From: Microcella indica
GTDB taxonomy: Bacteria > Actinomycetota > Actinomycetes > Actinomycetales > Microbacteriaceae
Reading direction: 5' to 3'
Assembly (NCBI RefSeq): GCF_013414345.1
Contig: NZ_CP058670.1
Location: forward strand, 1,798,001 to 1,862,000
Length of the DNA stretch: 64,000 nt
Below, piece by piece: positions 1 to 64,000 of the stretch. Position 1 is the first letter of the stretch. Every line of letters begins with the position of its first letter. A program made the position numbers and the translations under genes. The notes beneath the pieces were generated by a model, which saw only the letters and a list, made by a program, of their open reading frames with translations, had not been told where the DNA came from and ran no database searches.

Positions 1-1
1 G

Positions 2-52
2 TGGGTCACGCCGATCGACGAGGCGTGGCGCGCTCAGGTGCTCGCGCGGTAG
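2..52 (+). CDS. C-terminal end of an ABC transporter solute-binding protein (partial)
   Basis: Only the last 16 codons and a TAG stop at 50-52 are inside the window. The peptide reads WVTPIDEAWRAQVLAR, a tail that fits periplasmic-type binding proteins of the iron/thiamine/polyamine importer class. This is an inference from so short a piece. Its position directly in front of two permeases and an ATPase on the same strand supports its being the binding component of that importer. Confidence 0.45.
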   Translation, partial: WVTPIDEAWRAQVLAR

Positions 53-942
53 GGACGACCATCACCGCGCTCGACAGGCAGGCGGCGGGAGTCTCCCCGA
101 GAGGCTCCCGCCGCTGGTCGTCGATCGCGCTCGTGGCCCCCGCGGTGCTCATCGCGCTGTTCGTCGTGGGCGGCGGCATCGGCTTCTCCCTCGTGCAGAG
201 CCTCGGCCTGCTCCCCCTCGTGGGCGAGGCATCGCTGAGCCTCGACGCCTACGTCGCCAACGGAGACGATCTCGCGCGGGGCATCGGCCTCTCGCTCGCG
301 ATCGCGACCGCGTCGACCGTGCTGTCGTGCATCATCGGCCTCACCGCCGCGCTCGTCATCACGCAGGGCCGCAGTACCGGCCGGCTCGTGGCGGGGCTCA
401 GCGCCCTCACGATCCCCATTCCTCACCTCGTCGGCGCCGCATCCGTCGGTCTCCTGCTGAGTGACGCCGGCATCATCCCCCGCCTGTTCGGCATCCCGGG
501 AACCGAGTGGCCCGCCATCGTGGGCGGAACCTGGTGGATCGCGGTCGTGCTCGAGTACACCTGGAAGGAGTCGGCGTTCGTCGCGCTCGTGGTCGCCGGG
601 GTGCTCGCGAGCCGCGTCGCGCGCTACGACGAGACGGCGGCACTGCTGGGCGCATCCCGTGCCCGTCGCCTGCGCCACGTCGTCATCCCGCTCGCACGCC
701 CCGCCGTCATCGTGAGCGCGATCATCATCTTCGTCTACACGCTGGGCTCCTACGAGGTCGCGTGGCTGCTCGGCCGCCCGTACCCCGAGCCGCTGCCCGT
801 GCTCGCCTTCCGCCTGTTCACCTCGATCACGCTCACGGCGCGCCCCGAGGCGGCCGCCGTCGCGGTCGTGACGACGCTCATCTCCCTCGCCGTCGTGGCG
901 CTCGGCATGGCGGCGCTGCGGCGCACGCCCCTGTGGAAGTAG
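25..942 (+). CDS. ABC transporter permease (first of two)
   Basis: An inner-membrane permease subunit of a binding-protein-dependent importer. The protein has about six hydrophobic segments and the cytoplasmic EAA-type loop (YDETAALLGASRARRLRHVV) that contacts the ATPase. GTG at 25 is chosen because the upstream reading frame ends at 52; GTG at 1 is also in frame, so the true N-terminus is uncertain at the window edge. A second permease follows after 9 bp and an ATPase overlaps that one, so the unit is a typical two-permease importer of the iron, thiamine or polyamine class. The substrate cannot be read from the sequence. Confidence 0.8.
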   Translation: MARSGARAVGTTITALDRQAAGVSPRGSRRWSSIALVAPAVLIALFVVGGGIGFSLVQSLGLLPLVGEASLSLDAYVANGDDLARGIGLSLAIATASTVLSCIIGLTAALVITQGRSTGRLVAGLSALTIPIPHLVGAASVGLLLSDAGIIPRLFGIPGTEWPAIVGGTWWIAVVLEYTWKESAFVALVVAGVLASRVARYDETAALLGASRARRLRHVVIPLARPAVIVSAIIIFVYTLGSYEVAWLLGRPYPEPLPVLAFRLFTSITLTARPEAAAVAVVTTLISLAVVALGMAALRRTPLWK

Positions 943-951
943 GGCCGAGCG

Positions 952-1860
952 ATGACGATGATGATCCCCTACGGCCAGCGCGTCACCCCCGACCGCCAGG
1001 CGACCTCGCGCGGCCTCATGCGCCCGCGCCCCGTCGGCCGCGCCGCGCGCATCATCCTGAGCGGGATGCTCGCCCTCTGGTTCGCGCTGCCCCTCGTGCC
1101 CCTGCTGCTGTGGTCGGTCGCGAACCGCTGGTCGTTCCCCGCCCCACTGCCGACCGAGTGGGGATTCGACGGGCTCGGCACGGCGCTCGCGCAGGGCGGG
1201 GTCGAGGCGTTCGGGCGCTCGCTGCTGCTGAGCCTCGCGGTCGCGGCCATCGCGACGCCCGTGGGGGCCATGGCGGCCCGCGCGCTCGCGGTGGGCTCGG
1301 TGCCGGCGCCGCGGCTCGTGAGCGGCATCCTGCTCGCCCCTCTCGCCCTGCCCGCCTTCGTCGCCGTCATGGGCCTCACCGTCGTGCTGCTGCGGATGCG
1401 CGTGCCCGCGGTCGTCGGCGTGCTCCTGCTGCTCGTCGCTGCGGCCCTTCCCTACACGGTGTACACGATGCGCGTCACCTACGCCGCGCACGACCTCGCC
1501 TTCGAGGAGGAGGCTCGCACCCTCGGCGCCTCGCGCTGGCAGGTTCTGTGGCGCGTGCACCTGCCGCTCGTCGCGCCGGGGTTCGCGCGAGCCGCCTTCC
1601 TCGCCTTCCTCGTCGGCTGGAGCGACTACGTCATCACGGTGCTCGTCGGCGGCGGCACGATCGTGACCCTGCCCTTCCTCGTGGGGTCGTTCGCCGCGGG
1701 GGTCGGCAACGATGCGATCGTCGCGGTGCTCTCCCTCAGCGCGATCGTGCCGCCGCTGCTGCTGCTGCTCGCGCTCGGCCGATTCGGCCGCCGATACGCG
1801 GGCGGCACCCGCACTCCGAGCGCCTCGCCGCTCGCCCGATCAGAGAAGGGCTTCCTGTGA
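952..1860 (+). CDS. ABC transporter permease (second of two)
   Basis: The partner permease of the preceding gene, 302 residues with about six membrane spans. Its EAA loop is FEEEARTLGASRWQVLWRVH followed by LPLVAPG, which is how these subunits dock on the ATPase. The start lies in an ATG-rich stretch (952, 958 and 961 are all possible). Its stop overlaps the GTG start of the ATPase in a GTGA tetranucleotide, indicating translational coupling. It probably forms a heterodimer with the upstream permease; the substrate is unknown. Confidence 0.85.
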   Translation: MTMMIPYGQRVTPDRQATSRGLMRPRPVGRAARIILSGMLALWFALPLVPLLLWSVANRWSFPAPLPTEWGFDGLGTALAQGGVEAFGRSLLLSLAVAAIATPVGAMAARALAVGSVPAPRLVSGILLAPLALPAFVAVMGLTVVLLRMRVPAVVGVLLLLVAAALPYTVYTMRVTYAAHDLAFEEEARTLGASRWQVLWRVHLPLVAPGFARAAFLAFLVGWSDYVITVLVGGGTIVTLPFLVGSFAAGVGNDAIVAVLSLSAIVPPLLLLLALGRFGRRYAGGTRTPSASPLARSEKGFL

Positions 1861-2921
1861 GCGCCACGCTGCGCCTCGACGCGCTGACCAAGAGCTTCGA
1901 CGGCCGCGCCAATGCCGTCGACGAAGTGTCGCTGACGGTGGAACCCGGCGAGTGCCTCGCCATTCTCGGCCCCTCCGGCTCGGGCAAGAGCAGCGTGCTG
2001 CGGGCCATCGCGGGTCTCGACTCGCCGACGAGCGGGCGCATCCTCGTCGACGGCACCGATGTCGCGGGTGTCGCGCCGGAGCGCCGCGGCATGGCCATGG
2101 TCTTCCAGCGACCCCTGCTCTTTCCGCACTTGAGCGTGCTCGACAACGTCGCGTTCGCCGCGACGGTCGCGGGCACTCCGCGGGGCGAGGCGAGAGAGTA
2201 TGCGCGCCAGTTCCTGGCGCTCGTGCAGCTCGAGGGCTTCGGAAGCCGACCCGTCACGGCCCTCAGCGGTGGGCAGGAGCAGCGCGTCGCGCTCGCGCGC
2301 GCCCTCGCCGCACGGCCGCGCGTGCTGCTGCTCGATGAGCCGTTTAGCGCTCTCGACCCCGAGCTGCGGGCCGACATGCACGAGCTGCTGGGTCAGCTGC
2401 GCGAGCGCCTCAAGCCCACCGTCGTCATGGTCACGCACGATCGGGACGAAGCGGCGATCGTCGCCGACCGCGTCGCGCTCCTGCGCACGGGGCGGCTTCT
2501 GCAGCACGACACCGTCGAGCGGCTCTACACGCGGCCGGCATCCCTCGACGTCGCGCGCCTCATGGGCGGTCGTATCGAGGTGGCGGGTGTCGTGCGGGAG
2601 GGCGTGCACCGCTCGCCCCTCGGCAGCATCGAGGCACCCGCTGGGGAGTCGTGGGCGGAGGGCGGGGGCGTGCTCGTCGTGCGGCATGAGGCGGTGCACC
2701 TCGCCTCGCCCCCGGTTCCCGCGCCGCAGGGCATGACCGGGGTCACGGCTGTCGTGACGGCGCGGCACGCTCGGGGGCCGCGCGCGGCAATCGAGCTCGC
2801 GGTGGGCTCAGCGACGCTCGCCGCCGAGGTGCCCGCGAGTCGGCCTCTCACCATCGGCCAGGAGGTCGCCGCGCACATTCCGCGCTCAGCATGCACGGTG
2901 GTAACGCCGGTACCCGGGTAG
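1857..2921 (+). CDS. ABC transporter ATP-binding protein
   Basis: The ATPase that powers the two-permease importer upstream. Walker A is GPSGSGKSS, the signature is LSGGQEQRVALARAL, Walker B is VLLLDEPFSALD and the H-loop is VTHDRDEA. About 354 residues, longer than a bare nucleotide-binding domain; the last ~110 residues look like the regulatory TOBE-type domain of the MalK/PotA/FbpC class. GTG at 1857 overlaps the stop of the permease by 4 bp, which decides the start. It ends 20 bp from a convergent gene. Confidence 0.88.
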   Translation: MSATLRLDALTKSFDGRANAVDEVSLTVEPGECLAILGPSGSGKSSVLRAIAGLDSPTSGRILVDGTDVAGVAPERRGMAMVFQRPLLFPHLSVLDNVAFAATVAGTPRGEAREYARQFLALVQLEGFGSRPVTALSGGQEQRVALARALAARPRVLLLDEPFSALDPELRADMHELLGQLRERLKPTVVMVTHDRDEAAIVADRVALLRTGRLLQHDTVERLYTRPASLDVARLMGGRIEVAGVVREGVHRSPLGSIEAPAGESWAEGGGVLVVRHEAVHLASPPVPAPQGMTGVTAVVTARHARGPRAAIELAVGSATLAAEVPASRPLTIGQEVAAHIPRSACTVVTPVPG

Positions 2922-2940
2922 CGGGAGACCGGCAGCTGCG

Positions 2941-4422
2941 CTACCAGCGCGAGGCCGGCTCCTTCATGAGCTCGTCGACGCGGCCGTTCGAGATGCCGGT
3001 CGCGGCGTTGTTCTTCGCCGCCTTGTCCTTGGGCTCGAGAGGCAGCAGCTTGCGCAGGCCGATGTTCTCGATCGGGTCGAGAACCGAGTGCTGCGTGCAC
3101 GCCGGCACGAGCTCGCCCGTCTCGGGGTGGCTCATGGCGTACATGCACGAGCCGAGGCGCTCCTGAGTCTCGAGCAGCTTCGGGTCCTCCGCCACAATGC
3201 CCTTCTTCATCATCTCCCACGCCGGCTTGACCTGCTCGGCGTCCATGAAGTTGTGCACGACGAAGGTCTTGAAGCTCACCTTGCCCTTGCGCGCGGCGCG
3301 CAGGACGGCGCGCAGGCCACCGGCGCGGCGCAGGATGCGCGTCATGAGACCGACGAGCGGGGGGAGGTCTTGCGGGTGGCTCAGAACCGCACGCATGACT
3401 TTGACGGTGAGCGCCCAGCGGGGGATGTCGCCGAAGATCATGCCGCCGTAGTGCTTCAGGAAGCGATCGCGCGCCGCGATGTCCTTGGGCTCATCGGCGT
3501 CGAGCACGCTCGCGAACCGGTTCTCGACCATGACGCCGACCGTGTGGCGGTTGCAGCGCGGGTCGCCGAACTGCACGGCCTTGTGCGGCAGCTCCTGCCC
3601 GACACCGGCCTCGATGCGCTCCCACACGGCGTCGATCGTGACCTCTTCGAAGTTCTCCTTCCAGCGGCGGTCGTCGCCGATGAAGGCGGCCGGCTGGAAC
3701 GACATCATGTCGTAGGGCATCTGCAGCACGTCGCGCGTGACCTCCTCGACCTCGTCGAGGTTGGTGGGCGTCACGGTCATGTTGTGCGCGAGGTAGGAGT
3801 CGACCTTGTGCTGCTTCTTGAGGTCGAGGAACATCTGCGCGAACTTCTCGCGGAACGGGTTCAGCTCGGCCTCGTTCTTGGGGCGCACGGCGCCGGTGCG
3901 TCCGCGCATGAGCGAGTCGAAGTGCGCGGCGAACGACACCTTCTTGAAGGCGGGCTTTCCGGTCTCGTCGAGGACGACGTCGAGCAGGTACTGGTAGTCG
4001 AAGTCGCCGTGCGTCATCGACATGGGCTCGCGGCCGACGGCGCGCATGGCCTGCAGCGCCGCACGGTGGTCCTCGGGCGCGAGCAGGCTCACCTCGCCGC
4101 CGATGAGCTGGGCGTGCGCGCGGGGGCCGCGGATCTCGCGCAGGTAGTTCATCTGCTTCGTGACCTCGGTAACGGTGTGATTGCCGTCGATGCGCACCTT
4201 GTTCGCGTCGGCCGAGTGGTAGCACGGCGAGCACGTCAGGTTGCACTTGGGGAAGACGCCGTGCGTGCCCTCGCAGCCGACGGCGCACTTGCCGAGAAGT
4301 TGCTCCGGCGTGCGGGCGTGCTCCGGCAGCTCTGCCCAGCGCTTGTCGAGGGCCCGCCGAGTGTCCGGGTGGATCGGGCGCGTCTCCAGCTCGATGCGAC
4401 GGGCGAATGAAACCAGTGACAT
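2941..4422 (-). CDS. Radical SAM domain protein of unknown substrate
   Basis: A 493-residue protein with the radical SAM cluster motif CNLTCSPC near residue 60 (Cys-x3-Cys-x2-Cys) and a GGE motif (LIGGEVSLL) downstream that normally contacts S-adenosylmethionine. Further cysteines in the N-terminal 50 residues and around SCMYAMSHPETGELVPAC near the C-terminus may bind another iron-sulfur cluster. ATG at 4422 has a GAGGAG ribosome-binding site a few bases upstream. The gene stands alone between a convergent transporter operon and an M23-like gene, so context does not reveal what it modifies. Confidence 0.8.
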   Translation of the reverse strand: MSLVSFARRIELETRPIHPDTRRALDKRWAELPEHARTPEQLLGKCAVGCEGTHGVFPKCNLTCSPCYHSADANKVRIDGNHTVTEVTKQMNYLREIRGPRAHAQLIGGEVSLLAPEDHRAALQAMRAVGREPMSMTHGDFDYQYLLDVVLDETGKPAFKKVSFAAHFDSLMRGRTGAVRPKNEAELNPFREKFAQMFLDLKKQHKVDSYLAHNMTVTPTNLDEVEEVTRDVLQMPYDMMSFQPAAFIGDDRRWKENFEEVTIDAVWERIEAGVGQELPHKAVQFGDPRCNRHTVGVMVENRFASVLDADEPKDIAARDRFLKHYGGMIFGDIPRWALTVKVMRAVLSHPQDLPPLVGLMTRILRRAGGLRAVLRAARKGKVSFKTFVVHNFMDAEQVKPAWEMMKKGIVAEDPKLLETQERLGSCMYAMSHPETGELVPACTQHSVLDPIENIGLRKLLPLEPKDKAAKNNAATGISNGRVDELMKEPASRW

Positions 4423-4548
4423 GGGGGCTCCTCGTGCAATCGGTCGGCGGTGGCCTGACTGTGACGCGCTCGCGCCAGTCTATGCACGGGGTATTCGGAG
4501 CGGTCCCTTCCGCAGGTTGGTACCGCACGAGATCTGGTGAGACGCCTG

Positions 4549-5232
4549 CTATCCAGCCGCCCGATTGGCGCGCAACCACGGGAGCGGACTGATTTTGACT
4601 CCGTCGAGTTCTAGCTCGAAATGCAAGTTCGGTGCGGTCGTCACACCCGTGGAACCCAGCAGGCCGATCACGTCTCCGCCCCGTACGTCGTCGCCGACTT
4701 GATAGGGATTCGAATCCTCGATCAGGTGAGCGTAGAGGCTCACGACGCGCTGCCCATTGACGACATGCTCGATCGTCATCCAATACCCCAGGCTACCGGC
4801 GATGCCTGCGGGAGTACCGACCTCTGTCACCACGCCGTCTGCCATGGCTCGAATCTCCGTTCCATAGGACAGAGCCCAGTCCACTCCGCGGTGATTCGTC
4901 GAGCACGCCCCGCAGGCTGCCTCACGGAGGCCGAACCCACTCGACACAGCAAAGTCACCCACGGGGTACATGATCGGCGGCCGAACATCCATCGTGATCT
5001 CCTCCCGCTCGAGCAGGGGCATCGTCGCCAGCTCGCTCGGCTCGAAGGTCTGCTCGGGAGGCGCAGCGGCAGCCCTCTCCTCGCTCGAGGTCGCGGCGAT
5101 CGCCGTCATGCCGGTCGGCAGGACGGCCGCGGTGGCGACGATCACGGCGGCGGCGGCCAGCAGCCGGTGCCGAAAGCGATAGGGGTCGAGGTGCGCAGTG
5201 CGCACGGCAGAGACGTAGAGCGAGTGGAGCAT
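4549..5232 (-). CDS. M23-family (LytM-like) peptidase-fold protein, possibly degenerate
   Basis: A secreted or membrane-anchored protein with a lysostaphin/LytM domain in its C-terminal half. An N-terminal hydrophobic segment (VIVATAAVLPTGMTAIA) serves as signal or anchor. Zinc ligands are visible in NHRGVDWA (His-x3-Asp), and YAHL is present. The final HxH motif is changed: the sequence is APNLHFELELDG where active enzymes normally have PHLHFE, so one catalytic histidine is Asn. It may be a non-catalytic cell-wall binding or regulatory form. ATG at 5232 is chosen for the signal-like N-terminus; an in-frame ATG at 5352 would add 40 arginine- and proline-rich residues. Confidence 0.72.
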   Translation of the reverse strand: MLHSLYVSAVRTAHLDPYRFRHRLLAAAAVIVATAAVLPTGMTAIAATSSEERAAAAPPEQTFEPSELATMPLLEREEITMDVRPPIMYPVGDFAVSSGFGLREAACGACSTNHRGVDWALSYGTEIRAMADGVVTEVGTPAGIAGSLGYWMTIEHVVNGQRVVSLYAHLIEDSNPYQVGDDVRGGDVIGLLGSTGVTTAPNLHFELELDGVKISPLPWLRANRAAG

Positions 5233-5454
5233 AAGAGGTATCGGCAATCTTGGTGGCGGCCATCGGGGCCGGGGACACGGTCGGTGCACGTCGTTGCGCA
5301 ACTGCTCCTCGGTAGGGAGCCGGAGGTCATCGTGACGGGCCCGGCGGATCATTCACACCGGGAGCACTCGCTCCTCGCCGACCCATCTGGTCGACCCTCC
5401 ACGGTACGACGCGAACATGGGAAACCCCTGATCGGGGCACCCAGACAGTGTTCG

Positions 5455-6534
5455 CTAGACGAATGCCGCGCCGAAGAGGAGGCCGAGAAGATAGGTCACG
5501 GCCGCCGCGCCGTAGCCGATCGCGAGCTGCCGCAAGGCGCGCTTGCCGGGCGAGGCGCCCGAGAGCACCCCGACGATCCCACCGGTGAGCAGGAGCGCGG
5601 CGCCGACGAGGACCGCCGCGGTGAGAACCGCGATGATGCCCTCCAGGCCCACGAGATACGGGATGACGGGGATGACCGCCCCAGACGCGAAAAACGCGAA
5701 GCTCGACCCGGCAGCACCCCACGCCGACCCCACTGCCTCGTGCTCGTCGACAGGCGCCGCGGGGCCGAGCCGCTCACGCCGGCCTGCGCCCGTCGCGCCG
5801 ATGACGGCCGCCGCCCGCGCTTCGGCATCCGCTTCGCTCATGCCGCGCGCTCGATAGACGAGCGCCAGCTCGTTCGCGTCGACGTCGAGATCGGCGACCG
5901 CCGTGTGCGCATCAGGGTCGGGGGTGGAGGCCGCGAGCAGTTCGCGCTGCGAGCGCACCGACACGAACTCGCCCGCCGCCATGGAGAGTGCACCCGCCAG
6001 GAGCCCCGCGAGGCCCGTGAACAGTACCGTCCCGGTCGCCACGCCCGTCGCTCCGATGCCGAGCACGAGTGCCAGGTTGCTCACGAGGCCGTCGTTCGCG
6101 CCGAACACCGCTGCCCGGAAGGAACCGGCCAGCCGTTGCCGCCCGCGCGCCGCGAGCCCGCGCACCACCTCGCCGTGGATGCGCTCGTCGGCGGCCATCG
6201 CGGGCGTGGCATCGGCATCCCGCTCATAGGGCGACCGCGACTCGGCACGCTGAGCGAGGGCGAGCACGAAGACGCTGCCGAATCGGCGCGCGAAGAAGGC
6301 GAGGATGCGCGTGCGCACCGAGACTGCGGGCACGCGCGCGGCATGCGGGCCCAAGAGCTCGAGCCAGTGCGCCTCATGGCGACCCTCGGCGTCGGCGAGC
6401 GCCAGAAGAATAGCGCGCTCCTCCCCCTCACGACGTACCGCGAGGTCGCGGTAGACGGCGGCTTCGGCGCGCTCATCGGCCAGATAGCGTCGCCACCGGC
6501 GGATCTCGGCGGGGCGCGGCGCAGGGTCGGTCAT
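5455..6534 (-). CDS. Ferritin-like/VIT fusion (Er-VIT type) iron or manganese transporter
   Basis: Two parts are visible. The N-terminal ~130 residues are helical with ferritin-like ExxH elements (AEGRHEAHW and DERIHGEVV), expected to bind a di-iron centre in rubrerythrin-type domains. The rest is a VIT1/CCC1 membrane transporter with the start motif VFGANDGLVSNLALVLG, the segment MAAGEFVSVRSQ, and five predicted spans. The family moves Fe2+ or Mn2+ across membranes, and the erythrin-VIT fusion is known in bacteria. It is 359 residues, a normal length for the fusion. It is transcribed away from the M23-like gene's upstream region with no operon partner. Confidence 0.86.
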   Translation of the reverse strand: MTDPAPRPAEIRRWRRYLADERAEAAVYRDLAVRREGEERAILLALADAEGRHEAHWLELLGPHAARVPAVSVRTRILAFFARRFGSVFVLALAQRAESRSPYERDADATPAMAADERIHGEVVRGLAARGRQRLAGSFRAAVFGANDGLVSNLALVLGIGATGVATGTVLFTGLAGLLAGALSMAAGEFVSVRSQRELLAASTPDPDAHTAVADLDVDANELALVYRARGMSEADAEARAAAVIGATGAGRRERLGPAAPVDEHEAVGSAWGAAGSSFAFFASGAVIPVIPYLVGLEGIIAVLTAAVLVGAALLLTGGIVGVLSGASPGKRALRQLAIGYGAAAVTYLLGLLFGAAFV

Positions 6535-6617
6535 CCGGTCATCCTGCCAGCGGCCTCCCTCGCTCCGCAGTTCGGCGGCCCGAAAGCCCCATCACGAGGT
6601 AGATCACGCGAGGGCGG

Positions 6618-7115
6618 CTACCAGCCCCACGTGCCGGGCGCGCCCTTGAACGGCCCGACGATGCTCGCCGTGATCCAGCCGCCGTAGAAGTCGCCCTCCT
6701 GCGCCTGCACGACCTCGCCGTCGACGGTGCAGCGGTCCATGCGGCCCGGGTACACCGAGACGAAGCCCCCGATCGACTCGAAGCCAGGGCTCGGGCTCGC
6801 GTAGTACCAGGCGCTGCGCGGCGCAGACTCCGTGCCGCTCACGACGTCGTAGTACTGCGCGCGGCCCTTGAACTCGCAGAACGAGGTGCCCTCGGCCGGC
6901 ACGAGAGAACCTTCGACGAAGTCCCCCGGCGGCAGGTAGAACGCGGGCGGATGGCTCGTCTCGAGCACGCGCACCGCTCGCGTCGACTCGGCAATAGTGC
7001 GGCCGCCGAATTCGACGGTCACGCGGGCGTGCACGGGTTCGACGCGGGGTGGGCGCGGGTAGTCCCAGACGGACTCCTGGCCGGGCCCGGGCTTCTGGCG
7101 CTGAGGTCGAGGCAT
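6618..7115 (-). CDS. DUF427 domain protein
   Basis: A 165-residue protein built largely of the DUF427 fold: VEFGGRTIAESTRAVRVLET, then FCEFKGRAQYYDVV, AWYYASPSPGF and the end motif GWITASIVGPFKG. DUF427 proteins are small single-domain proteins with no agreed function. ATG at 7115 sits 1 bp after the TGA of the preceding gene (bases TGACATG on the minus strand), so the two are translationally coupled. An in-frame extension to 7220 would overlap that gene heavily and is rejected. It ends close to the convergent-side VIT gene. Confidence 0.82.
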   Translation of the reverse strand: MPRPQRQKPGPGQESVWDYPRPPRVEPVHARVTVEFGGRTIAESTRAVRVLETSHPPAFYLPPGDFVEGSLVPAEGTSFCEFKGRAQYYDVVSGTESAPRSAWYYASPSPGFESIGGFVSVYPGRMDRCTVDGEVVQAQEGDFYGGWITASIVGPFKGAPGTWGW

Positions 7116-7116
7116 G

Positions 7117-7662
7117 TCAGAACCCGAAATCGCCGAAGTCGCCGAACCCGCCGCCCGCATCACCGAACGCATCGGCACCCGGGTCGGCGTCGGCGCCGGC
7201 ACCCGCATCTGCACCAGCATCGGTGAGCCCTGCGTCGACCGGCGGCAGGAAGGCGCTCACGATCGCCGAGCCGATGACATAGCCCGCGACCGTGCCGAGC
7301 AGCGAGGCCCCGAGCATCTGGCCGAACCCTGGGCCGGCGAGCGAGCGTTCCATCGTGCCAGGCTGCCGCAGCTCAGATCGGGTGGCCGACTGCGCGAGCG
7401 ACTGGGGGTCGTCGGCGCGAGGCGCATCCCCCGCCGGCGCGTTCTCGGTGAGCTGCGCGAAGACGAGGCGGCGCTGCTCGGGGGTGAGCTTCGCGAAGGC
7501 CTCGGCGTGCACCTGCTCGATCGCCTCGGGAGGCGCCGTCTCGAGCAGGTAGCGATAGCGCTCGACGGCGCGCTCATCGTCGCCGCGAACGCCGCGCGGG
7601 GCGTCGTCGCGGGCCTGCGGTTCCGGCGTGGGGGCGCCGAACAGTCGGTCGAAGAAACTCAT
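7117..7662 (-). CDS. Hypothetical protein with acidic N-terminal half, hydrophobic segment and Gly/Asp/Ala-rich tail
   Basis: A 181-residue protein starting MSFFDRLFG at ATG 7662 with a GGGAGG ribosome-binding site. The N-terminal half contains a charged helical stretch (AVERYRYLLETAPPEAIEQV, then LTPEQRRLVFAQL). One hydrophobic segment (MLGASLLGTVAGYVIGSAIV) follows, and the tail is a low-complexity Gly/Asp/Ala sequence ending GFGDFGDFGF. I do not recognise an enzymatic domain. The shape suggests a membrane-tethered protein, and the DUF427 gene directly downstream is coupled to it. Confidence 0.65.
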   Translation of the reverse strand: MSFFDRLFGAPTPEPQARDDAPRGVRGDDERAVERYRYLLETAPPEAIEQVHAEAFAKLTPEQRRLVFAQLTENAPAGDAPRADDPQSLAQSATRSELRQPGTMERSLAGPGFGQMLGASLLGTVAGYVIGSAIVSAFLPPVDAGLTDAGADAGAGADADPGADAFGDAGGGFGDFGDFGF

Positions 7663-7825
7663 GGGTCCTCCCGAGGGTGCGATGAGCCCCACGCTACGGC
7701 GCGACGATAGGGAGGGGCTGAGTGACAGCCCGGTAACAACTCGGTGAAGGATGTTCTCGCGTGCACCTTTGTGCACTACTGTGAGCCATGAAGTTGATAC
7801 GCCTCGGCGATCCGAAACATGCAGT

Positions 7826-7854
7826 GTTACAGCAGCAGGTTGCTCTCGTATAGA
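7826..7854 (+). promoter_or_regulatory. Predicted promoter of the cold-shock gene
   Basis: A -35-like GTTACA at 7826-7831 and a -10 TATAGA at 7849-7854 are separated by 17 bp. Transcription would start near 7861, leaving a leader of about 64 nucleotides in front of the cold-shock coding region. This is a consensus match by eye only. Confidence 0.5.
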
Positions 7855-7870
7855 GCAGGATTCATGAGTG

Positions 7871-7899
7871 GTTCGACTGGTGGTTTCGACAGTCGAAAC
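7871..7899 (+). promoter_or_regulatory. Two mutually exclusive hairpins in the cold-shock leader
   Basis: GTTTCG (7883-7888) can pair with CGAAAC (7894-7899) around ACAGT. Alternatively TTCGACTG (7872-7879) can pair with CAGTCGAA (7890-7897) around a 10-base loop. The two use the same right arm, so only one can form at a time. They lie 25-50 bases upstream of the start codon of a cold-shock gene, where temperature-dependent refolding is known for cspA in E. coli. A switching role here is inference. Confidence 0.4.
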
Positions 7900-7924
7900 T
7901 CCGTGAGCAACAAGGAGTCAGTAA

Positions 7925-8128
7925 ATGACGACAGGCACTGTTAAGTGGTTCAACGCCGAAAAGGGTTTCGGCTTCATCACCCCCGATGACGGAAGCGCCG
8001 ACGTGTTCGCGCACTTCTCCGCCATCCAGTCGAGCGGCTACCGCTCGCTCGACGAGAACCAGAAGGTCGAGTTCGACGTCGCGCAGGGCCCCAAGGGTCT
8101 GCAGGCTGAGAACATCCGCCCCATCTAG
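7925..8128 (+). CDS. Cold-shock protein, CspA family
   Basis: A 67-residue single cold-shock domain, full length for the family. It starts [18 protein letters not shown], with the RNP1 motif KGFGFI and the RNP2-like DVFAHF that bind single-stranded RNA and DNA. These proteins act as RNA chaperones in the cytoplasm. An AAGGAG site lies about 8 bases upstream of ATG 7925. The gene is monocistronic, with a predicted promoter, a structured leader and a terminator hairpin after it. Which paralogue (cspA, cspB and so on) it is cannot be told. Confidence 0.95.
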
Positions 8129-8176
8129 TTCGACCCCTTGCGTCTCGGCGGGCTTGCTCGCCGATGACTGAACGAC

Positions 8177-8206
8177 AGCCGCCTCCCGACGACGTGGGGC
8201 GGCTTT
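8177..8206 (+). terminator. Hairpin terminator after the cold-shock gene
   Basis: AGCCGCC pairs with GGCGGCT, extended by CC/GG around a one-base bulge, and is followed by TTCG. It lies about 50 bp after the stop codon, between the cold-shock gene and a convergent gene. The T-run is short, as is common in high-GC actinobacteria. Confidence 0.6.
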
Positions 8207-8224
8207 CGTCGTTCCTGGGCCTGC

Positions 8225-9094
8225 TCAGTCCTGGGCCACGAAGTCGATGAGCTCCTCGACGCGGCCGAGCAGCGCCGGCTCCAGGTCGGCGAAGCCGCGC
8301 ACGCTGCCGCGGATGCGCCGCCACGCCGCCGCGCGGTCCGCCGCCGAGTCGTGCGGCCAGCCGAGGGCACGGCACGTGCCCGTCTTCCAGTCGACGCCGC
8401 GCGGAACATCCGGCCACGCCGCGATGCCCACTCGCTCGGGCTTCACCGCCTGCCACACGTCGATGAACGGGTGGCCGACGACGTGCACACTGCTCGCCGC
8501 CGCGCGGCCGAGGCTCGCGAGCACCTCGCGCGCGAGCCGCTCCTCCTTCGAGCCGGTCACCCAGTGGTCGACGAGCACTCCCACCCGGCGCCCGGCGCCC
8601 GGCGCGAACTCGCGCAGCCGGTCACTGAGGTGGTCGACGCCCTCGAGGTACTCGACGACGATGCCCTCCACACGCAGGTCGTCGCCCCACACCTGCTCGA
8701 CGAGCTCGGCGTCGTGGCGCCCCTCGACCCAGATGCGGCTCGCGCGCGCCACGCGCGCGGGTGCATCCTCGACGGCGAACGACCCGCTCGCCGTGCGCTG
8801 ACGGGCGACCGGTGCGGTGCGCGCGACCGGTGGAACGAGGATGACCGGCTCTCCCTCGACGAGGAAGCCGCCGCCCAGGGGAAACGCCCGCACCCTCCCC
8901 CGGCGATCCTCGAGGTGCACGTTGGCGGCGTCGACGAGCACGACGGCGCCGACGAATCCGCTGCCCTCCAGACCGTCGTCCGGCAGCTCCACGACGAGGT
9001 CGCGCTCGGCCGGCACCTCGGGCACGATGCGGCGCCCGACCGAGCGCCAGTCGCCGGAGAGCACGTCATTGCCGTATCGATCGCCGTGAGTCAC
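8225..9094 (-). CDS. DUF3097 family protein
   Basis: A 289-residue protein of the actinobacterial DUF3097 family. Recognisable blocks are the N-terminal DVLSGDWRS, the segment ASRIWVEGRHDAELVEQVWG, VLVDHWVTGSKEERLA and HPFIDVWQAVKPERVG. The WVEGRHDAEL/VLVDH arrangement is reminiscent of a TOPRIM-like fold, but that is inference. No function is established. The start is GTG at 9094. It is convergent with the cold-shock gene and divergent from a membrane-protein gene, so it stands alone. Confidence 0.85.
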   Translation of the reverse strand: MTHGDRYGNDVLSGDWRSVGRRIVPEVPAERDLVVELPDDGLEGSGFVGAVVLVDAANVHLEDRRGRVRAFPLGGGFLVEGEPVILVPPVARTAPVARQRTASGSFAVEDAPARVARASRIWVEGRHDAELVEQVWGDDLRVEGIVVEYLEGVDHLSDRLREFAPGAGRRVGVLVDHWVTGSKEERLAREVLASLGRAAASSVHVVGHPFIDVWQAVKPERVGIAAWPDVPRGVDWKTGTCRALGWPHDSAADRAAAWRRIRGSVRGFADLEPALLGRVEELIDFVAQD

Positions 9095-9180
9095 GACGCG
9101 ACTGTACGGGGCGTCGCGGGCGGCCGGGCCGCTCCACGCCGATATCGCTACAGTGGGCTCGTCGAGGGGAGATCACCAGG

Positions 9181-9948
9181 ATGCGCGCTGCCGCACTGTT
9201 CCGCTGGGGGCTCACGTGCCTCCTGCTCGTGCCGTTCACGCTCCTCGCCTGGTGGGTGCTGCCCGTCGGCGCCGCGCTCGGCTGGGTCGCGCTCGCGCTC
9301 ATCCTGCTCGGCGGTGCGCTCAACCTCGCGGCCGTCGCCCGCGGACTGCGCGGCCTGAGCCCTCGCGAGCTCGACGGCGCGAGCGGGCCAGAGAGCACGC
9401 CGCTCGAGCCGCGGCAGCGCATCCTGTACCCCTTCGAGCCGGAACCGCTGCCCGACCCCGCCGTACGCCGTCGCATCGGGTCGGGCGCCGCGCTCGCGCT
9501 GCTCGGCCTCATCGCCTTCGGCGCGTGGACGCTCGCGGTCGAGCAGCCGCTCGCGATCGCGCAAGGCCAGCTCACCCTCGAGGAGACCTATGCGGCGTGG
9601 GGTGACGTGTCGCAGACCGGATTCTTCGTGGCCCTGACGATCTGGGTACTGCTGGGGCTCGTTCTCGCGGGCGGCCTCGCCGTGCTCGGCCGCCTCGACG
9701 GGCCTACCCTCGAGCGCGTCCTCGCCCCGCGGCGGTTCCTCGCGCTCGCGGCGATCGTCGGCAGCGTCATCGTCACCGCTGCCTTCGCGCCCTACATCGG
9801 CGTCGGCATCGGTCTGCCCGACGATCTGCCGTTCCCCGCGTTCGGGGTGCAGAGCCCCGGCTCGACGGCGTTCGGGATGCTCGGCTTCGCGCTGAGCGCC
9901 ACCGCGATCCTGCTCACCGTGCCGTCCTGGCGTCCGCGCACCCGCTGA
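9181..9948 (+). CDS. Hypothetical membrane protein
   Basis: A 255-residue protein with six likely membrane spans: two at the N-terminus (for example FRWGLTCLLLVPFTLLAWWV), one near residue 105, and three in the C-terminal half ending with FGMLGFALSATAILLTV. A proline- and glutamate-rich cytoplasmic or external loop (about residues 60-90) separates the first pair from the rest. No catalytic motif is visible and I do not recognise the family. ATG 9181 follows a GGGGAGATCACC ribosome-binding region. Divergently transcribed from the DUF3097 gene. Confidence 0.7.
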   Translation: MRAAALFRWGLTCLLLVPFTLLAWWVLPVGAALGWVALALILLGGALNLAAVARGLRGLSPRELDGASGPESTPLEPRQRILYPFEPEPLPDPAVRRRIGSGAALALLGLIAFGAWTLAVEQPLAIAQGQLTLEETYAAWGDVSQTGFFVALTIWVLLGLVLAGGLAVLGRLDGPTLERVLAPRRFLALAAIVGSVIVTAAFAPYIGVGIGLPDDLPFPAFGVQSPGSTAFGMLGFALSATAILLTVPSWRPRTR

Positions 9949-9994
9949 CGCCCGGCGCACCCCGCCTTCTCGCCCGCGCCCATGGCTGCGCGGG

Positions 9995-10023
9995 TTGACA
10001 CGCGCTCGGTTGTCTGGTTAGTT
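9995..10023 (+). promoter_or_regulatory. Predicted promoter of the GntR/ABC operon
   Basis: A perfect -35 TTGACA at 9995-10000 is followed after 17 bp by TTAGTT (or TAGTTA one base later) as a weak -10. The -10 runs into the palindrome at 10021-10038, so the regulator encoded just downstream could block it directly. Confidence 0.55.
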
Positions 10024-10038
10024 ACTTGAGTAAGTAAC
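10021..10038 (+). promoter_or_regulatory. Palindromic operator, probably for the adjacent GntR regulator
   Basis: GTTACTT GAGT AAGTAAC is a perfect 7-bp inverted repeat around 4 bases. It overlaps the -10 region of the predicted promoter and lies 45 bp upstream of the regulator's start codon. YtrA-type GntR proteins commonly repress their own operon through such sites. That this one is bound by the neighbouring protein is inference. Confidence 0.6.
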
Positions 10039-10082
10039 CAGCACACGAGCCGCTGAGGCTCAGCGACCGAGGGGAGGTGCCC

Positions 10083-10439
10083 ATGGACGACAGTCGCCCG
10101 ATCTTCCGGCAGCTCGCCGAGCAGATCGAGAACCAGATCATCGACGGCTCGCTCGTCGAGGGCGCGCAAGTGCCGTCGATCAACGAGTACGCCGCCTTCC
10201 ATCGCATCAATCCCGCCACCGCTCTCAAGGGCATCACCCTGCTCGTCGACGCCGGCGTGCTCTACAAGCGCCGCGGCATCGGCATGTTCGTGGCCGAGGG
10301 CGCTCGCTCCACCCTCATCGCAGACCGCCGCACGACGTTTCGCGACGACTTCCTGCGCCCCCTCCTCGCGGAGGCCCGAGCACTCGGCATCAGCGCCGAG
10401 GAGCTCGCCGACATGATTCGAAAGGACACCACCCCATGA
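10083..10439 (+). CDS. GntR-family transcriptional regulator, YtrA subfamily
   Basis: A 118-residue DNA-binding repressor. The N-terminal winged helix is clear: PIFRQLAEQIENQIIDGSLV, then VPSINEYAAFHRINPATALK as recognition region and GVLYKRRGIGMFV as the wing. Only about 45 residues follow, which is the short C-terminal helix typical of YtrA rather than a ligand-binding domain. ATG 10083 is preferred over the GTG at 10077 because an AGGGGAGG site lies at the right distance. Its stop overlaps the ATPase start (ATGA). It probably represses this three-gene operon through the palindrome upstream. Confidence 0.88.
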   Translation: MDDSRPIFRQLAEQIENQIIDGSLVEGAQVPSINEYAAFHRINPATALKGITLLVDAGVLYKRRGIGMFVAEGARSTLIADRRTTFRDDFLRPLLAEARALGISAEELADMIRKDTTP

Positions 10440-11362
10440 CCCCCGCCCCTGAGTCCCCCGCAGTGCAGGCCCGCGGCCTCACCAAGCGCTACGGCTCGCT
10501 CGCGGCCGTCGACGACGCGACGTTCACTACGCCCAAGAACACCATCACGGGCCTCCTCGGCCGCAACGGCGCCGGCAAGACGACGCTCATGCGCCTCATC
10601 ACCGGCCAGGAGTTCCCCACGAGCGGCACCGTGCGGCTCTTCGGCGCCCCGCCCGTGGAGAACGCTGCCGTGCTGCAGCACACGTGCTTCATCTCGGAGG
10701 CCCAGCGCTACCCCGATGAGTTCCGCATCAAGCACGTGCTCGCGGGCGCCCCGCGCTTCTTCGCCCACTGGGATGCCGGCTTCGCCGACGACCTCGTCGA
10801 GGAATTCCGCCTTACGCCGAAGCAGCGCATCAAGAAGCTCTCCCGCGGGCAGCGCTCCGCCATCGGCGTCATCGTGGGGCTCGCCTCGCGCGCACCGCTC
10901 ACGATCTTCGACGAGCCGTACCTGGGCCTGGATGCTGTGGCTCGGCAGATCTTCTACGACCGCCTCCTCGCCGACTACAGCGAGAACCCCCGCACGGTCA
11001 TTCTGTCCACGCACCTCATCGACGAGGTCAGCCAGCTTCTCGAGCACGCCCTCGTCATCGACGCCGGCCGCATCGTCATCGACGCACCCGTCGAGGAGCT
11101 GCGCTCGAGTGCCGCGACCGTGAGCGGCACGACCGAGGCCGTCGAGCGCTTCATCGCCGGCCGCGAGGTCGCCCACCGCGAGCAGCTCGGCGGGCTCTTG
11201 AGCGCCACCGTCGCGGCCGTGGACGACGCCGACCGCGCCGCCGCCCGCACTGCCGGCCTCGAGGTCGGGCCCGTCTCGCTGCAGCAGCTCATCGTGCGGC
11301 GCACGGGCGGCTTCACCACCCCATCCACCACCACCACCACGCACGAGGAGGCGACGGCATGA
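10436..11362 (+). CDS. ABC transporter ATP-binding protein (YtrB-like)
   Basis: A 308-residue exporter-type ATPase. Walker A is GLLGRNGAGKTTLM, the signature region is LSRGQRSAIGVIVGLA (a divergent LSGGQ, as is common in this class), and Walker B with its Glu is LTIFDEPYLGLDA. The H-loop is STHLIDE. The C-terminal ~90 residues form a separate region after the nucleotide-binding domain. The gene overlaps the regulator before it and the membrane gene after it by 4 bp each. In related operons such transporters respond to cell-envelope stress or antibiotics; no substrate can be assigned here. Confidence 0.85.
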   Translation: MTPAPESPAVQARGLTKRYGSLAAVDDATFTTPKNTITGLLGRNGAGKTTLMRLITGQEFPTSGTVRLFGAPPVENAAVLQHTCFISEAQRYPDEFRIKHVLAGAPRFFAHWDAGFADDLVEEFRLTPKQRIKKLSRGQRSAIGVIVGLASRAPLTIFDEPYLGLDAVARQIFYDRLLADYSENPRTVILSTHLIDEVSQLLEHALVIDAGRIVIDAPVEELRSSAATVSGTTEAVERFIAGREVAHREQLGGLLSATVAAVDDADRAAARTAGLEVGPVSLQQLIVRRTGGFTTPSTTTTTHEEATA

Positions 11363-12111
11363 CCGCGCTCACCGCAGACAGCCTGCCCACGACGGCGCGA
11401 CCGCTCGGGCGCCGGATCTCGACGATCATGCTCCTGCAGCTCACGAACCCCATGACCCTCATCGGGTGGCCGCTCATGATCCTGGGCTTCATCTACGTGC
11501 TCAACCTCGCCATCTACGGCCTCATCTCGACGGCGACAGAGGGCGCCTCCGCAGTCGGCGTCAACGGCGGCGTCGGGTTCATCTGGGTCTACACGCTCGT
11601 CATGGCCGTGCAGAGCGTCAACCAGACCTTCCCGCTGGCCCTCGGTTTCGGCGCTACCCGGCGCGACTACCTCCTCGGCACCGGTGCGCTCTTCACCCTG
11701 CTCTCCGCCGGCTACGCCGCGCTCATCGCCACGCTCGCCATGGCGGAGCGCGCCGTCGACTACTGGGGCATCGGCCTGCGATTCTTCGACACGTCGCCCG
11801 ACTTCTCCTGGTTCGAGCTCTTCCTCGGCACCCTGCTCATCCTGCTGCTCTTCGCGTCCATCGGTGCGGCGACCGCGTCGGTCTACGTGCGCTGGAAGGC
11901 CACGGGCATGTACGTCTTCTGGGCAGGACTCGTCGTCCTCCTCGTCGCCGTGGGCTTCCTCCTCACCTGGACCGAGTCATGGGGGGCGGTAGGCGACTTC
12001 TTCGCCACGGCCGGCGTGCTCGGCACCCTCGCGTGGAGCCTCGTCATCACGGCTCTCGGTGCCATCGCCGCCTACCTCATCCTGCGGAGGGCGACGCCCA
12101 CGAACACCTAG
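11359..12111 (+). CDS. ABC transporter membrane subunit
   Basis: A 250-residue membrane protein with six predicted spans, beginning with a short cytoplasmic tail and the first span around PLMILGFIYVLNLAIYGL. It has no ATPase motif and is the natural membrane partner of the ATPase it overlaps (ATGA). Sequence landmarks include FGATRRDYLLGTG, a cytoplasmic turn seen in ABC-2-like membrane subunits. The three genes together form a self-regulated export unit. It ends 10 bp from a convergent gene. Confidence 0.8.
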   Translation: MTALTADSLPTTARPLGRRISTIMLLQLTNPMTLIGWPLMILGFIYVLNLAIYGLISTATEGASAVGVNGGVGFIWVYTLVMAVQSVNQTFPLALGFGATRRDYLLGTGALFTLLSAGYAALIATLAMAERAVDYWGIGLRFFDTSPDFSWFELFLGTLLILLLFASIGAATASVYVRWKATGMYVFWAGLVVLLVAVGFLLTWTESWGAVGDFFATAGVLGTLAWSLVITALGAIAAYLILRRATPTNT

Positions 12112-12121
12112 TTCGGAGCGG

Positions 12122-13627
12122 CTACTCGCTGAGCGTCAGCAGGCCCGTGACGAGCAGCTCGCGCACCTGCGGCAGCAGCTGCTCGCGCAGCTCGCCCTCG
12201 TCCACCTCGAGCAGGTGGGCGAGGGCGCTCGCGATCTCTCCGACGCTCAGGCCGCCATCGCTCGCACCGACGAAGCCGGCAAGCGCAGCATCCGCCTCGA
12301 TCTCCCGAGCCAGCCCACCGCCCTGACGCAGCCGGATGACGGTCGGGCCCTCGGCGCCCGGCCAGTAGTGGCGCTCCTCCGTCACATCGCCCGCGACCGC
12401 GCAGCGCAGCTCGGCGAGCGCCGCATCGTCGAGAGGCGCGAGACGATCGTGCATCGCGAAGCCCGCGAGCAGGGTGTCGCCGAGACCCGCCGAGGCGTCG
12501 GGCCGGGGCGACGCCACGACCTCCGTGCGGCGCAGGGTCGCCGTGCCGGGAGCCGGATGCCGCAGCACGAGGTACCCGAACCCGACGCCCACGACGCCGC
12601 GCGCCGCGAAGTCGTCGATCCACTCCCCCGCCAGGCGCTCGAACTCGGGCGTGCCCGCGCGCGTGCCACCGTCGCGGATCCAGGTGGCGGCGTACTCGGC
12701 GGGCGACTGGCGCTCGCGCTCGATGACCCAGCCGTCGAGGCCCGCCAGCTCGAGCCAGCGGGCGACGCGAGACAGGCCATCCTCGTCGTCGCGATACTCC
12801 CAGTTGCCGAGAAGGTGCGCTGTGCCGCCCGGCACGAGGTGGTCGGCCGCGCCGCGCACGACCTCCTCGACGATCCCGTCGCCCACGCGACCGCCGTCGC
12901 GGTACTCGTAGAGCGGCACGCCCTCGCGGCGCGGCGTGATGACGAACGGCGGGTTGCTCACGATGCGGTCGAACCGCTCCCCCGTCACCGGCACGTAGAG
13001 ATCGCCGTGCCGCAGCTCGACCGTGTCGACCGCGGAGAGCGCGAACGTCGCGCCCGCCAGTTCGAGGGCGCGCGGCGAGACGTCCGTGGCGACGACCCGC
13101 TCGGCTCCGCGCGCCGCGAAAAGGCTCTGCACGCCGCAGCCCGTGCCCAGGTCGAGCACCGACCCGACGGGCGTCGTGGGCTGCAGGCCCGCGAGCGTGA
13201 GCGAGGCTCCACCCACGCCGAGCACGTGGCCGGGCGGCAGAGCACCGCCGAGCGCGTGCTCGTCGAGGTCGGAGACGATCCACCACTCGGCCGCGCCGGC
13301 GCTGTCGAGCGCGGTGAGCGGGCCGACGTCGACTCGCGCTCGCCCGGCCTCGTCGACGAGCCCGAGCGCGCTCGCCCCCTCGACGCCGAGAGCGGGGAAC
13401 GCCGCGGCGAGCTCCGGGCCGGTGAGCTCGTCGTGCAGGCGGAACAACCGCGCGAGCAGGGCGACAGGCTCGGGGCCCGCCGCGCGCGCCTTCCGCAGCG
13501 CCAGCACGCGATCACCGCGGTGCAGTGCGGCATCGGCGTCGGGCCCCCACAGCTGCTGCACCCGGTCGACGGTGTAGACGGCGGTCAGGAGGTCGGCGCG
13601 CAGGCGGGTCAGGAGGTCGGATTCCAC
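12122..13627 (-). CDS. SAM-dependent methyltransferase with NPPF motif
   Basis: A 501-residue protein. The middle carries a Rossmann methyltransferase domain: VLDLGTGCGVQSLFAA binds S-adenosylmethionine, VATDVSPRAL supplies the ribose-binding acid, and IVSNPPFVITPRR is the NPPF catalytic motif of enzymes that methylate amino groups of bases or glutamine, as in PrmC, RlmG and RsmC. An N-terminal ~150 residue helical domain and a C-terminal ~170 residue region flank it. The start is GTG at 13627 in front of a conserved-looking ESDLLTRLRADL. The target (rRNA, protein or other) is not known. Confidence 0.8.
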   Translation of the reverse strand: MESDLLTRLRADLLTAVYTVDRVQQLWGPDADAALHRGDRVLALRKARAAGPEPVALLARLFRLHDELTGPELAAAFPALGVEGASALGLVDEAGRARVDVGPLTALDSAGAAEWWIVSDLDEHALGGALPPGHVLGVGGASLTLAGLQPTTPVGSVLDLGTGCGVQSLFAARGAERVVATDVSPRALELAGATFALSAVDTVELRHGDLYVPVTGERFDRIVSNPPFVITPRREGVPLYEYRDGGRVGDGIVEEVVRGAADHLVPGGTAHLLGNWEYRDDEDGLSRVARWLELAGLDGWVIERERQSPAEYAATWIRDGGTRAGTPEFERLAGEWIDDFAARGVVGVGFGYLVLRHPAPGTATLRRTEVVASPRPDASAGLGDTLLAGFAMHDRLAPLDDAALAELRCAVAGDVTEERHYWPGAEGPTVIRLRQGGGLAREIEADAALAGFVGASDGGLSVGEIASALAHLLEVDEGELREQLLPQVRELLVTGLLTLSE

Positions 13628-13796
13628 GACACCATCCAACCGTGAACAGCGCCCCGCCCGGCACCCGCCGGGAATCTCCTCCGTACGGGAATAGTCCGAG
13701 CATCCATGCGATTGCATAGATCGGTCGGCCTGCAGCGCACGCTCGACGGACGACCGGAACGATCACCGACACGACATTGAAGGAGCACCCCACCGC

Positions 13797-14357
13797 ATGA
13801 CTACTCTCACCGCCGACGCGATCCCCGGCTACGTCGCAGGAACCTGGACCATCGACGCCTCGCACTCCGAGATCGGCTTCAGCGTTCGCCACCTCGCGAT
13901 CAGCAAGGTGCGCGGCACCTTCGAGCAGTTCGACGCGACCGTCACCGCGGCCGAGAACCCGCTCGAGTCGAGCGTCGTCGTGAGCGTCGACATCGCGTCG
14001 ATCAACACCAAGAACGCCGACCGCGACGCCCACCTGCGCAGCAACGACTTCTTCGCGCCCGAGCAGTACCCGACCATGGAGTTCCGCTCGACGGGCATCC
14101 GCACCGAGGGCGACGAGCTGAAGCTCGACGGCGAGCTCACCCTGCGCGGCGTGACCAAGCCGATCACCTTCACGGGCGAGTTCGGCGGCATCGCGAAGGA
14201 CCCGTGGGGCAACATCGTCGCCGCCGCGAACGGTCACGCGGTCATCAACCGCCACGACTTCGGCGTGAGCTGGAACGCTCCCCTCGAGGCCGGCGGCTTC
14301 CTCCTCGGCGACGAGGTGACGATCACGATCGACGCGCAGTTCCAGCTGCAGTCCTGA
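13797..14357 (+). CDS. YceI family lipocalin-like protein
   Basis: A 186-residue YceI-domain protein, full length. Family blocks: GTWTIDASHSEIGFSVRHL at the start, VRGTFEQFDATV, the pair NADRDAHLRSNDFF and YPTMEFRST, then LTLRGVTKPITF and the end VTITIDAQFQL. The fold is a lipocalin-like barrel that binds isoprenoid or other hydrophobic ligands. No signal peptide is visible, so it is probably cytoplasmic. An AAGGAG site precedes ATG 13797. The gene is monocistronic with a strong hairpin behind it. Confidence 0.93.
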   Translation: MTTLTADAIPGYVAGTWTIDASHSEIGFSVRHLAISKVRGTFEQFDATVTAAENPLESSVVVSVDIASINTKNADRDAHLRSNDFFAPEQYPTMEFRSTGIRTEGDELKLDGELTLRGVTKPITFTGEFGGIAKDPWGNIVAAANGHAVINRHDFGVSWNAPLEAGGFLLGDEVTITIDAQFQLQS

Positions 14358-14400
14358 TCGAGAGGGATGCGGGGCGCTGAGCGCCCCGACACCTCGCCCT

Positions 14401-14440
14401 GCAGAACGGGGCGGCCCCACCGGGGGCCGCCCCGTTCTGC
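14401..14440 (+). terminator. Strong terminator hairpin after the yceI-like gene
   Basis: GCAGAACGGGGCGGCCCC at 14401-14418 and its exact reverse complement at 14423-14440 form a perfect 18-bp stem around the loop ACCG. No T-tract follows. It lies 44 bp after the stop codon. Confidence 0.85.
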
Positions 14441-14477
14441 GTTCAGGTGCCGTCGACTGCGTGTCGTACGCTGTCGA

Positions 14478-14975
14478 ATGATGAGAGAACTGACTGCCGA
14501 GCAGATTCGCGGCTCGATCGTGAACGCGACCGAGGCCGAGATCGCGAGAATGCCGCTGCCCGGTCTGTACGAGACCCTGTGGGACGAGCGGGAGTACCTC
14601 GGCTGGCGCGACCCCGACGGCTTGCCGCGCGGCTACATCGTGCACTGGGTCGACGACCGCCCGGTCGGGTTCATGGTGCGCGCCGCCTCGTCGACCCTGC
14701 GCCCCGGCATCGGGGCCATGTGCTCGTTCTGCCACACCCCGCAGCCCTCGACGCAGGTGCTCATGTTCAGCGCGCCCAAGGGCGGTGCCGCGGGCCGCGA
14801 CGGCAACACCATCGGCACCTACCTGTGCGCCGATCTGGCGTGCTCGATGATGATCAGGATGCTGCCCGCCACGAGCGAGCTCACCCTCAGCCGCAGCGAG
14901 GTCGTCGCGCGCCGCAGCGCCGGTCTCACCGAGCGTCTGCAGCGCTTCACGACCAACCTGCTCAAGACGGCCTGA
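14478..14975 (+). CDS. FBP-domain (elongation factor G-binding-like) zinc-finger protein
   Basis: A 165-residue protein beginning MMRELTAEQIRGSIVNA. It matches the C-terminal treble-clef zinc finger shared with the EF-G-binding protein FusB: CSFCHTP near the middle and YLCADLACSMMIR further on give four cysteines for zinc. In FusB this domain contacts EF-G and is linked to fusidic acid resistance; stand-alone copies in actinobacteria are of unknown role. ATG at 14478 (or 14481) follows the strong upstream terminator, so the gene has its own promoter. Confidence 0.82.
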   Translation: MMRELTAEQIRGSIVNATEAEIARMPLPGLYETLWDEREYLGWRDPDGLPRGYIVHWVDDRPVGFMVRAASSTLRPGIGAMCSFCHTPQPSTQVLMFSAPKGGAAGRDGNTIGTYLCADLACSMMIRMLPATSELTLSRSEVVARRSAGLTERLQRFTTNLLKTA

Positions 14976-15009
14976 CCGCACTCCCGGCGCTCTGCGCCGA
15001 TAATGAGGC

Positions 15010-15792
15010 ATGACCTCTGACGCTTGCTCTCGCCGTCGCCCCGCCAGCCGGCGCACCCGCCGCGTGCGGGCCGTCGGAGTCGGCGCCCTCGGAGCACTGC
15101 TCCTCGTCATCATCGGCTTCCTCCTCTGGGCCAACAGCCCGTACCAGGCAGAGCGCGAGGCGACGCTCGAGGTGTTCCGCAACGGCGGTATTCAGGTCGC
15201 CGCCGTCGACGAGGGCATCCTCATGACTCCGATCGCCGACTCGATCGCCCTCCCCGAGAGCCCCGCCGGCCTCGTCTTCGTCCCCGGCGCCCGCGTCGAC
15301 GCCTACGCGTACCTCTACCAGCTCAGCGGCATCGTGGAGGAGCAGGGCGTCACGATGCTCATCACCGAGCCGGCGCTCAACCTCGCGTTCTTCGACACGC
15401 GCGAGCTCGACGACCTCACGACAGCCGCGCCCGACGTGGAGCGCTGGTTCGTCGGGGGCCACTCGCTCGGGGGCGTGCGTGCCTGCATGATGGCGGCCGA
15501 CTCCGAGGCGGAGGGTCTCGTGCTGCTCGGCAGCTACTGCGCCAACGACCTGAGCGAGAGCGAGCTCACGGTGCTGAGCATCGCTGCCGAGAACGACGGC
15601 CTCACCGAGCTCGACACCATCGCCGAGTCTGCCGCGCGGCTGCCCGACACCGCGCGGTTTGAGGTCATCGAGGGCGCCAACCATGCCGCGTTCGGTGACT
15701 ACGGGCCGCAGTCCGGCGACGGGGAGCGCTCGATCACGAGCGAGCAGATGCGCGAGCAGCTCACCGCACTGCTCGTCGAGCTTCTGCGCTAG
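15010..15792 (+). CDS. Membrane-anchored alpha/beta hydrolase
   Basis: A 260-residue protein. An arginine-rich N-terminus is followed by one membrane segment (GALGALLLVIIGFLLW), so the enzyme domain probably faces outside. The nucleophile elbow is GGHSLGGVRA. Likely charge-relay residues are an Asp in AENDGLTELD and a His in EGANHAAFGDYGP. This resembles small alpha/beta hydrolase-fold proteins of unknown substrate in actinobacteria. It starts 35 bp after the FBP-domain gene on the same strand and may share its transcript. Confidence 0.82.
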   Translation: MTSDACSRRRPASRRTRRVRAVGVGALGALLLVIIGFLLWANSPYQAEREATLEVFRNGGIQVAAVDEGILMTPIADSIALPESPAGLVFVPGARVDAYAYLYQLSGIVEEQGVTMLITEPALNLAFFDTRELDDLTTAAPDVERWFVGGHSLGGVRACMMAADSEAEGLVLLGSYCANDLSESELTVLSIAAENDGLTELDTIAESAARLPDTARFEVIEGANHAAFGDYGPQSGDGERSITSEQMREQLTALLVELLR

Positions 15793-15804
15793 CGCGCGCT
15801 CGCG

Positions 15805-15978
15805 CTACTCGCGGCTGCCGAGAATGTGGAACGGGATCGCGAGCGAGAGCGCGATCGACAGGATGCCCGTGAAGAACATGATCGCCTTGAACTCGTCCGG
15901 CACCGCGAAGGCGTAGGCGAACAGCAGGAACGAGGCGAAGAAGAGCGCAAGCGAGGCGATCACGACGGTGATTTTCAT
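15805..15978 (-). CDS. Small two-span membrane protein
   Basis: A 57-residue protein starting MKITVVIASLALFFASF at ATG 15978 and ending HILGSRE. Two hydrophobic segments separated by the loop VPDEFKA fill nearly the whole length. Longer extensions of the same frame upstream are not supported. No function can be assigned. It lies 12 bp from the convergent hydrolase gene and downstream of another membrane protein gene on its own strand, with 38 bp between them, so the pair may be co-transcribed. Confidence 0.65.
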   Translation of the reverse strand: MKITVVIASLALFFASFLLFAYAFAVPDEFKAIMFFTGILSIALSLAIPFHILGSRE

Positions 15979-16016
15979 GGTGTCGCCATTCTGCCAGGTC
16001 GCAGGCGATTCAGGCC

Positions 16017-16634
16017 TCAGGCTTCGGCGGGTGTGACCGGGGCGGGTGCGGCGGTGGCCGCATCCCCGTCGCCCCTCTCGCCGTCGCCGCCCTGCTGCTC
16101 GGCCGACTTGTTGCGGAAGGCGTGCGCGATCGCCCACCACACAAGGGCTCCGAGCAGGATGCCCCCCACGAGCGCGAACACCGGTGTCAGCAGCACGGGG
16201 CCGGCGACGGGCGAGTCGGTCACGGCCGTGGCGAGCCACACGTACAGCCAGAACAGGCCGATGTCGAGCACGGCCGTGATGCCGAGCGAGGCCCACGTGA
16301 CCGCCCACGGTTTGCGCTGACCGGTCAGGCGCAGCAGCCAGACGCTCACGATGACGGCGAGCAGCACGAGCACGAGGCTGCCGATGAGCATCGCGATGAG
16401 CACCCAGAAGAGGATGTCGGCGCCCACGCCGAGCGAGTTGAACAAGCTCGGTACGGCCTCGCTGCCGATCGCGTCGCCGATGACGTCGACGAGGTTGCCG
16501 AACAGTGCCGCTGCCGCGAGACCCGCGAGCGACATGCCGAAGCCGAACCAGCCGGTCTGGAACATCGTGTGCGCCACAGCGCCGGCGATGAGGCTGCTGG
16601 AGAACTGGGTGCGGGTCATCGGCGAGTTCGCCAT
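16017..16634 (-). CDS. Hypothetical multi-span membrane protein
   Basis: A 205-residue protein with five or so membrane spans. Landmarks: a short N-terminus MANSPMTRTQFSSSLIAG, two glycine-rich spans, a long loop, then FWVLIAMLIGSLVLVLLAVI and TAVLDIGLFWLYVWLA. The C-terminal ~35 residues are a Gly/Ala/Pro-rich soluble tail ending PVTPAEA. I do not recognise the family. ATG 16634 follows an AGGAGCACTC site. Divergent from the epimerase-like gene. Confidence 0.68.
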   Translation of the reverse strand: MANSPMTRTQFSSSLIAGAVAHTMFQTGWFGFGMSLAGLAAAALFGNLVDVIGDAIGSEAVPSLFNSLGVGADILFWVLIAMLIGSLVLVLLAVIVSVWLLRLTGQRKPWAVTWASLGITAVLDIGLFWLYVWLATAVTDSPVAGPVLLTPVFALVGGILLGALVWWAIAHAFRNKSAEQQGGDGERGDGDAATAAPAPVTPAEA

Positions 16635-16698
16635 GAGTGCTCCTGAGGGTGGGGAGAGGGGTGTCGAAGCGCAACCCGTGCGCTCTAGAGTTCAGCCT

Positions 16699-17727
16699 AT
16701 GCAGAAGCGGGCGATTCTTCTCGGCGGATCCGGTCAGATCGGCACAGCCGCCGCCCGCACCCTCCTCACGCACGGCTGGGACGTCACGGTCGCGCACCGC
16801 GGCGAGCGCCCGAGCACCGTCGAGGGCGTGCGCACCCTCACCCTGGACCGCGAGGATGCGGCGGCTGCGCGCTCCGCCGCCTCCGGCGCCGACCTCGTTC
16901 TCGACTGCGTCGCCTACACCGCCGAGCACGCGGAGACGTACGCGCCCCTCGCGGGCGATGTGGGGTCGCTCGTCGTCATCTCCACGGCGTCCGTCTACGC
17001 GGGGATCGACGGCTCCTCACCCGACGACGCGACCGGGGTCGACGACTTTCCCACTTACCCCGTGCCGATCACCGAGGACCACCCCACCGTCGGCGAGGCG
17101 GGCCCCGGCGCGCGCACCGGCTACTCGGCCGGCAAGGCCGCGCTCGAGCGCGCCCTGCTCGCGATCGACGCACTGCCCGTGACGATCCTGCGCCCCGGCG
17201 CCATCCACGGCCCCGAGTCGCCGGCGCTGCGCGAGTGGTACTTCCTCGGTCGCGCGCTCGATGGTCGCGACCGCGTGCCGCTCGCCTACCGCGGGGAGAG
17301 CAGGTTCTCGACATCGGCGACGGTGAACATCGCCGAGCTCGTGCGGCTCGCGGCCGAGCATCCGGGCCAGCGGGTTCTCAACGCCGTCGACGACCCGGTG
17401 CCCACGGCGCTCGAGATCGGGCAGGACGTCTTCGCCCACGTCGGCCACACCGCCGAATTCGATCTGCTCGCGGGGCCCCCCGTCGACGGCGTCGGCGCGC
17501 ACCCGTGGGCGGCGCCGAACCCCATGGTGCTGTCGATGCAGGCAGCGCGCGAGCAGCTCGGCTACGAGCCCCTCGGCACGCACCGGTCGACGATCGGCTC
17601 TGCGCTCGACTGGATGCTCGCGCGCGTCGCGGAGGGCGACTGGCGCGAGCTCTTCCCCGGGCTCGCGCGGTACGGCGCCGAACACTGGTTCGACTACGCC
17701 GCCGAGGATCGCGCGCTCGGCGTCTGA
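16699..17727 (+). CDS. NAD-dependent epimerase/reductase-like protein
   Basis: A 342-residue Rossmann-fold protein of the extended short-chain dehydrogenase type. The nucleotide-binding motif is ILLGGSGQIGTAAA, the serine is in VVISTASVYAG, and a YxxxK pair is present in TGYSAGKAALERALL, followed by ILRPGAIHGP. The architecture matches atypical epimerases and isoflavone-reductase-like proteins. The substrate is unknown. ATG at 16699 is divergent from the membrane protein gene 64 bp away. Four imperfect 18-bp repeats begin immediately after its stop codon. Confidence 0.84.
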   Translation: MQKRAILLGGSGQIGTAAARTLLTHGWDVTVAHRGERPSTVEGVRTLTLDREDAAAARSAASGADLVLDCVAYTAEHAETYAPLAGDVGSLVVISTASVYAGIDGSSPDDATGVDDFPTYPVPITEDHPTVGEAGPGARTGYSAGKAALERALLAIDALPVTILRPGAIHGPESPALREWYFLGRALDGRDRVPLAYRGESRFSTSATVNIAELVRLAAEHPGQRVLNAVDDPVPTALEIGQDVFAHVGHTAEFDLLAGPPVDGVGAHPWAAPNPMVLSMQAAREQLGYEPLGTHRSTIGSALDWMLARVAEGDWRELFPGLARYGAEHWFDYAAEDRALGV

Positions 17728-17799
17728 CTGCGCTCCCCGCCGATACTGCGCTCCCAGCCAACACCGGGTTCCCAGCCGACACCGGGTTCCCGTCCAGCG
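17728..17799 (+). repeat. Four imperfect 18-bp tandem repeats
   Basis: Units at 17728-17745, 17746-17763, 17764-17781 and 17782-17799 are built on a core like GTTCCCAGCCGACACC, with neighbouring units differing at a few positions. The array starts on the first base after a stop codon and fills half of the gap to the next gene. No hairpin or coding role is evident. Confidence 0.7.
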
Positions 17800-17859
17800 T
17801 GCCGCGCGCTCCGAATGGTGTGATGACAGCACTCGACCGTTCTGACACCTAGGAGCCCC

Positions 17860-18801
17860 ATGCCGCGCCGCGCCCTCGACACGACCGTGCCCGACCTCAC
17901 CGGACGCCTCGCCGTCGTCACGGGGGCCAACAGCGGCCTCGGCTTCGGCCTCACCGGCCGGCTCGCCGAGGCGGGCGCCGAGGTCGTCATGGCGGTGCGC
18001 AATCGGGAGAAGGGCGAGGACGCTCGTACGCGGCTGCTCGAGCAGCATCCCGCCGCGACGCTGCGCCTGCTCGACCTCGATCTGGCCTCGCTCGACAGCG
18101 TGCGCGCCGCGGCGCACTCCCTCCTGGAGGAGGACTGCCCGATCGACCTGCTGATCAACAACGCCGGCATCATGGCCGTGCCGGAGCTCGAGCGCACCGA
18201 GGACGGCTTCGAGCTGCAGTTCGGCAGCAACCACCTGGGTCCGTTCGCCCTCACCGGCCATCTGCTGCCCGCCCTCGTGCGCGCCGAGGCACCGCGTGTG
18301 GTCTCGACGAGCAGCCTTGCCGCGAACGCCGGCCGCTGGCAGTGGGAGAACCTGAACGCGGAGCAGGGCTACAGCGCCTGGGGCGCCTACGGCCTGTCGA
18401 AGCTCGCGAACCTCTCCTTCGCCCGGGAGCTGCAGCGCCGCAGCGACGCCCACGGGTGGGGGCTCCTGAGCACCGCCGCGCACCCGGGCGGCACCCTCAC
18501 GAACCTGCAGACGACGGGCCCGCGGCGCGGGGTCGCGCCGAGCAAGCGCCGCCAGCGCCTGGCCGCCCGCATCATGCAGACGGTCGATGTCGGCATGCTG
18601 CCGTCCCTGTACGCGGCGACGAGCCCCGACGCCGAGCCGGGCGGCTACTACGGCCCGAAGGGCTTCCTCGAGGTGCGCGGCGAGCCGGCACGAGCGCGCA
18701 TCCCCCGCGCCGCCCGCGATCGCGCGGCCGAGGCCCGCCTCTGGGCGGTCTCGGAGAGCCTCACCGGTGTGCGCTTCGTGGAGCAGGTGCCCGCAGTCTG
18801 A
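17860..18801 (+). CDS. Short-chain dehydrogenase/reductase
   Basis: A 313-residue SDR of the retinol-dehydrogenase/oxidoreductase type. The cofactor motif is [17 protein letters not shown], the NNAG motif is [13 protein letters not shown], and catalytic residues sit in [10 protein letters not shown] (Ser) and [12 protein letters not shown] (Tyr-x3-Lys). The C-terminal part, ending in [10 protein letters not shown], is a variable substrate loop. A substrate cannot be given. It is the first gene after the 18-bp repeat array and is followed 33 bp later by the NYN-domain gene. Confidence 0.88.
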
Positions 18802-18834
18802 CCGTGCGCGCCGCGGGCCTGACAGACTGGCCCC

Positions 18835-19794
18835 ATGGCTGAACCGTTCGAAGGTCGTGTCGCGGTCTACATCGACTTCGACAACATCGTGATCTCCCGC
18901 TACGACCAGGTGCACGGTCGCGGCGCATGGCGCAAAGACAACGTCTACCGGCTCCCGGCGGGCCTCACGGGCGCGACCGACGAGATCAAGGACAAGCTGC
19001 GGCACGCCGAGGTCGACATCAGCGCCATTCTCGACTTCGCGTCGAGCTTCGGCACGATCGTGCTCTCGCGCGCCTATGCGGACTGGTCGATCGGCGTCAA
19101 CGCCGCCTACCAGGGCCAGCTCATGGAGCGCGCCGTCGACCTCACGCAGCTCTTCCCCGCGACGCAGCAGATGAAGAACGGCGCCGACATCCGCCTCTCG
19201 GTCGACGTCGTCGAAGACCTCTTTCGCCTGCCCGACATCACGCACGTCGTCATCGCCGCGGGCGACAGCGACTACATCGCGCTCGCGCAGCGCTCCAAGC
19301 GCCTCGGCCGCTACGTGGTCGGTATCGGCGTGGCGGGCGGCACGAGCAAGAGCCTCAAGGCGGCGTGCAACGAGTTCGCCGACTACGACGGTCTGCCGGG
19401 CATCCGCCCCGCGTCGCGCATCGCCGCCGACCTCAGCAGCGCGGTCGAGGCGGAGGACGGCGCGAAGGATGCGGCCGAAGCCGCCGACACCGACGATTCT
19501 GCCGACACCAAGCCCCGCCGTCGCCGCGCGACGAAGCCCGCCACCACCTCAGCGCGCACGACGCAGGACGAGGCGACCGGTCTGCTCGTGCGCGCGCTGC
19601 GCCTCGCCCATGAGAAGGACGACAGCGACTGGCTGCACAACTCTGAGGTGAAGAAGCAGATGGTGCGCCTCGACCCCGCCTTCAACGAGAAGGTGCTCGG
19701 CTTCTCGTCGTTCAGCGCGTTCGTCAAGTCGCGCGAGGAGGTCGCCGAGCTCGACGAGAGCTCGCAGAACCGCCGAGTGCGCCTGCGCGACTAG
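18835..19794 (+). CDS. NYN-domain (PIN-like RNase fold) protein with C-terminal OST-HTH/LOTUS domain
   Basis: A 319-residue protein. The N-terminal ~165 residues are a NYN domain: VAVYIDFDNIVISRYDQ carries the first acidic cluster, and VVIAAGDSDYIALAQR the second. These acids bind metal in PIN-like nucleases. After an acidic/alanine linker with RRRRATK-like basic patch, residues ~245-319 form an OST-HTH domain (LLVRALRLAHEKDDSDWL). This pairing suggests RNA binding and processing. Its last 152 bp are duplicated perfectly at 30440-30591, making this gene the target site of the island downstream. The intact copy is the left one; the gene's own terminator now lies past the right copy. Confidence 0.88.
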   Translation: MAEPFEGRVAVYIDFDNIVISRYDQVHGRGAWRKDNVYRLPAGLTGATDEIKDKLRHAEVDISAILDFASSFGTIVLSRAYADWSIGVNAAYQGQLMERAVDLTQLFPATQQMKNGADIRLSVDVVEDLFRLPDITHVVIAAGDSDYIALAQRSKRLGRYVVGIGVAGGTSKSLKAACNEFADYDGLPGIRPASRIAADLSSAVEAEDGAKDAAEAADTDDSADTKPRRRRATKPATTSARTTQDEATGLLVRALRLAHEKDDSDWLHNSEVKKQMVRLDPAFNEKVLGFSSFSAFVKSREEVAELDESSQNRRVRLRD

Positions 19795-19796
19795 GG
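19645..19796 (+). repeat. Left 152-bp direct repeat bounding the island
   Basis: This is the last 150 bases of the NYN gene plus two bases after its TAG. Every base matches 30440-30591. Identity stops abruptly on both sides: CTCT before and CTCA after in this copy, against TACG before and GCGA after in the right copy. It behaves like attL of an integrated element, or like the product of a single crossover. Confidence 0.95.
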
Positions 19797-19797
19797 C

Positions 19798-19916
19798 TCA
19801 GGCATCGCACGCGACTCGAAAGCCCATGTGGGTTGTCGAGGAATCACGGCTCTGCCGCGTGCGGGCGGCGGGGCGGTATCGCAGGCAGTACTCCGGTGCG
19901 CACAGGTGCGAGCCTC
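19798..19916 (-). pseudogene. Formylglycine-generating enzyme gene, 3' fragment (split by IS)
   Basis: This piece encodes the C-terminal ~37 residues of the enzyme: SHLCAPEYCLRYRPAAR and then HMGFRVACDA with a TGA stop at 19798-19800. The Cys-x4-Cys pair (LCAPEYC) corresponds to the copper-binding catalytic cysteines of aerobic FGE. It is separated from the rest of the gene by the IS at 19917-21161. Its bases 19913-19916 (CCTC) are one copy of the target duplication. Without the N-terminal part it cannot be expressed as an enzyme. Confidence 0.9.
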
Positions 19917-19999
19917 TGGCCTGACCCCAGATTTTCGGTCCGTTCGTTATGAGAGTCGTCTTGTTGCCCCGCTCGTCGGGGAGGAAGACTGGATTCATC

Positions 20000-20284
20000 A
20001 TGACCACGAGAAGGCGCCGGCACACGCCGGAACAGATCGTTCGCAAGCTCGGCATCGCTGACCGTGTCCTGGCCGATGGCGGCGACGTTGCAGCTGCCTG
20101 CCGGGAGCTCGGCGTGTCGGAGCAGACCTACTACCGGTGGCGCAACCAATACGGCGGCCTGAAAGCAGAAGACGCGAAACGGCTCAAAGAGCTCGAGAAA
20201 CAGAACGCGACCTTGAAGCGACTGCTGGCTGAGGCGGAGCTGGAGAAGGCGGCGTTGAAGGAGCTGGCAGAGGGAAACTTTTAG
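20000..20284 (+). CDS. IS3-family transposase OrfA
   Basis: A 94-residue DNA-binding subunit. It begins MTTRRRRHTPEQIVRKL, with a helix-turn-helix (VAAACRELGVSEQTYYRWRN) and a leucine-zipper-like coiled coil (KELEKQNATLKRLLAEAELE) that drives multimerisation. It ends EGNF* at 20284. Just before the stop the bases G GGA AAC form a canonical slippery heptamer; a -1 shift there joins it to the OrfB frame to give the full transposase. Confidence 0.92.
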   Translation: MTTRRRRHTPEQIVRKLGIADRVLADGGDVAAACRELGVSEQTYYRWRNQYGGLKAEDAKRLKELEKQNATLKRLLAEAELEKAALKELAEGNF

Positions 20285-20316
20285 GCCCGGGCAGACGCCG
20301 CGCCGCGATCCGTCAC

Positions 20317-21120
20317 TTGCTGAGCGTGTTCGACATCAGTGAGCGGATGGCGTGTCGTCTGGTCGGGCTGAGCAGATCGGCCTGGCGCCGACCCTTGGTC
20401 TCGGAGACCTGCGCCGACCCAGACGCTGCATTGCGGACGTGGCTGCGAGCGTGGGCGAAGACTCATCCTCGGCGCGGCTACCGCAACGCCCACGCCGACG
20501 CCGTCGGTGAGGGCTGGGTGGTGAACGTCAAGAAGATCCAACGGCTCTGGCGTGAGGAAGGCCTGCGGGTGATCGTGCGTCGTCGCCGCAAACGCGTCGG
20601 CGCCTCCACCGCTGAACCTATCCCGGCTGACGCGCCTAACACGGTGTGGGCGGTGGATTTCCAGTTCGATGCCACCGAGAACGGTCGCAACCTGAAGATC
20701 GCCTCGATCATCGATGAGCACACCCGCGAATGCGTCGGCGGGCTCGTGGAGCGCTCGATCACCGCCGACCGGCTCGTGGACGAACTGGAGCGCATCGTCG
20801 CCCACCGTGGCCTGCCGACTGTGTTGCGGTGCGACAACGGGCCCGAGTTCGTCTCCCAAACCCTCGCCGACTGGGCGAACGACTCGGTGGGGATCTCCTA
20901 CATTCCGCCGGGCCAGCCGTGGCGCAACGGCTACGTGGAATCGTTCAACTCCCGCATTCGCGACGAGTGTTTGAACCTGAACAGTTTCTACAGCCTGCAC
21001 CATGCCCGGGTCGTGATCGGCGACTGGAAAAGGGACTACAACCATGGCCGTCGCCACTCCGCGCTCGGCTACCGGACCCCGGCGGCCTATGCTCGGGACT
21101 GCACGCATCGAAACCCGTGA
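20317..21120 (+). CDS. IS3-family transposase OrfB (DDE integrase domain)
   Basis: The catalytic part of the transposase, 267 residues from ATG 20317; as a frameshift product it would begin at about 20275. The DDE triad is in AVDFQFDATE (Asp), RCDNGPEFVS (Asp) and YVESFNSRIRDE (Glu). The C-terminal RRHSALGYRTPAAYA is typical of the rve domain. It moves the IS at 19917-21161. Stop at 21118-21120, about 40 bp from the right inverted repeat. Confidence 0.92.
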   Translation: MLSVFDISERMACRLVGLSRSAWRRPLVSETCADPDAALRTWLRAWAKTHPRRGYRNAHADAVGEGWVVNVKKIQRLWREEGLRVIVRRRRKRVGASTAEPIPADAPNTVWAVDFQFDATENGRNLKIASIIDEHTRECVGGLVERSITADRLVDELERIVAHRGLPTVLRCDNGPEFVSQTLADWANDSVGISYIPPGQPWRNGYVESFNSRIRDECLNLNSFYSLHHARVVIGDWKRDYNHGRRHSALGYRTPAAYARDCTHRNP

Positions 21121-21161
21121 CGACTCCCAAACGGCGTGGACCGAAACACGGGGTCAGGCCA

Positions 21162-21925
21162 CCTCCCTTGGCGACGCGCGAGCGGGCGGTAGCGTCGACC
21201 GACACCTGCGGCGAGCACTCGCACGTGGAGGCGTGGTGGGCATCCGTCCACGCGGTCGACGTCCACTCCCACACGTTGCCGGTCATGTCGACGAGCCCGA
21301 ACCCGTTGGCGGGAAACGTGCCCACGGGAGACGTTCCCCGCCACCCGAGCGCGCCGGTGTTGCGCCACGGGAAGTTTCCCTGCCACGTGTTCGCCTTCAG
21401 AGACCCGACGTGTTGCGGCTCCTCTCCCCACGCAAACGTCGCACCGTCGAGACCCCCGCGAGCAGCAAATTCCCACTCCTCCTCGGTCGGCAGTCGAGTG
21501 TTGGACCATGCGCAGTACGCATCGGCATCGTCCGCGGAAACCTGGACAACCGGATGGCTGCCTTTGCCCTCGACGTCAGAGCCCGGCCCGAAGGGACTCC
21601 GCCAGCACGCTCCAGGAACCCATCGCCACCATAGGCGCCAGTCCCTGAGGTCGACGGGGCCCGCCGGCGGCGTGAACACGAGGGAGCCAGGCGAGGTGTC
21701 CAGACCGGGAGCGTCAGGGAAATCTGCGGGATCAAGCGTCCTCTCCGCCGTCGTCACGTACCCGCTCGCATCGACGAACTCTGCGAACTGGGCATTCGTG
21801 ACCGGGGTTCGACCGATGCGGAAGCCCGCGACCTCGCGCTCCACGACTGGGCTCTCTTCGGGATAGAACGATGCCGATCCCATGCGGAACCATCCCCCCT
21901 CTATCGCGACCAGGTCGGCACTCAC
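21162..21925 (-). pseudogene. Formylglycine-generating enzyme gene, 5' fragment (split by IS)
   Basis: This encodes about 254 residues of a sulfatase-modifying (FGE-sulfatase) domain: VAIEGGWFRMGS at the start, EVAGFRIGRTPVTNAQFAEF, PVVQVSADDADAYCAWSN, RLPTEEEWEFAARGG and GLVDMTGNVWEWT, ending RVAKGG at the IS. FGE converts the Cys of CxPSR in sulfatases to formylglycine. Joining it to 19798-19912 restores 292 residues without a frame change. GTG 21925 overlaps the stop of the DUF202 gene upstream (GTGA). The break removes the catalytic cysteines. Confidence 0.9.
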
Positions 21926-22263
21926 CACGGGGCTCCCTGGCCGACGAGGACGAATCCGAGGGCGGCGACACCGAGAAGGAGCGTGACAAGGCTTACCGCC
22001 GCCACCGCGCGGCCGCTTGCGTACACGGCAGGAGCGCCGGAAACGAGCGCACGCGCGGCCGTTCGGTACCGGACGGACGTGGCGGCATACGCCGCGACGG
22101 TGAGCGCGAGTGCGGGCAGCCCGATCCACAGCGCAACGGCGGGGTCGAGAATCTCGCTGTACCTGATTGCGAGCGCCAGCCCAACGGCGAGCGTGAGACA
22201 TGTTCGCCGCCACGCGAGCAACGTGCGCTCCGCCTGAAGGCCCGTGTCGACGACGGCAGTCAC
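21922..22263 (-). CDS. DUF202 inner-membrane protein (YidG-like)
   Basis: A 113-residue protein with three membrane spans and the DUF202 hallmark LQAERTLLAWRRTCLTLAVG at the start of the first span. GTG 22263 overlaps the stop of the preceding DUF202 gene (GTGA), and its own stop overlaps the FGE start, so four genes are coupled. Function is unknown for the family. A pair of DUF202 genes next to a sulfatase and its maturase is also what I recall for E. coli yidG/yidH, which suggests a role in sulfatase maturation or transport of product. Confidence 0.85.
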   Translation of the reverse strand: MTAVVDTGLQAERTLLAWRRTCLTLAVGLALAIRYSEILDPAVALWIGLPALALTVAAYAATSVRYRTAARALVSGAPAVYASGRAVAAVSLVTLLLGVAALGFVLVGQGAPW

Positions 22264-22364
22264 GTGAGAACGCTCCCGATGATGATCGCGATGATGGCGA
22301 GGGAGGACCCGATCGCGATGACTCCCCCGATCGACATACCGGGCAACGGGCGCGACACGCGTAT
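22260..22364 (-). pseudogene. DUF202 (YidH-like) gene, 3' fragment
   Basis: It encodes the C-terminal ~34 residues: RVSRPLPGMSIGGVIAIG, then the last span ending IIIGSVLT and a TGA at 22260-22262. The fragment is cut off by the IS at 22365-23707. The bases TAT at 22362-22364 are one target-duplication copy. Together with 23708-23977 it rebuilds a 123-residue DUF202 protein. Confidence 0.88.
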
Positions 22365-22403
22365 TGAATCCCCCCGGCGTGTTCGGAGAGCGTATTGCTG
22401 GTG

Positions 22404-23261
22404 TCAGCCCGCTTGTTCGAGGGGCTCGGTCAGAGCATATTCGAGCTGCTCCAGTTCGATCGGGGTGAGGTCATCGATCGAACTGTGGATGCGTTCGGTG
22501 TTAAACCACTGCACCCAGTCCGCGGTCGCGGCCTCGACCTGATCGACGTTTCGCCAGGGCCCTTCGTGATGGATCAACTCGGTCTTATAGAGTCCGATCT
22601 GGGACTCCGCGAGGGAGTTGTCGTAGGCGTCGCCGACGGATCCAACCGAGGGGTCGATGCCTTCCTCGATCAGGCGGTCGGTGAAGGCAATGGACGTATA
22701 GACGCTGCCGGCATCGGTGTGATGCGTCAGTCCGGCGAAGTCGGCGACGCCCTCGCGGCGCCTGGTCCAGAACGCCATCTCCAGGCAGTCGAGCACCAGC
22801 GGCGTCGTCATTCTCGTCGCCGCCCGCCAGCCCAGGATGCGGCGGGAGTGAACATCGAACACGAACGCGACGTAAACCCATCCGGACCACGACCACACGT
22901 AGGTGAAGTCAGCGACCCAGAGTTGGTTCGTGCGGAACCTGGCGAAATGCCGATCGACAAGGTCGGCAGGTCTGGTCTCGCGCGGGTCAGCATCGACCGG
23001 ATTGGTGCGTTTCCCACGTCGCACGCCAGCGATGCCGAGCTCGCGCATGAGGCGCTCCACCGTGCAACGGGCAATGTCGTGGCCCTCGCGGCGCAGACGC
23101 AACCAGAGCTTCCGAGCGCCCAGCACGCGCCGTTGCCGCTGCCAGCAGCCCAGCACGATCGGCTTCCACCGCTCATCGGACACCTGCCGCGCTGAGGGTC
23201 GACGCTTGCGGGCGTCATAGTAGGTCGATGGGGCGATCTTCACCTCATGCTGGGTGAGCAC
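22404..23261 (-). CDS. IS3-family transposase OrfB
   Basis: The catalytic subunit, 285 residues from the in-frame GTG at 23261; the open frame extends further upstream and would be read as an OrfAB fusion after frameshifting. The HTH_21-like N-terminus STYYDARKRRPSARQVSD is followed by the DDE acids in LWVADFTYVWSW, HHTDAGSVYTSIAF and SLAESQIGLYKTEL. The end WFNTERIHSSIDDLTPIE is the standard C-terminus of the rve domain. It mobilises the element at 22365-23707. Confidence 0.92.
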   Translation of the reverse strand: MLTQHEVKIAPSTYYDARKRRPSARQVSDERWKPIVLGCWQRQRRVLGARKLWLRLRREGHDIARCTVERLMRELGIAGVRRGKRTNPVDADPRETRPADLVDRHFARFRTNQLWVADFTYVWSWSGWVYVAFVFDVHSRRILGWRAATRMTTPLVLDCLEMAFWTRRREGVADFAGLTHHTDAGSVYTSIAFTDRLIEEGIDPSVGSVGDAYDNSLAESQIGLYKTELIHHEGPWRNVDQVEAATADWVQWFNTERIHSSIDDLTPIELEQLEYALTEPLEQAG

Positions 23262-23332
23262 GGCGCAGATCGACTCGACACCCCATCGCAGGCCACCATC
23301 ATTGCGGTCCTTGTGGTCGGTGATGAACGCGA

Positions 23333-23656
23333 CTATCGCTTCGCTGGCCGGTCGAGTTCGGCCGCGAAGAAAGCCGAAGCCGCCTTCAATATCTCGTTCG
23401 CCCGCCGCAACTCGGCGTTCTCTCGTTTGAGCTTCTTGATCTCCGCCTGCGCCTCGGTGGTCACCCCCGGCCGTTGGCCGACATCGACCTGCTGCCGCCG
23501 AATCCAGGTTCGGACCGTTTCGGGCGAGCCGATGCCGAGCATGCCGGCGACCGCGGTGATCGCGGCGTGCTCGCTGGGATAGTCAGGCCGCACCTCGGCG
23601 ACCATGCGGACTGCGCGCTCACGAAGCTCGCGCGGATACTTGTTGGGTCGTGCCAT
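23333..23656 (-). CDS. IS3-family transposase OrfA
   Basis: A 107-residue DNA-binding subunit, MARPNKYPRELRERAVRMV with the helix-turn-helix AAITAVAGMLGIGSPETVRT, then a coiled coil (IKKLKRENAELRRANEILK) and the tail AELDRPAKR*. It lies just inside the right inverted repeat, with ATG at 23656. A frameshift into OrfB is expected for the group, but I could not identify a clear slippery site. Confidence 0.92.
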   Translation of the reverse strand: MARPNKYPRELRERAVRMVAEVRPDYPSEHAAITAVAGMLGIGSPETVRTWIRRQQVDVGQRPGVTTEAQAEIKKLKRENAELRRANEILKAASAFFAAELDRPAKR

Positions 23657-23707
23657 GAGACTGATCCTTCCAAGGAATCGAGTCTCCGAACACGCCGGGG
23701 GGATTCA

Positions 23708-23977
23708 TATGGCCTTCTCTGTAGAGGCCCACGATACCCAGGCGTGCACGCTGCCCACGAGCCCAAGGGCAACGAAAATGAGCGCCGCCGCCAGTCGCCA
23801 CCCGCCTTGGATCGGCGCGTCAAGTACTTCGAGTGCGACGCCCGCGAGCATGAGTGCCAGCGCGGTGCGCACCCAGGAGAGGAACGTGCGCTCGTTCGCG
23901 AGCGAAAAACGCGGATCGGGTTCACCGCCAACCGAGAACACTCGGCGGGGAAACCGCCTCGGCGTCGGCTCAGGCAA
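23708..23977 (-). pseudogene. DUF202 (YidH-like) gene, 5' fragment
   Basis: It encodes ~90 residues with the DUF202 motif ANERTFLSWVRTALALML and two of three membrane spans, reaching WASTEKAI at the IS. Joining to 22260-22361 keeps the frame. The candidate start is TTG 23977, overlapping the end of the sulfatase gene by 8 bp; a GTG at the Val of RRVFSVGG is an alternative. The insertion removes the last span, so function is probably lost. In the uninterrupted operon it stood between the sulfatase and the second DUF202 gene. Confidence 0.85.
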
Positions 23978-25430
23978 GGCGGGCGGGTACGGGCTGGCTC
24001 GGGTGCGGCTCGTCGCCCAGTTGACGCTGGGCGTTCCACATGGCTACTTCGAGGCGCTCGCGGATCTCGCGGTAGGCCGGGTCGTGGGCGACGTTGCGCA
24101 CCTCGTCGGGGTCCGTCTCCAGGTCGTACATCTCCCACTCGGGCGGGTAGCTGAACCTGCCGGTGCCGGGGATGTCGAGGCCGTCGTTGTAGAAGTAGAT
24201 GAGCTTGTACCGGTCGTCGCGGTAGCCGTAGTGGGCGGGCGCGCGGTGATTGATGTCGTCGTTCTCCCAGTACCGGTAGTACATGCCCTCGGCCGGCGGC
24301 AGGGCGTCGACGCCCGTCAGGTCGCCCCAGAAGCTTCTGCCCTGCATGCGCGGGTGGTGCTCAACGCCCGCCGCGTCGAGGATTGTCTGCGCGAAGTCGA
24401 CGTTCGTCACGATGCCGGAGTGCACTCCCCCGGGGGGCACCACACGGGGGTAGCTGAGGACGAGAGGCATGCGCAGCGCCTCCTCGTACATGAAGCGCTT
24501 GTCGAACCAGCCGTGCTCGCCGAGGAAGAAGCCCTGATCGCTTGTGTACATCATGAGCGTGTCCTCGAACTCGCCGCGCTCACGCAGCCAGTCGGTGAGG
24601 CGGCCGACGTTGTCGTCGATCGATGCGACGCACGCGAGGTAGTCCTCGAGATAGCGCTGGTACTTCCAGAGGCACTCCTCCTCGTAGCTGAGGCCCTCCG
24701 GTACGGGCACCTTGAGGTCCTCGGTCGACAGGTACTCGGCGATGCGCATGGTCGCGCGACGCGTCGCCGAGGAGCGCCCTTCGAGGTCGTCCCAGAACGT
24801 GGTCGGCACGGGGACCGGGTCGGTGTACATGCCCGCGTGCGCTTCGTCGGGTTCCCACGGCCGGTGGGGCGCCTTGTGGTAGACGAGCACGCACCAGGGG
24901 TCGTCGCCTTCGAGTCCCTCGACCCACGCGGTGGCGAGGTCGGTGATGATGTCGGTCGCGTAGCCTTCGACGATGCGCACGCCGTCCTTCGACAGGAACT
25001 GGGGGTCGTGGTACTCACCCTGGTCGATGAGCACATCCCAGTAGTCGAAGTTCTCGGGGTTGTGGCCGTCACCGTCACCCATGTGCCACTTGCCGACGAT
25101 CGCCGTGCGGTAGCCGGAATCGCGCAGCTGCGAGATGAAGGTGGGCTGGCTCGCGTCGATGTGGGTGAGCAGCGTCTTGACGCCGTTCACGTGCGAGTAC
25201 GTACCGGTGAGGATGGATGCTCGGCTCGGCGTGCACAGCGCATTGGTCGCGAAGCAGTGCTCGAAGCGCGTGCCCGCCTCGGCGATCTCGTCGATGCGGG
25301 GCGTGCGGTTGATGACCGAGCCGTAGGAGCTGATCGCGTGCGAGGCGTGATCGTCGGTGAGGATCATGACGATGTTGGGTCGTGGTGCGCTGCTGGGCAT
25401 TCCCGGGGTGCTTTCCTGTTCGGTGGTCAA
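23970..25430 (-). CDS. Cys-type sulfatase (formylglycine-dependent)
   Basis: A 486-residue sulfatase that hydrolyses sulfate esters. The activation motif is C66-T-P-S-R in LCTPSRASILTG, where the Cys must be oxidised to formylglycine by FGE. Metal ligands are in NIVMILTDDHA (Asp-Asp) and MYTSDQGFFLGEHG. HKAPHRPW is the conserved substrate-side histidine block. There is no signal peptide, so it acts in the cytoplasm on an imported substrate. TTG 25430 overlaps the previous stop (TTGA); ATG 25400 with an AGGAAAG site is an alternative start. The neighbouring FGE gene is broken, so the enzyme may be inactive unless another FGE exists. Confidence 0.92.
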   Translation of the reverse strand: MTTEQESTPGMPSSAPRPNIVMILTDDHASHAISSYGSVINRTPRIDEIAEAGTRFEHCFATNALCTPSRASILTGTYSHVNGVKTLLTHIDASQPTFISQLRDSGYRTAIVGKWHMGDGDGHNPENFDYWDVLIDQGEYHDPQFLSKDGVRIVEGYATDIITDLATAWVEGLEGDDPWCVLVYHKAPHRPWEPDEAHAGMYTDPVPVPTTFWDDLEGRSSATRRATMRIAEYLSTEDLKVPVPEGLSYEEECLWKYQRYLEDYLACVASIDDNVGRLTDWLRERGEFEDTLMMYTSDQGFFLGEHGWFDKRFMYEEALRMPLVLSYPRVVPPGGVHSGIVTNVDFAQTILDAAGVEHHPRMQGRSFWGDLTGVDALPPAEGMYYRYWENDDINHRAPAHYGYRDDRYKLIYFYNDGLDIPGTGRFSYPPEWEMYDLETDPDEVRNVAHDPAYREIRERLEVAMWNAQRQLGDEPHPSQPVPARLA

Positions 25431-26506
25431 CGGCCGTCATCCGGTCGCAGTGCGGAGAGATCGATGGGCTCCCACTGCCGGGACTCCACGGATGCGTAGG
25501 CGGCATCGATGACCGCGTTGTCGATGTATCCGTCAACGAGAGTCTGGCGCGGTTCGACGCCGGCCGTGAAGCATTCGACGAAGTGCGCCATCTCGGCGTG
25601 GTAGCCGTAGGTGAAGGGCTCTTCGGCGACTGGTGTCATCCACCCGGTGTCCTGACCGGCCTTCTCGAGAACGTAACCGGCCGAATTGCCTGCGAACGCT
25701 CGGACGCCCGTCGAGCCGGTCTCGTCGGTGCTGATCCAGCCGTGCGTGCCCTGGATCTCGTTGCGCACGTCGAGGCCGGCCTGGTGGTTCCAGCCCGCCT
25801 CGACCTGGGCGATGCGACCGTCGGCGAATCGCACGATCGCGATGCCGTGGTCCTCTGTCGTGACGTCGTCGCGGGTGAGTCGATCGGCCCACGCCATCAC
25901 TTCAACGGGGAGGGTGTCGTAGCCGATGAACCAGCGCCCGATCGCGACGCAGTGGCAGCCGAGGCCGCGCAGCGGCCCGCCGCCCATGCGCTCGGCATTC
26001 CGCGCGTGCTCGTGCGGGTGCCCGTGCGCCTCGCGCGCTCGCACGCTCGTCACGCGGCCGATGGCCCCGGCGTCGACGAGTTCCTTGGCCTTCACGAGCC
26101 CCGGGGCGAAGACCTCGGTCTCCGCGTATCCGTGCCACACCCCGGCAGACCGCACGGCGTCCAGGCACGCGACCGCCTCGCGAGAGTTTCGCCCGAGCGG
26201 TTTGGTGACCACCAGGGCCTTGCCCGCCGCGGCGATCTCCCGCACGGCCGCCACATGGAGATCGTGCGGGAGCGCCACGACGACGAGGTCGACGAGGTCG
26301 CCCTCGAGGAGGTCCCGCAGAGAAGGGACGACCGTCGGGATGCCGTAGCGCTCCGCGACGACCCGCCCCTTCTCCGCGTTCCGTGCCGCGAGAGCGCTGA
26401 CCTCATGACCGCGCACGTGGCGCAGCGCTCTCAGGTAGAAGTCGGCCACGAATCCCGCGCCGAGCACACCGATCCGCACCGGCGAGGGGATCCGTGCCGC
26501 GCTCAT
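25427..26506 (-). CDS. Gfo/Idh/MocA-family oxidoreductase
   Basis: A 359-residue NAD(P)-dependent dehydrogenase. The Rossmann motif is IGVLGAGFVADFYLRAL; the nicotinamide lysine is in the TKPLGRN block (family EKP, here TKP). The C-terminal half is the alpha/beta substrate domain, with GCHCVAIGRWFIG (family G-x-H-x2-D site varied) and NEIQGTHGWIST. Such enzymes oxidise sugars, inositols or related polyols. ATG 26506 overlaps the binding-protein stop (ATGA). Next to a sulfatase it probably acts on the desulfated polyol or sugar; that is inference. Confidence 0.88.
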   Translation of the reverse strand: MSAARIPSPVRIGVLGAGFVADFYLRALRHVRGHEVSALAARNAEKGRVVAERYGIPTVVPSLRDLLEGDLVDLVVVALPHDLHVAAVREIAAAGKALVVTKPLGRNSREAVACLDAVRSAGVWHGYAETEVFAPGLVKAKELVDAGAIGRVTSVRAREAHGHPHEHARNAERMGGGPLRGLGCHCVAIGRWFIGYDTLPVEVMAWADRLTRDDVTTEDHGIAIVRFADGRIAQVEAGWNHQAGLDVRNEIQGTHGWISTDETGSTGVRAFAGNSAGYVLEKAGQDTGWMTPVAEEPFTYGYHAEMAHFVECFTAGVEPRQTLVDGYIDNAVIDAAYASVESRQWEPIDLSALRPDDGR

Positions 26507-27537
26507 CGGTTCAGAGCCTCCATGGCATCGCCGAAGAGCTGCGTGTTGACGAACCGGTCGGGGTCGCCGGGCGCGTCGAGGCGGCCGAGCTCGAGGAAGA
26601 GGTCCTGCAGAGCGACGAAGCGCTCCACCGTCAGGCCCGACTCGTTGTCGGCGAGGATCTGCTCCGAGCTCCACCACTCGAGGTTGTCCGCCTGACCCTG
26701 CAAACCCTCGACGGGAGTGCCCGACTCGGCGGACGCCCACTCGACGACCTGCTCGGTGTTCTCGATGCGGTAGTCGTTGACCTGCGCCCACACCTCGAGG
26801 AAGCGGGAGACCGCCTCGGGGTTGTCGTCGACGGCCTGGTTCGACGCCACCCAGCCACCGACGAAGGCGGTCTCGGGGAAGTCGCGGTTGTTGGCGATGA
26901 CCTCGGCGTCTGGGACGTTCTCGAAGATCTGGTCGCTCAGGGGCGAGAAGATCGCAGCGACGTCGATCTGCCCGGCCACGAAGGCGGACACGACGTTCGG
27001 CGGGTCGAGCGGAACGCGCTCGATGTCGTCCATCGTGAGGCCCGCCGACTCGAGCGCGAGCGTCAGGATCATCTCTCCGGAGCCGCCGTCGGGTACACCG
27101 ACGCGCAGGCCCGCGAGGTCCTCGGGACTCGTCGCGCCCGATGCGGGCGACGCGATGAGCGAGTCGCCGTACGTGCTCTCGTTGGGGACGATGACCGTCG
27201 CCTGGCCGGACATCGGCAGCCACATGGCGCCGCCGCCGATGTAGCCGATGTCGAGGGACCCGGCCGCCATGGCCTGGATCTGGGTGGGGCCGTTGGTGAA
27301 CGGGATGAGCTCGACGTCGATGCCGGCCTCCTCCCACAGTCCGAGCTCGTTCGCCGTGACGATGACGCCTACGCCGTTGATGCTCGTGTCGATGTAGCCG
27401 ACCGTGAGCGAGACGCGCTCACGGTCGTCACCGTCGGTGCTAGGGGCTTCCTCGGCGGGCGCCGAGCACGCGGCGAGCGTGATCGCCGCGGCAACGGCGA
27501 GCGCGCTGGCCGCCGTCTGTCGTGTGGTGATTCTCAT
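26503..27537 (-). CDS. ABC transporter substrate-binding lipoprotein, SsuA/TauA-like
   Basis: A 344-residue lipoprotein: signal peptide with lipobox LAACS (Cys about residue 24), then a binding domain of the NMT1/SsuA type (LTVGYIDTSINGVGVIVTAN, GPTQIQAMAAGSLDIGYIGG, LAGLRVGVPDGGSGEMILTL). The family binds sulfonates, taurine, nitrate, thiamine precursors or aromatic compounds. The gene is the binding component of the importer whose ATPase and permease lie just upstream on the same strand. In a sulfatase operon the ligand is plausibly a small sulfate ester. Confidence 0.9.
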   Translation of the reverse strand: MRITTRQTAASALAVAAAITLAACSAPAEEAPSTDGDDRERVSLTVGYIDTSINGVGVIVTANELGLWEEAGIDVELIPFTNGPTQIQAMAAGSLDIGYIGGGAMWLPMSGQATVIVPNESTYGDSLIASPASGATSPEDLAGLRVGVPDGGSGEMILTLALESAGLTMDDIERVPLDPPNVVSAFVAGQIDVAAIFSPLSDQIFENVPDAEVIANNRDFPETAFVGGWVASNQAVDDNPEAVSRFLEVWAQVNDYRIENTEQVVEWASAESGTPVEGLQGQADNLEWWSSEQILADNESGLTVERFVALQDLFLELGRLDAPGDPDRFVNTQLFGDAMEALNR

Positions 27538-27568
27538 GGCTTCCTTGCCTTTCGATCTGGTGATGGGT

Positions 27569-28330
27569 TCAGTCGCGGTGGTGCACTCCGCGCCACACTC
27601 GGGCGCGAATGTCGGCGAACTCCGGCGACAGTCGGAGCTCCTCCGTTCGGGGGTAGGGCAGCGGGACGTCGACGATCTCGCTGATCCGACCGGGTCTGGG
27701 GCTCATCACGACGACACGACCGGCGAGGTACACGGCCTCGTCGACGTCGTGGGTGATGAAGACGATCGTGCGGCGGTCCTTCTGCCACGTCGCTAGCAGC
27801 TCGTCCTGCATCTGCACGCGCGTGAGGGCGTCGAGCGCGCCGAACGGCTCGTCCATGAGGAGTACAGAGGGGTTCACGGCGTACGCGCGCGCGATCGCGC
27901 AGCGTTGCTTCATCCCTCCCGAGAGCTCCTTGGGTAGGGCATTGGCGAAGTCGGCGATGCCGACGAGGTCGAGGTAGTGCAGCGCCTTCTCTCGGCGCTC
28001 CTTGCGACCGAGCCCCTGCAGGCGCAGGCCGAACTCGACGTTCTGGATCGCGGTGAGCCAGGGGAACAGGGCGTACTGCTGGAAGATCACGCCGCGGTCG
28101 GGGCTCGGCCCCTTGACGGGCGCCCCGTGCACGACGACATCGCCGCTCGTGGGCTCGAGGAGCCCGCCGATGAGGTTGAGCATGGTGCTCTTGCCGCAGC
28201 CGCTCGGCCCGACGAGGGTGATGAACTCGCCCTCGGCGACGTGGAGGCTGATGTTGTCGAGGCTGACGACCCTCCCTCGCGAGCTCGAGAAGACCTTCGT
28301 GACGGAGTCGACTTCGATCATGGCGCTCAT
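27569..28330 (-). CDS. ABC transporter ATP-binding protein, SsuB/TauB-like
   Basis: A 253-residue ATPase with Walker [19 protein letters not shown]-loop FQQYALFPW, signature [16 protein letters not shown], Walker [14 protein letters not shown] and H-loop [13 protein letters not shown]. The MKQR signature and [12 protein letters not shown] block match the nitrate/sulfonate/taurine class. Its ATG 28330 overlaps the permease stop (ATGA). It drives import of the ligand bound by the lipoprotein downstream. Confidence 0.92.
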
Positions 28331-29154
28331 GCGCGGACCTCCTGCCAGGCGGTGAGTCGGCGTTCGAGGAGCAGGAGCGCTCGGTCCATGACGAAGCCGA
28401 GGAGCCCGATCATGACGATGCCGACGACGATGCGGTCGGTCTGCAGGAACTGCGCCGCGCTCTGCATCATGCGCCCGAGCCCGGTCGGGGCCGCAATGAG
28501 CTCGGAGGCGACGAGGGTGGCCCAGGCCGAGCCGAGGGCGACGCGCATGCCGACGAAGATGAAGGGCGTCGAGGCGGGGACCACGACGCGGGCAAAGATC
28601 GTGAGATCCTTCGCGCCGAGCACGCGAGCCGCATTGATCATCGTGATGTCGACGTTCCGGACTCCCTGGAATGTCGCCAGTACGCACGCGAGGAACGCCG
28701 CGAGGAAGATGACGAAGATCTTCGCATCCTCGCCGATTCCGAGGATGACGATGACGAGCGGGATGAGGGCGAGCGGCGGTACGGTCCGGAAGAACTGCAC
28801 CCACGGCTCGACGAGTCCCCGGGCGAGCCAGTACCAACCCATGAGGAAGCCGGCGGGGATCGCGACGGCGACGCCCAGGCTGAAGCCGAGCAGCACGCGC
28901 GCGAGACTCGCCGAGGTGTTGGCCCACAGCGAGCCGTCGAGGATCGCGCTCCACCCTTCGATGACGACATCGAGCGGTGTCGGGATCAACGGGTTGCCGC
29001 CCCAGGCTGCCCCGGCGTACCAGAGCGCGATGCCGAGTACCAGCGTGAGCAGGTAGAGCCCGAGCAGGGAGCGCTCGCGTCCTTCGCGGCTCGGCCGTGA
29101 CTTGGCGGTCTTCGCGTCATCCGAGCCGATGAGCTCTTGCGACTGCACGGTCAT
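28327..29154 (-). CDS. ABC transporter permease, SsuC/TauC-like
   Basis: A 275-residue permease with six predicted spans. The EAA loop is [20 protein letters not shown] followed by [16 protein letters not shown], as in SsuC/TauC. The N-terminal ~30 residues are a charged cytoplasmic tail. ATG 29154 shares one base with the stop of a 15-codon leader frame upstream (TGATG). It is the first large gene of the transport and sulfatase operon, after the regulator gene. Confidence 0.92.
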
Positions 29155-29201
29155 CAGCTCGGTTCCTTCTTGTACTCGGCAGGAGGTGCTGTGGTCGTCA
29201 T
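29154..29201 (-). CDS. Putative 15-residue leader peptide
   Basis: ATG 29201 has an AAAAGGA site about 8 bases upstream and opens [15 protein letters not shown], ending TGA at 29154-29156. The stop overlaps the permease ATG by one base (TGATG), so ribosomes finishing this peptide could reinitiate on the permease. It is too short to be convincing by composition; the ribosome-binding site and coupling are the support. It contains a Pro-Pro pair but no run of a regulatory amino acid. Confidence 0.4.
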
Positions 29202-29228
29202 CGTTTGTGTCCTTTTCGACGGGGGTGG

Positions 29229-30398
29229 TCAGACATAGAAGTACCGCTCGAGTGCCGAGGTCGCTCCCCCGAGGACGCCGGCGTCCATGCCGAGGCTTGA
29301 GGGCTCGATGCGCACCGAGGGGCGCAGGAGGGGGAACACCGCGCGATTGGTCGTGGCGGTCACGCGCTCGAAGAACGCGTCGGGCACGGCAGCGAGTGCA
29401 CCTCCGAGCAGGATGAGCTCCGGGTTGAGCAGGTTGACGAAGGCGGCCAGGCCGTGGGAGAGCATCGCGACGATCCGGTCGATGGCCTCGCGGGCACTCT
29501 TGTCGGTCTCCGCGGCGTGCCACATCGCGGTGAGCGGGTTGCCGTCGGACTCGTCGAGGCCTAGGGCCGTCGCCTGCTCGCGGAGCGCGCGCTCCGAGAG
29601 CACCGTCTCGAGACAGCCGGTGCTGCCGCAGATGCACGATGCGCCGTCGGCGACACCTTGCAGGTGGCCGAGCTCGATGGCGCCGTGGACGCCGCCGGAG
29701 AAGGGCTGGCCGTGCACGACGAGGCCGGCTCCGAGGCCGGTGCGCAGGTAGACGAAGGCGACGCTCTCGCAGTCCTGAGCCACCCCGAAACGGTGCTCGG
29801 CGAGCGCCATCGAGCGCACGTTGTGGTCGACGCGCACGGGCAGCCCGATGAGCGGCTCCATGATGTCGGCGACGGGCACGTCGCGCCAGTCGAGGTTGAT
29901 GGGTAGGAGGATGCGCCGGCCGGCGGCGTCGACAGGCCCCGGTACGGCGATGCCCACGCCGATGACGAGCCTCGAATCGATCTGCGAGGCCTCGATGAGC
30001 GTGCTCACCGCCTCCGCCGTGGTGGTGATGACCTCGTGGACGGGCGTGGCGATGTCGTAGGCGAACGCGTGCTGGTCGTGGGTGCTGCCGAGCACATCGA
30101 CGAGGCCGAGCTGCACCGAGCCGATGCCGATCTGGACGCCGACGACGTAGTACGACTCGGCGTTGATCGAGACCTCGGTGGCGGGCCGGCCGAGCTTGCT
30201 CGGCGAGACGGGGTTGCCCTCGACGAGCACGTTCTCGTCGATGAGCTGGTTGACCGTGCGCGTGATCGTCGTCGGCGACACACCGGTGCGGCGCGCGATC
30301 TCGATGCGAGGGAGCGGCCCGGCGTCGCGCAGGAGGGCGAGGACATCGCCGCGCTGGGTGCGCGTCTCGTCGGTTCGTGCCGGGGCTTCATTGCTCAC
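29229..30398 (-). CDS. ROK-family transcriptional regulator
   Basis: A 389-residue NagC/XylR-type repressor. The winged helix is near residues 15-65 ([20 protein letters not shown]). The ROK domain follows with [14 protein letters not shown] and the zinc motif [10 protein letters not shown]. The phosphate-binding loop is degraded ([13 protein letters not shown] rather than DIGGT), so it should bind a sugar without phosphorylating it. GTG 30398 is chosen because a -35/-10 pair places transcription start on that base; the TTG at 30434 is the -35 box itself. It probably senses the sugar-like substrate or product of the operon. Confidence 0.88.
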
Positions 30399-30404
30399 AT
30401 GGAG

Positions 30405-30434
30405 AAAATAAATGACGAGAGGGCGCGTTGTCAA
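30405..30434 (-). promoter_or_regulatory. Promoter of the ROK gene, giving a leaderless transcript
   Basis: On the minus strand TTGACA (30434-30429), 18 bp, then TATTTT (30410-30405). The seventh base after the -10 is 30398, the G of the GTG start. Leaderless messages are common in actinobacteria. The promoter begins 6 bp inside the island's right repeat. Confidence 0.65.
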
Positions 30435-30439
30435 GTACG

Positions 30440-30589
30440 GAGGTGAAGAAGCAGATGGTGCGCCTCGACCCCGCCTTCAACGAGAAGGTGCTCGGCTTCT
30501 CGTCGTTCAGCGCGTTCGTCAAGTCGCGCGAGGAGGTCGCCGAGCTCGACGAGAGCTCGCAGAACCGCCGAGTGCGCCTGCGCGACTAG
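30440..30589 (+). pseudogene. 3' remnant of the NYN/OST-HTH gene
   Basis: Encodes only the last 49 residues of the NYN protein (EVKKQMVRLDPAFNEKVLGF to VRLRD) and its TAG at 30587-30589. There is no start codon or ribosome-binding site in this frame, and the bases upstream belong to the island's regulator promoter on the other strand. It is the displaced tail left by island insertion. Confidence 0.9.
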
Positions 30590-30591
30590 GG
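30440..30591 (+). repeat. Right 152-bp direct repeat bounding the island
   Basis: Identical over all 152 bases to 19645-19796. The displaced chromosomal sequence, including the NYN gene's terminator hairpin, starts directly after it. It behaves as attR or the second product of a crossover. Confidence 0.95.
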
Positions 30592-30605
30592 GCGACCGAG
30601 ACGAC

Positions 30606-30642
30606 AACGGGCCCCTCGCTACCCGAAAGCGAGGGACCCGTT
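30606..30642 (+). terminator. Terminator hairpin originally of the NYN gene
   Basis: AACGGGCCCCTCGCT (30606-30620) and AGCGAGGGACCCGTT (30628-30642) pair over 15 positions with one mismatch, around a 7-base loop. It lies 17 bp after the TAG of the duplicated gene tail, the position expected for the NYN gene before the island arrived. It may also serve the convergent gene at 30691. Confidence 0.75.
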
Positions 30643-30690
30643 GCGCACGTCCCGGACCAGGTCACGGGACGCTCGTGGAGAGCGACGCCG

Positions 30691-31419
30691 CTACGGGCGG
30701 CCGCCCTTCCCGTTGCCCGGCCCCCCGGGGCCCGAGGACTGCTGGACGTCGTCGTCCCCCGACGACTCGTCATCGCCGTCCTCGGCGTCACCAGCGCCCT
30801 CACGAGCGCTGCGGTTCTCGTCGCGCAGCTCGCGCGCCTGCTCGGAGACCTTCTGACCGAACTCGGCGCCGACCTTGTCGGGGTCCTGCGCGTTCTCCGA
30901 CACCCAGGAGCCGAACTCGTCGCTGCCGACCGGCAGATCCTCGGCGGGCTCCTCCGTCGTGCCGTCCTCCGGCGCCTCGTCCTCGAGCGGCGCCTCCTCC
31001 TCGAGCGGCGCCTCGTCGACGAACTCCTCCACGGTCTCGACGGTCGACACGACCGAGTCGAACGACTCCTGAAGCGGCCCGGGCAGTGCGCCGGCGGCGC
31101 CAGCAGCGCTCACTCCGACCACTCCGAGGGCGAGAGCCCCTGTTCCTGTCGCGAGCTTCGCCGCGATCCCCCATCCTGCGAGTGCTGTCAGCATCCTCTT
31201 GATTCCCCCTGGTGATGTGTCCTCCGCAGAAACCCCCACGGCCTGCGGTGCTGCGAGTCGCTCCCGCAGCGCAGCGGTTGGCTGCGGTGCGGGAGCGTGG
31301 GCCACGATGCGCATCTCCTCGACGGCGCGCGCGAGCGCGTCGAGGTCGGGCCGGCCCGGAAGGCTCTGCCCGGCCAGCACTCGCTGCGCCTCGTCGTGGG
31401 TGATCCGTCGTCGTGTCAT
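30691..31419 (-). CDS. Acidic single-span membrane protein, probable partner of the ECF sigma factor
   Basis: A 242-residue protein. An N-terminal cytoplasmic region (MTRRRITHDEAQRVLAGQSL) is followed by one hydrophobic segment (LATGTGALALGVVGVSAAG) and an external half very rich in Glu and Asp, with repeats like EAPLEEEAPLEDEAPED, ending GNGKGGRP. ATG 31419 sits 1 bp after the sigma factor's stop, so the two are coupled. The arrangement (sigma gene then single-span membrane gene) is that of an anti-sigma factor, but no zinc-binding anti-sigma motif is visible. Function is inferred from position. Confidence 0.65.
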   Translation of the reverse strand: MTRRRITHDEAQRVLAGQSLPGRPDLDALARAVEEMRIVAHAPAPQPTAALRERLAAPQAVGVSAEDTSPGGIKRMLTALAGWGIAAKLATGTGALALGVVGVSAAGAAGALPGPLQESFDSVVSTVETVEEFVDEAPLEEEAPLEDEAPEDGTTEEPAEDLPVGSDEFGSWVSENAQDPDKVGAEFGQKVSEQARELRDENRSAREGAGDAEDGDDESSGDDDVQQSSGPGGPGNGKGGRP

Positions 31420-31420
31420 C

Positions 31421-32017
31421 TCACTGCTCGCTATCGTCTGGGCCCGCCGCAGGGGTACGGGTCTCGCCGAGATTCTTCGCGAGCCTCGCAAGCGCGCGGC
31501 GTTGCAGCGCCTTCACGGCGCCCGTTCGCTTGCCGAGCACTCCCGCCACCTGCTCGACGGTGAGGTCGGCGACGATGCGCAGCACCATGACGTCGCGCTG
31601 ATCGGCGGGCAGCCCGTCGAGGAGGCGCAGCGCCGCCGCGTCGCCCAGGCGGGCGGTCGCCTCGTCCTCCGCACTGGATGCCCGGCGCGGGTCGCTCGCC
31701 ACGCTCAGCTGCTCGGTCTCGCCTCGGCGAGACCGCATCCTCAGCTCGTCGACGAGGCGACGGTAGGCGACGGAGAAGACAAAGGAGCGAAACGCGGCGG
31801 CGTCTCCACGGAAGGCGCCGAGCCGGTCGAAGACCGTCAGGAAGACCTCGCTCGTGAGGTCGTCGGGCTCGCGCGAGCCGCGAGCCGTGAGGAACGCGGC
31901 GACAGCGGGCGCGTGCCCCTCCCACAGCTCGCGGCAGGCCCAGGGCGCTCCGGCCTGCGCCGCGGCGAGCACAGCGTCGAAACTCGAGTCGGCCGGAGTC
32001 TGGGGCACGCGCGTCAC
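31421..32017 (-). CDS. ECF-type RNA polymerase sigma factor
   Basis: A 198-residue extracytoplasmic-function sigma factor. Region 2 shows DDLTSEVFLTVFDRLGAF and FRSFVFSVAYRRLVDELR, which binds the -10 element. Region 4 has LPADQRDVMVLRIVADLT and the helix-turn-helix VEQVAGVLGKRTGAVKALQ, which reads the -35. The start is GTG 32017. It is followed by a coupled membrane protein gene likely to regulate it. The stimulus and target promoters cannot be derived here. Confidence 0.9.
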   Translation of the reverse strand: MTRVPQTPADSSFDAVLAAAQAGAPWACRELWEGHAPAVAAFLTARGSREPDDLTSEVFLTVFDRLGAFRGDAAAFRSFVFSVAYRRLVDELRMRSRRGETEQLSVASDPRRASSAEDEATARLGDAAALRLLDGLPADQRDVMVLRIVADLTVEQVAGVLGKRTGAVKALQRRALARLAKNLGETRTPAAGPDDSEQ

Positions 32018-32044
32018 CCTAGCGAGCGGGTGGGCATTCGCCGG

Positions 32045-32611
32045 TCAGCGCGCGCCGAGCACCTCGTCGGTCATCCGCACGGTGGCGAACTCGCCGTGCA
32101 GGTTCGCCGCGGTGACGCGCGCGAGCTCGGCGGCGGGGATCGTCGTACCGTCGAGGTCGGGCGCGTCGAAGGTGTGGGAGGCGTCGAGCACGAAGGTCGT
32201 GTCGTAACCGAGGTTGCCGGCCATGCGCGCCGTCGTCTCGCAACACTTGTTGGTCTGGATGCCGCAGACCACGACGCTGCCGATGCCCCTCGCCTGCAGC
32301 CACGCGTGCAGGTCGGGGGCGCCGTAGAAGGCGGAGTTGACGGTCTTGCTCACGAGCAGGTCGTGCGCGCCGTCCACACCGGGCTTGAGGGCGTTGCCCG
32401 GCTGCCCCGGGCGCAGCGGCGAGCCCTCGCTCACCGAGTCGTGGCGCACGAGCACGACCGGGTCGCCCGCGTCCCGCCACGACCGCAGGAGGGCGAGGAT
32501 GTTCGCCTCGCAGTCGGGATTGTCGCGCGCACCCCAGCGCGGGTCGTCGAAGCCGGTCTGCACGTCGACGACGATGAGGGCGGGCCGGGCGGTCGCGGGC
32601 GTGGAGGGCAT
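32045..32611 (-). CDS. Isochorismatase-like cysteine hydrolase
   Basis: A 188-residue hydrolase of the isochorismatase/nicotinamidase superfamily. The catalytic triad is visible: Asp16 in LIVVDVQTGF, Lys in LLVSKTVNSAFYG, and Cys in VCGIQTNKCCETTARMA. Family members hydrolyse amides such as nicotinamide, ureidoacrylate or biuret; the substrate here is unknown. The cis-peptide motif (GIQTN) before the Cys is normal. It sits alone, 28 bp upstream of the sigma factor gene on the same strand and divergent from the PfpI-like gene. Confidence 0.88.
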   Translation of the reverse strand: MPSTPATARPALIVVDVQTGFDDPRWGARDNPDCEANILALLRSWRDAGDPVVLVRHDSVSEGSPLRPGQPGNALKPGVDGAHDLLVSKTVNSAFYGAPDLHAWLQARGIGSVVVCGIQTNKCCETTARMAGNLGYDTTFVLDASHTFDAPDLDGTTIPAAELARVTAANLHGEFATVRMTDEVLGAR

Positions 32612-32764
32612 GGGGCGAGCCTAGTGCGGCCCGTTTCCTGAGCATCCGCCGACCGTGGGGCTGAACGCGGGCTGAGCGCACGCCCCACGCGCGCGCTGCC
32701 CTGCCTAGCGTGGAGGCGTCCGACCGCACCACCACGACGACACCGATTACAAGGGGGAACCACC

Positions 32765-33331
32765 ATGGCTCATGACATCAGCGCTCATGACATCACCGGC
32801 AAGACCGTCGCCTTCCTGCTCACCGACGGCTATGAGGACAGCGAGCTGACCGAGCCGTGGAAGGCCGTCACCGAGGCCGGCGGCACCGCCGTGCTCGTCT
32901 CGCCCGCCGGCGCCTCCGTCGAGGGCAAGAAGGGCCACAGCCAGTCGGTCGACCAGCCCGTCGCCCAGGCCGACGCCGACAGCTTCGACGCGCTCATGCT
33001 GCCCGGCGGCGTCGTCAACGCCGACCACCTGCGCATGGACGCCGACGCGGTCGCGTTCACGCGCGCCTTCTTCGAGCAGCACAAGCCCGTGGGCGTCATC
33101 TGCCACGGCGCGTGGATTCTCATCGAGGCCGACGTCGTGAAGGGCCGCGAGCTGACCAGCTACCCGAGCCTGCGCACCGACCTCCTCAACGCCGGCGCCG
33201 AGTGGGTCGACGAGGAGGTCGTCGTCGACGCTGGGCTCGTCTCGAGCCGCACCCCCGACGACCTGCCCGCGTTCTGCGCGAAGCTCGTGGAAGAGGTCGA
33301 CGAGGGCGAGCACGCCGGCCAGACCGCCTGA
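32765..33331 (+). CDS. DJ-1/PfpI family class I amidotransferase-like protein
   Basis: A 188-residue protein of the PfpI/YhbO type. Blocks: VAFLLTDGYEDSELTEPW (with the conserved Glu), LMLPGGVVNADHLRMD, and the nucleophile elbow GVICHGAWILIEADVVKGR with Cys113 and His. Family members act as glyoxalases, deglycases or general stress chaperones, and the roles are disputed. The first 13 residues contain a doubled AHDI, from a small direct repeat in the DNA (CTCATGACATCA twice). ATG 32765 follows AAGGGGGAAC. Confidence 0.9.
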   Translation: MAHDISAHDITGKTVAFLLTDGYEDSELTEPWKAVTEAGGTAVLVSPAGASVEGKKGHSQSVDQPVAQADADSFDALMLPGGVVNADHLRMDADAVAFTRAFFEQHKPVGVICHGAWILIEADVVKGRELTSYPSLRTDLLNAGAEWVDEEVVVDAGLVSSRTPDDLPAFCAKLVEEVDEGEHAGQTA

Positions 33332-33453
33332 CGACCGCGACCCTGGCGACTGTCTGAGGCGCCCTCGACGACTGCCCTCTAGGCTGGGCGGGCACCTCCG
33401 CTCGCCGGGGGCGTGAAGCCTCTGCGAGACGCCCAAGGGAAGGACCGCACCGC

Positions 33454-34593
33454 ATGATCTTCCGCCGCAAGTTCGAGACCACCCCTGCCGAGGACGAGAC
33501 TCCGCGCACGTCGCTGCGCGAGATGTGGACCGACCGTCTGGGCGCTCTCAGCACGCGCAGCCTTCAGATCCTCCTCGTCATCACGCTCACGGCGCTCATC
33601 GTGTACGCGATGGTGCAGTTGCGCATCGCGGTCATCCCGCTCCTGCTGGCGATCATCATCGCGGCGGCGTTTAGCCCCGTCATCCGCTGGATGCGCGCCC
33701 GCGGGCTGCCTGCCCTCGCCGCAGCGTGGATCACGCTGCTGGGCTCCCTGCTCATCCTCGGCGGCATCGTCACCGCGATCGTCTTCGCCGTGCGCAGCCA
33801 GTGGGCCGAGCTGTGGGAGCAGGCGCAGACGGGCTTCGATCAGCTCATCGAGTTCGTGCAGGGCCTGCCGCTGCCGCTCGACACGATCGACTTCGACGAG
33901 CTGAGCGACCAGGCGATCGACTTCGTCACGAGCGCCCAGTTCGGCTCCGGCGCCCTCTCCGGCGCCGTCGCGGTCGGCGAGTTCGTCACCGGCTTCCTGC
34001 TCTTCCTCGTCATCCTGTTCTTCTTCCTCAAGGACGGCGACAAGATCTGGGCGTTCTTCCTGCAGCCGCTCAAGGCGAAGCAGCAGGCTCGCGGTCAGCG
34101 CGTCGGCCGCACCGCGGTCACGACGCTCGGCGGCTACATCCGCGGCACCTCGATCGTCGCCCTCGTCGACGCGGTCGGCATCGGTGTGGCCCTCTGGATC
34201 CTGGGCGTGCCGCTCGCGCTCCCCCTCGCGGTCATCGTCTTCATCGCCGCGTTCATCCCCATCGTCGGTGCAACTGTCGCGGGAGCACTCGCGGCTCTCG
34301 TCGCCCTCGTCGCGGTGAGCCCGTTCGTCGCGCTCGTCGTCGTCATCGTCGTCATCGCCATCAACCAGCTCGAGGGCAACCTGCTGCAGCCGGTCGTCAT
34401 GGCGCAGTCGCTCAAGCTGCACCCGCTCGTGATCCTGCTCGCGTTGAGCGCTGGGACGATTCTCGGCGGCATCGTCGGCGCCGTCCTCTCGGTGCCGATC
34501 GCGGCGACCGCGTGGGCGATCGTCAAGACGTGGGACAAGCCCGACTGGCAGCTCGAGCAGCCCGCGCCCCGCCGCAAGGCCGCGAAGGGCTAG
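33454..34593 (+). CDS. AI-2E family transporter (TqsA/PerM-like)
   Basis: A 379-residue membrane protein of the AI-2E transporter superfamily. About eight membrane segments are predicted; the first pair surrounds IPLLLAIIIAAAFSPVIRWM. Landmarks: FLLFLVILFFFLKDGDKIW, the loop GYIRGTSIVALVDAVGIGV, and FIPIVGATVAGALAALVAL, then QLEGNLLQPVVMAQSLKLHP, the most conserved family block. The family exports AI-2 or other small molecules, or exchanges Na+ and H+. A charged N-terminal tail (~30 residues) is cytoplasmic. Confidence 0.92.
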   Translation: MIFRRKFETTPAEDETPRTSLREMWTDRLGALSTRSLQILLVITLTALIVYAMVQLRIAVIPLLLAIIIAAAFSPVIRWMRARGLPALAAAWITLLGSLLILGGIVTAIVFAVRSQWAELWEQAQTGFDQLIEFVQGLPLPLDTIDFDELSDQAIDFVTSAQFGSGALSGAVAVGEFVTGFLLFLVILFFFLKDGDKIWAFFLQPLKAKQQARGQRVGRTAVTTLGGYIRGTSIVALVDAVGIGVALWILGVPLALPLAVIVFIAAFIPIVGATVAGALAALVALVAVSPFVALVVVIVVIAINQLEGNLLQPVVMAQSLKLHPLVILLALSAGTILGGIVGAVLSVPIAATAWAIVKTWDKPDWQLEQPAPRRKAAKG

Positions 34594-34603
34594 CGGCGCC
34601 GAG

Positions 34604-35137
34604 CTAGGGCGCCTCGCCTGCCCGGGTCTCCAGCTGCGCGACGGTGCGCAGGTTGCGCGCCGTGCCCACGACGTCGAGGGCGCGCAGCAGCCGGTCGGTG
34701 CTGAGCGTGGCCTTGCCTGCACCCTGCGCGAACCGCACGTGCAGGTGGTCGCCGACGACGGCCCACTCGTCGTCACCGGACTCGACGGCCTGCGCCGCGT
34801 CGACCGCCGCGGCGGCGGGCACCGCGTCGAGGAACGTCACGTACGAGCGGGCGGGGTCGTCGACATCGAGGGGATGCTCGAGCAGAGCATCCCGCAGCTG
34901 GGCGGGCGTACGGTGCAGAACCTCCCGGTCGAAGCCGTACCGGAGCCGCACGGCGGCGCGCAGCTCGTCGGCGAAGGCGCCAGGGTCGCCCGGCGGCGTG
35001 GACAGCAGGTTGCCGGAGGCGATGTAGGTGCGCACGTCGGTGGCACCCAGCTCGGTCGCGAGAGCGCGCAGGTCAGCCATCGGCAGCTTCGCAGTACCGC
35101 CGACGTTGACGGCTCGAAAGAGGTAGACGTCGGTCAC
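34604..35137 (-). CDS. DUF1697 family protein
   Basis: A 177-residue protein of DUF1697: YLFRAVNVGGTAKLPMADLR at the start, then VRTYIASGNLLSTPP, and YVTFLDAVPA. No function is established for the family. The start is GTG 35137. It converges with the AI-2E transporter gene (10 bp apart) and lies 20 bp downstream of a membrane-protein gene on its strand. Confidence 0.85.
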   Translation of the reverse strand: MTDVYLFRAVNVGGTAKLPMADLRALATELGATDVRTYIASGNLLSTPPGDPGAFADELRAAVRLRYGFDREVLHRTPAQLRDALLEHPLDVDDPARSYVTFLDAVPAAAAVDAAQAVESGDDEWAVVGDHLHVRFAQGAGKATLSTDRLLRALDVVGTARNLRTVAQLETRAGEAP

Positions 35138-35156
35138 GCCGCCCAGTCTGCCCCGT

Positions 35157-35663
35157 TCACCGGGTGGGACGCGAGGGGCACAGCGCGAGGTACAGCACCG
35201 CGAGCATGATGAGCCCCGCGTACTCGTTGAGCGCGGCGCCCGGCGCCGTGCCGAGAGTCTCGAGAGGCTTGAGGGTCGCGGAGACGAAGCGCAGCACGGG
35301 CTCGACGGCGAGCGCGAGAGCCATGAAGGGCACGAGCCCCCGGTAGCGCGCGACGAGCACGATCATCACGATGGCGAGCAGCAGCTGGATGGCGCCCCAC
35401 TGGCCGAACATGGCGACGATGTTGTCGGCGCCCTCCACGCTCAGGTCGACGGAGGCGATCGAGCCCGCCCCGCCGTCGGGCGCGAACAGGTGGATGGCCG
35501 AGCGCACGGCGACGAGCAGCAGGTAGGCGGCGAGCAGCCACGTGGCGAGGCGCGGGCCGTGGAAGGTCGCGGGGTCGGCGGGCAGGAGGCGGGAGAGGTC
35601 GGGCACCCAGCGGGTCGGGAGCACGCGCGGGCGGACAGGTGAAGCGGTATCGGGTTCGCTCAT
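35157..35663 (-). CDS. Hypothetical membrane protein
   Basis: A 168-residue protein with about four membrane spans (LATWLLAAYLLLVAVRSAIH, AIQLLLAIVMIVLVARY, GLVPFMALALAVEPVLRF and the last near LIMLAVLYLALCPS). A Gly/Asp-rich loop (LFAPDGGAGSIASVD) lies between the first two. I do not recognise the family. Same strand as the DUF1697 gene downstream and DUF1905 gene upstream, with short gaps. Confidence 0.65.
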   Translation of the reverse strand: MSEPDTASPVRPRVLPTRWVPDLSRLLPADPATFHGPRLATWLLAAYLLLVAVRSAIHLFAPDGGAGSIASVDLSVEGADNIVAMFGQWGAIQLLLAIVMIVLVARYRGLVPFMALALAVEPVLRFVSATLKPLETLGTAPGAALNEYAGLIMLAVLYLALCPSRPTR

Positions 35664-35713
35664 GAGGCCATTCTGCTGAGGTCAGCGGCGCGCGGCGGCG
35701 ATTCTCGGCGGCT

Positions 35714-36022
35714 TCATGGGCGCACGTCGACGAGCTCGAGGTGCACGCGGGCCACGGATCCCACGCTCAGGTTCTCGGCCTCGCGCACGGCCTTCTTCAT
35801 CGGCAGGATGTACGCCTCACGGCTCGAGTCGGGAAAGACGCTCGTCGCCCACTGACTGCCACCCACCGTCACTCGCACGCGCACGCTGCCGAAGCCGCGC
35901 GTGAAGCCCTCCATGCGGGCGGCGATCTCGTCGCTCACGTCGACCGGCACGGTCACGAAGTGCCAGGCGGCCTTGCCCTCCCACTCCCAGAGCTCGGCGG
36001 TGAAGTCGTACGCGATGGCCAT
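35714..36022 (-). CDS. DUF1905 family protein
   Basis: A 102-residue single-domain protein: YDFTAELWEWEGKAAWHFVT near the start, then FGSVRVRVTVGGSQWATSVF and YILPMKKAVREAENLSVGS. This is the DUF1905 small beta-barrel, of unknown function and often found alone or fused to YdeI-like domains. ATG 36022. It is transcribed in the same direction as the YidC-like gene 25 bp upstream. Confidence 0.85.
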   Translation of the reverse strand: MAIAYDFTAELWEWEGKAAWHFVTVPVDVSDEIAARMEGFTRGFGSVRVRVTVGGSQWATSVFPDSSREAYILPMKKAVREAENLSVGSVARVHLELVDVRP

Positions 36023-36047
36023 GCGACCAGTCTGCCCTCCGGCCCCG

Positions 36048-36803
36048 TCACGCGTCGGGCGTCCACTCCCCCTCGCTCCACAGCACGCGCCGCAGCACGG
36101 GACGCTCGATAGCGCTCCACAGGCTGCTCATCGCGAGGTAGATCGCGGCGCCGAACGGCACGATGAGGGCCGGGATGATGGCGATGAACGGCAGGATGCC
36201 GAGCATCGGGGCGACGGCGGCGGGAATCTCGGGGTTGGGCAGGCCCTGCTGGAGCATCCGCATGGCGCGCCGTTGCAGCAGCCCCGAGAGGGTCAGCAGC
36301 ACGATGACCGACGCCGTGAGAACGATCGCGCCCGCCCCGCCCGTAACGACGGCGAGGCCGAGAGCCTCGCCGAAGCCGACACCGAGCAGCTCTTCGACGC
36401 GCAGCGGGTTGGGCTCCCCCGCGATCGCCGGGCTGGCGAGCACGAGGTAGAGCAGCGAGACGATCGGCGCTTGCGCGAGCATCGAGCCGAAGCCCGCGAC
36501 GGGCGAGACGCCGGCGTCGCGATAGAGCTCCATGGTGCGGCGCTGCAGCTCCTCCGGCTTCTTCTTCCATCGGGTGCGCAGGGCGGCGAGGGCGGGGGCG
36601 AGCCGGCGACGGGCGCCCTCGGCGCGCACCATGCGCACATCCAACGGGATGAGCAGCGCGCGCACGACGAGGGTGATGAGCACGACGGCGAGGGCCGCGG
36701 CGCCCGCGCCGGCGAGGGGCTCGAGCAGGTCGACGAGCTCGTGCAGGCCGGCGGCGCCGAGCTGCACGAGGGGCCCGATGAGGGGCCAGGTGGTGATGTC
36801 CAT
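36048..36803 (-). CDS. YidC/Oxa1-family membrane insertase paralogue
   Basis: A 251-residue membrane protein of the YidC/Oxa1/Alb3 type. The amphipathic and first-span region (LAVVLITLVVRALLIPLDVR) contains the conserved Arg of the hydrophilic groove. Helical hairpin RWKKKPEELQRRTMELYRDA follows, then SMLAQAPIVSLLYLVL and two more spans ending IYLAMSSLWSAIERPVLRR. The family inserts membrane proteins. It is shorter than the main YidC and is not next to rpmH, rnpA or jag, so it is probably an accessory paralogue. ATG 36803 is chosen over an upstream extension because of the hydrophobic start MDITTWPLIGP. Confidence 0.85.
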   Translation of the reverse strand: MDITTWPLIGPLVQLGAAGLHELVDLLEPLAGAGAAALAVVLITLVVRALLIPLDVRMVRAEGARRRLAPALAALRTRWKKKPEELQRRTMELYRDAGVSPVAGFGSMLAQAPIVSLLYLVLASPAIAGEPNPLRVEELLGVGFGEALGLAVVTGGAGAIVLTASVIVLLTLSGLLQRRAMRMLQQGLPNPEIPAAVAPMLGILPFIAIIPALIVPFGAAIYLAMSSLWSAIERPVLRRVLWSEGEWTPDA

Positions 36804-36913
36804 GAGGGGTCTCCGAAACGGTCGAGGGCGTGCGGGGGCGTGGGGCCGCCGCATCCCTCGCGCTCAGAGAGCTCGAGCGGGGGTGCGTGGTGAGGGCAGG
36901 TGCGGGTCTGCGC

Positions 36914-37216
36914 TCAGGCGGCCGGGAGGGCCGCGCCGGGAGCGCGCGCGAGGGGCCGCCCCGCCGTCAGAGGATGCGCAGGCTGCGCCTGCTCGCCGAG
37001 CGACTCGCGGTGGGCCCGCGCACGGCTGCCCACGGCGAGCTCGACGTGTGCGGCGGGCCGCACAGCCGCGCGTGCGAGGAGGGTGAGGCTCGCGGCGAGC
37101 AGCACGCCCGTGGCGAGCGCCGAGGCCGTGTCGAGCGGCGAGGCGTGCCCGAGCGCGAGGGCGACGAGCAGCGCGCCACCGCCCGCGAGGGCGAGACGCT
37201 GCAGCTGCTCGATCAT
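36914..37216 (-). CDS. Small two-span membrane protein (DUF6412-like)
   Basis: A 100-residue protein with two hydrophobic segments (LALAGGGALLVALALG and LATGVLLAASLTLLARAAV) and a soluble tail with PAHPLTAGRPLARAPGAAL. The HP-x-TAGR-x-RAPG tail and its place just upstream of a YidC-like gene fit the small actinobacterial DUF6412 family as I recall it; this is a tentative assignment. ATG 37216. 110 bp separate it from the YidC-like gene, so they may be co-transcribed. Confidence 0.6.
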   Translation of the reverse strand: MIEQLQRLALAGGGALLVALALGHASPLDTASALATGVLLAASLTLLARAAVRPAAHVELAVGSRARAHRESLGEQAQPAHPLTAGRPLARAPGAALPAA

Positions 37217-37279
37217 GCGGTCATGCTACTGCGCACCCCTATGGCCTCGCCGTGCGCGCGAGGCGTGCCATCCTGAAGC

Positions 37280-37927
37280 GTGCACCCCGCGCTCTCCGAC
37301 CCGAAGATCAACGCGCCGCAGTGGCCGTGGCTGCGCCTTCTGGCTGCCGCGGGCATCGTCTACGCGGTCCTCTCGGTGCTGAACCGGCTGGGCCGCACGC
37401 TGTCGAACGACGGCGTCACGGCCTTCGTGTACATGGCGGGCATCGGGGCGGTCGTCATTCTGCTCGTGGTACTCGCCTTCACGGCGCACGCGGTGCGCAC
37501 CCTGCGTGCCCTCGAGGCGACCGTGCCGCCGGAGGGCCCTGACCGGATGCTCTTCCCCACCTTCGGCTTCGGCACGACCGGCATACGGCTCATGGCGGTC
37601 GACGGCGCGCAGGCCTCGCCGCGCGGACTCTGGGGCTGGAAGCTCGTCGAGGTCACGCCGCACGGCGTGCACGTGCACAGCCACCCGAAGCACCAGGACG
37701 AGGCGCGCTTCTTCGCCGCCTCCGAGATCGAGGATGCCGCGCTCGGCGCCATCACCGACGGCATGCTGCGCGTGCCCACCCTGAACCTCGCGGTCGACTC
37801 CGCGTCGGGGCCCGTCGGCGTGCCGCTCGGCCTCCTGCGGCACCCGCTCGCCGTCATGAGCGGTGAGGAGCGCGAGGGCGCGCTCGCGCGGGCGCGGGCG
37901 TTGCTCGGAGTGCCGCGCGAGTACTAG
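37280..37927 (+). CDS. Hypothetical protein with two N-terminal membrane spans
   Basis: A 215-residue protein. Two spans (LRLLAAAGIVYAVLSVL and AGIGAVVILLVVLAFTA) are followed by a ~145-residue soluble domain with HGVHVHSHPKHQDEARFF and VSSASGPVGVPLGLL-like beta structure. I do not recognise it. The start is GTG 37280. It is the last gene before the accessory region, and a hairpin follows directly. Confidence 0.65.
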   Translation: MHPALSDPKINAPQWPWLRLLAAAGIVYAVLSVLNRLGRTLSNDGVTAFVYMAGIGAVVILLVVLAFTAHAVRTLRALEATVPPEGPDRMLFPTFGFGTTGIRLMAVDGAQASPRGLWGWKLVEVTPHGVHVHSHPKHQDEARFFAASEIEDAALGAITDGMLRVPTLNLAVDSASGPVGVPLGLLRHPLAVMSGEEREGALARARALLGVPREY

Positions 37928-37951
37928 GCGCCCCCACCTCAGGGGGGTGCC
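37927..37951 (+). terminator. Hairpin at the stop codon of the preceding gene
   Basis: GGC plus CCCCC pairs with GGGGG plus GCC, with an internal mismatch loop and the loop ACCTCA. It begins at the last base of the TAG stop and ends where helicase-like sequence begins, so it also marks the left edge of the accessory region. Confidence 0.5.
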
Positions 37952-38143
37952 GCTCGTAAGGTCGGCACGATCAGGCGCGCGAAGGGTCTCGAGTTCAAAC
38001 AGGTGCTGCTTGGGTGCGTGGCCAGGGAGTCGCTCGCACCCGCTGTCGAGGGGCTCGACGATGGGGTCCGCGAGCGCCGCGAGATCGAGCGGCGAAGTTG
38101 AACGTCGGCATGGCCCGCGCCCGCGATGGGTTGTGGGTTGGGC
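37949..38143 (+). pseudogene. Remnant A of a UvrD/Rep-like helicase (motifs V-VI)
   Basis: About 195 bp that align base for base with 40007-40204 at roughly 85% identity by eye. The translation recalls VGTIRRAKGLEF (motif V) and the MARARDGLWVG end of motif VI. A one-base deletion and a TGA after GAGCGGCGAAG destroy the frame. Nothing of the ATPase N-terminal domain is present. It is a decayed helicase 3' end, not a gene. Same strand as the second remnant 1.9 kb downstream. Confidence 0.75.
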
Positions 38144-38209
38144 GTCGGCAATCCGCGGAGTAATCCCAACCCGCAGGTATGGTGAAGCACATTGCACTGA
38201 GGAGGCGTC

Positions 38210-39556
38210 ATGAAACCGTCGAGCGTCAACGAAGCCGCTTGGCACGCTGCGCGGCTGATCCCGACATCGGGAATCAACGGCGCCGAAGAACAGGAGCGGC
38301 GGGCGACCTCGGCTCTGCTCGCCGTCCTCTCCTCGGTTCGCGAGTACGGCAAAGCCATCACGCAACCGCTCGGCGCTCCGTCGTCGACACTCGAGTGCTT
38401 CATCGAGGTTCCGTTCCAGTTGGGGGATCGCCGGCTCTACCCAGACGGCCTTATCCGCGCGAAGCGTGGCAGCAAGTCTTGGACGGCACTGGTCGAGGTC
38501 AAGACCTCCACCAACAAGCTCGCGCCGCAGCAACTCGAGGACTACCTCGAAATCGCGCGCGAGCATGGATTCGATGCCGTGATCACGATCTCAAACGAGA
38601 TCCCCGCGACCCCCGGCACCCACCCGACGACGATTGACGGTCGCAAACTGCGCAAGGTCGGGCTCCACCACTATTCATGGTCAGAGATCCTCACTGCAGC
38701 GGTAATGCAAAAAGAACACCGTGGGGTAGCGGATCCTGATCAAGCCTGGATTCTGGGCGAATTGATCCGCTATCTCGAGCATCCGAAATCCGGCGCCATG
38801 TCGTTTGAAGACATGGGCGAGTACTGGGTGCCTATACGCGAAGGGATATCGGCAGGCACCTTGAGGGCATCCGATAAGGGTGTCGCGGAAGTAGTTGCGC
38901 GTTTCGACGCGCTCATCCGCTTTGCGGGTCTCGAACTCGGACGCCAGCTGGGTTCAGAGGTCCTCCCCGTCGTCCCCCGTGCTGAGTTGGCTGACCCGAA
39001 GTCGCGCGTGACCCGACTCGTGTCTGACTTGGTCAAGTCAGGGCAGATGTCGGCTGACCTTCGGATTCCCGGCACCGTCTCCGACATGACAGTGACGGCC
39101 GACTTGCGAGCGGGCTCTGTCTTCTGCTCGTTCACAGTTGATGCTCCGAAGGAGGGCAAGTCGACCACTCGAGTGAACTGGCTTCTTCGCCAGCTCCGAG
39201 CTGCGAGCGATTCCATTCGCGTGGAGGCCATTCCGCAACGTGCTTCAGTGGGTCCAACGGAACTCCTGAGCAAGGCGAGAGAAGACTCTTCGACGCTTGT
39301 CCCGGACTCTGGGCGTGAGATCAAGTCATTCATCGTCACGGTTCAGACGGCAATGGGCGCCAAGCGGTCTGTGGGTCGTGGCGGCTTCATCGACTCGGTG
39401 ATGTCCTGCGTGAACACGTCCTACTCCGAAGTGGGACAGGCCCTGAAGGTCTGGTCGGCAACTCCCCCTCGGCTCCGCACGGTGACGGTGGAGGTCGAAG
39501 AGGGCATCGATGCGACGTTGCCCTCAGGGGCGCTGTCGTCGCAAGACGAGGAGTAG
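38210..39556 (+). CDS. PD-(D/E)XK nuclease-like protein of unknown function
   Basis: A 448-residue protein. Residues ~75-100 carry the nuclease core: YPDGLIRAKRG supplies the Asp and TALVEVKTS the Glu-x-Lys, with a following QLEDYLEIAREHGFDAVITI typical of these folds. The remaining ~280 residues are unrecognised, including a Cys (SVFCSF) and the motif GFIDSVMSCVNTSYSEV near the end. Proteins like this are annotated in actinobacteria as hypothetical or 'stress response'; a defence role is inferred from its flanks. ATG 38210 follows GAGGCGTC. Flanked on both sides by helicase remnants. Confidence 0.72.
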   Translation: MKPSSVNEAAWHAARLIPTSGINGAEEQERRATSALLAVLSSVREYGKAITQPLGAPSSTLECFIEVPFQLGDRRLYPDGLIRAKRGSKSWTALVEVKTSTNKLAPQQLEDYLEIAREHGFDAVITISNEIPATPGTHPTTIDGRKLRKVGLHHYSWSEILTAAVMQKEHRGVADPDQAWILGELIRYLEHPKSGAMSFEDMGEYWVPIREGISAGTLRASDKGVAEVVARFDALIRFAGLELGRQLGSEVLPVVPRAELADPKSRVTRLVSDLVKSGQMSADLRIPGTVSDMTVTADLRAGSVFCSFTVDAPKEGKSTTRVNWLLRQLRAASDSIRVEAIPQRASVGPTELLSKAREDSSTLVPDSGREIKSFIVTVQTAMGAKRSVGRGGFIDSVMSCVNTSYSEVGQALKVWSATPPRLRTVTVEVEEGIDATLPSGALSSQDEE

Positions 39557-39610
39557 TTCGCACCACGCGAAGCCCTCGCCAACGTAGACAACGGCCAGTA
39601 GACCACATAG

Positions 39611-40231
39611 GTGGGGAGCTATTCGAGAGTGGGGACGGGAATCTTGATCGCCACTCGCGGAGTCGTCATGTCGACGAACTACCGCAACACCCGCGAGATC
39701 GCGTCGTTCGCTTCTTCGATTGTCGAGGGCGACGAGTTCGTCGACATCGAGGGCGGCCCCGACCGGGCGGATGCCGCACTCGCCGTTCCCCGCACCGGCC
39801 CCTCCCCCGTGCTGTCGTCGTTCTCGTCGCACGCGGCGCACGATGCCGCGCTCGTTGCCCACGTGCGCTCGCTCGTCGCGTCGGGTGTCGATGCTGGCGA
39901 CGTCGGCGTGCTGACGGCCACGAATCGGGATGCCCAGGCTCTCGCCACCGCGCTGCGCGCAGGCGGGTTCGGCGTGGTGGAGCTGAAGAGCTACTCGGGG
40001 TCGACGGCGCCGCTGGTCAAGGTCGGCACGATCAAGCGCGCGAAGGGTCTCGAATTCAAGCACGTGCTGCTCGGGCGCGTGGCGGGAGAGTTGCTCGCGC
40101 CCGCGGTCGACGGGCCCGACGACGGGGCCCGCGAGCGCCGCGAGATCGAGCGGCGGGAGTTGTACGTCGGCATGACCCGTGCCCGCGATGGGTTGTGGGT
40201 TGGGTCGAGATCACCTGACAGGAGATCATGA
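39611..40231 (+). pseudogene. Remnant B: C-terminal part of a UvrD/Rep-like helicase
   Basis: Open for ~206 codons, but only the second half of a superfamily 1 helicase. Motif IV-like MSTNYRNTREIASFA, motif V VGTIKRAKGLEFKHVLLG and motif VI RRELYVGMTRARDGLWVG are intact. Walker A, motifs Ia to III and the N-terminal half are missing. The GTG at 39611 is probably not a true start. It overlaps by frame but not by sequence with the Mrr-like gene start 5 bp after its stop. It could still be expressed as a fragment. Confidence 0.75.
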
Positions 40232-40235
40232 TTCC

Positions 40236-41672
40236 GTGACTACTTCGGGGAACGGCGACTTCTACGAGGCGCAGCAGCTCGCAATGCGCATTCGAGTGGT
40301 GACAGACCACCTTGTGGACGGGTTGCGATCGGCGAATTCATTGGTCGATTGGATCCCGAATAGGGCCGTCTCTGCGCGATCTCTTCGCGGTCGGCCGACT
40401 CCACTCACGATGGCGCGATTCGATGAGACGCGATACTTGAGCGCTTGGAAGAGCGCCTTATGGGGGTTCTACGGCCGCAAGAGTCGAGCGCGGGAGTACG
40501 AGCGGAACGAGCCGCTTGCAGACGCATGGCGCAAGCACCAGTCGCATTGGGCAAAGAAGATGCGATCGCGCGACGCAGAGATCGCAGAGTTCGATGCGGC
40601 CATAGATGCTCGGAAGCGCGCAGCCGAGGAGTACAACGCACGCGCCTTGCAATTGAAGGATTCCGCCCGCGGAGGAGATCGAGAGTCTCAATGGGATTTC
40701 AGCAAGCTCCTCATTGCGGAGTATGCGAAGAGGAACCTACCTAGGGATCGTATTCGCGCTTCGCTCTCATTCGAGTCCAAGCGCGTGGTTCTCGAAACGG
40801 AGGTCCCCCTAGACACGATCGTCCCCCGCGAGAAGTCAGTTCGACGACTCAAGACGACCGGAGAGATTCGGTACTCCAACCGAACTGACGCTGACGTCCG
40901 GAGGCTCTACTCGCGCTATCTGGCACAGGTTGCACTGTCTACGGTCAACGCGATCTTCGCTCTGACCGACGACGAACTAGTCGAAACCGCGGTCGTCAAC
41001 CTGTACGTCGTCGCCCCGAATCCCGCTACCGGTCTAGTAGGCCCAACAACACTCCTCAGCTTGATGGCGTCGCGAAGCGAAATCGAAGCGATCGATCTCG
41101 CAGCTGTGGACCCGGTCGCCTGCCTTCGCCACCTCTCAGCGACGGTGTCGAGAAGCCCGTCGGAGGTAGTCCCAGTTCGACCTATTGCGTCCGTGGACAT
41201 GGCTGATGCCCGATTCGTGACCGAGGCCGATGTGCTCAGCGCGCTAGACACCAGGCCGAACCTGATGGAGCTATCGCCGACCGAGTTTGAGTCTCTCGTC
41301 CAGAACCTCTTCGCCAGCATGGGGCTCGACACTAAGCAGACTCGCGCGTCCCGCGATGGCGGAGTGGATGCGATCGCCTTCGACCCACGACCGATCATCG
41401 GCGGCAAGATCGTCATCCAGGCCAAGCGGTACAAGAATGTCGTAGGAGTGAGCGCCGTCCGAGACCTATTCGGCACACTGCAAAATGAGGGTGGGAGCAA
41501 GGGAATCCTTGTGACGACGAGCGGCTACGGAAGGGCGAGCTTTGAGTTCGCGAAGAACAAGCCGCTCGAACTGATCGATGGTTCGGGACTGCTCTTCTTG
41601 CTCAAGGAGCACGCGGGAATCGACGCTCGAATAGTCGTTCCGGAGGACTGGCTGGAACCCACTCCCGACTAG
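40236..41672 (+). CDS. Restriction endonuclease, Mrr-like C-terminal domain
   Basis: A 478-residue protein. The C-terminal ~120 residues are an Mrr_cat PD-(D/E)XK nuclease: LSPTEFESLVQNLFASMGL, then SRDGGVDAIAFD (Asp), KIVIQAKRYKNVVG (Gln-x-Lys) and KGILVTTSGYGRASFEF. The N-terminal ~330 residues include a charged helical region (EIAEFDAAIDARKRAAEEY) and a domain of unknown role, perhaps target sensing. GTG 40236 has a GGAGA site 9 bases upstream; the longer frame overlaps the helicase remnant. Codon use is less GC-biased than in the housekeeping genes. Mrr enzymes cut modified DNA, suggesting defence. Confidence 0.82.
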   Translation: MTTSGNGDFYEAQQLAMRIRVVTDHLVDGLRSANSLVDWIPNRAVSARSLRGRPTPLTMARFDETRYLSAWKSALWGFYGRKSRAREYERNEPLADAWRKHQSHWAKKMRSRDAEIAEFDAAIDARKRAAEEYNARALQLKDSARGGDRESQWDFSKLLIAEYAKRNLPRDRIRASLSFESKRVVLETEVPLDTIVPREKSVRRLKTTGEIRYSNRTDADVRRLYSRYLAQVALSTVNAIFALTDDELVETAVVNLYVVAPNPATGLVGPTTLLSLMASRSEIEAIDLAAVDPVACLRHLSATVSRSPSEVVPVRPIASVDMADARFVTEADVLSALDTRPNLMELSPTEFESLVQNLFASMGLDTKQTRASRDGGVDAIAFDPRPIIGGKIVIQAKRYKNVVGVSAVRDLFGTLQNEGGSKGILVTTSGYGRASFEFAKNKPLELIDGSGLLFLLKEHAGIDARIVVPEDWLEPTPD

Positions 41673-41979
41673 GGATCCCGGCCGCACCTCGTACCACCAG
41701 CTGTTGCACGCGACATCGCAAAGTTTGCGCGCCGCCTCATGGAAGGCTAGAACCGCAACCAGAGCAGACTAGCTGGTTAGAAGGCTTGACGATCCAAGGC
41801 CTCTGCCCACGACTACCGGGCAAGTCAGAGCCAGCGTGGAGATGGAGCCGGTCATGTCAGACGGACCATGAATCGGCCCGGCTAGGCACAGTAGGAGCGC
41901 CAGAGGGCGGGGACTGATCTCCAATCGGACGGTACCGGCTTCGATCCAGGTTCGTCTCTTGAGATCAGTTGATCGGACG
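41673..41979. other. 307-bp gap without a recognisable gene
   Basis: Between the Mrr-like gene and the convergent PIN-like gene. Frames here are short and lack ribosome-binding sites; a 91-codon minus-strand frame (41769-42044) has serine-rich, unstructured composition and overlaps the PIN gene end. I see no tRNA, hairpin terminator or repeat. It is relatively AT-rich for this genome. Confidence 0.5.
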
Positions 41980-42444
41980 CTAGATGCGCCAGCCCTCACG
42001 GCGCGCGAGTTCGACGAATCCGATGCACTCGACCCCAAACTCATCGGCGACGTTGGGGATCATTAGGTTGTGTGGGTGGGCGTTCCACCCGGCGCGGTGC
42101 TCGTCGGTGACAATGATCCTCCCGTGCTGCACGCCGTGTGCCACCACGAACGGGTCGGCGGCGTTCTTCTCAACGCGCGCCCAGCCCGGGTACTGCTCGG
42201 TAATCGTCTGGGCGAGCTCTAGTTCCGGCCGGTCAGGCGGGCACAGGAAGCCCTCCGTGGTGGTCGCCCAATCATGCAGCTCATCGTCGCCCTGTCGGGT
42301 TTCATCGAGCGCTTCCGAGCAGATGCATGCCCGCCCGTCGTCGATGAGTTGCTCCAACGGCAACCAGACGCTCGGGAAGATGTCGCGAGGATTCCGCCGC
42401 GTCAGCATGATCAGAATGCTCGTGTCGATCGTGTAGTCGCTCAC
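41980..42444 (-). CDS. DUF4411 PIN-like toxin of a toxin-antitoxin-type pair
   Basis: A 154-residue PIN-like protein. The first acidic residue is in YTIDTSILIML, the middle one in NAADPFVVAHG, and the last in RIIVTDEHRAGW, giving the PIN-type Asp cluster of metal-dependent RNases. The tail IPNVADEFGVECIGFVELAR is the DUF4411 ending. ATG 42444 overlaps the stop of the HTH/protease gene upstream (ATGA). The family is known next to Xre-COG2856 genes, so it is the toxin side of the pair. Confidence 0.85.
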   Translation of the reverse strand: MSDYTIDTSILIMLTRRNPRDIFPSVWLPLEQLIDDGRACICSEALDETRQGDDELHDWATTTEGFLCPPDRPELELAQTITEQYPGWARVEKNAADPFVVAHGVQHGRIIVTDEHRAGWNAHPHNLMIPNVADEFGVECIGFVELARREGWRI

Positions 42445-43574
42445 TCGCGCACCACACCTCCAGAACGCCGGAAGTCTTCGACCATGCGCTCCACCACGGG
42501 GAGACGTGCGCGAAGCAGGTATGTCGCGTCGAGATAGCTAACACGCTCGGAATCAAGCGCCTCGACAACCGCGCCGAGATACGCAGGCCCAAGGTCTCGC
42601 GTCCGCAAAGTCCACGGCGGCGGAAATCCATCGGCGTCCCGGAGTTTCTGCCTCGCAACGCGCCACTCGGCCTCAGACTCTTCGCGGAACTCGTTCAGTG
42701 CTTCTTCGTCGATCAGCCCGAGGGTGCAAAGGCGAATGCCCGCAGCGATCTGACTGACTCGAAACTCACCTGCAATATCGCGGATCATGCGGCGGAGATC
42801 AGGGTTTCGAGGAACCGCGCGAACCTCGCTCTCTGGCATCAGGAAGTGTGCGGCAAACCGGTTCGCCAGAACTTCTGCGTATACAGACTCAGCGAGGACG
42901 CACACTCCACTTGTTCGGTTGGCAATGTGCGCAACCTCGTGAAAGAGAGAGAAGACCTTCCCGTTTGGCGCATCAGCGCCATTTATTAGAATGATCGGCA
43001 GTTGGTCGTGGTAGATGGATAGGCCACGAAAGACGTCGTAGTCAATCCCGGTTGTCTGAAAGATGAGGTAGCCACGGGCTTCCAGCTGACCCCTCCAGAA
43101 ATTGAAGACAGCGTTTGCTGCCGTTTCGTTCGGACGAAACTCGTCTCTGAGGCCCAGCGCGTGGCGGAACTCCGCAGCGCGTTCCTGAACGTTGTCAAAG
43201 TCGACCTCGCCGGGCTTGATGGGCAAATCGCCCTCACCGACTAGCTCCGCGAAGACTGCACGCTGTGCATCGGCGCGGCGCATTTGCTTGTATAGAGCCG
43301 CCGGAAGCGTCCCATCAGCACGACCGCGGAAGTCTGCTGTCCGAGCGACGTCGGGCTCGTCGGGGGGTGGCCCCAATAAGAACGCTAGGGTTCGGTCCAG
43401 TCGCCTGGCGATCAGTCGCGCTTGACGCAGCGTTGGCTCGGCCTCGCCGGACTCGAACTTCTCGTAGCGATCCGCGCCGAGGTTCGCCGCTCGTGCGACT
43501 TCCGCCGTATCCAGGCGCACCATTTCGCGAGCCCACCCGAGTGTGCCCGGATTGATCGGAACGCGCGTAGCCAC
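42441..43574 (-). CDS. XRE-HTH / ImmA-IrrE metallopeptidase (antitoxin-like)
   Basis: A 377-residue protein. The N-terminal ~60 residues are a Xre helix-turn-helix (LDTAEVARAANLGADRYEKF, then PTLRQARLIARRLD). The middle has the zinc-protease motif HEVAHIAN in VFSLFHEVAHIANR with the downstream ANRFAAHFLMPE, as in ImmA/IrrE (COG2856). Such proteins repress the operon and cleave partner proteins. The stop overlaps the PIN-like gene (ATGA), forming a two-gene unit. It probably autoregulates and releases the toxin under stress or phage attack. Confidence 0.9.
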   Translation of the reverse strand: MATRVPINPGTLGWAREMVRLDTAEVARAANLGADRYEKFESGEAEPTLRQARLIARRLDRTLAFLLGPPPDEPDVARTADFRGRADGTLPAALYKQMRRADAQRAVFAELVGEGDLPIKPGEVDFDNVQERAAEFRHALGLRDEFRPNETAANAVFNFWRGQLEARGYLIFQTTGIDYDVFRGLSIYHDQLPIILINGADAPNGKVFSLFHEVAHIANRTSGVCVLAESVYAEVLANRFAAHFLMPESEVRAVPRNPDLRRMIRDIAGEFRVSQIAAGIRLCTLGLIDEEALNEFREESEAEWRVARQKLRDADGFPPPWTLRTRDLGPAYLGAVVEALDSERVSYLDATYLLRARLPVVERMVEDFRRSGGVVRE

Positions 43575-43840
43575 GACTCAGACCTTCCTTTGCTTCTCCA
43601 AGAGACTAGGGCAGCCGGCCGGCTCTCCTATGAAGCGACGGTCCTCTCGCGCTTCGATCAAGCGTCGGCGGGCTGTCCCATTCACCGTTGCTTCGAATCA
43701 CCGTTCTGCGTTCGAGGAGCCTCGCGCCGCACATCCTGCGACTGCTGCGCGATCGTGGGCGGCATGGGGCGTCCTGAGATGTCACCTTTCTGTTCAGCAG
43801 GCAGCCCTGCGCAACCCTGAAGTCCGGACGGCAGCCCGTC

Positions 43841-44554
43841 CTAATCGAGCAACACAGTGTCTGCGATCATGGCCACAACATCCTCCAACGAGGCGTAGTC
43901 GGCGGTGGTCAGCCCGCTGTGGGACGCGAGCATTGGGCTCACGTCCCGCATCTCGTCGAAGGTCGTGCGGTGGGCAATCGGAATTACGCGCCCGGACCCG
44001 AGCAACACCGACAGTTCCTTGTCCGCGATCCCCTCGGCATTGAGACTCTTGAGCATCGCCGGGGTAACGAGCACTATTCCGGCGCGGGAGTTCTTCAACC
44101 CCTTGTCGATCTGCCGCATGAGCGGCGTTCCCAGAGGAACATCTTTCTCACTGAACCACACCTTCACGTCGAGCGCAGTCAGGAGGTTGTAGAACTCCAG
44201 TGCGTCACCGTTTCGATCGTCCCAGGCGTGGCAGAGGAATAGGTCGCGCCCGTCGGTGTCGGTCTGGGCGATTCGAACGACTTGCTCATGTACAGGATTG
44301 AGCGTCTGGTATTCGCGCACCGAGTAGGTGACGGACGAGCGCCGTGCACGGCTCGCGCTGCTGCGATTGCCACTCCGTCCGCCGCCAGTCGAGCGGCTGA
44401 CGAAACTTGGAAAGCGTTTCGGCGCCGGTGGCGGTGTGAAGACGGGGGGCGGGGAGTAGTAGCTGCGCCGTGACGAGCGATAGCGACATGCAGGGCAGTT
44501 AGCAGCACCGCTTGCGGTGCGGTGACCTTCGACTGGAGCAGTGCATTGAGACAT
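43841..44554 (-). CDS. TIR-domain protein with N-terminal zinc ribbon
   Basis: A 237-residue protein. Residues 1-25 (MSQCTAPVEGHRTASGAANC, then PAC) give Cys4, His11, Cys20, Cys23 for zinc. A linker rich in Ser, Arg, Pro and Gly follows. The last ~130 residues are a TIR domain: RDLFLCHAWDDR, VKVWFSEKDVPLGTPL, AGIVLVTPAML and an Glu in GIADKELSVLL. Many bacterial TIR domains cleave NAD+ in antiviral defence. ATG 44554 lacks a clear ribosome-binding site; it is chosen for the conserved-looking ribbon. No partner sensor gene adjoins it. Confidence 0.8.
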   Translation of the reverse strand: MSQCTAPVEGHRTASGAANCPACRYRSSRRSYYSPPPVFTPPPAPKRFPSFVSRSTGGGRSGNRSSASRARRSSVTYSVREYQTLNPVHEQVVRIAQTDTDGRDLFLCHAWDDRNGDALEFYNLLTALDVKVWFSEKDVPLGTPLMRQIDKGLKNSRAGIVLVTPAMLKSLNAEGIADKELSVLLGSGRVIPIAHRTTFDEMRDVSPMLASHSGLTTADYASLEDVVAMIADTVLLD

Positions 44555-44847
44555 GTGCGGAGCATATGTGCCGCCTCCGACACGGAGACTATGTACACGC
44601 GAGGCATTCGCCGAATGCGTAGTCCGCGCCCTCCTCGATTGTGACACCTTTCGGAGTGTTCTCACTTCTGTGCCGCCCAGCGATACATCCGAAATTTCCT
44701 GGGACCATTGATAGGGCGGACCAGACTTCAACCCGTTAGCGACGGATTATGAGTGCGCATCCTCGAAACTTGAGACTGAAGGGATAGTGACCGGGCCAGA
44801 CTTGAGCCAGCACAGATGCGCAGGCTTCCAAAAGTTCTTGTCTACGT

Positions 44848-46362
44848 CTACGCTTGCGCCCGCTCCAGCACGAGCTCGCGCACGCGAGCAGCATCGGCCT
44901 TCCCGCCCATCGACTTCATGACGGCACCGATGACGGCGCCGGCGGCCTGCACCTTGCCGTCGCGGATCTTCTCCAGCACGTCGGGCTGCTGCGCGAGCGC
45001 CGCATCGACCGCCGCGATGAGAGCGCCGTCGTCCGAGACGACCTCCAGACCGCGAGCCGCCACGACCTCGGAGGGAGTGCCCTCCCCCTCGATGACACCC
45101 TCGAGCGCCTGCCGGGCCAGTCGGTCGGTGAGCGCACCCGACTCGACGAGCTGCACGATCTCGGCCACGTGGGCTGCGGTGATGAGCGACGCCGGTTCAG
45201 CATCCCGAGCGTTCGCGATGCGGGCGATCTCGCCCGTCCACCACTTGCGGGCCTGCTGCGGTGACGCGCCCGCCGCGACCGTGTCGGTGACCTCCACGAG
45301 CAGGCCGCTGTTCACGACGTCGCGGAACTCCAGGTCGGTGAAACCCCACTCCTCCTTGAGGCGGCGGCGTCGGGCCGCGGGGGGCTCCGGCAGGGCATCC
45401 CGAAGTTCGTCGATGAGGGCCTGCGTCGGCACGACCGGCAGCAGGTCAGGCTCCGGGAAGTAGCGGTAGTCGTCGGCGTCGCTCTTCACGCGGCCCGCCG
45501 ACGTCACACCCGTATCCTCATGCCAGTGGCGGGTCTCCTGCTGAATCGAGCCGCCCTTCGCCAGAATCGCCGCCTGGCGCTGAATCTCGTAACGCACCGC
45601 CCGCTCCACAGAACGGAACGAGTTCACGTTCTTGGTCTCCGTGCGGATGCCCAGCTCAGCCTGCCCGCGCGGCCGCAGCGACACGTTCGCATCGCAGCGC
45701 AGGTTGCCCCGCTCCATGCGCGCCTCGCTGATGCCCAGCGCCCGCACCATGTCGCGGATCGTGCTCACGTAGGCCTTCGCGATCTCCGGCGCGCGGTGCT
45801 CGGCGCCGTAGATCGGCTTCGTCACGATCTCCACGAGCGGCACGCCCGCGCGGTTGTAATCGACGAGCGAAGACTCAGCACCCTGGATGCGGCCCGTCGA
45901 GCCGCCCACGTGCGTGAGCTTGCCGGCATCCTCCTCCATGTGGGCGCGCTCGATCGGGATGGCGACCAGCGTGCCGTCCTCCAGCTCGACCTCGACCTCG
46001 CCCTCGAAGGCGATCGGCTCGTCGTACTGGCTGATCTGGTAGTTCTTCGCCAGATCCGGGTAGAAGTAGTTCTTGCGGCTGAACGTGCTGCTCGGCGCGA
46101 TCTGGCAGCCGAGCGCGAGCCCTAACGAGATCGCGAACTGCACGGCCTGCTCGTTGACGACCGGAAGGCTGCCGGGCAGGCCCAGGCAGACCGGGGTGAT
46201 CGCCGTGTTGGGGTCGGTGATGTCGTTGTCGCTCAGCGCGGGGTTGGGGGCGTCTGAGAACATCTTCGTCTTCGTGCTCAGCTCGACGTGCACCTCGAAG
46301 CCGAGCACCGGCTCGAACATCTCGAGTGCCTTGTCGAAGTCCATGAGTTCTGCCTTCGCCAT
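44848..46362 (-). CDS. gatB: Aspartyl/glutamyl-tRNA(Asn/Gln) amidotransferase subunit B
   Basis: A 504-residue GatB. It starts [20 protein letters not shown], leading into [18 protein letters not shown], with the cluster [20 protein letters not shown] and [10 protein letters not shown]. The phosphorylation and transamidation core includes [21 protein letters not shown]. The C-terminal YqeY-type helical tail (about 150 residues) binds tRNA. GatB activates the mischarged Glu or Asp on tRNA for amidation by GatA. ATG 46362 shares one base with the gatA stop. Part of gatCAB. Confidence 0.97.
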
Positions 46363-47897
46363 CAGCGCTGCCCTCCCGTCGCACCCTGAGCGGCCAGAGC
46401 CAGCTCGGGCGCCTGCGACCACAGCGGGCCGCCCCACTGCGCCTCGAGCAGCTGCTCGACCGCCGCGCCCACCGTGTACAGGCGAGCATCCTCGCGTGCG
46501 GGCGCCATGATCTGCAGCCCCACCGGCAGGCCGTCCTCCGGCGCGAGACCCATCGGCAGGCCCATGCCGGGCACTCCCGCCAGGTTCGCCGGAATCGTCG
46601 TCACGTCGTTCAAGTACATCGCGAGCGGGTCCGACATCTTCTCGCCGAACTTGAACGCCGTCGTCGGCGCGGACGGCGACACGAGAACATCCGCCTGCGC
46701 GAACGCCGCCGCGAAGTCGCGCTGAATGAGCGTGCGCACCTTCTGCGCACTGCCGTAGTAGGCGTCGTAGTAGCCCGCCGACAGCGCGTACGTGCCCAAG
46801 ATGATGCGTCGCTTCACCTCGGGGCCGAACCCGGCCTCGCGCGTCGCCGCCATGACATCCTCGACCGTTCCGCCCGCGACCTCGCGGCGCAGACCGAAGC
46901 GCACCGAATCGAACTTCGCCAGGTTGCTCGACGCCTCCGCCGGCAGAATCAGGTAGTACGCAGCGATCGCATACTCGAAGTTCGGAGCGCTGACCTCGAC
47001 GATCTCGGCACCCGCCGCCGCCATCAGGTCGAGCGTCTCGTGGTAGCGCTGCTTCACGCCCGCCTGGAAGCCCTCGCCCTCGAGCTCCTTCACCACGCCG
47101 ACGCGCACGCCCTTGAGAGCGTCACCCGACTGGCCTGCGCGCGCCGCAGCCGCCATCGACGGCCACGCATCCGGAATCGACGTCGCATCGCGCGGGTCGT
47201 GCCCGCCGATCACGTCGTGCACGAGAGCCGCATCCAGAACCGAGCGCGACACCGGGCCCACCTGGTCGAGGCTGCTCGCGAGCGCGATCGCGCCGTAGCG
47301 GCTCACCCCGCCGTACGTCGGCTTCACGCCCACCGACCCGGTGACCGCGGCCGGCTGGCGGATCGAGCCGCCCGTGTCGCTGCCGAGCGCGATCGGCGCC
47401 TCGAACGCCGACACCGCCGCCGCCGAACCGCCGCCCGAACCACCGGGAATCCGGTCCAGTGCCCACGGGTTCTTCGTCGGCCCGTACGCCGAGTGCTCCG
47501 TCGAGGAGCCCATCGCGAACTCGTCCATGTTCGTCTTGCCGAGCGGAATCAGGCGCGCCTCACGCAGGCGGGCGACGACCGTCGCGTCGTACGGCGGCAC
47601 CCACCCCTCGAGGATGCGCGAACCGGAGGTGCTCGGCATATCCAGCGCGCACAGCACGTCCTTGATGGCGATCGGCACGCCGGCCAGCTCGCCCAAAGGC
47701 TTGCCCGCAGCACGGTCGGCGTCGACCGCCGCGGCCGAGTCGAGGGCGTCGGCGCTCACGTGCAAGAACGCATGAACATCCCCGTCGACGGCCGCGATGC
47801 GGTCCAGGTGCGCCTGCGTCACCTCGACGCTCGAGACGTCGCCCGACGTCAGGCGAGACGACAGGTCGGCAGCAGAAAGGCGAGTGAGATCGGTCAT
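46362..47897 (-). CDS. gatA: Aspartyl/glutamyl-tRNA(Asn/Gln) amidotransferase subunit A
   Basis: A 511-residue amidase-family enzyme. The catalytic triad is Lys79 in [10 protein letters not shown], cis-Ser154 in [12 protein letters not shown] and Ser178 in [13 protein letters not shown]. GatA frees ammonia from glutamine or asparagine and passes it to GatB. The sequence [20 protein letters not shown] is characteristic. Start at ATG 47897, 11 bp after the gatC stop. The reading order gatC, gatA, gatB is normal for actinobacteria. Confidence 0.97.
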
Positions 47898-47908
47898 GAT
47901 CGTGGCCC

Positions 47909-48208
47909 CTACTGCTCTTCGCCCAGGATGGCGGTCACGCGGAAGCGGCTGCCGTCGTGGTCGGGCGCGCCCGCGAGGGCCTGCTCCGTCGTGAGCGTCT
48001 GCCCCACCTCGTCGGGGCGCATGCCGCCCGTCAGCGGAATCGGGTGGCTCGTCGCCGGCACATCCGGCGTCGCGACGCGCTGCACGGTCGCCACCGCGTC
48101 GACGATCGCGCCGAGCTCGCCCGTGAGCTGCTCGATCTCGTCGTCGGTCAAAGCGATGCGGGCAAGCGACGCCAGGTGCGCGACGCGCTCGGGCGTGATC
48201 TCAGACAT
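47909..48208 (-). CDS. gatC: Aspartyl/glutamyl-tRNA(Asn/Gln) amidotransferase subunit C
   Basis: A 99-residue GatC, which stabilises the GatA-GatB complex. The start [20 protein letters not shown] and the helix [20 protein letters not shown] are typical, and [20 protein letters not shown] is the C-terminal belt that wraps between the other subunits. ATG 48208 is preferred over an extended frame because of the conserved start. It is the first gene of the gatCAB operon. Confidence 0.95.
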
Positions 48209-48300
48209 GGGACTCCGAAACGAAAATTGCAGGCAAGCGGGACGCTCCCATCCTACTGAGACGGATGCTCGGCCCCGACGGGGCTCACGCGAGGGGTCCC

Positions 48301-48342
48301 ACGGGACAGCGCCCACGGGACAGCACTCACGGCTCAGCGCTC
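48301..48342 (+). repeat. Three tandem 14-bp repeats
   Basis: Units at 48301-48314, 48315-48328 and 48329-48342 share ACGGGACAGC-type sequence with a few substitutions. They lie in the gap before gatC and touch the stop codon of the convergent-side lipoprotein gene. No hairpin or coding function is apparent. Confidence 0.6.
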
Positions 48343-48793
48343 ACGCCACGGGGCGGCACTCGCTCTCGCCCGTAAGCGTCATCGCGCTGTCGCTCGCGCG
48401 GAACAGCAGCAGCTCGCCCTGCGCGCTCTCGCCCTTCAGCTCGATGACGTCAGACACCTCGGTGAGCGTCACCTCGAGATCATGGGCTCGCCACGCCTCC
48501 TCCACCCGATCGGCAGCGCGAGACGGCGACGCCGGCGCCTCGGCCAGGCGCAGCGCCGGGAAGCGCTCCCCCGTCACCCACAGCGGAATCGTGCACTCGC
48601 GCGGCGTCGGATCGTCCTGCACCGACCAGGAGCCGCCCGCCGCCGCCTGGGTGTCGTCGAGCAGCGCGACGAAGCGCTCACGCGCCTCCTCGTCCTCCAC
48701 CGCCGACGGAGCCTGCAGCGTGCATCCGCTGAGAGCGGCGACACCGATGACCGCCGCCACGGCGACGATGCCGAACCTGCTGCGCCTGATCAT
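48341..48793 (-). CDS. Hypothetical lipoprotein
   Basis: A 150-residue secreted lipoprotein: signal sequence IVAVAAVIGVAALSGCTL with lipobox LSGC (Cys24). The mature part is a small alpha/beta domain with two further Cys residues (RECTIPLW and SECRPVA) that could form a disulfide. I do not recognise a function. ATG 48793. It lies upstream of gatC on the same strand, 130 bp away, and downstream of the DUF1023 gene. Confidence 0.7.
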   Translation of the reverse strand: MIRRSRFGIVAVAAVIGVAALSGCTLQAPSAVEDEEARERFVALLDDTQAAAGGSWSVQDDPTPRECTIPLWVTGERFPALRLAEAPASPSRAADRVEEAWRAHDLEVTLTEVSDVIELKGESAQGELLLFRASDSAMTLTGESECRPVA

Positions 48794-48892
48794 GGCCCTC
48801 CGCGGTCAACCTAACACCGGCATGCGCCGCAGGAACAGCAGACTGTCAGGTCTGCGTGGGTGGCGGTCGGGTGGCAGCCAGCGCGAGGCTGC

Positions 48893-50413
48893 TCAGTGCA
48901 GCATCGCGAGCGTGCGACCCGCGTCGAGCGCCGAACCGTCGGTCACGAGCTCGCCCCGGTCGATCGCGATGAGCGCCAGGTTGCGCATCGACTCGGTGCC
49001 CGGCACCCAGTACTCGTTGTGCCCGGCCGACCCGGCGAGCACCTCGTTCGTGATGACGTCGACCGACCCGAGCACGCTCATGACACGCGCGCCGTACGAC
49101 GGGGCGCCCGGGTCGGAGCCGAAGAAGGCGCTGTTCGGAATCGGATCCCACGCCGCCTCGCCCACGAACACGTCACCGCGCACGTTGAGCTCGTCGACGC
49201 TCTGCGCGGGCGAGCCGGGCGAGCCGACCATCGCGAGCGCGTCGACCGTCGTGTCGTCCTCGAGCGCCAGCAGTGCCGCCGTGGAGCCGTACGAGTGGGT
49301 CAGGAGGGAGACGAAGGGCGGGTCATCCGCCCGGAGAGTCTGCAGGCCCTCGATCGCGGCAGCGATCGCATCCCGACCCTCATAGGCCAGTTCCATGCTG
49401 CCGACGTTCATGAGACTCGGCGTCTGGTAGCCGATCCACGCGACCGTCGCGACCGTCTGCTCCTGCGTCGCCGCACCCGCCTCTGCCAGCAGGGCGAGCC
49501 ACGACGTCTGGTCGTCGTACAAGCGCGCGCCGAAGCCCGTCCAGCCCACGATGTCGCCCGCGACCGTGACGAGCATGCCCGGGATCATGTAGCTCACGTA
49601 GTCGGCCGTCTCGAGATCGCCGAGCACGACCGCGGCCTTGCCCTGCCCGTGCGTGTCGAGGTTCAGCAGCGAGCGCGGCGGGTTCGCGATGGCCGGGCCC
49701 AGAGCATCCACGACCTCGTAGAGCATCTCGAGTCGGTGCAGGTTCTGCGTGGCGACCGCGCGCCCCACCGCGGCATCGGCCTCCAGCTCCAGCTCGCGGA
49801 TCGTGGAGCGCAGCAGCGCCCGGTTCGCCTGGTTGCGCACCGCGAACGGCACGCCGTCCAGATTGCCGACGACCTCGGGGGTCGCGGCGATGAGCGAACG
49901 CTGCGCGGTGGCATCGAGGCCTGCCCACCAGCTGGTCACCTGGTGCGCCGCAGGCGGCGAACTCAGGAGTTCGTGAACCGCATGGGGATGCGTGGTCACG
50001 AAGTCGGCCGCGGCAGCCGGGGGTAGCGCCGAGAGGCCATGCAGAAGCGAAGAGCCCGAGAACGTCGCCAACTGCTCGGCCGCGAGGGGGAGCGCGGGAG
50101 CGACGACGGTCGGGGCCGACCGCTGATCCAGACTGGTGGGCAGGTCGATGGCCCGCCCAGGGGCGGGGGTCATGGGGGCGAGCGGTGCGGAGGTGAGGCT
50201 CGCGAGGGTGTGCGGTGCCGGGGAGGTGAGGCTTGCGAGAGTGTGCGGTGCCGGGGAGGTGACGGCGTGAGCGTCGGGGGTCGTGAACGCGTAGCCGGCG
50301 TGAGCGGAGGAGAAGCTCGAGGAGACGCCCGAGTTCTCGGGCAGCACGACGGGCCCGCCGACCGTCGCGACAGTCAGCGAGGCAATAAGTACAGCCGTCG
50401 CATCGAAGAGCAC
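48893..50413 (-). CDS. Secreted or anchored alpha/beta hydrolase, DUF1023-like
   Basis: A 506-residue protein. After an N-terminal hydrophobic segment (ATAVLIASLTVATVGGPVVL) comes a Pro/Ser/Ala-rich linker containing two copies of an 11-residue repeat (SPAPHTLASLT). The rest is the DUF1023 domain: GKAAVVLGDLETADYVSYMI, the nucleophile motif LLTHSYGSTAAL, and the His in SAGHNEYWVPG. DUF1023 enzymes are actinobacterial hydrolases of unknown substrate. GTG 50413 with a GAGGGGAT site is chosen; a longer frame exists. Confidence 0.78.
   Translation of the reverse strand: MLFDATAVLIASLTVATVGGPVVLPENSGVSSSFSSAHAGYAFTTPDAHAVTSPAPHTLASLTSPAPHTLASLTSAPLAPMTPAPGRAIDLPTSLDQRSAPTVVAPALPLAAEQLATFSGSSLLHGLSALPPAAAADFVTTHPHAVHELLSSPPAAHQVTSWWAGLDATAQRSLIAATPEVVGNLDGVPFAVRNQANRALLRSTIRELELEADAAVGRAVATQNLHRLEMLYEVVDALGPAIANPPRSLLNLDTHGQGKAAVVLGDLETADYVSYMIPGMLVTVAGDIVGWTGFGARLYDDQTSWLALLAEAGAATQEQTVATVAWIGYQTPSLMNVGSMELAYEGRDAIAAAIEGLQTLRADDPPFVSLLTHSYGSTAALLALEDDTTVDALAMVGSPGSPAQSVDELNVRGDVFVGEAAWDPIPNSAFFGSDPGAPSYGARVMSVLGSVDVITNEVLAGSAGHNEYWVPGTESMRNLALIAIDRGELVTDGSALDAGRTLAMLH
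50190..50262 (+). repeat. 33-bp tandem repeat within the DUF1023 gene
   Basis: Two copies (50190-50222 and 50223-50255, differing at two bases) and the first few bases of a third. They are in frame and encode SPAPHTLASLT twice in the linker of the hydrolase. Such arrays vary in copy number by slippage. Confidence 0.75.
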
Positions 50414-50574
50414 TGCGATCCCCTCGCGCGCTGCCAGACCCCTTGTCCCCGAGACACGGGTAGACAGCGCGGTTTCATGGTAGGGGAAAAGTGACCCCAA
50501 CGGGGGGTATCGCCGCAAAAACCTTCATCATTCACGGAGTCGTTACACGGACGACATCAAGAGTCTGCCGCGCG

Positions 50575-52941
<2,367 letters not shown>

Positions 52942-53040
52942 CTAGAAGCGCACGCTGACATCACGCGCCGCGACGGCTCGCACAGCATTCCGCCGCACCT
53001 TCCACAACTTCGGAGTGGAAGGCGCGCGATGCGCGCTCGC

Positions 53041-54321
53041 TCAGGACGCGGTGGCCGGCACGGCGTCGCTCGGCGAATCCGAGTGCGCATCGGCACTGAC
53101 CGTGCGATCGATAGTGCACTGGCCGAGCACGCGCGTGCCGACGTAGATCACTGCGGTCTGGCCCGGGGCGACGCCGTGCAGCGGCTCCTCCACGGTGACG
53201 ACGAGCTCGAGCGTGCCCGCGCCCGGGAGCCCGGAGGGTGAGCCGGCGTCGTCCGCGTCGGCGTCGTCCGCATCGGCGTCGGCGCCCGGCGCTGCGCCCG
53301 CACTCGGCACCACGCGAGCCCGCGCCGGCACCGGGTCGGCGTGCGCGCGCACCTGCACCTCGCACGCGAACTCGGCCACGGCATCCGGTGCGGCGGGATG
53401 GGCGCCGGGCTCGGCGACGGCGATACCGGAGGCGACCGGGTCGAGCCCCGCCCACGTGAAGCGCGCGCCGGCGAGCTCGCGCACCGCGAGCGCCTCGCGC
53501 GGGCCGACGACGACCTCGTTCGAGCGCGGGCGCACTTCGAGCACGAAGCGGGGGCGGCCGTCGGGTGCGGGCACGCCCAGGTTGAGCCCGCGCCGCTGGC
53601 CGACCGTGAAGCTCGTCGCCCCGTCATGCGAGCCGACCTGCGCACCGTCGCGGTCGACGATCGCGCCCGCCTCCGGCTCAATGCGGTCGGCGAGCCAGCC
53701 GCGGGTATCACCGTCGGGGATGAAGCAGATGTCGTGGCTGTCGGGCTTCTGCGCGACGGTGAGCCCGCGTGCGGATGCCTCCGCCCGTACGGCGGCCTTG
53801 TTCGGCGTGCGCCCGAGCGGGAACATCGCGTGCGCCAACTGCTCGGAAGTCAGCACGCCGAGCACGTACGACTGGTCCTTCGCCTCGTCGGAGGCGCGGT
53901 GCAGCTCACGGTGCCCGGAGTCGTCGGTCAGGATGTGCGCGTAGTGCCCGGTCGCGACGGCGTCGAAGCCGAGGGCGAGAGCCTTCTCGAGCACGGCCGC
54001 GAACTTGATGCGCTCGTTGCAGCGCATGCACGGGTTGGGCGTGCGGCCGGCCGCGTACTCGGCGATGAAGTCGTCGATGACGTCGTCGCGGAACCGCTCG
54101 CTGAAATCCCACACATAGAACGGGATGCCCAGCCTCTCGGCCGCGCGACGAGCATCCAGTGAGTCTTCGATCGTGCAGCAGCCGCGCGCACCCGAGCGCA
54201 GGGTGCCCGGCATGCGGCTCAGCGCGAGGTGCACGCCCACGACGTCGTGGCCCGCGTCGACCGCGCGCGCGGCAGCCACGGCGCTGTCGACGCCGCCGCT
54301 CATCGCCGCGAGAACCTTCAC
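53041..54321 (-). CDS. mnmA: tRNA-specific 2-thiouridylase
   Basis: A 426-residue MnmA that thiolates U34 in Lys, Glu and Gln tRNAs. The ATP loop is [14 protein letters not shown]. Catalytic cysteines are Cys98 in [12 protein letters not shown] and Cys199 in [10 protein letters not shown]. The C-terminal domain carries an acidic insertion [14 protein letters not shown] before the final beta-barrel strands. GTG 54321 is chosen; a GGAGG site is very close. The cysteine desulfurase gene upstream supplies sulfur in this pathway. Confidence 0.95.
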
Positions 54322-54462
54322 CCCTCCAGGGTACGCGGGGTTGCGGCCCACCCGCCCGCATTGGTGGCACCGAATGAAGGCGGTCGGGCGTTCACCGTCG
54401 GCGTGTCGCCCGCAAAGTGCCGACATAATCGGGGCGAGGGCAGGGGGTTGCGGGGCGGGCGG

Positions 54463-55656
54463 CTAGCGACCGAGGCGGGGCTGCCGCGCCGCGAGCCCCG
54501 CGCCGACGGCCTGACGGGCGGCGTGAGCGAGAGCATCCAGGAACGCGTCGATCTCGTCGGCCGTCGTCGCAGGCCCGAGCGACACGCGCAGCGAGCCGCG
54601 CGCCTCGGTCGGCGACACCCCCATCGCGAGGAGCACATGCGAGGGCTCGGGCACTCCGGCCTGGCACGCCGACCCGGTCGAGACGGCGAAGCCGGCCTGG
54701 TCGAGCAGGAACAGCAGCGAGTCGCCCTCGGCGCCGGGCACGCGCACGTGCAGCGTGCCGGGCAGGGAGTCGGCGAGATCGGTCGACAGGCGCACCTCCG
54801 GCACGCGATCACGGATGCCCGCCGCAAGCCGATCACGCAGCCCCCGCTTGCGGTCGGCGCGGTCTGCAAGCGCGGCGCAGGCGTCTTCGGCGGCGGCGGC
54901 GAACCCGGCCGCCCCCGCGGCATCCATCGTGCCGGAGCGCCCGCGCTGCTGCGCCCCGCCGTGGAGGAGCGGCTCGACCTCTGTGCCGCGCCGCAGGACG
55001 AGCGCGCCGACGCCGACGGGCCCGCCGACCTTGTGGGCAGAGATCGAGACGGCGCTCACACCCGCGGGCAGGGGGTCGAGCGGTACCTGGCCGTAGGCGG
55101 CGATCGCGTCGACGTGCACGGGCACGCCGGCGGCCGCCGCGAGCGCCGCCGCCTCGGCGACGGGCTGCAGCGTGCCGACCTCGTTGTTGGCCCACAGCAT
55201 CGTGAGCAGGGCTGCGCCGTCAGAGGAGACGGAGCGAGGGGTGAGGGCCTCCTCGAGCGCGTCGAGCCGCAGCCGGCCGTTCGCGTCGACGGGCAGCCAC
55301 TCGACGCTCGCACCCTCGTGATCGACGAGCCACTGCACCGCATCGAGGGTCGCGTGGTGCTCCGCCGCGGGGGCGAGGATGCGCGTGCCGAGACCCGCGG
55401 CTCGCCGCGACCAGTACAGCCCCTTGATGGCGAGGTTGACCGCCTCGGTGCCCCCGCCCGTGAGGGTGACCTCGATCGGGTCGACGCCGATCGTCGCGGC
55501 GATGCGGGCGCGCGAGGAATCGAGTAGGGCGCGCGCCGACTGGCCGGCCGAGTGGATCGACGACGGGTTGCCGACGACGGCGAGCGCCTCCACATACCGC
55601 TCCCGCACGGCGAGCGGCATGGGCGAGGTCGCCGCGTGGTCCAGGTAGATGGTCAT
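54463..55656 (-). CDS. Cysteine desulfurase (NifS/IscS-like)
   Basis: A 397-residue pyridoxal-phosphate enzyme that takes sulfur from cysteine. The start is IYLDHAATSPMP, the PLP lysine is Lys209 in SISAHKVGGPVG, and the sulfur-carrying Cys331 is in GSACQAGVPEPSHVL. HHATL near residue 100 is the stacking histidine. It lies upstream of mnmA on the same strand and divergent from glgX by 19 bp, so it likely feeds tRNA thiolation and iron-sulfur assembly. ATG 55656. The class (iscS, nifS or dndA-like) is not clear-cut. Confidence 0.93.
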   Translation of the reverse strand: MTIYLDHAATSPMPLAVRERYVEALAVVGNPSSIHSAGQSARALLDSSRARIAATIGVDPIEVTLTGGGTEAVNLAIKGLYWSRRAAGLGTRILAPAAEHHATLDAVQWLVDHEGASVEWLPVDANGRLRLDALEEALTPRSVSSDGAALLTMLWANNEVGTLQPVAEAAALAAAAGVPVHVDAIAAYGQVPLDPLPAGVSAVSISAHKVGGPVGVGALVLRRGTEVEPLLHGGAQQRGRSGTMDAAGAAGFAAAAEDACAALADRADRKRGLRDRLAAGIRDRVPEVRLSTDLADSLPGTLHVRVPGAEGDSLLFLLDQAGFAVSTGSACQAGVPEPSHVLLAMGVSPTEARGSLRVSLGPATTADEIDAFLDALAHAARQAVGAGLAARQPRLGR

Positions 55657-55675
55657 CGGCTTTACCCTAAGACCC

Positions 55676-57733
55676 ATGCCCTCTACCGCCTCCTTGTCGC
55701 GCCTCGGCGTGCTGCAGACGCCGCAGGGCGGCGAGCTGCGCGTGTGGAGCGCGCACGCCTCGCGCCTGACCGTGGAGGTGTTCGACCACGACGACGCCGA
55801 TCGGGTGATCGCCGAGCACGACCTGCACCGCATGCGCACGGGAACCTGGCACGTGACGACGCGCGACCTCTCCCCCGGCGCGCTCTACGCGCTGCGCATC
55901 GACGGGCCGGCGGGGGCCGGGCACGCCTTCGACGGCGAGCGCCGCCTGCTCGACCCGTACGCGCGCGGCCTCGAGCGCAGCCCGCGCGGCGAGTGGCGAG
56001 CCCGGGTGCTCGGGGACGCGTTCGACTGGGGCGGCGTGCGCAAGCCGCGCATCCCGGGCGACCGGCGGGTCATCTACGAAGCGCACGTCAAGGGCCTCAC
56101 GAAGCTCGCACCCGATCTGCCCGACGAGCTGCGCGGCACCTATGCGGGGCTCGCCCACCCGAGCACGATCGCGTACCTCAAAGACCTCGGCGTCACGACG
56201 ATCGAGCTGCTGCCGATCCACCAGTTCGTGAGCGAGCAGCGGCTGCAGGCTCTCGGGCTCACCAACTACTGGGGCTACAACACGCTGAACTTCTTCGCAC
56301 CGCACGCCGCCTACGCGACCCGCCGCGCCCAGCAGGGCGGGCCCGAGGCGGTGCTGCGCGAGGTCAAGGGCATGGTGCGCCTGCTGCACGAGGCGGGCCT
56401 CGAGGTCATGCTCGACGTCGTCTACAACCACACGGCGGAGGAGGGCCTCGACGGGCCCACGTCGAGCTTCCGCGGCATCGACAACGCGAGCTACTACCGG
56501 CACGTCGGCGGGGACGGCGGCGGCGAGTACCTCGACGTCACCGGCTGCGGAAACACGCTCGACGCCTCGCGGCCCGTCGTGCAGCGGCTCATCCTCGACT
56601 CGCTGCGCTACTGGGCGCGCGAGGTGCAGATCGACGGGTTCCGCTTCGACCTCATGGCCACGCTCGGGCGCGACGCGGGGGCGAGCTTCGACCCCGAGCA
56701 TCCTCTCTTGCGGGCGATCCTCGACGATGCCTCGCTGCAGGACACGACGATGGTCGCCGAGCCCTGGGACGTCGGCATGGGCGGCTGGCAGGTCGGCAAC
56801 TTCCCCGACGGGTACGGCGAGTGGAACGACGGCTACCGCGACCGCGCGCGGCACTTCTGGCTGACCGACATCGCGTCGGCGCGGGAGCACGGGCACGCTC
56901 CCGACGGCATCGGCTCGCTCGCCCGCCGCATCACCGGCAGTGCGCACGTCTTCGCCGCCGAGCGCGGGCCGCTCGCGAGCGTCAACTTCGTGACCGCCCA
57001 CGACGGCTTCACGCTCGCCGACCTCGTGAGCCACAACCACAAGCACAACCTCGCCAATGCGGAGGAGAACCGCGACGGGAACGACCACAACCGCTCCTAC
57101 AACTTCGGAGTGGAAGGCCCCACCGACGAGACCGGCATCACGACCGCGCGGCGCAAGGCCATGCGCAACCTGCTCGGCACCCTGCTGCTCAGCGCCGGCA
57201 CGCCCATGATCACCGCGGGCGACGAGGTCGGCCGCAGCCAGCGCGGCAACAATAACGCCTACTGCCACGACAGCGAGCTCACGTGGCTCGACTGGGCGCA
57301 CGAGGGCTGGCAGCAGGACCTGCGCCGCGTCGTCGCGCGGCTCACGCAGCTGCGCCGCGAGAACCCCGCGCTGCGGCCCAGCCGCTACGGCCGCTGGGGC
57401 GAGACCGTGCCGAGCGCCACCCAGATGGACTGGTACAACAAGGAGGGCGCCTCCATGACGATGGAGGACTGGGACTCCCCCGCTGAGCGCACCCTGCAGT
57501 ACCTGGCCGCGTCGACGCCAGAACGCGAGGAGTTCAACCGCATCCTGCTCGTCGTGCACGGCCTCGAAGACCCCGTGCACGTGACCCTGCCCGAGCACGA
57601 GGGCGTCGCCGGTTACTCCCTGCTGTGGGACAGCGCTCACGACGACATCAGCGAGCTCGACAGCGAGCACACCCCAGGCACCGCGCTCGAGGTGGGCCCG
57701 ACGTCGATGCTGCTGTTCCGGGCGCACGACTGA
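55676..57733 (+). CDS. glgX: Glycogen debranching enzyme GlgX
   Basis: A 685-residue isoamylase-type glycoside hydrolase family 13 enzyme. The N-terminal carbohydrate-binding domain (VWSAHASRLTVEVFD) leads into the (beta/alpha)8 barrel: VIYEAHVKGLTKLA, LDVVYNHTAEEG, GFRFDLMATLG (nucleophile Asp325), TMVAEPWDVG (Glu362) and NFVTAHDGFTLADL (Asp443). GlgX debranches limit dextrins during glycogen breakdown. ATG 55676. It is followed by YbaK-like gene on the same strand, 26 bp away. Confidence 0.95.
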   Translation: MPSTASLSRLGVLQTPQGGELRVWSAHASRLTVEVFDHDDADRVIAEHDLHRMRTGTWHVTTRDLSPGALYALRIDGPAGAGHAFDGERRLLDPYARGLERSPRGEWRARVLGDAFDWGGVRKPRIPGDRRVIYEAHVKGLTKLAPDLPDELRGTYAGLAHPSTIAYLKDLGVTTIELLPIHQFVSEQRLQALGLTNYWGYNTLNFFAPHAAYATRRAQQGGPEAVLREVKGMVRLLHEAGLEVMLDVVYNHTAEEGLDGPTSSFRGIDNASYYRHVGGDGGGEYLDVTGCGNTLDASRPVVQRLILDSLRYWAREVQIDGFRFDLMATLGRDAGASFDPEHPLLRAILDDASLQDTTMVAEPWDVGMGGWQVGNFPDGYGEWNDGYRDRARHFWLTDIASAREHGHAPDGIGSLARRITGSAHVFAAERGPLASVNFVTAHDGFTLADLVSHNHKHNLANAEENRDGNDHNRSYNFGVEGPTDETGITTARRKAMRNLLGTLLLSAGTPMITAGDEVGRSQRGNNNAYCHDSELTWLDWAHEGWQQDLRRVVARLTQLRRENPALRPSRYGRWGETVPSATQMDWYNKEGASMTMEDWDSPAERTLQYLAASTPEREEFNRILLVVHGLEDPVHVTLPEHEGVAGYSLLWDSAHDDISELDSEHTPGTALEVGPTSMLLFRAHD

Positions 57734-57759
57734 CCGCGCGAGCGACCGGAGCACCGAGC

Positions 57760-58263
57760 ATGGCGAAGAAGACGCGGGCGGGATCGCAGGCCGGCCCCGG
57801 TACTCCCGCGACGGTCGCGCTCACGGCGGCGGGCATCCCGTACACCGCGCACAGCTACGCGCACGACCCGTCGACAGCGAACTACGGGCTCGAGGCGGCA
57901 GCGGCGCTCGGGGTCGACCCTGATCGCGTGTTCAAGACGCTCCTCGCCGTCGCCGACGGTCGCCTCGTCGTCGGCATCGTGCCGGTATCGCGGATGCTCC
58001 ACCTCGGGTCCCTCGCCGCCGCCGCGGGCGCCAAACGCGCCCTGATGGCCGAGCCGGCTCTCGCCGAGCGCAAGACCGGATACGTCGTCGGCGGAATCTC
58101 ACCGCTCGGGCAGCGCACCGCGAGCCCGACCTTCCTCGACGAGTCCGCGACGGGTTGGCCGACGGTCTTCGTCTCCGGCGGGCGTCGAGGCGTCGACCTC
58201 GAACTCGCGCCCGACGACCTGCTGCGCCTCACCGGCGGGCGGCTCGCCCCGCTCGCCCGCTGA
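57760..58263 (+). CDS. YbaK/EbsC family Cys-tRNA(Pro) deacylase
   Basis: A 167-residue aminoacyl-tRNA editing protein. Features: AGIPYTAHSYAHDP near the start, NYGLEAAAALGVDPDRVFKT, and the C-terminal VGGISPLGQRTASPTFLDES with the GGISPLGQ block of the active site. The family hydrolyses Cys wrongly attached to tRNA(Pro). ATG 57760 overlaps neither neighbour; 26 bp after glgX. Convergent with the oligopeptide ABC operon 9 bp away. Confidence 0.92.
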   Translation: MAKKTRAGSQAGPGTPATVALTAAGIPYTAHSYAHDPSTANYGLEAAAALGVDPDRVFKTLLAVADGRLVVGIVPVSRMLHLGSLAAAAGAKRALMAEPALAERKTGYVVGGISPLGQRTASPTFLDESATGWPTVFVSGGRRGVDLELAPDDLLRLTGGRLAPLAR

Positions 58264-58272
58264 GCGCGCGAC

Positions 58273-59307
58273 TCAGAGGGTCGTCGCCGCGCCGACGCGG
58301 ATGCAGTGCACCTCGTGGCCGGGGGCCACGGGGAGGGGCGGCGGCACCACCTCGCCGCACTGGTCGATCGCGAGAGGGCACCGCGTGCGGAACACGCAGC
58401 CGCTCGGCGGGTTGAGCGGCGAGGGTACGTCCCCCGAGAGGATCACCCGCTCGCGCCCCGACTCCGCGAGAGGATCGGCGGGAGGGATGGCGGAGAGCAG
58501 CGCCTGGGTGTACGGATGGCCTGCACCCGCGCCGTCGACGCCCTCGCCGTCCTTCGGGAAGAGCGCGTCGCGATCGGCGAGCTCCATGACGCGGCCGAGG
58601 TACAGCACCATGACGCGCGAACTCATGTGCTCGACGACGGCGAGATCGTGGGCGATGAACAGGTAGGCGAGGTTGTGCTCGCGCTGGAGCCGCTGCAGGA
58701 GGTTGAGGATCTGCGCCTGCACGGAGACGTCGAGCGAGGCCGTCGCCTCGTCGAGGATGATGAGCTCGGGATCGCTCGCAAGAGCGCGCGCGATGCACAC
58801 GCGCTGCCGCTGCCCACCCGAGAGGTGCCGCGGGTACCGGTCGGCGAAGCGTGCATCGAGGCCGACGAGTTCGAGAAGCTCGAGCACGCGCTCGCGGCGG
58901 CGACCGCGGTGCAGACCGTGCACGTCGAGGGGCTCGCGCACGCTCTCCGCGATGGTCCGCCGCGGGTTGAGGGAGGCCATCGGGTCCTGGTGGACCATGG
59001 CGATGCGGCGGCGCAGCGCCGTGAGCGCCGCGCCGCGCGCCGCGGAGAGGCTCTCGCCGTCGAGCGTGATGCTACCGCTCGACGACTCGACGAGGCGCAT
59101 GACGGCGCCCGCGATGGTCGACTTGCCGCTGCCGGATTCGCCGACGAGCCCGAGCGTCTCGCCCGGGGCGATCGTGAAGCTCACCGAATCGACGGCGCGC
59201 ACCTCGGCGTGCCGGGTTCGCAGGGTGCGCCGCTCACCCGCGACGGCCGGCACGGGGACGCGAAAGACGACGGAGAGCGAATCCACGTCGAGGAGCGGGC
59301 GCGTCAT
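58273..59307 (-). CDS. Dipeptide/oligopeptide-type ABC transporter ATPase (second)
   Basis: A 344-residue ATPase of the OppF/DppF class. Walker A is GLVGESGSGKSTIAGAVM, the Q-loop MVHQDPMASLNPRRT, signature LSGGQRQRVCIARALA, Walker B ELIILDEATASLDVSVQ and H-loop LFIAHDLAVVEHM. The C-terminal oligopeptide motif HPYTQALLSAIPPADP and GCVFRTRCPLAIDQC (four-Cys iron-sulfur-like site) are present. ATG 59307 overlaps the stop of the first ATPase (ATGA). Import of small peptides or nickel-like ligands. Confidence 0.93.
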   Translation of the reverse strand: MTRPLLDVDSLSVVFRVPVPAVAGERRTLRTRHAEVRAVDSVSFTIAPGETLGLVGESGSGKSTIAGAVMRLVESSSGSITLDGESLSAARGAALTALRRRIAMVHQDPMASLNPRRTIAESVREPLDVHGLHRGRRRERVLELLELVGLDARFADRYPRHLSGGQRQRVCIARALASDPELIILDEATASLDVSVQAQILNLLQRLQREHNLAYLFIAHDLAVVEHMSSRVMVLYLGRVMELADRDALFPKDGEGVDGAGAGHPYTQALLSAIPPADPLAESGRERVILSGDVPSPLNPPSGCVFRTRCPLAIDQCGEVVPPPLPVAPGHEVHCIRVGAATTL

Positions 59308-60308
59308 GATGCCCTCACCGCCCCCGCGGGAGCCTGCGCGCAGAACGATCGCGCCAGATGCCCCTCGGCTGCGCCGGAGACAGCGGCGAGCGGCGGCCGC
59401 TCGGTGGCGCAGCGCACGTCCGCCCGTACCGTGCAGCGGTCGTAGAACACGCATCCGGGCGGAAGGTGCCGCGGGTCGGGCGGCGACCCGGGAATCATCG
59501 CGAGCTCTTCCCCGCGGTCGCCAATGCGCGGGCGCGAGGCGAGGAGTCCCGCCGTGTACGGGTGACGATGATCGGCGAAGATGTCGCGCACCGTGCCGGT
59601 CTCAACCACCTGCCCGCCGTAGAGCACGACGATGCGGTCGGCGATGCCGCCGACGACGCCGAGGTCGTGGCTGATCCAGACGACGGCCGTGCCCGAGCGC
59701 TCCTGCATGTCGGCGACGACGTCGATGATCTGGGCCTGGATGGTCACGTCGAGGGCCGTCGTCGGCTCGTCGGCGATGAGCACCTCGGGCTCGCACGAGA
59801 GGGCGATGGCGATCATGACCCGCTGGCGCATGCCGCCGGAGAGCTGGTGGGGGTAGGAGCGCACGCGACGCCCAGGGTCGGGAACGCCGACGAGCTCGAG
59901 CAGTTCGACGGCGCGCCGCGCCGCCGCGCGGCGGGTCATCCCGAGGTGCTCTTCGAGGCCCTCCGTGATCTGCCGCTCGACGGTCAGCAGGGGGTTGAGC
60001 GACGTCGCCGGATCCTGGAAGACGTAGCCGATGCGCGGCCCGCGGAGGCGGCGCAGGCGCTCGGCCGACAGCGCCAGCAGGTTGTCGAACGGCGCATCGC
60101 CGCCGAGCCAGGAGCGTCCGCTGAGCCGCATCGCGGCGGAGGCGGGGAGCAGCCCCGTGGCGGCGAGCACCGTCATGCTCTTGCCCGAGCCGGACTCCCC
60201 GACCACGCCGAGCGTCTCGCCGCGCTCGACGGACCACGTCACATCATCGAGGATCTGGGCCGCCCCGAACCGCAGGCCGAGCGAGTCGACGCCGAACACT
60301 CCGGTCAC
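59304..60308 (-). CDS. Dipeptide/oligopeptide-type ABC transporter ATPase (first)
   Basis: A 334-residue ATPase of the OppD/DppD class. Walker A GVVGESGSGKSMTVLAATGL, Q-loop YVFQDPATSLNP, signature LSGGMRQRVMIAIALS, Walker B VLIADEPTTALDVTIQAQII and H-loop WISHDLGVVGG. The tail has HPYTAGLLASRP and GCVFYDRCTVRADVRC. GTG 60308 overlaps the permease stop (GTGA) with a GGAGG site upstream. It forms a heterodimer with the second ATPase. Confidence 0.93.
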   Translation of the reverse strand: MTGVFGVDSLGLRFGAAQILDDVTWSVERGETLGVVGESGSGKSMTVLAATGLLPASAAMRLSGRSWLGGDAPFDNLLALSAERLRRLRGPRIGYVFQDPATSLNPLLTVERQITEGLEEHLGMTRRAAARRAVELLELVGVPDPGRRVRSYPHQLSGGMRQRVMIAIALSCEPEVLIADEPTTALDVTIQAQIIDVVADMQERSGTAVVWISHDLGVVGGIADRIVVLYGGQVVETGTVRDIFADHRHPYTAGLLASRPRIGDRGEELAMIPGSPPDPRHLPPGCVFYDRCTVRADVRCATERPPLAAVSGAAEGHLARSFCAQAPAGAVRAS

Positions 60309-61216
60309 GGGCGCACCTCCCGTCGTGAGGGGTCGAGCACATCGCGCAGGGTGTCCCCGAGCAGGTTGAAGGCGAGGACGGTCACGAAGACGGCGAGGCC
60401 GGGGAAGACTGCCATCCACCACGCCTGGTCGAGGTAGCCGCGCGCGTCGAACAGCATGCGGCCCCACGAGGGGTTCGGCGGCTGGACGCCGAGACCGAGG
60501 AAGGAGAGCGCCGCTTCGGAGAGGATCGCGAACGCGAGCGAGAGAGACGTCTGCACGATGAGCGGTGCGGCGACGTTCGGCAGGATGTGGCGGAGGATGA
60601 TCCACCGGGAGCCCGCGCCCATGCCCTGGGCCGCGCGCACGAACGGCTCCTCGCGCACCGAAAGCGTCGAGGCCCGAGCGACACGGGCGAAGATCGGCAC
60701 GTAGACGACTCCGATCGCGATCATGGCCGTCGTGAGGCCCGGCCCGAGGATCGCGACGATCGCGAGGGCGAGGAGCAGGACGGGAAAAGCGAACATGACG
60801 TCGACGATGCGCATGACGATCGTGTCGATCCAGCCGCCGAAGTATCCTGCGATGAGACCGAGGAGCACGCCCGCCGCGAAGGCGATCGACACGGAGACGA
60901 CGCTCACCTGCACCGAGACGCCCGCCGCGAGAACGACGCGGCTGTAGATGTCGCGCCCGAGATCGTCGGTGCCGAAGACGTGGGCCCAGGAGGGCGCCTG
61001 TAGCGCGCGGCCGAGGTCGATGTCGTTCGCTGCGTAGGGCACGATCCACGGCCCGGCCGCGGCGGCGAGGACGACGAGCAGCAGCACGACGGCGCTCGCG
61101 AGGGCGACGGGGCGTCGCGCGATGTCGCCGAGGCTCTGCCGCCAGCCGCTCGCGGGCGCAGGTGGAGGGGCGCCTCCCTCGGGGACGGCGGGCCGGAGCG
61201 GGGCGGCGTTCGTCAT
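60305..61216 (-). CDS. Dipeptide/oligopeptide-type ABC permease (DppC/OppC-like)
   Basis: A 303-residue permease: an N-terminal cytoplasmic tail with Pro/Gly, then six spans. Family landmarks are HVFGTDDLGRDIYSRVVLA, the EAA loop EEPFVRAAQGMGAGSRWIIL, and LSEAALSFLGLGVQPPNPSWG. DppC-type subunits pair with DppB. ATG 61216 overlaps the DppB-like stop (ATGA). The substrate is not deducible. Confidence 0.93.
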   Translation of the reverse strand: MTNAAPLRPAVPEGGAPPPAPASGWRQSLGDIARRPVALASAVVLLLVVLAAAAGPWIVPYAANDIDLGRALQAPSWAHVFGTDDLGRDIYSRVVLAAGVSVQVSVVSVSIAFAAGVLLGLIAGYFGGWIDTIVMRIVDVMFAFPVLLLALAIVAILGPGLTTAMIAIGVVYVPIFARVARASTLSVREEPFVRAAQGMGAGSRWIILRHILPNVAAPLIVQTSLSLAFAILSEAALSFLGLGVQPPNPSWGRMLFDARGYLDQAWWMAVFPGLAVFVTVLAFNLLGDTLRDVLDPSRREVRP

Positions 61217-62154
61217 GACAGCCGGATGCGCGGGTCGATGCGGGCGTAGAGGAGATCGACCGCGAGGTTGATGAGCAGGAACATGACGGCGACGAGCAGG
61301 ACGGCCCCCTGGATGACGGGGTAGTCGCGCGCCGCGACCGCGTCGTACACGAGTCGACCGAGTCCGGGCCAGGCGACGACGACCTCCACGACGATGACGC
61401 CGCCGAGCATCGTCGCGAGCTGGACGCCACCGACGGTGATGATGGGCACGAGGGCGTTGCGCACGACGTGCCGCCCGATGACGATGCGCTCGCGCAGACC
61501 CTTCGAGCGGGCCGTGCGGACGTGGTCGGAGCCGAGGACCTCGAGCACCGAGGACCTCACGTAGCGGGTCATGATCGAGCCCGCGATGAGCCCCACGGTG
61601 ACGGCGGGGATCGTGACGTGCCGCAGCCACTCGATCGGGTCTTCTCCGAAGGCGACGTAGCCGGAGGACGGGAGAAGCCGCAGGCTCGCGGAGAACCCGA
61701 GAATGAGCAGGAGGGCCATCCAGAAGTCGGGAACGGAGACGCCCGCCTGGCTGATCATGCGCACGATCGCGTCGCTCGCCTTGCCCGAGCGCAGCGCGGC
61801 GTAGATGCCGAGCGGGAACGAGATGAGGATGGCCACGACCATGCCCGCACCCGCTAGGGAGAGCGTCGCGGGCAGCCGCTCGAGCAGGATGAGCGTGACC
61901 GGCCGCCCCGAGCGGAAGCTCACGCCGAGGTCTCCCGTCACGGCGCCGCCGAGATAGCTGAAGAATTGGACGATGAGTGGCTGGTCGAGCCCCGAGGCGG
62001 CCCGGAGCGCGTCGTAGGACTCCTGACTGAAGCGCGTGCCGAGGGCGAGCCGCACGGGGTCGCCAGGCACGAGTTGAATGAGCGCGAAGACGACGATCGA
62101 GACGCCGAGCAGCACCACGGCCGTGTGGCCGAGTCGGCGGAGGATGTACAGCAC
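61213..62154 (-). CDS. Dipeptide/oligopeptide-type ABC permease (DppB/OppB-like)
   Basis: A 313-residue permease with six spans, beginning MLYILRRLGHTAVVLLGVSI. Landmarks: VFALIQLVPGDPVRLALG, the SFRSGRPVT loop, EAA-type loop EVLGSDHVRTARSKGLRERI and FLLINLAVDLLYARIDPRIR at the end. GTG 62154. It follows the binding-protein gene by 42 bp on the same strand. Confidence 0.93.
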   Translation of the reverse strand: MLYILRRLGHTAVVLLGVSIVVFALIQLVPGDPVRLALGTRFSQESYDALRAASGLDQPLIVQFFSYLGGAVTGDLGVSFRSGRPVTLILLERLPATLSLAGAGMVVAILISFPLGIYAALRSGKASDAIVRMISQAGVSVPDFWMALLLILGFSASLRLLPSSGYVAFGEDPIEWLRHVTIPAVTVGLIAGSIMTRYVRSSVLEVLGSDHVRTARSKGLRERIVIGRHVVRNALVPIITVGGVQLATMLGGVIVVEVVVAWPGLGRLVYDAVAARDYPVIQGAVLLVAVMFLLINLAVDLLYARIDPRIRLS

Positions 62155-62196
62155 CGCGTCTGCCCTTCGTCTCGATCGTCGTCTCGCGCTGGCGAG

Positions 62197-63738
62197 CTAC
62201 TCGTTCAGCGTGACATCCCGGAACCGGATGGCCGCGTCGCCACGCACCTCGTACCCGCTCACCGTGTCGGACCAGGCCTGCACGACGTCGGGGTTGTAGA
62301 GGTAGATGTAGCTCGCTTCGTCGGCGATGATCGTCGCCGCCTCGGCGTAGATGTCGTACCGGGTCGCCTCGTCGGTCTCGACGCGGCCGGCGTCGAGCAG
62401 GCTGTCGACCTCGGCGTTGCTGTAGCCCTGCACGTTGAAGCCGCCCGAGCTGAAGTGCTGCGCGTAGTAGAAGTCGTCAGGATCGAGGTTGCCGAGCCAG
62501 CCCATGAGGAGCATGTCGAAGTTGCCCGAGTTCTGCTCGTCGAGCCACGTGCCGAAGTCGAGCGTGCGGATCTCCAGGCCGATTCCGGCCTCGGCGAGCT
62601 GGGATTCCATGACCTGCGCGGCGGTCACGGTCTCCGGGTAATCGCTCGCGACCATGATCTCGAGGCTCAAGTCGCTCACGCCTGCCTCGGCGAGCAGCTC
62701 CTGTGCCCGCTCGGGGTCAGTCGAGTAGCCGTCGTACTCCACGTACCAGCTGCTCGATTCGGGGATCGCGAGCTGGTTGACCGTCGCGGCGCCCTGCCAC
62801 GCGGCCTGGGCGATCGCGTCGCGATCGATCGCGTAGGCGATGGCCTGGCGAACGCGGACGTCGTCGAAGGGCGCGCGGGCCTGGTTGAGGGCGAGGTACC
62901 AATAGTCGTTCGAGCCGGTCTGGCCGAGCGTGATCCCCTCGGTGTCGCCGAGCGATGCGATGTTCTGCGCGGGGATCGAGTCGGTCCACTGGATCTCACC
63001 GACCTCGAGCGCCGTGAGAGCGGTCGTCCCCTCGGAGAGGAAGCGGAACGTCACGCCGTCGATGGCCGGCGCGCCGTCCCAGTAGTCAGGGTTGCTACTG
63101 AGCTCGATCGAGTCTCCTGCGGCGTAGCTCTCGAAGACGAAGGGTCCGGTGCCCACGGGGGCCGACTGGATGTCGCCCGACTCGACGTTCTCCTCGTTGA
63201 CGATCGCCATGCCCTTGAAGCCGCCGAGGTTGGCGAGCAGGTTGGGCGTGGGCGAGGCGACCTCGATGACGACCGTCAGATCGTCCGGTGCCGTGATGTC
63301 GGTGATCGCCGCGAAGCGCCAGGCGTTCGCGAGCTCGTCGTCGATAATGCGGTTGTACGAGTAGAGGACGTCCTCGGACGTGAACTCGGATCCGTCGTGG
63401 AACGTCACGCCTTCGCGGAGCGTGAACGTCCAGGTGAGCTGGTCGTCGCTGACCGTCCACGATTCGGCGAGCGCTGGCTGCATCGAGAGGTTCTCGTCAG
63501 GCTCGACAAGCGTGTCGAAGATGTTCTCGAGCACCTGGAACGAGAAGTACGAGGAGGTCGACTGTGGATCGAACTGGTCGGGCTCGCCGCCGATCGCGGC
63601 GATGAACTCGGTGGAGCCGGTGCCGCCATCGACGTCGACACTCTCGCCCGCGGAACATCCGGCGAGCACGAGTGCCGAGGCTGCGGCCACGGCCAGCCCG
63701 AGACGGGTTCGTGAGGGTGCTGCTGTGGTGGGTCGCAT
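62197..63738 (-). CDS. ABC transporter solute-binding protein, family 5 (peptide-type), lipoprotein
   Basis: A 513-residue lipoprotein. Signal peptide LGLAVAAASALVLAGCSAG with lipobox LAGC (Cys28). The family-5 fold is clear: PDQFDPQSTSSYFSFQVLEN, WTFTLREGVTFHDGSEFTSE, GTGPFVFESYAAGDSIELSS and RVRQAIAYAIDRDAIAQAAW. It binds peptides or other ligands outside the cell for the permease pair downstream. ATG 63738 with a GAAGGAGATA site. Divergent from a DUF1028 gene. Confidence 0.93.
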   Translation of the reverse strand: MRPTTAAPSRTRLGLAVAAASALVLAGCSAGESVDVDGGTGSTEFIAAIGGEPDQFDPQSTSSYFSFQVLENIFDTLVEPDENLSMQPALAESWTVSDDQLTWTFTLREGVTFHDGSEFTSEDVLYSYNRIIDDELANAWRFAAITDITAPDDLTVVIEVASPTPNLLANLGGFKGMAIVNEENVESGDIQSAPVGTGPFVFESYAAGDSIELSSNPDYWDGAPAIDGVTFRFLSEGTTALTALEVGEIQWTDSIPAQNIASLGDTEGITLGQTGSNDYWYLALNQARAPFDDVRVRQAIAYAIDRDAIAQAAWQGAATVNQLAIPESSSWYVEYDGYSTDPERAQELLAEAGVSDLSLEIMVASDYPETVTAAQVMESQLAEAGIGLEIRTLDFGTWLDEQNSGNFDMLLMGWLGNLDPDDFYYAQHFSSGGFNVQGYSNAEVDSLLDAGRVETDEATRYDIYAEAATIIADEASYIYLYNPDVVQAWSDTVSGYEVRGDAAIRFRDVTLNE

Positions 63739-63768
63739 CGGTTGTATCTCCTTCAGCGTGCCAATCAG

Positions 63769-63798
63769 GACTTCATCAGTATGGTGAAGATTTCATCA
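63769..63798 (+). promoter_or_regulatory. Direct repeat in the divergent promoter region
   Basis: GACTTCATCA (63769-63778) and GATTTCATCA (63789-63798) are 9/10 identical and exactly 20 bp apart, two helical turns. They lie 31-60 bp upstream of the peptide-type binding-protein gene and 100 bp from the divergent DUF1028 gene. This spacing fits a regulator binding on one face of the DNA. No regulator gene adjoins it. Confidence 0.35.
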
Positions 63799-63897
63799 TT
63801 CTGCTGTAGATTCTGGAGAACCGCTAGTCAGCATCGGGATGTTTACACGACCGCAACATGCATCGTCGTCCCGGACCCCGAGAGATCTACGGAGCCC

Positions 63898-64000
63898 ATG
63901 ACGTTCTCGCTGCTGCTCACTGATCCCGCGCATCGCTGGATCGTCGTCGCGAGCGCCACCTGCACGCCCGCCGTCGGGGCCGCCGTCCCCGCCGCGCGCA
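63898..64000 (+). CDS. DUF1028 family protein (partial, cut by window end)
   Basis: Only the first 34 codons are present: MTFSLLLTDPAHRWIVVASA then TPAVGAAVPAAR. The MTFS start and the VxxAS...VGAxVP spacing fit DUF1028, an Ntn-hydrolase-like family often encoded next to peptide ABC transporters. GGAGCCC precedes ATG 63898. The rest lies outside the window. Function of the family is not settled. Confidence 0.65.
   Translation, partial: MTFSLLLTDPAHRWIVVASATCTPAVGAAVPAAR

Follow-up and report, generated by a model that had tools for sequence, protein, structure and literature searches.

Organization of the NYN Locus

The window, a stretch of 64,000 nucleotides from Microcella indica (Microbacteriaceae; contig NZ_CP058670.1), carries a complete gene for a NYN/OST-HTH (LOTUS) protein, followed by an insert whose two borders are formed by copies of the 3′ end of that gene (Table 1). 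The insert is covered by nine minus-strand operon genes and two IS3-family elements, with the largest gap being 101 bp. Its size without the IS elements is about 8.05 kb. The cargo is a horizontally acquired operon encoding a ROK regulator, an SsuA-type ABC transporter, a Gfo/Idh protein, a sulfatase, two DUF202 proteins and an FGE-domain maturase.

Table 1. Features of the NYN locus and of the insert (window positions).
Feature	Position	Strand	Basis or remark
NYN/OST-HTH (LOTUS) gene, 319 aa, complete; final 150 bp within the left repeat copy	18835..19794	+	
Left copy of the 152-bp direct repeat (NYN 3′ end)	19645..19796	+	sequence identity
3′ fragment of the FGE-domain gene, convergent with NYN	19798..19916	-	matches beside the N-terminal piece in other genomes
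IS3-family element A (orfA, orfB), 1245 bp, target duplication CCTC (4 bp)	19917..21161	+	
5′ part of the FGE-domain gene (PF03781)	21162..21921	-	Pfam
DUF202 protein, second of two	21922..22263	-	
IS3-family element B, 1343 bp, 25-bp inverted ends, target duplication TAT (3 bp)	22365..23707	-	
DUF202 protein, first of two	23705..23977	-	Pfam match covers all 68 domain positions
Sulfatase (PF00884 with SGSH C-terminal domain)	23970..25430	-	domain search
Gfo/Idh/MocA oxidoreductase	25427..26557	-	open frame as searched; true start internal
SsuA-family ABC substrate-binding protein	26503..27537	-	TIGR01728, 165.8 bits, cut-off 163.5
ABC transporter ATPase	27569..28351	-	
ABC transporter permease	28327..29175	-	
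ROK-family regulator, first gene of the operon	29229..30398	-	
Likely operon promoter	30399..30439	-	CTTGAC and TTATTTTCTC boxes
Right copy of the 152-bp repeat, a bare NYN tail	30440..30591	+	sequence identity
Hairpin 3′ of the right copy (ancestral NYN end)	30596..30655	+	
Putative anti-sigma gene and sigma-70-family factor gene, ancestral right neighbours of NYN	30691..32017	-	

The insert ends 4 bp upstream of the CTTGAC box. The CTTGAC and TTATTTTCTC boxes 5′ of the ROK gene are common to the window and to three other Microbacteriaceae loci (L164, L165 and L166), and are not shared by a fourth (L169). At the opposite end, the stop codon of the FGE-domain gene lies 3 bp from that of NYN. 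The FGE assignment combines the Pfam domain with the neighbouring sulfatase, no NCBIfam model scoring above its cut-off. This gene is split by IS element A. The genome holds another complete FGE-domain gene elsewhere, so the sulfatase may still be matured. IS element B sits at the end of the first DUF202 gene, the C-terminus of which may be cut short because its stop codon falls within the end of the element.

The base composition of the insert gives no clear foreign signature, since its genes range from 66 to 71% GC against 69.4% for the window. Third-position GC is 0.84–0.92 from the ROK to the sulfatase gene, compared with 0.74–0.79 in the two DUF202 genes and the FGE gene. In L164–L166 the sulfatase is not followed by genes of either kind. 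Taken together, these two features suggest that the operon may have been composed from two sources (19798–23977 and 23970–30398) before its arrival.

IS3-Family Elements within the Operon

Six identical full-length copies of each IS element are present in the genome, which suggests recent transposition. Neither element made the 152-bp repeat, because each is flanked by its own target duplication of 3–4 bp. A composite transposon was ruled out on the same grounds, the two elements being, in addition, different from each other and located within the operon.

The 152-bp Direct Repeat

The original prediction described perfect 152-bp copies with abrupt ends, and both properties were confirmed. The copies are identical at 152 of 152 bp, the identity extends by 0 bases at either edge, and the 200 bp past the edges show 22.5% and 25.5% identity, which is the random level. 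The pair is the longest exact direct repeat of the window, with a runner-up of 27 bp. When the window was simulated 20 times with an order-3 Markov model, the longest such repeat of each copy measured 16–20 bp, so that the length observed is far above chance. Genome-wide, the repeat is present in full twice, with five partial matches of only 21–60 bp besides. Outside the insert, window positions 38068–38142 and 40129–40204 hold further exact direct repeats, 27 and 24 bp long and separated by about 2.06 kb.

An assembly artefact that repeated 152 bp on both sides of the operon would produce the same picture and is extremely unlikely. The genome is a single contig of 2.585 Mb, rated 100% complete, and the right flank agrees with the ancestral synteny of relatives.

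The Probable Ancestral Right Side of the NYN Gene

The left copy was predicted to complete the NYN gene and the right copy to be a bare tail followed by a hairpin. The complete reading frame and the hairpin about 15 nt past the right copy bear this out, while the ancestral status of the right side rests on synteny. The gene order was compared in 19 same-genus NYN loci (L009–L027, about 1.5 kb on each side). In seven of them NYN is followed, 218–421 bp on, by anti-sigma-like and sigma genes; the former has no Pfam or NCBIfam match and is named from its position beside the sigma gene. The remaining 12 have other neighbours or none recognised, and L018 and L027 show an anti-sigma-like match without a sigma match in the stretch covered. 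No match to the operon proteins was found in any of the 19 loci over this distance.

By eye, a hairpin is evident within 110 nt past the NYN stop codon in six of the seven syntenic loci, L012 being the one that lacks it. Folding energy by itself does not discriminate between the two downstream sequences, with −34.3 kcal/mol for the 110 nt past the left copy and −35.8 for those past the right copy. Since seven of the 19 loci keep the anti-sigma-like and sigma genes behind NYN, the right copy, the hairpin and the two genes beyond most likely represent the ancestral right side of NYN. The uninterrupted arrangement in these relatives also supports the proposal that the region is an insertion.

The NYN 3′ End as a Proposed Attachment Site

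In integrase-driven genomic islands, the 3′ end of a gene stands at both borders and the gene on the left is rebuilt. The border geometry of the insert is alike, the flanking direct repeats matching the 3′ end of the target gene. The original prediction, insertion of an element into the 3′ end of a gene that is rebuilt in the process, thus holds for the geometry and is not supported for the machinery, as no recombinase besides the transposases is encoded in the insert. Five matches to tyrosine recombinases (PF00589, Phage_integrase) are present in the genome, none of them inside the insert and the nearest about 57 kb from it. The insert has no room for a further recombinase, because so little sequence is left between the operon genes and the IS elements.

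Repeated use of the site is another expectation for an integrative element. Matches to the C-terminal 64 aa of NYN were found in 192 of the 349 family genomes, and two such matches occur in seven genomes, the M. indica genome and six others. In those six, the second match always lies in an open frame of at least 327 aa. Among the matches listed for the 349 genomes, which reach down to about E 4e-15, the bare tail of the window was thus the only one recognised. Use of the same site in other genomes is, within these matches, not borne out. Among viral contigs, seven stretches fit the pattern of the NYN tail and none was confirmed. Moreover, in four operon-bearing genomes (G242, G286, G129 and G377) the NYN tail gives a single match and no NYN match lies beside the cargo in the 19–20 kb read. 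These loci come close to one of the outcomes that the original prediction had named as speaking against itself, an uninterrupted NYN locus with the island genes elsewhere as native chromosome.

It could be argued that the insert is a degenerate genomic island, in which the NYN 3′ end served a tyrosine or serine integrase as attachment site and att-like repeats of 152 bp were left behind, the integrase gene having been lost or acting from elsewhere. The gene completed by the left copy and the bare tail on the right are the geometry of such islands, and the integrase matches outside the insert would fit an action from elsewhere. Such an origin is considered unlikely, given the distance of the nearest of these matches, the lack of both an integrase and the space for one in the insert, the lack of a second recognised NYN-tail case in the 349 family genomes and the lack of confirmed NYN-tail relatives in viral contigs. 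It is very unlikely that the NYN/OST-HTH 3′ end serves as the attachment site of an operon-sized element without a recombinase that is moved in trans. Unlike integrase-driven islands, the insert has no integrase, no recurrence was seen at NYN, and its cargo is a metabolic operon that is found elsewhere without these borders. A new, site-specific integrative element with NYN as its attachment site is not supported. A literature search returned no paper on integrase-free islands with circular intermediates or on ICE attachment sites in coding genes, and, for NYN/OST-HTH proteins, the titles and the openings of abstracts of the papers listed do not mention NYN as an attachment site.

Distribution of the Operon and Possible Donors

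Relatives of the sulfatase were detected, with the M. indica genome counted in each case, in 2 of 26 genus genomes (E ≤ 1e-30), 31 of 349 family genomes (E ≤ 1e-60) and 20 of 396 order genomes (E ≤ 1e-200), these three sets being overlapping. The best match across them is 75% identical. In the family, 20 of the 35 places outside the M. indica genome were read over 13–20 kb, and the order ROK, permease, ATPase, substrate-binding protein, Gfo and sulfatase is kept in four of these 20 regions (L164, L165, L166 and L169). No NYN match lies in the 20 regions, nor in 54 sulfatase loci, which are mostly short. Within the stretches thus covered, a donor with the operon beside NYN was not found among the genus, family and order genomes, nor was one found in the viral contigs.

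A plasmid or phage carrier was also considered and rejected, as the sulfatase matches among 842 plasmid and 31 phage records are all below 60% identity. No sulfatase match was confirmed in viral contigs.

Proposed Single-Crossover Integration of a Circular Donor

Overall, the locus is a real insertion for which the original geometry was right, and its content is an ordinary operon, acquired horizontally, whose border is unusual yet explicable. The leading proposal, which has about an even chance of being correct, is that a one-off recombination placed the sulfatase operon (about 8.0 kb) 3′ of NYN, through a re-circularised donor and a single crossover, with no dedicated integrase. A fragment from a very close strain would have brought the operon adjoining at least 152 bp of the NYN tail. 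This fragment would then have been trimmed and its ends joined to form a circle, which would have integrated by a single RecA-dependent crossover within the common 152 bp, leaving one copy on each side. The two resident IS3-family elements would have jumped into the operon afterwards.

The insert is bounded by two copies of one stretch that is long enough for homologous recombination, and the length and abrupt ends of the repeat support this route. Furthermore, the insert spans the operon from its likely promoter to its last stop codon with only small gaps, and the operon order recurs in the four Microbacteriaceae loci that lack a NYN match. The perfect identity of the copies is compatible with any recent event. 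Against the single crossover stand the failure to find a donor with the operon beside NYN, the best sulfatase match being 75% identical, and the need for an earlier event placing the operon there. No Ku match was found in the genome with a model that matches one of 14 control genomes, B. subtilis. Ku-based end joining was rejected on this basis, and the end-joining step that would make the circle gains no help from it.

A different account invokes a break staggered by 152 nt, or else a stalled fork, that captured the operon, with the fill-in duplicating 152 bp of host DNA and no homology in the donor. This would explain the perfect identity from host DNA alone and requires no donor with the operon beside NYN, consistent with none having been found. 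Staggers of 152 nt are, however, unusually long, and classical end joining is unlikely because no Ku was found. This account is judged rather improbable.

A precedent for single crossovers of incomplete circles comes from E. coli. The study of Amarir-Bouhram et al. 2011 (PMC3240628) describes plasmids linearised after conjugation with homology at one end, for which a duplication-diagnostic PCR product was obtained in 56 of 60 clones, and duplications of 109–950 bp were found in 14 sequenced clones. It was proposed by these authors that a circle missing part of the homology integrates through a single crossover, the circle most likely arising by linearisation, partial degradation and re-circularisation (PMC3240628). 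The two cases are alike in that direct duplications of part of a host gene (109–950 vs. 152 bp) flank foreign DNA and that a recombinase on the insert is unnecessary. However, the E. coli experiments used a laboratory plasmid of known homology, whereas the donor of the M. indica insert and its homology are inferred.

Homology-facilitated illegitimate recombination has been proposed for arrays of orphan T6SS immunity genes in Vibrio (PMC5361080). There, a foreign module follows a conserved host stretch and the old host sequence is displaced downstream, as in the window. Nevertheless, this type of recombination generally entails a deletion of similar size, according to PMC3240628, while the window shows a duplication of 152 bp and no apparent ancestral loss.

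In this locus, nature provides a clean example of the capture of an entire metabolic operon, from its likely promoter to its last stop codon, in which the end of the target is duplicated and a dedicated recombinase is absent. It also shows that repeats of a gene 3′ end are not, by themselves, proof of an integrase element. If insert-less strains or a donor were found, the locus could document the single-crossover route outside the laboratory.

Comparison with Microcella pacifica

The nearest relative in the comparison is Microcella pacifica KN1116, whose NYN protein is 98% identical. The original prediction of an empty site in relatives was realised in the uninterrupted arrangement of the seven same-genus loci and failed in M. 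pacifica. This species does not provide an exact empty site, because an isochorismatase gene adjoins NYN at 3 bp and the anti-sigma-like and sigma genes were not found in the 12.9 kb read.

The NYN tail (window 19645–19794 against L038) shows six differences from M. pacifica, all in the last 22 bp, and the preceding 128 bp are identical in both window copies and M. pacifica. The two window copies have accumulated no differences, even though the right one is a non-functional fragment, which suggests that the event considerably postdates the split from M. pacifica. Gene conversion could be another source of the identity of the copies.

At the M. pacifica junction (L038 6955–6990), the stop codons of NYN and isochorismatase are 3 bp apart, and the end of the isochorismatase gene matches the FGE 3′ end of the window at 10 of 11 bases. 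The M. pacifica isochorismatase has two extra terminal residues that are absent in the window, L039 and L045.

An older history can be built on this junction, with the insertion shared by the ancestor of M. pacifica, deleted there later with the anti-sigma-like and sigma genes, and the repeats kept identical by gene conversion. The convergent stop codon within the 11-bp stretch and the two extra residues would agree with it. Nonetheless, such a history is highly improbable: the match is short and was noticed post hoc, it can come from a common stop codon plus a 6-bp change at the isochorismatase end, and the M. pacifica genome (G001) has no sulfatase match. The junction itself is possibly a deletion scar, or else a product of chance.
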